Source of the DNA: a virus
Virus record (IMG/VR): IMGVR_UViG_3300047548_000092
Location: 1 to 23,302 of that record
Direction: 5' to 3' (one strand)
DNA: 23,302 nucleotides
The translations under genes were made by a program, and so were the position numbers. Below are positions 1 through 23,302 of this stretch, one piece after another. A model generated the notes under the pieces. That model had not been told where the DNA came from. It saw only the letters and a program-made list of their open reading frames with translations, and searched no databases. Within the stretch, counting starts at the first letter, position 1. Each line of letters begins with the position of its first letter.

Positions 1-2
1 GC

Positions 3-458
3 GAGCACAGTGTAGTCAGCCTCTACACCCACCCGCAGCCAGCGCAACAGCCAGTCATTCCGACATCGGAAACCTGCAAGTGCTGCGGAGAGGGGCAGGC
101 TAATCTGGTCGTGCTGCGCATCTGCGACAAGTGCGGCAGCGAGTACGCGGGGCAGGCGGAGTTTGATCTGGCAATGCGGTTGCAGGCCGAGCGGCAGGCC
201 GACCATATTCCTGACGCCGGGAAAATGGTGCAGCAGGCCGAACAGGCATCTGTCAAGGAATCCTTGACAGCTCAGGCCGAGCCGGTGGCCTACCGTCACC
301 TGCATGAGGACGGCTGGGAATACTACGACGCTCCGACCGGCAGCGACTGCAACGGATGTCAGCCTCTCTACACCCACCCGCAGCCAGCGCAGCAAACATG
401 CAAAACCTGCGAGTCACTTGCTCGCACTGTGATGATGGATCAAAGGGGATTGGCATGA
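3..458 (+). CDS. Early phage protein with Cys pairs, 5' end cut by window
   Basis: The frame is open from the left edge to a TGA at 456-458, so the start is missing. Two parts are seen. First comes a putative zinc ribbon with CKCC near residue 28 of the visible part and CDKC about 18 residues later. Then a linker rich in Ala, Gln and Glu leads to a second block with EPVAYRHLHEDGWEYYDAP, CNGC, LYTHPQPAQ and a final CKTC. LYTHPQPAQ also occurs at the very start of the visible part, so the protein appears to hold a repeated module. Phrases such as EPVAY...LYTHPQPAQ are common in small uncharacterised phage proteins of Proteobacteria. No function is known. The stop overlaps the next start as ATGA, which suggests coupled translation. 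Confidence 0.7.
   Translation, partial: EHSVVSLYTHPQPAQQPVIPTSETCKCCGEGQANLVVLRICDKCGSEYAGQAEFDLAMRLQAERQADHIPDAGKMVQQAEQASVKESLTAQAEPVAYRHLHEDGWEYYDAPTGSDCNGCQPLYTHPQPAQQTCKTCESLARTVMMDQRGLA
21..46 (+). repeat. 26-bp direct repeat, copy 1
   Basis: This 26-bp stretch encodes LYTHPQPA and is identical to 366-391. Both copies are in the same codon phase of the same gene and lie exactly 345 bp (115 codons) apart. Confidence 0.9.
250..270. other. 21-bp perfect palindrome inside a coding region
   Basis: The arms CTGTCAAGGA and TCCTTGACAG are exact reverse complements around a single central A. Both strands carry TTGACA within it. It lies in the linker of the first gene, where it encodes SVKESLT. 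It could be a repressor or regulator site or an mRNA hairpin. No -10 box is seen at 16-18 bp on either strand, so it is not called a promoter. Confidence 0.6.
366..391 (+). repeat. 26-bp direct repeat, copy 2
   Basis: Identical to 21-46 and in the same reading phase of the same gene. It encodes the second LYTHPQPA block. Confidence 0.9.
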
Positions 459-694
459 CGCGACCTGACTATTGCCCCGTGTCGCAAGAGCCGTGTCAAG
501 CCATGTGCGTGCTGATTGATGTGCGCTGCAAGATTCGGGATACCGCACCACAGCCATCGCAGCAGCCTCTGAAGGATGAGCAGATCGAGCGGGCATGGTC
601 GCTTCACGCTGACACGGCAGAGGCCGGAAAGCGTCGCGTCGCCTTCGCCCGCGCCATCGAGCGCGCCCACGGCATCACCGGTGAAAAGAAATGA
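455..694 (+). CDS. Small early phage protein, function unknown
   Basis: 79 aa. The ATG at 455 is chosen because it overlaps the upstream stop as ATGA and has an AAAGGGGA ribosome site a few bases upstream; the frame is open further upstream but without such a site. The N-terminus has four cysteines (C7, C13, C17, C24; CPVSQEPC then CVLIDVRC), which could bind a metal. The C-terminus looks helical (QIERAWSLHADTAEAGKRRVAFARAIERAHGI), a pattern common in small phage accessory proteins. Function is unknown. The 3' end overlaps the next gene by ATGA. Confidence 0.7.
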   Translation: MTRPDYCPVSQEPCQAMCVLIDVRCKIRDTAPQPSQQPLKDEQIERAWSLHADTAEAGKRRVAFARAIERAHGITGEKK

Positions 695-1029
695 GCAACA
701 CCGATCGCGAACTACTGGAACTGGCCGCAAAAGCGGCTGGAATTGATGGATTCTGGTCTGAGGGGTATCTGTCGTTCATCAAACGCAGCGGCGAATCATG
801 GAGTCCGCTCGACGACGATGGTGATGCGCTGCGGCTGGCGGTGAAGTTGCGCCTGCGTCTGAACCGAGAGATCAATTGCGACTGCGACATCGTGGAAGTT
901 TTTGGCCCAGAAGCTGACGACATGAGCTGCCACTGCACCACCGAAAGCGTTGAAAACGACAACCCCTGCGCAGCCACCCGCCGCGCTATCGTGCGCGCTG
1001 CTGCTGAGATAGGAAGGAGTATGAAATGA
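691..1029 (+). CDS. Conserved phage protein of LLELAAKAAG type, function unknown
   Basis: 112 aa. The N-terminus ELLELAAKAAGI, followed by W, a segment with WSPLDDDGDALRLAVKL and a Cys-rich middle (CDCD, then CHC), is a recurrent layout in small proteins of Pseudomonas, Burkholderia and related phages. No function has been assigned that I know of. The start overlaps the preceding stop and the stop overlaps the next start, both as ATGA. The AAGGAG for the next gene lies within its last codons at 1014-1019. Confidence 0.75.
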   Translation: MSNTDRELLELAAKAAGIDGFWSEGYLSFIKRSGESWSPLDDDGDALRLAVKLRLRLNREINCDCDIVEVFGPEADDMSCHCTTESVENDNPCAATRRAIVRAAAEIGRSMK

Positions 1030-1259
1030 CCAGAGACGACATCATTGCAATGGCGCGGGAGGCCGCCGCGCAACACGGGCACACGATCAAAGAGACTGAT
1101 GAAATCGTCGAGACGCTGACTAGCTTCTACGTCTTGGCAGTAGCAGCCGAGCGCGAGGCGTGCATCGAGGCGTGCGAGGCCAGCTACCACTGGCCCAGCG
1201 GGCCGGAAGGCTGGTTGAAGTACGCCGTAGAGGCGATCAAATCAAGGGGCGACAAATGA
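1026..1259 (+). CDS. Small AEREAC-motif phage protein
   Basis: 77 aa. The start is fixed by a perfect AAGGAG at 1014-1019, 6 nt upstream, and by the ATGA overlap. The sequence begins MTRDDIIAMAREAA, continues with an AAEREACIEACE helix and ends AVEAIKSRGDK. This N-terminal helix, AEREAC core and terminal A-I-R/K-x-R-G pattern is typical of small uncharacterised phage proteins. The AEREAC and terminal pieces recur in the next gene, suggesting a shared C-terminal module. Function is unknown. Confidence 0.75.
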   Translation: MTRDDIIAMAREAAAQHGHTIKETDEIVETLTSFYVLAVAAEREACIEACEASYHWPSGPEGWLKYAVEAIKSRGDK

Positions 1260-1492
1260 CGCCAGAATTCAACGCATGGTGGGACGAAGGAGAAATCACC
1301 ACCGACAACCCATACGAGGCAGACTCGTTCGCTTTCTGGGCATGGGAAGGCTGGCAGGCTGGGGTTAAGGCAGAGCGGGAGGCTTGTAGATCGATTGTCA
1401 TGGAAGCATTTGATGACACTTGGAGCGGTACAAAAGAGAACGATATTCTCTATGAGATCGCAGCAGCCATCCGAGCAAGGAGCAACACATGA
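1256..1492 (+). CDS. Small phage protein, WW-rich N-terminus and AEREAC module
   Basis: 78 aa from the ATG at 1256, chosen for the AAGGGG at 1244-1249 (6-nt spacing) and the ATGA overlap; the longer reading from 1160 lies inside the previous gene and is rejected. The N-terminus MTPEFNAWWDEGEI...FAFWAWEGWQAG belongs to a recurrent F-x-x-W-W...A-W-x-G-W-x-A layout in phage accessory proteins. It is followed by KAEREACRSIV and a terminal IAAAIRARSN like the end of the preceding protein. Function is unknown. Confidence 0.75.
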   Translation: MTPEFNAWWDEGEITTDNPYEADSFAFWAWEGWQAGVKAEREACRSIVMEAFDDTWSGTKENDILYEIAAAIRARSNT

Positions 1493-1629
1493 TCACCAAG
1501 CGCCTGCTGGACGAGCTCAAGCGCCGCGCAGCCGAGGCCAACAGCCTTTACGACGCGGCTCGTAAACAATACAAGAGGCAGCAAAGATGCAGTGCCCCGA
1601 CATCCGATGCAACAGCGAAACCCGCGTAG
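1489..1629 (+). CDS. 46-aa basic early peptide
   Basis: A short ORF of 46 codons with a perfect AAGGAG at 1477-1482, 6 nt before its ATG, and an ATGA overlap with the upstream gene. The product is basic and probably helical over its first 33 residues (ITKRLLDELKRRAAEANSLY, then AARKQYKRQQR). Its 3' third overlaps the next gene by 43 bp in another frame, so the last 14 residues are constrained by the zinc-ribbon gene. Function is unknown. The ribosome site and coupling make translation likely. Confidence 0.6.
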   Translation: MITKRLLDELKRRAAEANSLYDAARKQYKRQQRCSAPTSDATAKPA

Positions 1630-1781
1630 TCGAGACGTTCCCAGACGTCGAGGAGACACATCGGCTGCGGTTGTGCAAAGTGTGCGGGTGCAAGTTCCTG
1701 ACCAAGGAGTCCGAGGTGCCGATGTCCGTGCTTCGCCAGTTGCGTCACGACAAGGCAGTCAGACTCGGACGAATTAAGTGA
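1587..1781 (+). CDS. NrdR/Ogr-like small zinc-ribbon protein
   Basis: 64 aa. The sequence begins MQCPDIRCNSETRVVETFPD, then RLRLCKVCGCKFLTKES. The layout C-P-x-x-x-C, a short strand pair, then C-x-x-C-x-C-x-F-x-T-x-E resembles the single zinc ribbon of NrdR N-termini and of Ogr/Delta-type phage activators. Those families bind DNA. Here the first pair is C3/C8 and the second C40/C43, but no further DNA-binding or ATP-cone domain is present. A role as a small transcription factor is an inference. The ribosome site AGAGG is at 1574-1578. The stop overlaps the next start as GTGA. Confidence 0.65.
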   Translation: MQCPDIRCNSETRVVETFPDVEETHRLRLCKVCGCKFLTKESEVPMSVLRQLRHDKAVRLGRIK

Positions 1782-1942
1782 AGACTGGAACCTTGGCCGA
1801 TCTGCGACCCAACGCTACCATTCACTGTCTGCACTGCGACCAGGACAAGCCTGCGACTGGTGCGGTCAAGTTCCACGCGCATCATGTGTGTCAAGCCTGC
1901 GTCACCAAGTTGCAGGCGCTACCCGAGAAGGAGAAGAAGTGA
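1778..1942 (+). CDS. 54-aa zinc-ribbon-like peptide, GTG start
   Basis: 54 codons starting with GTG at 1778 in a GTGA overlap with the upstream stop. The protein has CLHC at residues 17-20 and CQAC at 38-41, separated by a His-rich stretch (VKFHAHHV), giving a CxxC...CxxC layout that fits a small zinc ribbon. It ends in a highly charged PEKEKK tail. The tail codons (GAGAAGGAGAAG) double as the ribosome site of the next gene. No family is recognised. Confidence 0.55.
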   Translation: MKTGTLADLRPNATIHCLHCDQDKPATGAVKFHAHHVCQACVTKLQALPEKEKK

Positions 1943-2121
1943 AGATCGAGCGAGACGTAGCCTGCAACTTCCTTCAGGAGATGGACGTCCTGTTGGACAA
2001 GTACGACGGCATGATGCTTACCGCCACCATGATCGGCTTGCTCGATCTGGTCAAGCACACGCTGCTGATGAATTCCACGGAAGAGATTCAGATGGATGAC
2101 GACTACGAGGAGGACGAATGA
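1939..2121 (+). CDS. 60-aa acidic-tailed early protein, GTG start
   Basis: 60 aa from the GTG at 1939, chosen for the GTGA overlap and the purine-rich GAGAAGGAGAAG site upstream; an ATG at 1888 would lie within the previous gene. The sequence is helical with a hydrophobic middle (DVLLDKYDGMMLTATMIGLL) and ends in an acidic tail, DDDYEEDE. The codons of this tail provide the AGGAGG ribosome site (2108-2113) for the next gene. Function is unknown. Confidence 0.6.
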   Translation: MKIERDVACNFLQEMDVLLDKYDGMMLTATMIGLLDLVKHTLLMNSTEEIQMDDDYEEDE

Positions 2122-2333
2122 ACTACGACGATCCGTTGAGCATTGCGGAGCACTGTGACCCGCACGACGCATTCGAGGTGGCATGTCGCAAGCACCTGTG
2201 TCAACTGTACGCCGAGAACCAGAAGCTGCGACTTTCGCTGCTGCGCCACATCCGCGCGTACCGGGTAGACGATGATGCCTACGACCCCAAGACAGAAGCA
2301 ACTCGACTGCTGGAGCTTGAACTATGCCTGTGA
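2118..2333 (+). CDS. Small early phage protein, function unknown
   Basis: 71 aa. The start is set by AGGAGG at 2108-2113 and the ATGA overlap. The sequence has an acidic N-terminus (MNYDDPLSIAEHCDPHDAFE), a helical middle with Cys and His (CRKHLCQLYAENQKLRLSLL) and a terminal TRLLELELCL. The helical middle could form a short coiled coil. It overlaps the next gene by 10 bp. No family is recognised. Confidence 0.65.
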   Translation: MNYDDPLSIAEHCDPHDAFEVACRKHLCQLYAENQKLRLSLLRHIRAYRVDDDAYDPKTEATRLLELELCL

Positions 2334-2563
2334 TCGACCACCCGGTACACGAGCACGGAGTCCGTGACGCCGAGCACCGCTACGGTTGTTGGAACAGGGC
2401 ACCGTTCAAGGACATCGTGGAGGTCAAAGGCGAGTCTTGGCCATTTCGCATGAGCCGCGATTGCCGCTACGACCGCAGTCTCGACGACAACGCTTGCGCC
2501 GGGTGTCACCGCGCAGGCAGCACCTACACCACCGAACAGGAAACCCAAGGAGCCATCAGATGA
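2324..2563 (+). CDS. Small Cys/His-rich early phage protein
   Basis: 79 aa, with GGAG at 2312-2315 upstream of the ATG. It is rich in His and Cys: DHPVHEHGVRDAEHRYGC near the N-terminus, then CRYDRSL and CAGC followed by H. This could form a metal site, but no named domain is recognised. A terminal TYTTEQETQGAIR carries the AAGGAG ribosome site of the next gene. The 3' end overlaps the next gene as ATGA. Confidence 0.65.
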   Translation: MPVIDHPVHEHGVRDAEHRYGCWNRAPFKDIVEVKGESWPFRMSRDCRYDRSLDDNACAGCHRAGSTYTTEQETQGAIR

Positions 2564-2742
2564 GCAAGATCCGTGAATACTACAAGGCCGAGGAACTCAA
2601 GCCCTTCGAGGGTCGCCCAGGCGCAATGGATGCGTTCAAGCTGCCGTCCGTGATGAACGGCGTAGCGCACCCTCGATTGGCACCGCGCATCATGAGCGCG
2701 ACCACCAAGATCCGATGGGTGCCGTCAAGCAGCGTCAGGTAG
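2560..2742 (+). CDS. 60-aa protein, last gene of the early array
   Basis: 60 aa from the ATG at 2560, set by AAGGAG at 2547-2552 and the ATGA overlap; the longer frame from 2386 is inside the upstream gene and is rejected. It begins MSKIREYYKAEELKPFEGRP and is basic overall. No family is recognised. Its last 8 bases overlap the convergent holin gene on the other strand, so no terminator separates the two arrays. Confidence 0.6.
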   Translation: MSKIREYYKAEELKPFEGRPGAMDAFKLPSVMNGVAHPRLAPRIMSATTKIRWVPSSSVR

Positions 2743-2902
2743 ACCGCTTGTCGTAGACTGACCACGCGACACCGGCGAGAGCAGACGCCCCGCCGATGAT
2801 GGCATCGATGCTGGCACCGTCGATGCCGTACTTCAGGGCCAGTGCCCCACCGACACCAGTCAGGATATGGCGCACGATGGCGGCCACGATAGATGCGTTC
2901 AT
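2735..2902 (-). CDS. Putative phage holin (Pam3-gp28-like)
   Basis: 55 aa. The ATG at 2902 is chosen for the GGAGAG site upstream and the ATGA overlap with the lysozyme stop; the longer reading to 2968 lies inside the lysozyme gene. Two hydrophobic segments are seen, about residues 3-25 (ASIVAAIVRHILTGVGGALA) and 32-48 (AIIGGASALAGVAW), with a basic end YDKRST. Size, the two membrane spans, R-H-x-L-T-x-x-G and the W-S-x-x-x-K-R end match small phage holins of the Pam3-gp28 type. It would form the membrane lesion that releases the lysozyme encoded just upstream. Confidence 0.75.
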   Translation of the reverse strand: MNASIVAAIVRHILTGVGGALALKYGIDGASIDAIIGGASALAGVAWSVYDKRST

Positions 2903-3324
2903 TTCCACTCTCCGGTTCTCATTTGATCGGCGAGTCGCTTGGCACGAGCAGGGGTCTGCTTCGCCCAAGCGCTCTCCAGCATTCTATTGGCGCCCTCGGC
3001 GTACTTGCCTGCCGCCACCAGCGCCAGCGTGTTCTTGAAGCTCAGAAGCCCGTTGGTGCCCATCTGGAAGGCCATGTTGAGCAGCACTCCCTGTCGGGCA
3101 CCGTCGAGCTTGCTGAACCACGGCAGCGCCTGAGTCAACGCTTTCGTGCGATCCGCGATGTCGTTGGCCAGCAGGTAGTCCACCTCGTCTGGACGCAGAC
3201 CACCCCCGCGCCGCTCATCGATCAGACGACCCACCCCGATGGTCAGGTAGCCGAGGTGATCCTGGTACGCGGCGTAGCGCACCCCTTCATCCCGCTTGAG
3301 TTGATCGACGATGTTGCGGATCAT
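2899..3324 (-). CDS. Endolysin, T4-type lysozyme (glycoside hydrolase family 24)
   Basis: 141 aa from the ATG at 3324, which overlaps the upstream stop as TGATG; the longer reading to 3399 is inside the previous gene. The T4 lysozyme triad is visible as E13 (KRDEG), D22 (YQD) and T28 (YLTIGVGR), with the later helix QGVLLNMAFQMG also typical. The enzyme cuts the N-acetylmuramic acid to N-acetylglucosamine bond of peptidoglycan. There is no signal peptide or signal-arrest segment, so it should wait in the cytoplasm and need a holin. The next gene downstream is a holin. Confidence 0.9.
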   Translation of the reverse strand: MIRNIVDQLKRDEGVRYAAYQDHLGYLTIGVGRLIDERRGGGLRPDEVDYLLANDIADRTKALTQALPWFSKLDGARQGVLLNMAFQMGTNGLLSFKNTLALVAAGKYAEGANRMLESAWAKQTPARAKRLADQMRTGEWK

Positions 3325-3545
3325 CAGTGAGGCTTCCAGTTGCTCAGAGCGAAGCCGATGAAGCCCGAGACAGCCGATGCCACAGTCATCCCGAACCACA
3401 GACCACCCTTGCCCTTGTTGGCAAGCGCGATCAGTTCGTCAAGTTGACCTTCCATCTTGGTGATCTTGCGGTCCATGTGCTGCACACGCTCCCACAAGAC
3501 ACCGTACTTCACTGGGTCGATTTCACCGTTCTGGAACTCCACCAT
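3324..3545 (-). CDS. Small membrane protein, possible second holin or antiholin
   Basis: 73 aa. The ATG at 3545 has a well-placed GAGG 6 nt upstream; a GTG one codon earlier is possible. The N-terminal two thirds is a charged, coiled-coil-like helix (YGVLWERVQHMDRKITKMEG, then LDELIALANK). The C-terminus is one membrane span (LWFGMTVASAVSGFIGFALS). This topology resembles XhlA-type lysis proteins and small membrane proteins found beside phage lysozymes. The exact role is inferred from its place immediately before the lysozyme. It is not a recognisable spanin. Confidence 0.6.
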   Translation of the reverse strand: MVEFQNGEIDPVKYGVLWERVQHMDRKITKMEGQLDELIALANKGKGGLWFGMTVASAVSGFIGFALSNWKPH

Positions 3546-3548
3546 CAC

Positions 3549-5654
3549 TTACCTCACAAATTCGTTTTCGACATTGCGCTCCGGTGCCAGCATGTTGACG
3601 CCAGCAGCGGTGCCACCTGTAACTGTAGCGCGGGCTGGTGCGCTCCATTTTGACGGGTCACCGATCAGTTGCAAAACCTTGTTACGTTCGGCGGCGGGCA
3701 GCGACTCCAACAGATTCGCAGCACCCTCGGGGGTCTTGAGTGCTTCGGTCAAGGTCGCCATCGTCTTCTGGCCGATCTTGTTCTCCAAGATGTTCAGCGC
3801 CTTGTTGGTCGTTGCGGCCACGGCACTCAGGTACGACGGCAGACGGAACTTGCTCATATTTTGGAGCAGCAGTTCCTTGAGCGCCACCTGACCACCCTCG
3901 ACTTGGGACTTGATGTTGGCGTTGCGGATGACCTTGGACGCCTCGGACTGCAAGGTGCCCAGTGTGTCTTCGGCCAACTCGACGGCGATGTTGTACTTGC
4001 CCGGGCCGAGAATCTTCTCCACGGCTTCCGGCGACTCATTCTGCACGAGGCGTACGAATGCGTTCTTGTCGGTCTTCCACAGCTTCAGGGCTTCACCAGT
4101 CAACTGCTTCTCGGCAATCTTCTGGGACAGTTGCGCGTGTTGCTTGAGGTAGTCGCGGTAGCCTGCGCCGCCTGCGGCCTCAATGGCATCGTCGATCACC
4201 GGCTTGACCCGGCTCAGAACACCGGCTGCGAGGTTGCGCTGGCTGGTGGCGTCCATGCCCGGGCGAAGCTGCTGGATCGCGGCATTGACCGAGTTCTTGC
4301 GGATGGCGTCAAGGGCGCGGGCGTCAATCACACCACCGCTGCTGGTCCACTTGGCGATGTCGTCGCCGACATTGCGCAAGGCACCGAGTAGCACGTCGTT
4401 GCCAGCGAACTCGGGGTTGTTCGCCACAGCCTTGAGGCTTCGCACCAGCGGCTCACCTTCCAGCGGTTTGATGCCCACCGAGCGCAGGGCGCTGGCTGCG
4501 TCTTGTGCAAACCGGGCACCTTGACCCAGATCGAGGGAGGCTTGAGCGGCCTTGTTGGACCATTCGTTGAACGCCTTCTCGGCCAGTTCACCACCGTAGG
4601 TGTACTTGGTCAGGCCGACTGGCAGATCACGTTTGATGAGGCTCAAGCGGGCGCTAGCGTTGGCGATGTCACCCAGTTCCATGAGGCGGCGAACCTCCTG
4701 CACCTTGGCAGCAGCCTGCTCACCGAGTTCGGCAGACAGACCTTCCAGACGGGCGACTTCTTTGCCGAGGTTTGCCCGGTTGAGGGCAGTTTCGCGCATG
4801 GGGCTGGTGATGCTGCGGGCAGCTTCTTTGGCACCTTCTGTCGTAGCCCGGGCCTCGGCAGCAGTGGTGCCACCGGCCAGCTTGGACAGGGCGTTGAGCG
4901 ACACGTCACCTTGGGACTTCTCCAGCGCAGCCAAGAAGCGCGGATCGCGGGCCGTGGCGCGGTCAATCAGCGCCTGCCATGTCGGACTATTGACGCCAGC
5001 ACTGGCCTGCGCTGCGCTGACGCCTTGACCCTGCGATGCCTTGAGTGCGTTGAGCACCTCGGGCATGTCCGGGCCAAGGGCGTTGCGGGCGATGTCCGCA
5101 GCCTTGTTCTTGGGAATCTGGCGCAGATCGGCCAGCTTGCCGACACCCTTGGCGATCAGCGGACCAGCGACACGGCCACCGGCCTCAAAGGTGGCACCTT
5201 CAAGCACGTTGCGCACCGGCTCAGTGATCTGAGCAGCGCCTTGGCGCGGAGCCTTGCCGCCGAGGTACACGTCGCCCAGTTCGAGGAGTTCCTTGGCGAT
5301 GCCGTAGCCCAGACCAGCGCCGCCCACGGCACCGGTGGCCGTGCCCACGGGGCCGAGCACCGTTCCAGCAGCACCACCCAGCAGCGCACCACCGCCAGCA
5401 CCCAGCGCCTCGACTGTCGGAGCGACAAACGGACGCACTTTTGAGTACAGGCTGGACTCCTGCCGAGCACCGGGAATACCCTCGGGTGCAGCGGTGCGCG
5501 GGCGCAGCGACTCAGGCAGTTGCGGCGCAGCAGGTTGACTGAGCGCGGGCAACTGGGCTTGGATCAGCGACTGCGCCTGCTCGGGTGTGGTGCCCTCGGG
5601 CACCTCAAACCGACCAATGCGACCATCGGGTAGCTGGACTCGGGCGATAGGCAT
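3549..5654 (-). CDS. Large injection / internal virion protein (P22 gp16-like position)
   Basis: 701 aa. The start overlaps the preceding stop as TAATG. The N-terminus (MPIARVQLPDGRIGRFEVPE) begins a short domain also seen at the N-terminus of other phage internal proteins. A long Gly/Ala stretch follows near residues 82-115 (LGAGGGALLGGAAGTVLG), which could insert in membranes. The rest is mostly predicted helix with many Ala, Leu and Lys. P22 gp16 is 609 aa and is ejected with the DNA. Position as the last of three internal-type genes, size and composition fit this role, but the sequence is not a clear gp16 match by eye. A lytic transglycosylase motif is not seen. Confidence 0.65.
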   Translation of the reverse strand: MPIARVQLPDGRIGRFEVPEGTTPEQAQSLIQAQLPALSQPAAPQLPESLRPRTAAPEGIPGARQESSLYSKVRPFVAPTVEALGAGGGALLGGAAGTVLGPVGTATGAVGGAGLGYGIAKELLELGDVYLGGKAPRQGAAQITEPVRNVLEGATFEAGGRVAGPLIAKGVGKLADLRQIPKNKAADIARNALGPDMPEVLNALKASQGQGVSAAQASAGVNSPTWQALIDRATARDPRFLAALEKSQGDVSLNALSKLAGGTTAAEARATTEGAKEAARSITSPMRETALNRANLGKEVARLEGLSAELGEQAAAKVQEVRRLMELGDIANASARLSLIKRDLPVGLTKYTYGGELAEKAFNEWSNKAAQASLDLGQGARFAQDAASALRSVGIKPLEGEPLVRSLKAVANNPEFAGNDVLLGALRNVGDDIAKWTSSGGVIDARALDAIRKNSVNAAIQQLRPGMDATSQRNLAAGVLSRVKPVIDDAIEAAGGAGYRDYLKQHAQLSQKIAEKQLTGEALKLWKTDKNAFVRLVQNESPEAVEKILGPGKYNIAVELAEDTLGTLQSEASKVIRNANIKSQVEGGQVALKELLLQNMSKFRLPSYLSAVAATTNKALNILENKIGQKTMATLTEALKTPEGAANLLESLPAAERNKVLQLIGDPSKWSAPARATVTGGTAAGVNMLAPERNVENEFVR

Positions 5655-7009
5655 TATTCAAACCCCAAGAACTTGACACCACCGGCTGCGGGCGCAGCGG
5701 GAACGGCGGGTGCTGCACCACCAGCGCGGGCAGCGCGAGATTGAGCGTTTGCAACACCCTTGCGGATCACGTCTTGCAGGTCGAGTGCGGCGCGAATGAA
5801 CTCTTTTTCGTCGGTCGAGGTGGACATCCGGTTGATGGCGTCCGTGCCCTTCTGACCTTCTTTTTCAGTGATGGCACCGCCACCCTTGAGCGATTCAAAG
5901 GCTTCGAGGAACGATGCACCCTTAATCTGGTCGAAGCGCGACATGAAGCCAGCGGCGTCGGTGCCCGGAACAAACCGAGCGCCCGGGAGCCAAGTGGCAC
6001 CCACGGCGTTCTCGAAGCCGGGGTGGGGCTTAGAGCCTTCAATCAAGCGACCCTTGGAGTCGCGTTTGCCGATCAACTCGTCGATCAGGCGCACACCTTC
6101 TTCGGCACGACTGACAATCTTTGGCAGCGCCTGCACTGCGGCCACATCACCCTTAGCGATGGCTTCACCGGTGGCGCGGGCAGCGCCCATGCGCTGCTGG
6201 AACGCAGGATCGGCTTCCCGACGTGCGTTTTCCTCCAGCACCGCGACACGGCGACCTTCGAGGCCGATGCGCAGACCTTCGTTGCGGATGCGCTCGGCTT
6301 CGCCCGGGGCCATTGTCTTCTTTTCGGCGCCAATGGTCTTGAGTTCGCCGGTGAGTGGGGCAAACGTGCGCGACACGACCTGACCGCCGAGGTCCGTGGT
6401 GGACAGTTGTGGCTTGTTCAGTTCCATGAACTTCTCGGTACCCAACTTCGACTCGTTGATCAGTCGGGCAAGGCCACCGGGAGTCTGGATCAGTTGTGCA
6501 ATGCGGCCACGAGACTGGTCAGCAGTCACACCACGAGCAGCCAGCGCAGGCCCGATGATCGGGTCTTTGTGATTGGCCTCGTGCCATGCGATGTACGCTT
6601 CGGCAGCACCGGGAGCGTTGGGGTCCAGCGTTTCAAGAAAGCCACGGGAACGCTTGAGCGCGGCGTCCAGCACCTCACCCTCGGTCTTGGCTTGCGTCAG
6701 GCGCTGAGTCTTGACCTCACCCAGTTTCTTCTCGATGTCGGGCAGCTTGGAACCATAACCTCCAGAGGCAAGCGAGGTGCGCAGACGATTGATGTCCACG
6801 TCGCCGGTCTGAGGGTTGTATGCTTCAGCGTATGCGCGATTGAGTGCGTTGGTGGCTTCTTGCTCACGCTGGGCCTGTTGCATCTGCATCTGGGCCAGTT
6901 GGTTCTGCTGTTGGGCACCTTGGATCGCCATGACGCGACCGTATTGCTGCAACGGGTCTTGAAGTTCGATGCCTTTGACACCGAGAGCGATTGCGGGATT
7001 GATAGGCAT
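5654..7009 (-). CDS. Injection / internal virion protein (P22 gp20-like position)
   Basis: 451 aa, close to P22 gp20 in length. The start has a TAAGGAG stop-plus-ribosome site from the gene before. It begins MPINPAIALGVKGIELQDPL, followed by a Gln-rich helix (QQQNQLAQMQMQQAQREQ) at residues 33-50 that fits a coiled coil. A C-terminal region has HPGFENAVG, LPGARFVPGTDAAGF and RFDQIKGASFLEAFESLKG, a block I associate with uncharacterised phage virion proteins. It ends in an Ala/Pro-rich tail. It probably leaves the virion with the DNA or sits inside the head. That role is inferred from gene order. Confidence 0.65.
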   Translation of the reverse strand: MPINPAIALGVKGIELQDPLQQYGRVMAIQGAQQQNQLAQMQMQQAQREQEATNALNRAYAEAYNPQTGDVDINRLRTSLASGGYGSKLPDIEKKLGEVKTQRLTQAKTEGEVLDAALKRSRGFLETLDPNAPGAAEAYIAWHEANHKDPIIGPALAARGVTADQSRGRIAQLIQTPGGLARLINESKLGTEKFMELNKPQLSTTDLGGQVVSRTFAPLTGELKTIGAEKKTMAPGEAERIRNEGLRIGLEGRRVAVLEENARREADPAFQQRMGAARATGEAIAKGDVAAVQALPKIVSRAEEGVRLIDELIGKRDSKGRLIEGSKPHPGFENAVGATWLPGARFVPGTDAAGFMSRFDQIKGASFLEAFESLKGGGAITEKEGQKGTDAINRMSTSTDEKEFIRAALDLQDVIRKGVANAQSRAARAGGAAPAVPAAPAAGGVKFLGFE

Positions 7010-7018
7010 GTTGACTCC

Positions 7019-7726
7019 TTACCCGATGTTGGCCGTGTACGGCACTTCGTAAGACGGGTAGGTCGGTGTCGATGCCGGGACGCCCGGACTGCGCAGAGCA
7101 TTGAGCATGTTCTGACCCTGCGAGTAGTTCAGGTATGTACCCAGCGCACCCGTGAGTGCATTGGCACCACCCACATAACCCGAGGCCCGAGCAGCCGCAC
7201 CGCTCATTTGGGTTTCACCGATGTTTTGCGCAGTGCGCATACCAGCTTCACCAAGCTGCTGCGCAGTCGTTTGACCAACCCCTGCAAGGGATTGGAGCGG
7301 TTGCAGACGTGCCGCCCTTTCGGTCTGATACCGATTGAATGCGTTCATGTACTCCTGAGAGCCAAGGTCTTGACCGAAGCGTTGGATGCCCTTGAGCGTA
7401 GCACCTGAGAGCAAGCCACCACGGGCCGCAGCCGACCGCTCCAGCGCCTTCATGCCTTCGGACATGCGGAAGCCGTAACCCGGGTCGGCTTGAAACTGGG
7501 ACATCCCAAACGGCGTGTACTCGGTCGCCAGCGGCACCAGCTTGTTGAGCGCCGTTTCTCCTGCTTGACGCCACGGTTCGGACAGTTGAACCTGCCGCTC
7601 GAACATGCGCTCTTGACCTTCAGAAGCACGATCAGCCGCAGCGGCTTGAGTCCCTGCGGCTTTGTTGGAGGCAATTCCTCCGATTACAGCACTGCCGACA
7701 ACGGCACCAGCAACCCAAAAAGTCAT
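7019..7726 (-). CDS. DNA transfer protein (P22 gp7-like)
   Basis: 235 aa, similar in length to P22 gp7 (229 aa). The N-terminus is hydrophobic and small-residue rich (FWVAGAVVGSAVIGGIASNK), which fits an ejected protein that meets the membrane. The middle holds ADPGYGFRMSEGMKALERSA and GLLSGATLKGIQRFGQDLGS, a block widely seen in phage proteins annotated as DNA transfer or tail proteins. The C-terminus is Tyr/Pro rich. It starts by ATGA overlap with the cupin gene and is followed by the other two injection-type genes, in the P22 order 7-20-16. Confidence 0.7.
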   Translation of the reverse strand: MTFWVAGAVVGSAVIGGIASNKAAGTQAAAADRASEGQERMFERQVQLSEPWRQAGETALNKLVPLATEYTPFGMSQFQADPGYGFRMSEGMKALERSAAARGGLLSGATLKGIQRFGQDLGSQEYMNAFNRYQTERAARLQPLQSLAGVGQTTAQQLGEAGMRTAQNIGETQMSGAAARASGYVGGANALTGALGTYLNYSQGQNMLNALRSPGVPASTPTYPSYEVPYTANIG

Positions 7727-8190
7727 GGCTGCACCTCGATTTCTTTGTGTTTGATCTGATTACCGAGACTGTACATCGAATCGGGTTCGACCTCAACCAA
7801 TTCGGCTTCGGCTTCCTCGACCGTTTTTGACTCGGTGGCGTGGAACGTCATGCAAAGCGTGTCGGTTACTGCATATACCGCCCGCTTTGTCCCGGGTTTG
7901 CTTTGAAACAAATGAGGCCCGGTGACCTCTTGCGCATTTCCCTCACCGTCCGTGATCTGGACAGTTCCAGACACAATGAGATAGAAGTGTTCTTTTTTGT
8001 GGACTGCGCCGACCACCAAAACTCCGGCGTGACGAAACACTTCACGACAGTACATCCCGCCGTAAAAATAGTGCTTTGTCTCGGGTTCGTATTGCGGCAG
8101 CTTGGACAACTCCTGCTGCAAGGTTTCCACCTTCTGCCGCATCATTTGCGGCGGCGCAACCTCAAACCCTTTACCGTAGGTCACTCTCAC
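7723..8190 (-). CDS. Cupin-fold phage protein
   Basis: 155 aa, GTG start in a GTGA overlap with the gene before. Residues about 45-120 form a single cupin barrel: a GAVHKKEHFYLIVSGTVQI strand pair with two His, then GPHLFQSKPGTKRAVYAVTD and a terminal strand TLCMTFHAT. H68 and H72 would be the metal ligands of the first cupin motif; the second motif has no obvious His, so metal binding is uncertain. Cupins of this size occur in some podoviruses inside structural gene clusters. A structural or small-ligand-binding role is possible, and no enzyme activity can be assigned. Confidence 0.7.
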   Translation of the reverse strand: MRVTYGKGFEVAPPQMMRQKVETLQQELSKLPQYEPETKHYFYGGMYCREVFRHAGVLVVGAVHKKEHFYLIVSGTVQITDGEGNAQEVTGPHLFQSKPGTKRAVYAVTDTLCMTFHATESKTVEEAEAELVEVEPDSMYSLGNQIKHKEIEVQP

Positions 8191-8525
8191 TGCGTCACCT
8201 CACGACCACTGACGCGCATGTTGATGGCGCTGGCGGTCCCGGCAATCGTGGAAATGAAGTCGCCGGGGTTGAGCACCTGACCCACCAATTCTGGGAATGT
8301 GTAGACCTCGGCAGGCTGGAGCGTCTTGGTTTTGGTGATCAGGTTGGTATTGCCAGCCGAGCCAGCGGTGGTCACAAGGTTGACCGAAATCGTCGCAGCA
8401 GCGGCGCTGTAATTGGTCGCCGTGAACTTGTCGATGATCGTGGTCACATTGGTGGCCGTGTATTGTGTGGTTTGAGTTGCCTCGACAGTTTTGCCGGGAA
8501 CCAAATTCTTGACAGTCACTGTCAT
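8187..8525 (-). CDS. Small beta-rich structural protein
   Basis: 112 aa. The start has a perfect TAAGGAG 7 nt or so upstream that contains the stop of the preceding gene. The protein is rich in Thr, Ala and Val and has few charged residues (QYTATNVTTIIDKFTATNYS, LQPAEVYTFPELVGQVLNPG), typical of a beta-sandwich virion component. This layout recurs in phage tail or neck clusters without a known role. The next gene overlaps by GTGA. Confidence 0.6.
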   Translation of the reverse strand: MTVTVKNLVPGKTVEATQTTQYTATNVTTIIDKFTATNYSAAAATISVNLVTTAGSAGNTNLITKTKTLQPAEVYTFPELVGQVLNPGDFISTIAGTASAINMRVSGREVTQ

Positions 8526-8535
8526 GGTGAACTCC

Positions 8536-9849
8536 TTATTCCAGTTCCAACGAGTTGTTGGAGTCGTACTGCGTCATTATCCAATTTGTGCCGTCAGAAA
8601 CCAAGGTGGCATTTGCACCCGCCACGGCTTCCAAAATGGCTGTGGTGGCAGAACCACCGGTCAACGGCACGACATTGCTCGAAGCTGACACGAGGGTCTG
8701 GGCTTGGTAATTTTGGAAATGCAACTCCCGACCCGTATTGGCGCTGGCGCTGGGCAGCGTCACGGTGCAGGATGACCCCGACTTGTTGTTGATCAGCCAC
8801 TTTTCACCAGCGGCCACCGTGAAGTTGGCGGTCTTGGTGACAGGGGCTGTTGCCGTACCCGCGACCACCGTCGAGGCGGGCACATTTTCCCATCGCTGCT
8901 GCACTGAATCGTACTGGAGCAAATCGCCGCCCGCCAACCCGGTGATCTCGACGTTGGAGTCAGTGCTGCCAAGGGCCGATCCGAATGTGGGACGGACAAA
9001 CAGCGATCCATTGGTGGCCGCAGCCCGCACCACAGAGGCCACGATGACCTTGGGGTTGGGTGCCGTGGGGACCGTTTTGGTCAGGCCACCGGGCACAGCA
9101 GGGTTGTAGTACAGAACCTGCCCATCTACCCAAGCCTCTGCACCACCACTGGTGTTTAGACCACGCACCAGACCAAACCACGTCACGTAACCCCAGCCGT
9201 TGAGTGCGATGTCTTGGGTGGCGACACCCATGACGTACTCGTTTTGAGTCGCCGTCAGTCCGGTGGCTGGGGCACCCTTGAGCGCACCCGAGGCACCCAC
9301 GGTGCCAGTGAACATTACGACTTGGCCGTTGGTGATGGCGGCGTCGGCCTTGATTCGGTAGTAGGTTTCCTCACCGATCTGCTGGATCACGCCACCGCTG
9401 TCCTCCATGACGAGGTTGAGCGTCTTGATGCCGTCAGCGTCATCCCAGTACAACGTGCCGTTGGCGGCAGCACCTGTCGGAAAACCGGCAGGTGATGTGT
9501 CGAATTTCAGCCACGGTATGTTGTCCTGTTGGAGCGCGGCCATTGTGCCCAACTCTTGCCGGGGCAGCGTCTGCAACTCTTGGCGCACGGCATCCAGCGC
9601 CGCCTGCAACTCAGATGTGCCGGAAGCCGGTGTCAGGTTTCCGACAGCCTGATTGATCAGCAGTGTCAGTTCATCGACAGTCAGCGGAGGTGGGCCTTTC
9701 TGCACATCGTCGAGTGAGATGCTGCTACCACCCGTCAGGGTGAACAGCGACAGGAAGAACATATACCACTCACGCGACACCGTGTTGGTGCGCGGGTCGA
9801 TAAACGCAACCCGAGGAGGCGTGATTGGTACGTTCAACGGATTAGGCAT
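8536..9849 (-). CDS. Tail or head-fibre-like structural protein
   Basis: 437 aa. The N-terminus has FIDPRTNTVSREWYMFFLSL, a segment that recurs at the start of phage virion proteins near the neck. A helical linker follows (residues 75-105), then a domain near 160-290 with NGQVVMFTGT, YVMGVATQDIALNGWGYVTW and GQVLYYNP, a beta module common in phage fibres. The C-terminus has a LLQYDSVQQRWENVPA strand and a beta block ending near NWIMTQYDSN. It sits where P22 has its tail needle genes, so a distal tail role is likely but not shown. It overlaps the gp10-like gene by 8 bp. Confidence 0.6.
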   Translation of the reverse strand: MPNPLNVPITPPRVAFIDPRTNTVSREWYMFFLSLFTLTGGSSISLDDVQKGPPPLTVDELTLLINQAVGNLTPASGTSELQAALDAVRQELQTLPRQELGTMAALQQDNIPWLKFDTSPAGFPTGAAANGTLYWDDADGIKTLNLVMEDSGGVIQQIGEETYYRIKADAAITNGQVVMFTGTVGASGALKGAPATGLTATQNEYVMGVATQDIALNGWGYVTWFGLVRGLNTSGGAEAWVDGQVLYYNPAVPGGLTKTVPTAPNPKVIVASVVRAAATNGSLFVRPTFGSALGSTDSNVEITGLAGGDLLQYDSVQQRWENVPASTVVAGTATAPVTKTANFTVAAGEKWLINNKSGSSCTVTLPSASANTGRELHFQNYQAQTLVSASSNVVPLTGGSATTAILEAVAGANATLVSDGTNWIMTQYDSNNSLELE

Positions 9850-11374
9850 TCGTTGGACTCACGATCAACTCAGCACCCACGATGGCGATCTTCACGGGGT
9901 CAGTGCCGCTGACCTCGTACACTCGGTCACGAATTTTCATAGTCATACCCAGACGACGCCAGATTGCGCGGCGATAGAACTCACCGATTTTACCGATGCT
10001 GATCCAATGCTCGTTGGACCATGTGTGCCCACCATCGTCGCTCCAGCGCAGCATGACCTGCGGATCAACACCTTGAACCGCAAGTTCCATTTGGTCAGCG
10101 ATCAGAGGATCACCGCTTTCGGTGACAAGTTGGTCACCGGTTTCAGTGCGCAAGTAAATCACTTCGGAAACTTGCAACCCGTTCAGTCCGACACCTGTTT
10201 CCAGATCGAGTTGAAGGCTGTGCTGCGCGGTGCGCTTGAGATTGTTTTGTCCAGTAGGAAGTGCCCGCCACGACCGCAGCCACTTTTGGATGCCACCATT
10301 GTCCGAGTAGTCTTCCAAGTCGAATGCGTAGACGTTGGCGTTTTGATAGTCACCCACCAACACATCACCATTGAAAAACGCCTGACAGTTGCTGCGGTGA
10401 CGAGTGAACGCGCCATTGATGAATCCGGCCCGCTCGTGCCACGCCTGTGTTGCCACGTCGTAGACCCACGTCGTGTTGGCTTGCGGGAAGATCAGCACGT
10501 AGAAGCTGTGACCGTCCTGCTGGTACGTGTACCCGATGGCGTCCGACATGTCATCGTACTGCTGGATTTGCCACTCAACAGCGTGGGTCGAGATGCGCTG
10601 ACCGGTGTAGCCGTTGGCCCGGTAGACAATCCCCTGACCCCGAGCGTCCTTACCCAGCCAGAACAATCCGTTGTCCATCTTGGCAATCGAGTACGGGGCA
10701 GCGCAGCCCAGTTCGTTGAACGCGCCTTGGATGCGCGACAGTGGGAAATCTGCGTTGCCGCTGTTGTACCAAACCTCAACCGAGTTGGTGCCAAACACCC
10801 AGATTTCGCGGTGGTCTGCGATGATGCCGACTACGCCATCCGGGGAACCTTCGGCGCTGGCAAAGTCCAGCGGGTCCACGCTCAAACCATCCAGCAGGCT
10901 GGTAACCCAAATTTTCTGACTGTTCGGCTCGTTGAAGACGAAGTAGCCGTCGAGGTAGGCCACGGTCACCGCACCCGGGAAGTCACTGTCTGCGATCTGG
11001 GCAAATGCGTTGGTCGTGACGTTGTAGATGAAGCTCGGGCCGTTACAAGCCACAAACAACTGGGTGCCGTTGTCAGCCATGCTGACAGGCCCGCTGGTGC
11101 CCGCCACCGTACCCAGCAGGGTCACGGTGTAGGCCGAGTCCACCTTGTACAGCTTGTCGCGGCTGACCACGTACAGATTTGCACCCAGTTGCCACAGGCC
11201 ACGGATAGGTCCAAGGCCCACGGACACCTTCAACTTGAGGCCCGGTGCGCGGTTCAGGAACGCAGGCTCTTTGCCACCCTCAGGGATGATCTCGGGAAAT
11301 AGATTGACCATGCGGGCATCCGCAGCGTTGACGCTGCGGGCCACGTATGCGGAGCCGAGGATCGGGGTCTTCAT
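9842..11374 (-). CDS. Tail accessory / packaged-DNA stabilisation protein (P22 gp10-like)
   Basis: 510 aa against 472 for P22 gp10. In P22 this protein joins gp4 to extend the portal channel and help plug the DNA. Supporting features are the N-terminal strand block (MVNLFPEIIPEGGKEPAFLN), repeated beta-propeller-like strands (SPDGVVGIIADHREIWVFGT and GLFWLGKDARGQGIVY) and a C-terminal DGGHTWSN / GKIGEFYRRAIWRRLG block, the same order as in gp10. Residues near 400-425 carry an insertion with two 8-residue pseudo-repeats (LRTETGDQ, LVTESGDP). It follows the gp4-like gene with a TGATG overlap, as expected for partners. Confidence 0.85.
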   Translation of the reverse strand: MKTPILGSAYVARSVNAADARMVNLFPEIIPEGGKEPAFLNRAPGLKLKVSVGLGPIRGLWQLGANLYVVSRDKLYKVDSAYTVTLLGTVAGTSGPVSMADNGTQLFVACNGPSFIYNVTTNAFAQIADSDFPGAVTVAYLDGYFVFNEPNSQKIWVTSLLDGLSVDPLDFASAEGSPDGVVGIIADHREIWVFGTNSVEVWYNSGNADFPLSRIQGAFNELGCAAPYSIAKMDNGLFWLGKDARGQGIVYRANGYTGQRISTHAVEWQIQQYDDMSDAIGYTYQQDGHSFYVLIFPQANTTWVYDVATQAWHERAGFINGAFTRHRSNCQAFFNGDVLVGDYQNANVYAFDLEDYSDNGGIQKWLRSWRALPTGQNNLKRTAQHSLQLDLETGVGLNGLQVSEVIYLRTETGDQLVTESGDPLIADQMELAVQGVDPQVMLRWSDDGGHTWSNEHWISIGKIGEFYRRAIWRRLGMTMKIRDRVYEVSGTDPVKIAIVGAELIVSPTNA

Positions 11375-12084
11375 CAGAAGTTCCCAGCGTAGATGTTGAA
11401 CCGCTGTTTGTTCGCCACGACACCGTAGGGCAGGCTCATGATGTCGTTCGGGTTGTTGATGCGCTTGAGGTTGCGCTTGCTGGTCATGGCGATGCGCTGG
11501 ACCTGCGGCGACGGCTCAACACCAAACTCGGGCGCGATCTCCATCGCCAAGTTGTAAGTGAAGGCCCGCATGTACCCGGGCGGGAAGTGCAACTGGGTTG
11601 CCAGATTGGCAGGCTGCGTCAACTCCTGCACCGAGATGAAGTGCCACTCCAAGACCTGCGTGGGCTTGGGGTAGATGAACATCTCGACATCGGGGAATGT
11701 CTCGTTGACGAAGATGACCTGCGGAAAGGTCGAGGTAGCCGTCTTGACCGCGATGCCGTTGTACTGGTCTTGGTTGATGAACTTGATGCCATACGACACG
11801 CCGCTGGGAGCGCGGTAGTAGGTGGCGTCATCGAGCAGCACGGGGCGGTTGCCCACGAAGTCACCAGTAGGGCCAAGAGTGCGGCGAATCTCGCCTGCGG
11901 GCCAACTGAATACCTGATCTTGGGTGGCGTAGACCGACAGGCGCTCAGTGTTCCACGAGTCGATCATCTGGTTCATCGCCAGAAGCGCATCTTGGCTTGT
12001 CGCCGCTGACGGGGTTTCACCCTCGGCCAGTACACCGAGCAGGCGCAAGGCCCGGTTGATTTGATCGCCAGCGGTCGTTGCCAT
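11374..12084 (-). CDS. Tail accessory factor / head completion protein (P22 gp4-like)
   Basis: 236 aa. The N-terminus ATTAGDQINRALRLLGVLAE with A-L-L-A-M-N-Q-M-I-D-S-W matches the start of P22 gp4, which binds beneath the portal. The end has PGYMRAFTYNLAMEIAPEFG and RIAMTSKRNLKRIN, which match the gp4 helices (HNLACRIAPDYA in P22). Between them is an extra segment of about 90 residues (residues 60-155, beta-rich with Tyr and Phe), so the protein is longer than the 166 aa of P22 gp4. No peptidoglycan hydrolase motif can be confirmed. The next gene is the gp10-like partner. Confidence 0.85.
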   Translation of the reverse strand: MATTAGDQINRALRLLGVLAEGETPSAATSQDALLAMNQMIDSWNTERLSVYATQDQVFSWPAGEIRRTLGPTGDFVGNRPVLLDDATYYRAPSGVSYGIKFINQDQYNGIAVKTATSTFPQVIFVNETFPDVEMFIYPKPTQVLEWHFISVQELTQPANLATQLHFPPGYMRAFTYNLAMEIAPEFGVEPSPQVQRIAMTSKRNLKRINNPNDIMSLPYGVVANKQRFNIYAGNF

Positions 12085-12085
12085 T

Positions 12086-12343
12086 TCAGCTTCCTTCGGA
12101 TTCGTCGCTTGCCGAAGTCAGAAAGTCTGGAACTTCGTTGGGCTGTTCGATGGGTTGTGGGGTCACCTTGCGCGAAGACTTGCGTTTGACGTGCAGTTCT
12201 TCAACGGGTGCCGCTTCGGTCGGTTTTTCGACGGGCGTATCGGGATTGTACTCCGACCAACCGTTTTTGACATCCTGTTCTATCTCCAGTTCGTTGATGG
12301 CAACTTTGGCACCGTGAATGGGGTGTACGAGTACGACGTTCAT
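12086..12343 (-). CDS. 85-aa hypothetical protein between capsid and neck genes
   Basis: 85 aa from the ATG at 12343, chosen because GGAG lies 6 nt upstream; an ATG at 12355 overlaps that site and is less likely. The N-terminal half is compact (VVLVHPIHGAKVAINELEIE, then KNGWSEYNPD), and the C-terminal half is a charged, Pro/Glu-rich tail. It follows a terminator and precedes the gp4-like gene by one base (TGAAATG). The small N-terminal domain recurs near podovirus head genes. Function is unknown. Confidence 0.6.
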   Translation of the reverse strand: MNVVLVHPIHGAKVAINELEIEQDVKNGWSEYNPDTPVEKPTEAAPVEELHVKRKSSRKVTPQPIEQPNEVPDFLTSASDESEGS

Positions 12344-12358
12344 GTGATTCTCCATGTG

Positions 12359-12382
12359 AAAACGGGGCCGAAGCCCCGTTTT
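12359..12382 (-). terminator. Rho-independent terminator, UUCG loop, near-symmetric
   Basis: On the minus strand an AAAACGGGGC arm, a TTCG loop and a GCCCCGTTTT arm form a perfect stem ending in TTTT. The plus strand also ends in TTTT, so the hairpin could stop transcription both ways. It lies directly after the 135-aa gene. Confidence 0.9.
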
Positions 12383-12398
12383 ACTTCTTGCTCAAGAT

Positions 12399-12806
12399 TT
12401 AGGCAATCTTGTAGACCGTCCAAGCTGCATCGCCGGTCTTGCGGAACCGAAATGCTGCGCTGGAAGTGATAGCGACAGCAACAAAAGCATTGCCGCCATC
12501 GGTCAGACCGGTAGCGGTAGCCAGAGTCACCGTACCAGACGACGTGCCCACGTTGACCACATTCAGGTCGAAGGTGCTGCCAACGGTTGCGTTGGGAACA
12601 GCAGCGTCGATCAGAGCAGCGGTCGGCAGCGTATAAGTCGCAGCGGAGGTTGAGGGGTTTGCAACCAGCATACCGCCAGTGATCTGGGCAGCAGTCAGGG
12701 TAGCCGTGGAAGTGGCGGTTTGAGGCGCAGCAAAAGCGCCCATGATGGTTTCAGCACGATTGCCTGCACCGACTTGATAACCGCCTGCACCGTTAGGGAG
12801 AGCCAT
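12399..12806 (-). CDS. Possible capsid decoration or head protein
   Basis: 135 aa, with an AAGGAAA ribosome site. The protein is small, rich in Ala and Thr, poor in charge and almost all beta by composition (TATSTATLTAAQITGGMLVA, then GSTFDLNVVNVGTSSGTVTL). It looks like the beta-sandwich part of some phage head fibre or decoration proteins. It lies directly after the coat gene and is bracketed by two terminators, so its message can be made apart from the neck genes. The role is inferred from place and composition. Confidence 0.6.
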   Translation of the reverse strand: MALPNGAGGYQVGAGNRAETIMGAFAAPQTATSTATLTAAQITGGMLVANPSTSAATYTLPTAALIDAAVPNATVGSTFDLNVVNVGTSSGTVTLATATGLTDGGNAFVAVAITSSAAFRFRKTGDAAWTVYKIA

Positions 12807-12834
12807 GATGATTTCCTTTCAAGAATGAGTTCAG

Positions 12835-12856
12835 AAAAGAGGGGCCGAAGCCCCTC
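12835..12856 (-). terminator. Rho-independent terminator after the coat gene
   Basis: On the minus strand GAGGGGC-TTCG-GCCCCTC is a perfect 7-bp stem with a UUCG loop, followed by TTTTC. On the plus strand no T run follows, so it serves the coat transcript only. It shares its 14-nt core (GGGGCTTCGGCCCC) with the terminator at 12359-12382. Confidence 0.93.
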
Positions 12857-12864
12857 GGTTCAGA

Positions 12865-14073
12865 TTAGCCCCACATGCGGCAGGCCATCTGCGGACGGAT
12901 CGTGTTGTAGCCGTACAGAACGTCAACACGGCACGGCATACGGTCGTTGTTGATGTCGTACTGGCGAACCACACGCAGGCTGATGCCGTTGTGGACGGCA
13001 CGAGAGGCCATGTCCACGCCTTGCGGCAGCAGCAGGTCAGCGGTGGCAAACGCGATGGCGTCACGGTGATATGCCAAGTTCTGAGCGTAGGTCAGACCAG
13101 AAGCGCCAACGAACGTCACGGCCTTGCTGTTACCCGGCAGGGTCACAACGGTAGCCAGAGCGTTGCTGCCCGAGTACATCGGGGCCACGGTGATGTTGCC
13201 TTCGCCAGACGAACCCAGAGTCACGTCAGCCAAAGCGACGAACTGGAACAGCGAACCGGTGGATTCGCGGGTCTGGGGGTTGGCAGCGAAGCAGCCGTCC
13301 ACGGTGAACACGTCGCCAGCTTTCACGGTAGCGCCGTTACCAGCGCCGGTAATGGCGATGGTGGTAGCGCCTTCAGCGGTCACAGCAGCCGAGGTCGTGC
13401 CGCCAGTAGCGGTACGGGTGCCCACGGTGAAGGACTTGATGGACTGGCTCATGTTCACTTCGTCGTAGCCCAAAACCTGCTCACCCATCATGCCGTTCTT
13501 GAACTGGCGGGAGATCACGTCTTGGGGGTTGAAGAAGCCGGACAGGCCGTTCACCAGCGCAGCGTTGGCGGCGGGGTTCACGGTCAGGAAGCGCGGGGCC
13601 ATCGTGGCAGCGTTTTCGTTCAGCTTCTGTTGGGCTTGCAGCATCACCAGAGCGGTGGCGGGGGCCACGCCGGGGGTACCGACCGAGTTGCCGACCAGCT
13701 TGAATGCGTTGGCAACGTCAGCGTCCACGGTGGAAGCCAACTGGCTGATACGAGGCTTCAGCACACGCTCTGCGAAGTCGTCCAACTGCATGGTCAGTTC
13801 GGCAGAGGTGAAGTTGATGCCAACGTGCTTCTGCGAGGCCACGGTCAGGGTGGTGTACTGCTCGTTGTCGTCCTGTGCTTGCAGGGCGGCACCGTCAGTC
13901 ACCAGAGCGCGGTCGGGCAGACGGATACGCAGGGTTGAACCGATCTTTGCACCTTCAACAGCAAAGCTGTCGTCGTACTGGCGGTTCACGTTGCGGGTGA
14001 TCACGAGGTTGTTCTCCAGAATTTCCAGAGATTTGCGCGTGATCATGTCAATGGTGAGAAGGCTGTTTGCCAT
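12865..14073 (-). CDS. Major capsid (coat) protein, P22 gp5-like
   Basis: 402 aa against 430 for P22 coat. The N-terminus ANSLLTIDMITRKSLEILEN with NNLVITRNVNRQYDDSFAVE and GAKIGSTLRIRLPDR is the standard start of the P22-type coat family. Residues about 215-305 are beta-rich and poorly charged (TTIAITGAGNGATVKAGDVF), which fits the inserted I-domain of P22 coat that stabilises the subunit. The C-terminus DRMPCRVDVLYGYNTIRPQM is also typical. It follows the scaffold gene by 15 bp with an AGGAC site upstream. A strong terminator follows it. Confidence 0.95.
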   Translation of the reverse strand: MANSLLTIDMITRKSLEILENNLVITRNVNRQYDDSFAVEGAKIGSTLRIRLPDRALVTDGAALQAQDDNEQYTTLTVASQKHVGINFTSAELTMQLDDFAERVLKPRISQLASTVDADVANAFKLVGNSVGTPGVAPATALVMLQAQQKLNENAATMAPRFLTVNPAANAALVNGLSGFFNPQDVISRQFKNGMMGEQVLGYDEVNMSQSIKSFTVGTRTATGGTTSAAVTAEGATTIAITGAGNGATVKAGDVFTVDGCFAANPQTRESTGSLFQFVALADVTLGSSGEGNITVAPMYSGSNALATVVTLPGNSKAVTFVGASGLTYAQNLAYHRDAIAFATADLLLPQGVDMASRAVHNGISLRVVRQYDINNDRMPCRVDVLYGYNTIRPQMACRMWG

Positions 14074-14088
14074 GATTCAAAGTCCTAT

Positions 14089-21080: not shown

Positions 21081-22622
21081 TCAGGCTCCCATCCAAGAGG
21101 TTGTAACTGTTCCATTTTGCGCGTTGCGGCGCGGGACTGCGCGGTCATTGTACTCCCGATGTGCAACAGGAAACGCAAAAGTCACGGCGATGGCATCAGC
21201 GGCATCCGGTGAGGCCAATCCACGGGCTTTCATTTCCTTCTTGCCCTCCAAGAATATGGTGCCCGCAGAGTTGGGCTTCTTCATCGGCCCGATCAGATCC
21301 GCCTTGAGCAACCTGTCCTGCGGTAAACTGGCCGACTTGAGCCAGTCGCGCATGGCTCCCCAAATCTCGGCCCTCTTGTTGCCCCACATCACGGGATTTT
21401 TGGCTTTCCAGCCGAAGTTGACGCCGCGCACTTTGTACTTCTGCTCGGTGAGCCTGTCAAGGATGCCGTACCCGAGGCCACCCTCGTCGATCACAGTCAG
21501 TGCTGGGCGGTACTCCTCGATGGCGTCAATGACGTGGCCCACGGTGGTCATGGTGTCGTCACCCCGAAACCGCTTGATCGCCACGATGTCGCGCCCACGG
21601 CGCACGGCAATCACGGTGGAGTCCATGCCGCCCCGGGCCGGGTCCACGCCGATCACGATGGGTGCGGTCATGTCCTTGTACTGGGGGCGCTTCATGGCGT
21701 CATCGACGAGGTGGGGCGCGATGAACTGGTCTTGGCCGGACTTAGGGAAATCCCCATAGACCTCGACCCGGGCCTCGTCGGAGTCCTCGCCGTACTCCTC
21801 AATGATCTGCTGGTAGATGGTCTTGTCGGTTCCCTCGACTGTGCGGGCGTCGATCTTCTCGGATTCCCAAAAGTCGCGCTTGTTGCCGTCCACGGCCTCG
21901 TAGAAGTACCCGGTGTTGCGACGGCCGTTGGAGAACGCGAACCAGTACCGATCAAGGATGTTCTCCGTAAAGAAGCCCGCCGCCACGGACCAGATCGAGT
22001 CCGGGATACCCGAGGCTTCGTCGAAGATCACCATCATGCCGTCCATGTTGTGAACACCGGCGTAGGCGTCTGGGTTCTCCTCGCTCCACAGCTTGCCCTC
22101 GGCTCCCCAGTACCGGGTGCCTTTCTTGAGGTCACGCTCGACCAACTCGGTCAGCCACGCCGCTGGGTTCAGCGAGGTGGCCGTCGGCTCCCACCAGTGG
22201 GCGTTGATCGCCATCGTGACCCATTTGGTCAACTCACCCCATGTCACTTTGCGCAACTGGTTCTCGCTGTTGGCCGACACGATCACGCTGGAGCCGATGC
22301 GGGTGGTCAGCATCCACAGGATCAGCCACGACACGAGGGCAGACTTACCCACACCCCGGCCAGAGGACACAGCGCGGCGCAGGGCGTCGATCAGATCACC
22401 CTCGGTCAGTTTGCCCCGGTTGTCGCGGATGAACTGTGCGATGCGGCGAAGGGTTCTGCGCTGCCACGCCCGGGGTGCTTTGAAGTGTTCGAGTGGGGTG
22501 TTCTTCTGTCCCCAAGGGAACGCGAACAGAACGAACGCCTCGGGGTCGTCCTTAATGTTCGGACTCCACAACTGCGACATCAGCAGTTGCTCCTCCTCGG
22601 GCGAGTAGCGCATCTTCTGCAT
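21081..22622 (-). CDS. terL: Terminase large subunit
   Basis: 513 aa from the ATG at 22622, which overlaps the stop of the 22-aa ORF as TGATG; a TTG at 22634 is the alternative start. The ATPase domain shows Walker A SGRGVGKS at about 87-94 and Walker B MVIFDEA near 197-203 with catalytic E just after D. The nuclease domain shows VIGVDPARGG (D about 327), VIDEGG (D/E about 379-380) and SPDAADAI (D about 473 and 476), the usual acidic set. The protein pumps DNA into the procapsid through the portal and cuts the concatemer. Confidence 0.95.
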   Translation of the reverse strand: MQKMRYSPEEEQLLMSQLWSPNIKDDPEAFVLFAFPWGQKNTPLEHFKAPRAWQRRTLRRIAQFIRDNRGKLTEGDLIDALRRAVSSGRGVGKSALVSWLILWMLTTRIGSSVIVSANSENQLRKVTWGELTKWVTMAINAHWWEPTATSLNPAAWLTELVERDLKKGTRYWGAEGKLWSEENPDAYAGVHNMDGMMVIFDEASGIPDSIWSVAAGFFTENILDRYWFAFSNGRRNTGYFYEAVDGNKRDFWESEKIDARTVEGTDKTIYQQIIEEYGEDSDEARVEVYGDFPKSGQDQFIAPHLVDDAMKRPQYKDMTAPIVIGVDPARGGMDSTVIAVRRGRDIVAIKRFRGDDTMTTVGHVIDAIEEYRPALTVIDEGGLGYGILDRLTEQKYKVRGVNFGWKAKNPVMWGNKRAEIWGAMRDWLKSASLPQDRLLKADLIGPMKKPNSAGTIFLEGKKEMKARGLASPDAADAIAVTFAFPVAHREYNDRAVPRRNAQNGTVTTSWMGA

Positions 22623-22690
22623 CAGGTCATCCAATCGCCAACGGCGTTTGCCAGCAGTACGACCACCAGCCCAATCAGGATCATCGTCAT
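22622..22690 (-). CDS. 22-aa hydrophobic peptide ORF between terS and terL
   Basis: A 22-codon ORF too short for usual gene callers. Its ATG at 22690 overlaps the terS stop as ATGA, and its TGA overlaps the terL ATG as TGATG. A perfect GGAGG (22698-22702) lies 7 nt upstream, stronger than the sites of its neighbours. The peptide has MILIGLVVVLLANAVG, enough for one short membrane span, then DWMT. It may be a true membrane peptide or only a leader that couples terS and terL translation. Confidence 0.55.
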   Translation of the reverse strand: MTMILIGLVVVLLANAVGDWMT

Positions 22691-23253
22691 GAGTTGTCCT
22701 CCAGTCTCGGGGTCACATCGACCACCTCTGCCTCGATCACCCGGGCTTGGGCCTGCGCCAGCGCCTCAGTGATCGAGATCGTCCCACCCAACTCGATCTG
22801 CTTGGTTTCCCCATAGCGTTTCTTGTTGTGGGCACCCATGAGCCACTTGCGCGTGTCGATGCGCAGCTTGTCGCGGTTCACCGTGTCGTTTGATTGCGGG
22901 TCAACCGCTTCGACCCCATCGGCAATCTCAAGAATCTCCCCGGCCATGAACTCGGTGCGCATCTCCTGTGCCTCCTTGAATCGCTCGTGGCGCTGGGGGT
23001 CGCGCTTGATCCAGCGCAGGAAGTCCTCATAGGACACGACTCGATGGTCGTCCTCGATCAAGGACTGAAGGGAGCGGCCACGATAGATGTCCTCGATCAC
23101 CCGTTCGAAGATTTGCTCATATTCGAGGTGCAGCAGTTCACGCGCCGACTTGCTGGGGCGCGGGGGCTTGGGGTCTGGGCACGATAGCCAGCTTGGCAGT
23201 GGAGTTTCACCGGTGACAACCGTGCCTACGGATGCGGGGTTTGCGTGTTCCAT
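22687..23253 (-). CDS. terS: Terminase small subunit (Sf6-type)
   Basis: 188 aa. The middle RGRSLQSLIEDDHRVVSYED, FLRWIKRDPQRHERFKEAQE and EILEIADG, followed by RDKLRIDTRKWLMGAHNKKR and YGETKQIEL, is the pattern of the Sf6-type small terminase family: a helix-turn-helix-like N-terminal domain and a helical oligomer core. It recognises the packaging site and feeds DNA to the large subunit. The first ~35 residues (Pro-rich, VVTGETPLPSWLSCPDPKPP) look like a flexible extension. No ribosome site is seen before the ATG at 23253, and the frame stays open to the window edge, so the true start may lie outside. Confidence 0.88.
   Translation of the reverse strand: MEHANPASVGTVVTGETPLPSWLSCPDPKPPRPSKSARELLHLEYEQIFERVIEDIYRGRSLQSLIEDDHRVVSYEDFLRWIKRDPQRHERFKEAQEMRTEFMAGEILEIADGVEAVDPQSNDTVNRDKLRIDTRKWLMGAHNKKRYGETKQIELGGTISITEALAQAQARVIEAEVVDVTPRLEDNS
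22698..22702 (-). promoter_or_regulatory. Strong ribosome site for the 22-aa ORF
   Basis: GGAGG on the minus strand, 7 nt before the ATG at 22690. It sits inside the end of terS and decides that the small ORF, and through overlap terL, is translated from here. Confidence 0.7.
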
Positions 23254-23302
23254 AGTGACAGTGATGCTAACACGGATGGGGGAGTTGTGGAATATGTGGA
23301 GC

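Follow-up and report, generated by a model that had tools for sequence, protein, structure and literature searches.

A hydrophobic micro-ORF between terS and terL as a probable optional gene for a membrane micropeptide in aquatic podovirus-like phages

The window, that is, the whole stretch of 23,302 nucleotides analyzed here (IMG/VR virus record IMGVR_UViG_3300047548_000092), carries on its minus strand terS, a 22-codon micro-ORF and terL, in this order (Table 1). When the sequence was re-read, the position of the micro-ORF, its GGAGG motif with 7-nt spacing and the ATGA and TGATG overlaps were all exactly as given in the original prediction, which had also regarded the Shine-Dalgarno (SD) site of terL as weak. 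The latter is borne out by the anti-SD duplex energy, which was −9.3 kcal/mol at the micro-ORF start versus −3.1 kcal/mol at the terL start, the median at terL being −5.8 kcal/mol in 98 relatives in which terL is joined directly to a preceding long ORF, terS in nearly all cases. The terL SD was weak in most micro-ORF carriers as well as in the window. It is likely from this arrangement that translation of terL depends on coupling through the micro-ORF.

Table 1. Features of the window junction and tiny hydrophobic peptide types at the junctions of related loci
Feature	Coordinates	Strand	Description
terS, small terminase subunit, Sf6-like	23253..22687	(-)	188 aa; phrog_1482, E 3.6e-25; PF20901 (Sf6_terminase), E 8e-21
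Shine-Dalgarno GGAGG	22702..22698	(-)	Within final terS codons, 7 nt upstream of micro-ORF ATG
ATGA overlap	22687..22690	(-)	terS stop (22689..22687) and micro-ORF start
Micro-ORF	22690..22622	(-)	Predicted single-pass membrane peptide, 22 aa, MTMILIGLVVVLLANAVGDWMT; ATG start, TGA stop
TGATG overlap	22620..22624	(-)	Micro-ORF stop and terL start; A at 22622 common to TGA and ATG
terL, large terminase subunit	22622..21081	(-)	513 aa; N-terminus MQKMRYSP; phrog_2, E 5e-41; start common to relatives
L011 type (duplicate L108)			MSYIVLAVAYTIVYMAIKRIW
L012 (duplicate L121), L024 (duplicate L126), L225, L348 type			MTVIIGAVIVLFVAYVAERLW-like
L037 type (duplicate L134)			32-aa ORF, basic N-terminus
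L043 type (duplicate L087)			MTILYAVLFVVAARLLIDLWFD
L046 type (duplicate L086)			MIVFVNIALLAVGLIVLDWLLDWWFD
L047 type			MITIVLMLVGLILLDWLLDAWFE
L075 type			MKLLLLCLVVLAIVWFIEWVFG
L078 type (duplicate L152)			MKLVLLVIAMVVVIWIVNGLFD
L173 type			MFRLLIIVVFLIVVTFVADLILD

Judged by a hydropathy scale, the micro-ORF product is predicted to be a single membrane-spanning segment. Its KD15 value was 2.84, compared with 2.67 for its ortholog in locus L001 and a range of 2.1–3.5 across all junction types. After shuffling of its bases the frame remained open in 41% of cases, and equal hydrophobicity was reached in ~0.01% of the open ones. An AT-richness effect has been cautioned against (PMC11188072); the hydrophobicity observed here is not such an effect, since the GC content of the micro-ORF is 55%. 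KD values of at least 2.0 were reached by only ~3% of the ATG ORFs of 18–32 aa in these loci, and the micro-ORF was the sole short ORF in the whole window that combined an SD with a KD value above 2.1.

The L001 ortholog, MTTVLIGVVVVLLANALGDWMT (same contig as L111/L211), differs from the window micro-ORF by 11 nucleotide changes, distributed 3/1/7 over the three codon positions. These result in four amino acid changes, of which three are conservative and the exception is M3T. So few amino acid changes were obtained in 2.6% of neutral simulations (P = 0.026), which is moderately significant and refers to one ortholog pair. Conservation of the peptide in relatives had been proposed originally as a check, and this pair provides it at the protein level. 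In addition, L001 has ACG where the window ORF has its second in-frame ATG, and therefore the first, overlapping ATG is the likely start. A degenerate-DNA search of viral contigs for the window peptide recovered L001 as the only close ortholog; a match to the pattern in L212 was rejected as a chance hit inside a tape-measure-like gene. No match was obtained by tblastn of the window peptide against named phages, nor in PHROGs for the window peptide or the L012-type peptide.

Counting that of the window, ten sequence types of tiny hydrophobic ORF (21–32 aa) were found that either end at terL or sit between terS and terL; the nine others (also 21–32 aa; Table 1) typically have D/E and W/F near the C-terminus. 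The six C-terminal residues of the types show an enrichment of tryptophan (8/60, P 0.005), as expected of a membrane-interface anchor. Across the types the hydrophobicity is frame specific, with T making up 45–77% of bases at codon position 2 versus 5–33% at position 1, and base shuffles of the junction types matched their hydrophobicity in 0–1.1% of open frames. The L075 and L078 types differ from each other by 26 nucleotides and are both strongly hydrophobic, a property kept by 0.02% of neutral mutants, whereas pairs within the L012 type alone showed no significant constraint (P 0.07–0.46). A hydrophobic stretch of ~15–20 residues is kept across the types, as in single-pass membrane micropeptides. 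Peptides as short as 22 residues are compatible with both common ancestry and separate arrival of the ten types.

We also scanned the terL strand of all 210 loci, 1.18 Mb in total, for hydrophobic ORFs of 17–36 aa preceded by an SD. Of the 14 distinct ORFs obtained, 11 lay between terS and terL, 10 of these with their stop at the start of terL, and the other 3 were located in different places; the ORFs of L011 and L037 lie slightly below the threshold and are not among the 11. Ten of the 14 were within 100 nt of terL (P ~3e-15, a value overstated because the carriers are related). Although related carriers are not independent, these data argue strongly for an association of tiny hydrophobic ORFs with the terS–terL junction. 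Considering the constraint on the L001 ortholog, the nine other types in the same place and the 11 of 14 tiny hydrophobic ORFs located at the junction, the micro-ORF is almost certainly a gene.

The distribution of this gene was analyzed using 210 distinct junctions, which came from scanning viral contigs five times for TerL and from matches among named phages. TerL identity was 76% or higher for 126 junctions; of these, 73 had terS joined directly to terL (excluding eight without detectable TerS homology, which have other ORFs or very divergent terS), 13 including the window had a tiny hydrophobic ORF, and the remainder had other or unresolved inserts. In the direct relatives terS ends on the terL start, nearly always with TGATG. 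Such relatives, which keep terS–terL and lack the ORF, had been named beforehand as evidence against it; as most relatives are of this kind, the micro-ORF is dispensable, but this does not make it noncoding. One of them, L002, has a TerL 97% identical to that of the window, and its terS tail, ...GGAGGACAACTCATG, is the same as that upstream of the window micro-ORF and joins terL directly. When the two loci are read together, the micro-ORF appears to have entered precisely where stop and start overlap, capturing the SD and re-creating the overlap.

On the TerL tree, presence of the micro-ORF needs at least 9–11 gains or losses, and the L012-type cassette is also found in phages of clearly different TerL, one of them with TerL only 80% identical to that of the window. 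By these comparisons, the distribution is patchy and partly horizontal. The gene is present or absent among close relatives with its flanks intact, which is the behavior of accessory cargo, and it can be regarded as neither essential nor a fixed leader. The carriers belong to a clade of aquatic podovirus-like phages of an Sf6/epsilon15-like terminase lineage. None of the named relatives examined carries the micro-ORF, including DSL-LC05, the nearest one, and the terS–terL gap of ~110 nt in Vibrio phage 1.185.O contains no hydrophobic ORF. The bacterial genome collection gave one partial relative only, which lacks the junction. It should be noted that a classical moron has its own promoter and terminator; the micro-ORF overlaps both neighbors, leaving no intergenic space for either, so the label 'moron-like' would apply only loosely.

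Other genes occupy the same place among relatives. A Mom-like DNA-modification gene (PF25680, phrog_1384), which ends 9 nt upstream of the terL start, was found in L183, L186 and L209, and therefore anti-restriction cargo shares the slot. An HNH-AP2 endonuclease gene is present in L025, an RNase H-like protein gene in L001, and several further unassigned genes were also observed. In most carriers the micro-ORF is immediately upstream of terL; two genes lie between them in L001, and other genes lie between terS and the micro-ORF in L012, L024, L225 and L173. On the basis of these gene contents, the terS–terL junction is an accessory-gene slot, in which tiny membrane peptides are the commonest recognizable cargo. 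The 127-aa ORF that precedes the micro-ORF in L012, L024 and L225 has a HEAVH motif and belongs to phrog_882, whose function is not annotated; the motif suggests a metallopeptidase-like protein that travels with the L012-type micro-ORF. A recurring hydrophilic micro-ORF, MSDGGKGSAPRPIPDPQKFRDNWDAIFGKK (31–32 aa), was observed at the L012, L014, L019, L024, L159 and L348 junctions. It is nearly identical across phages of different TerL and represents a second, non-membrane microprotein in the slot.

A membrane peptide made together with the packaging enzymes had been described as unfamiliar from other phages. This view cannot be maintained, as the small membrane-associated genes 18.5 and 18.7 of T7 (Rz/Rz1-like spanins) lie between gene 18 (terS) and gene 19 (terL) in the late operon. 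The T7 spanins have ~80–140 codons with one ORF nested in the other, whereas the window has an optional single hydrophobic segment of 22 aa that overlaps both neighbors in an Sf6/epsilon15-like terminase lineage. Given the T7 genes, membrane genes at this position are not new, and the micro-ORF arrangement is a variation on something known. The Uetakevirus phages epsilon15 and BUCT554 resemble the window in their overlapping terS and terL and their related TerL (~35% identity) and differ in having a direct ATGA overlap with no intervening gene. Unannotated small phage genes are reportedly abundant, small-ORF genes having been predicted in phage genomes (Fremin et al. 2022, cited in PMC11188072). 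A literature search, with the key survey of small phage genes outside its scope, revealed no paper on a tiny membrane-peptide gene at the terS–terL junction. With respect to size and hydrophobic single-helix character, the peptide is similar to the type I toxin peptides IbsC (19 aa) and ShoB (26 aa) of E. coli, which demonstrate that peptides of this size can act on membranes (PMC8309996). Those toxins are silenced by antisense RNAs, whereas the window micro-ORF is coupled inside an operon.

Taken together, we consider it probable that the micro-ORF is a real, translated and optional gene, which encodes a single-pass inner-membrane micropeptide in an accessory terS–terL slot of aquatic podovirus-like phages. 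The SD at the end of terS would serve terL directly where the insert is lacking, and the insert would have captured it. Ribosomes would start on the micro-ORF both at this strong SD and by coupling from terS, and once the peptide is made they would pass through TGATG to reinitiate on terL, so that terminase would still be made in step. The peptide would then insert into the inner membrane late in infection. With less confidence, it might act there on the host envelope, most likely by adjusting membrane energetics or the time of lysis, with a separate holin alongside, or by keeping out superinfecting phage. The present analysis does not distinguish lysis tuning from superinfection exclusion.

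These two roles correspond to specific forms of the same explanation. Membership of the lysis cassette, as a minimal pinholin, antiholin or depolarizing peptide, is a tentative possibility that does not exclude the general reading; the location of the T7 spanins and the ability of the 19-aa IbsC to depolarize E. coli membranes (PMC8309996) are in its favor. On the other hand, most relatives manage without the micro-ORF. Genes for Phage_holin_10 and lysozyme are found ~20 kb away in the window, and the holin family is present in two other carriers as well; the micro-ORF is thus probably not the main holin. The peptide does not qualify as a holin, having no PHROGs match and not being the only holin candidate of the window, nor as a spanin (Rz/Rz1), as it totals 22 aa and has no Cys, no lipobox and no periplasmic domain. 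The lysis cassette itself, with overlapping lysozyme (PF00959) and Phage_holin_10 genes, lies at 2735–3399 (-) of the window, far from the micro-ORF. A superinfection-exclusion or counter-defense peptide carried as slot cargo is a rather doubtful option: the Mom-like, HNH-AP2 endonuclease and other cargo in the slot and the patchy, partly horizontal distribution fit it, but no homolog of known function or PHROGs match was found, and early expression, or expression from the prophage, is more usual for exclusion genes. It appears improbable that this class of ~22-residue peptides works specifically with DNA packaging, for instance by bringing terminase or packaging itself to the membrane, or by timing lysis through the sensing of packaging, a role that would explain why tiny hydrophobic ORFs gather at terS–terL and hardly anywhere else in the neighboring several kb.

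The original prediction had allowed for either a membrane peptide or a leader that sets the TerS:TerL ratio. The constrained ortholog and the nine other types in the slot support the former. The latter, in which the act of translation would set the ratio and the peptide would be a by-product, is unlikely as the main function, even though the ATGA/TGATG coupling is perfect, the strong SD belongs to the micro-ORF and the weak one to terL, and the micro-ORF directly precedes terL in most carriers. A relay would have no need of a hydrophobic peptide, yet 10 out of 10 sequence types are hydrophobic; genes intervene before terL or after terS in the five loci named above; coupling of terS to terL does without a micro-ORF in most relatives; and the RNA structure at the junction is ordinary (z −0.5). 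A pure leader is disfavored because the character of the peptide is kept while its position is not. A chance ORF, or an unselected relic of an inserted gene, would be consistent with absence from most relatives and a single close ortholog among viral contigs, but it is very improbable in view of the 3/1/7 codon-position pattern with mostly conservative changes, the rarity of such hydrophobicity among shuffled sequences and the recurrence at a single junction.

The membrane-micropeptide reading would mean that a class of genes recurs at a phage junction that has been studied intensively, where length-limited annotation would miss such ORFs; a tiny hydrophobic ORF filling the terS–terL overlap could serve as a search rule for more of them. 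It also suggests a route by which genes may enter a tightly coupled operon, the newcomer taking the upstream SD and restoring TGATG so that translation is unbroken. Should the peptides have a role in lysis or packaging, few functional phage proteins would be smaller. Elsewhere on the minus strand of the window, a GroES-like co-chaperonin gene (PF00166, phrog_3188) lies between terL and the portal gene (20682–20930), and a gene for a DUF5856 protein adjoins the portal gene (18150–18512).
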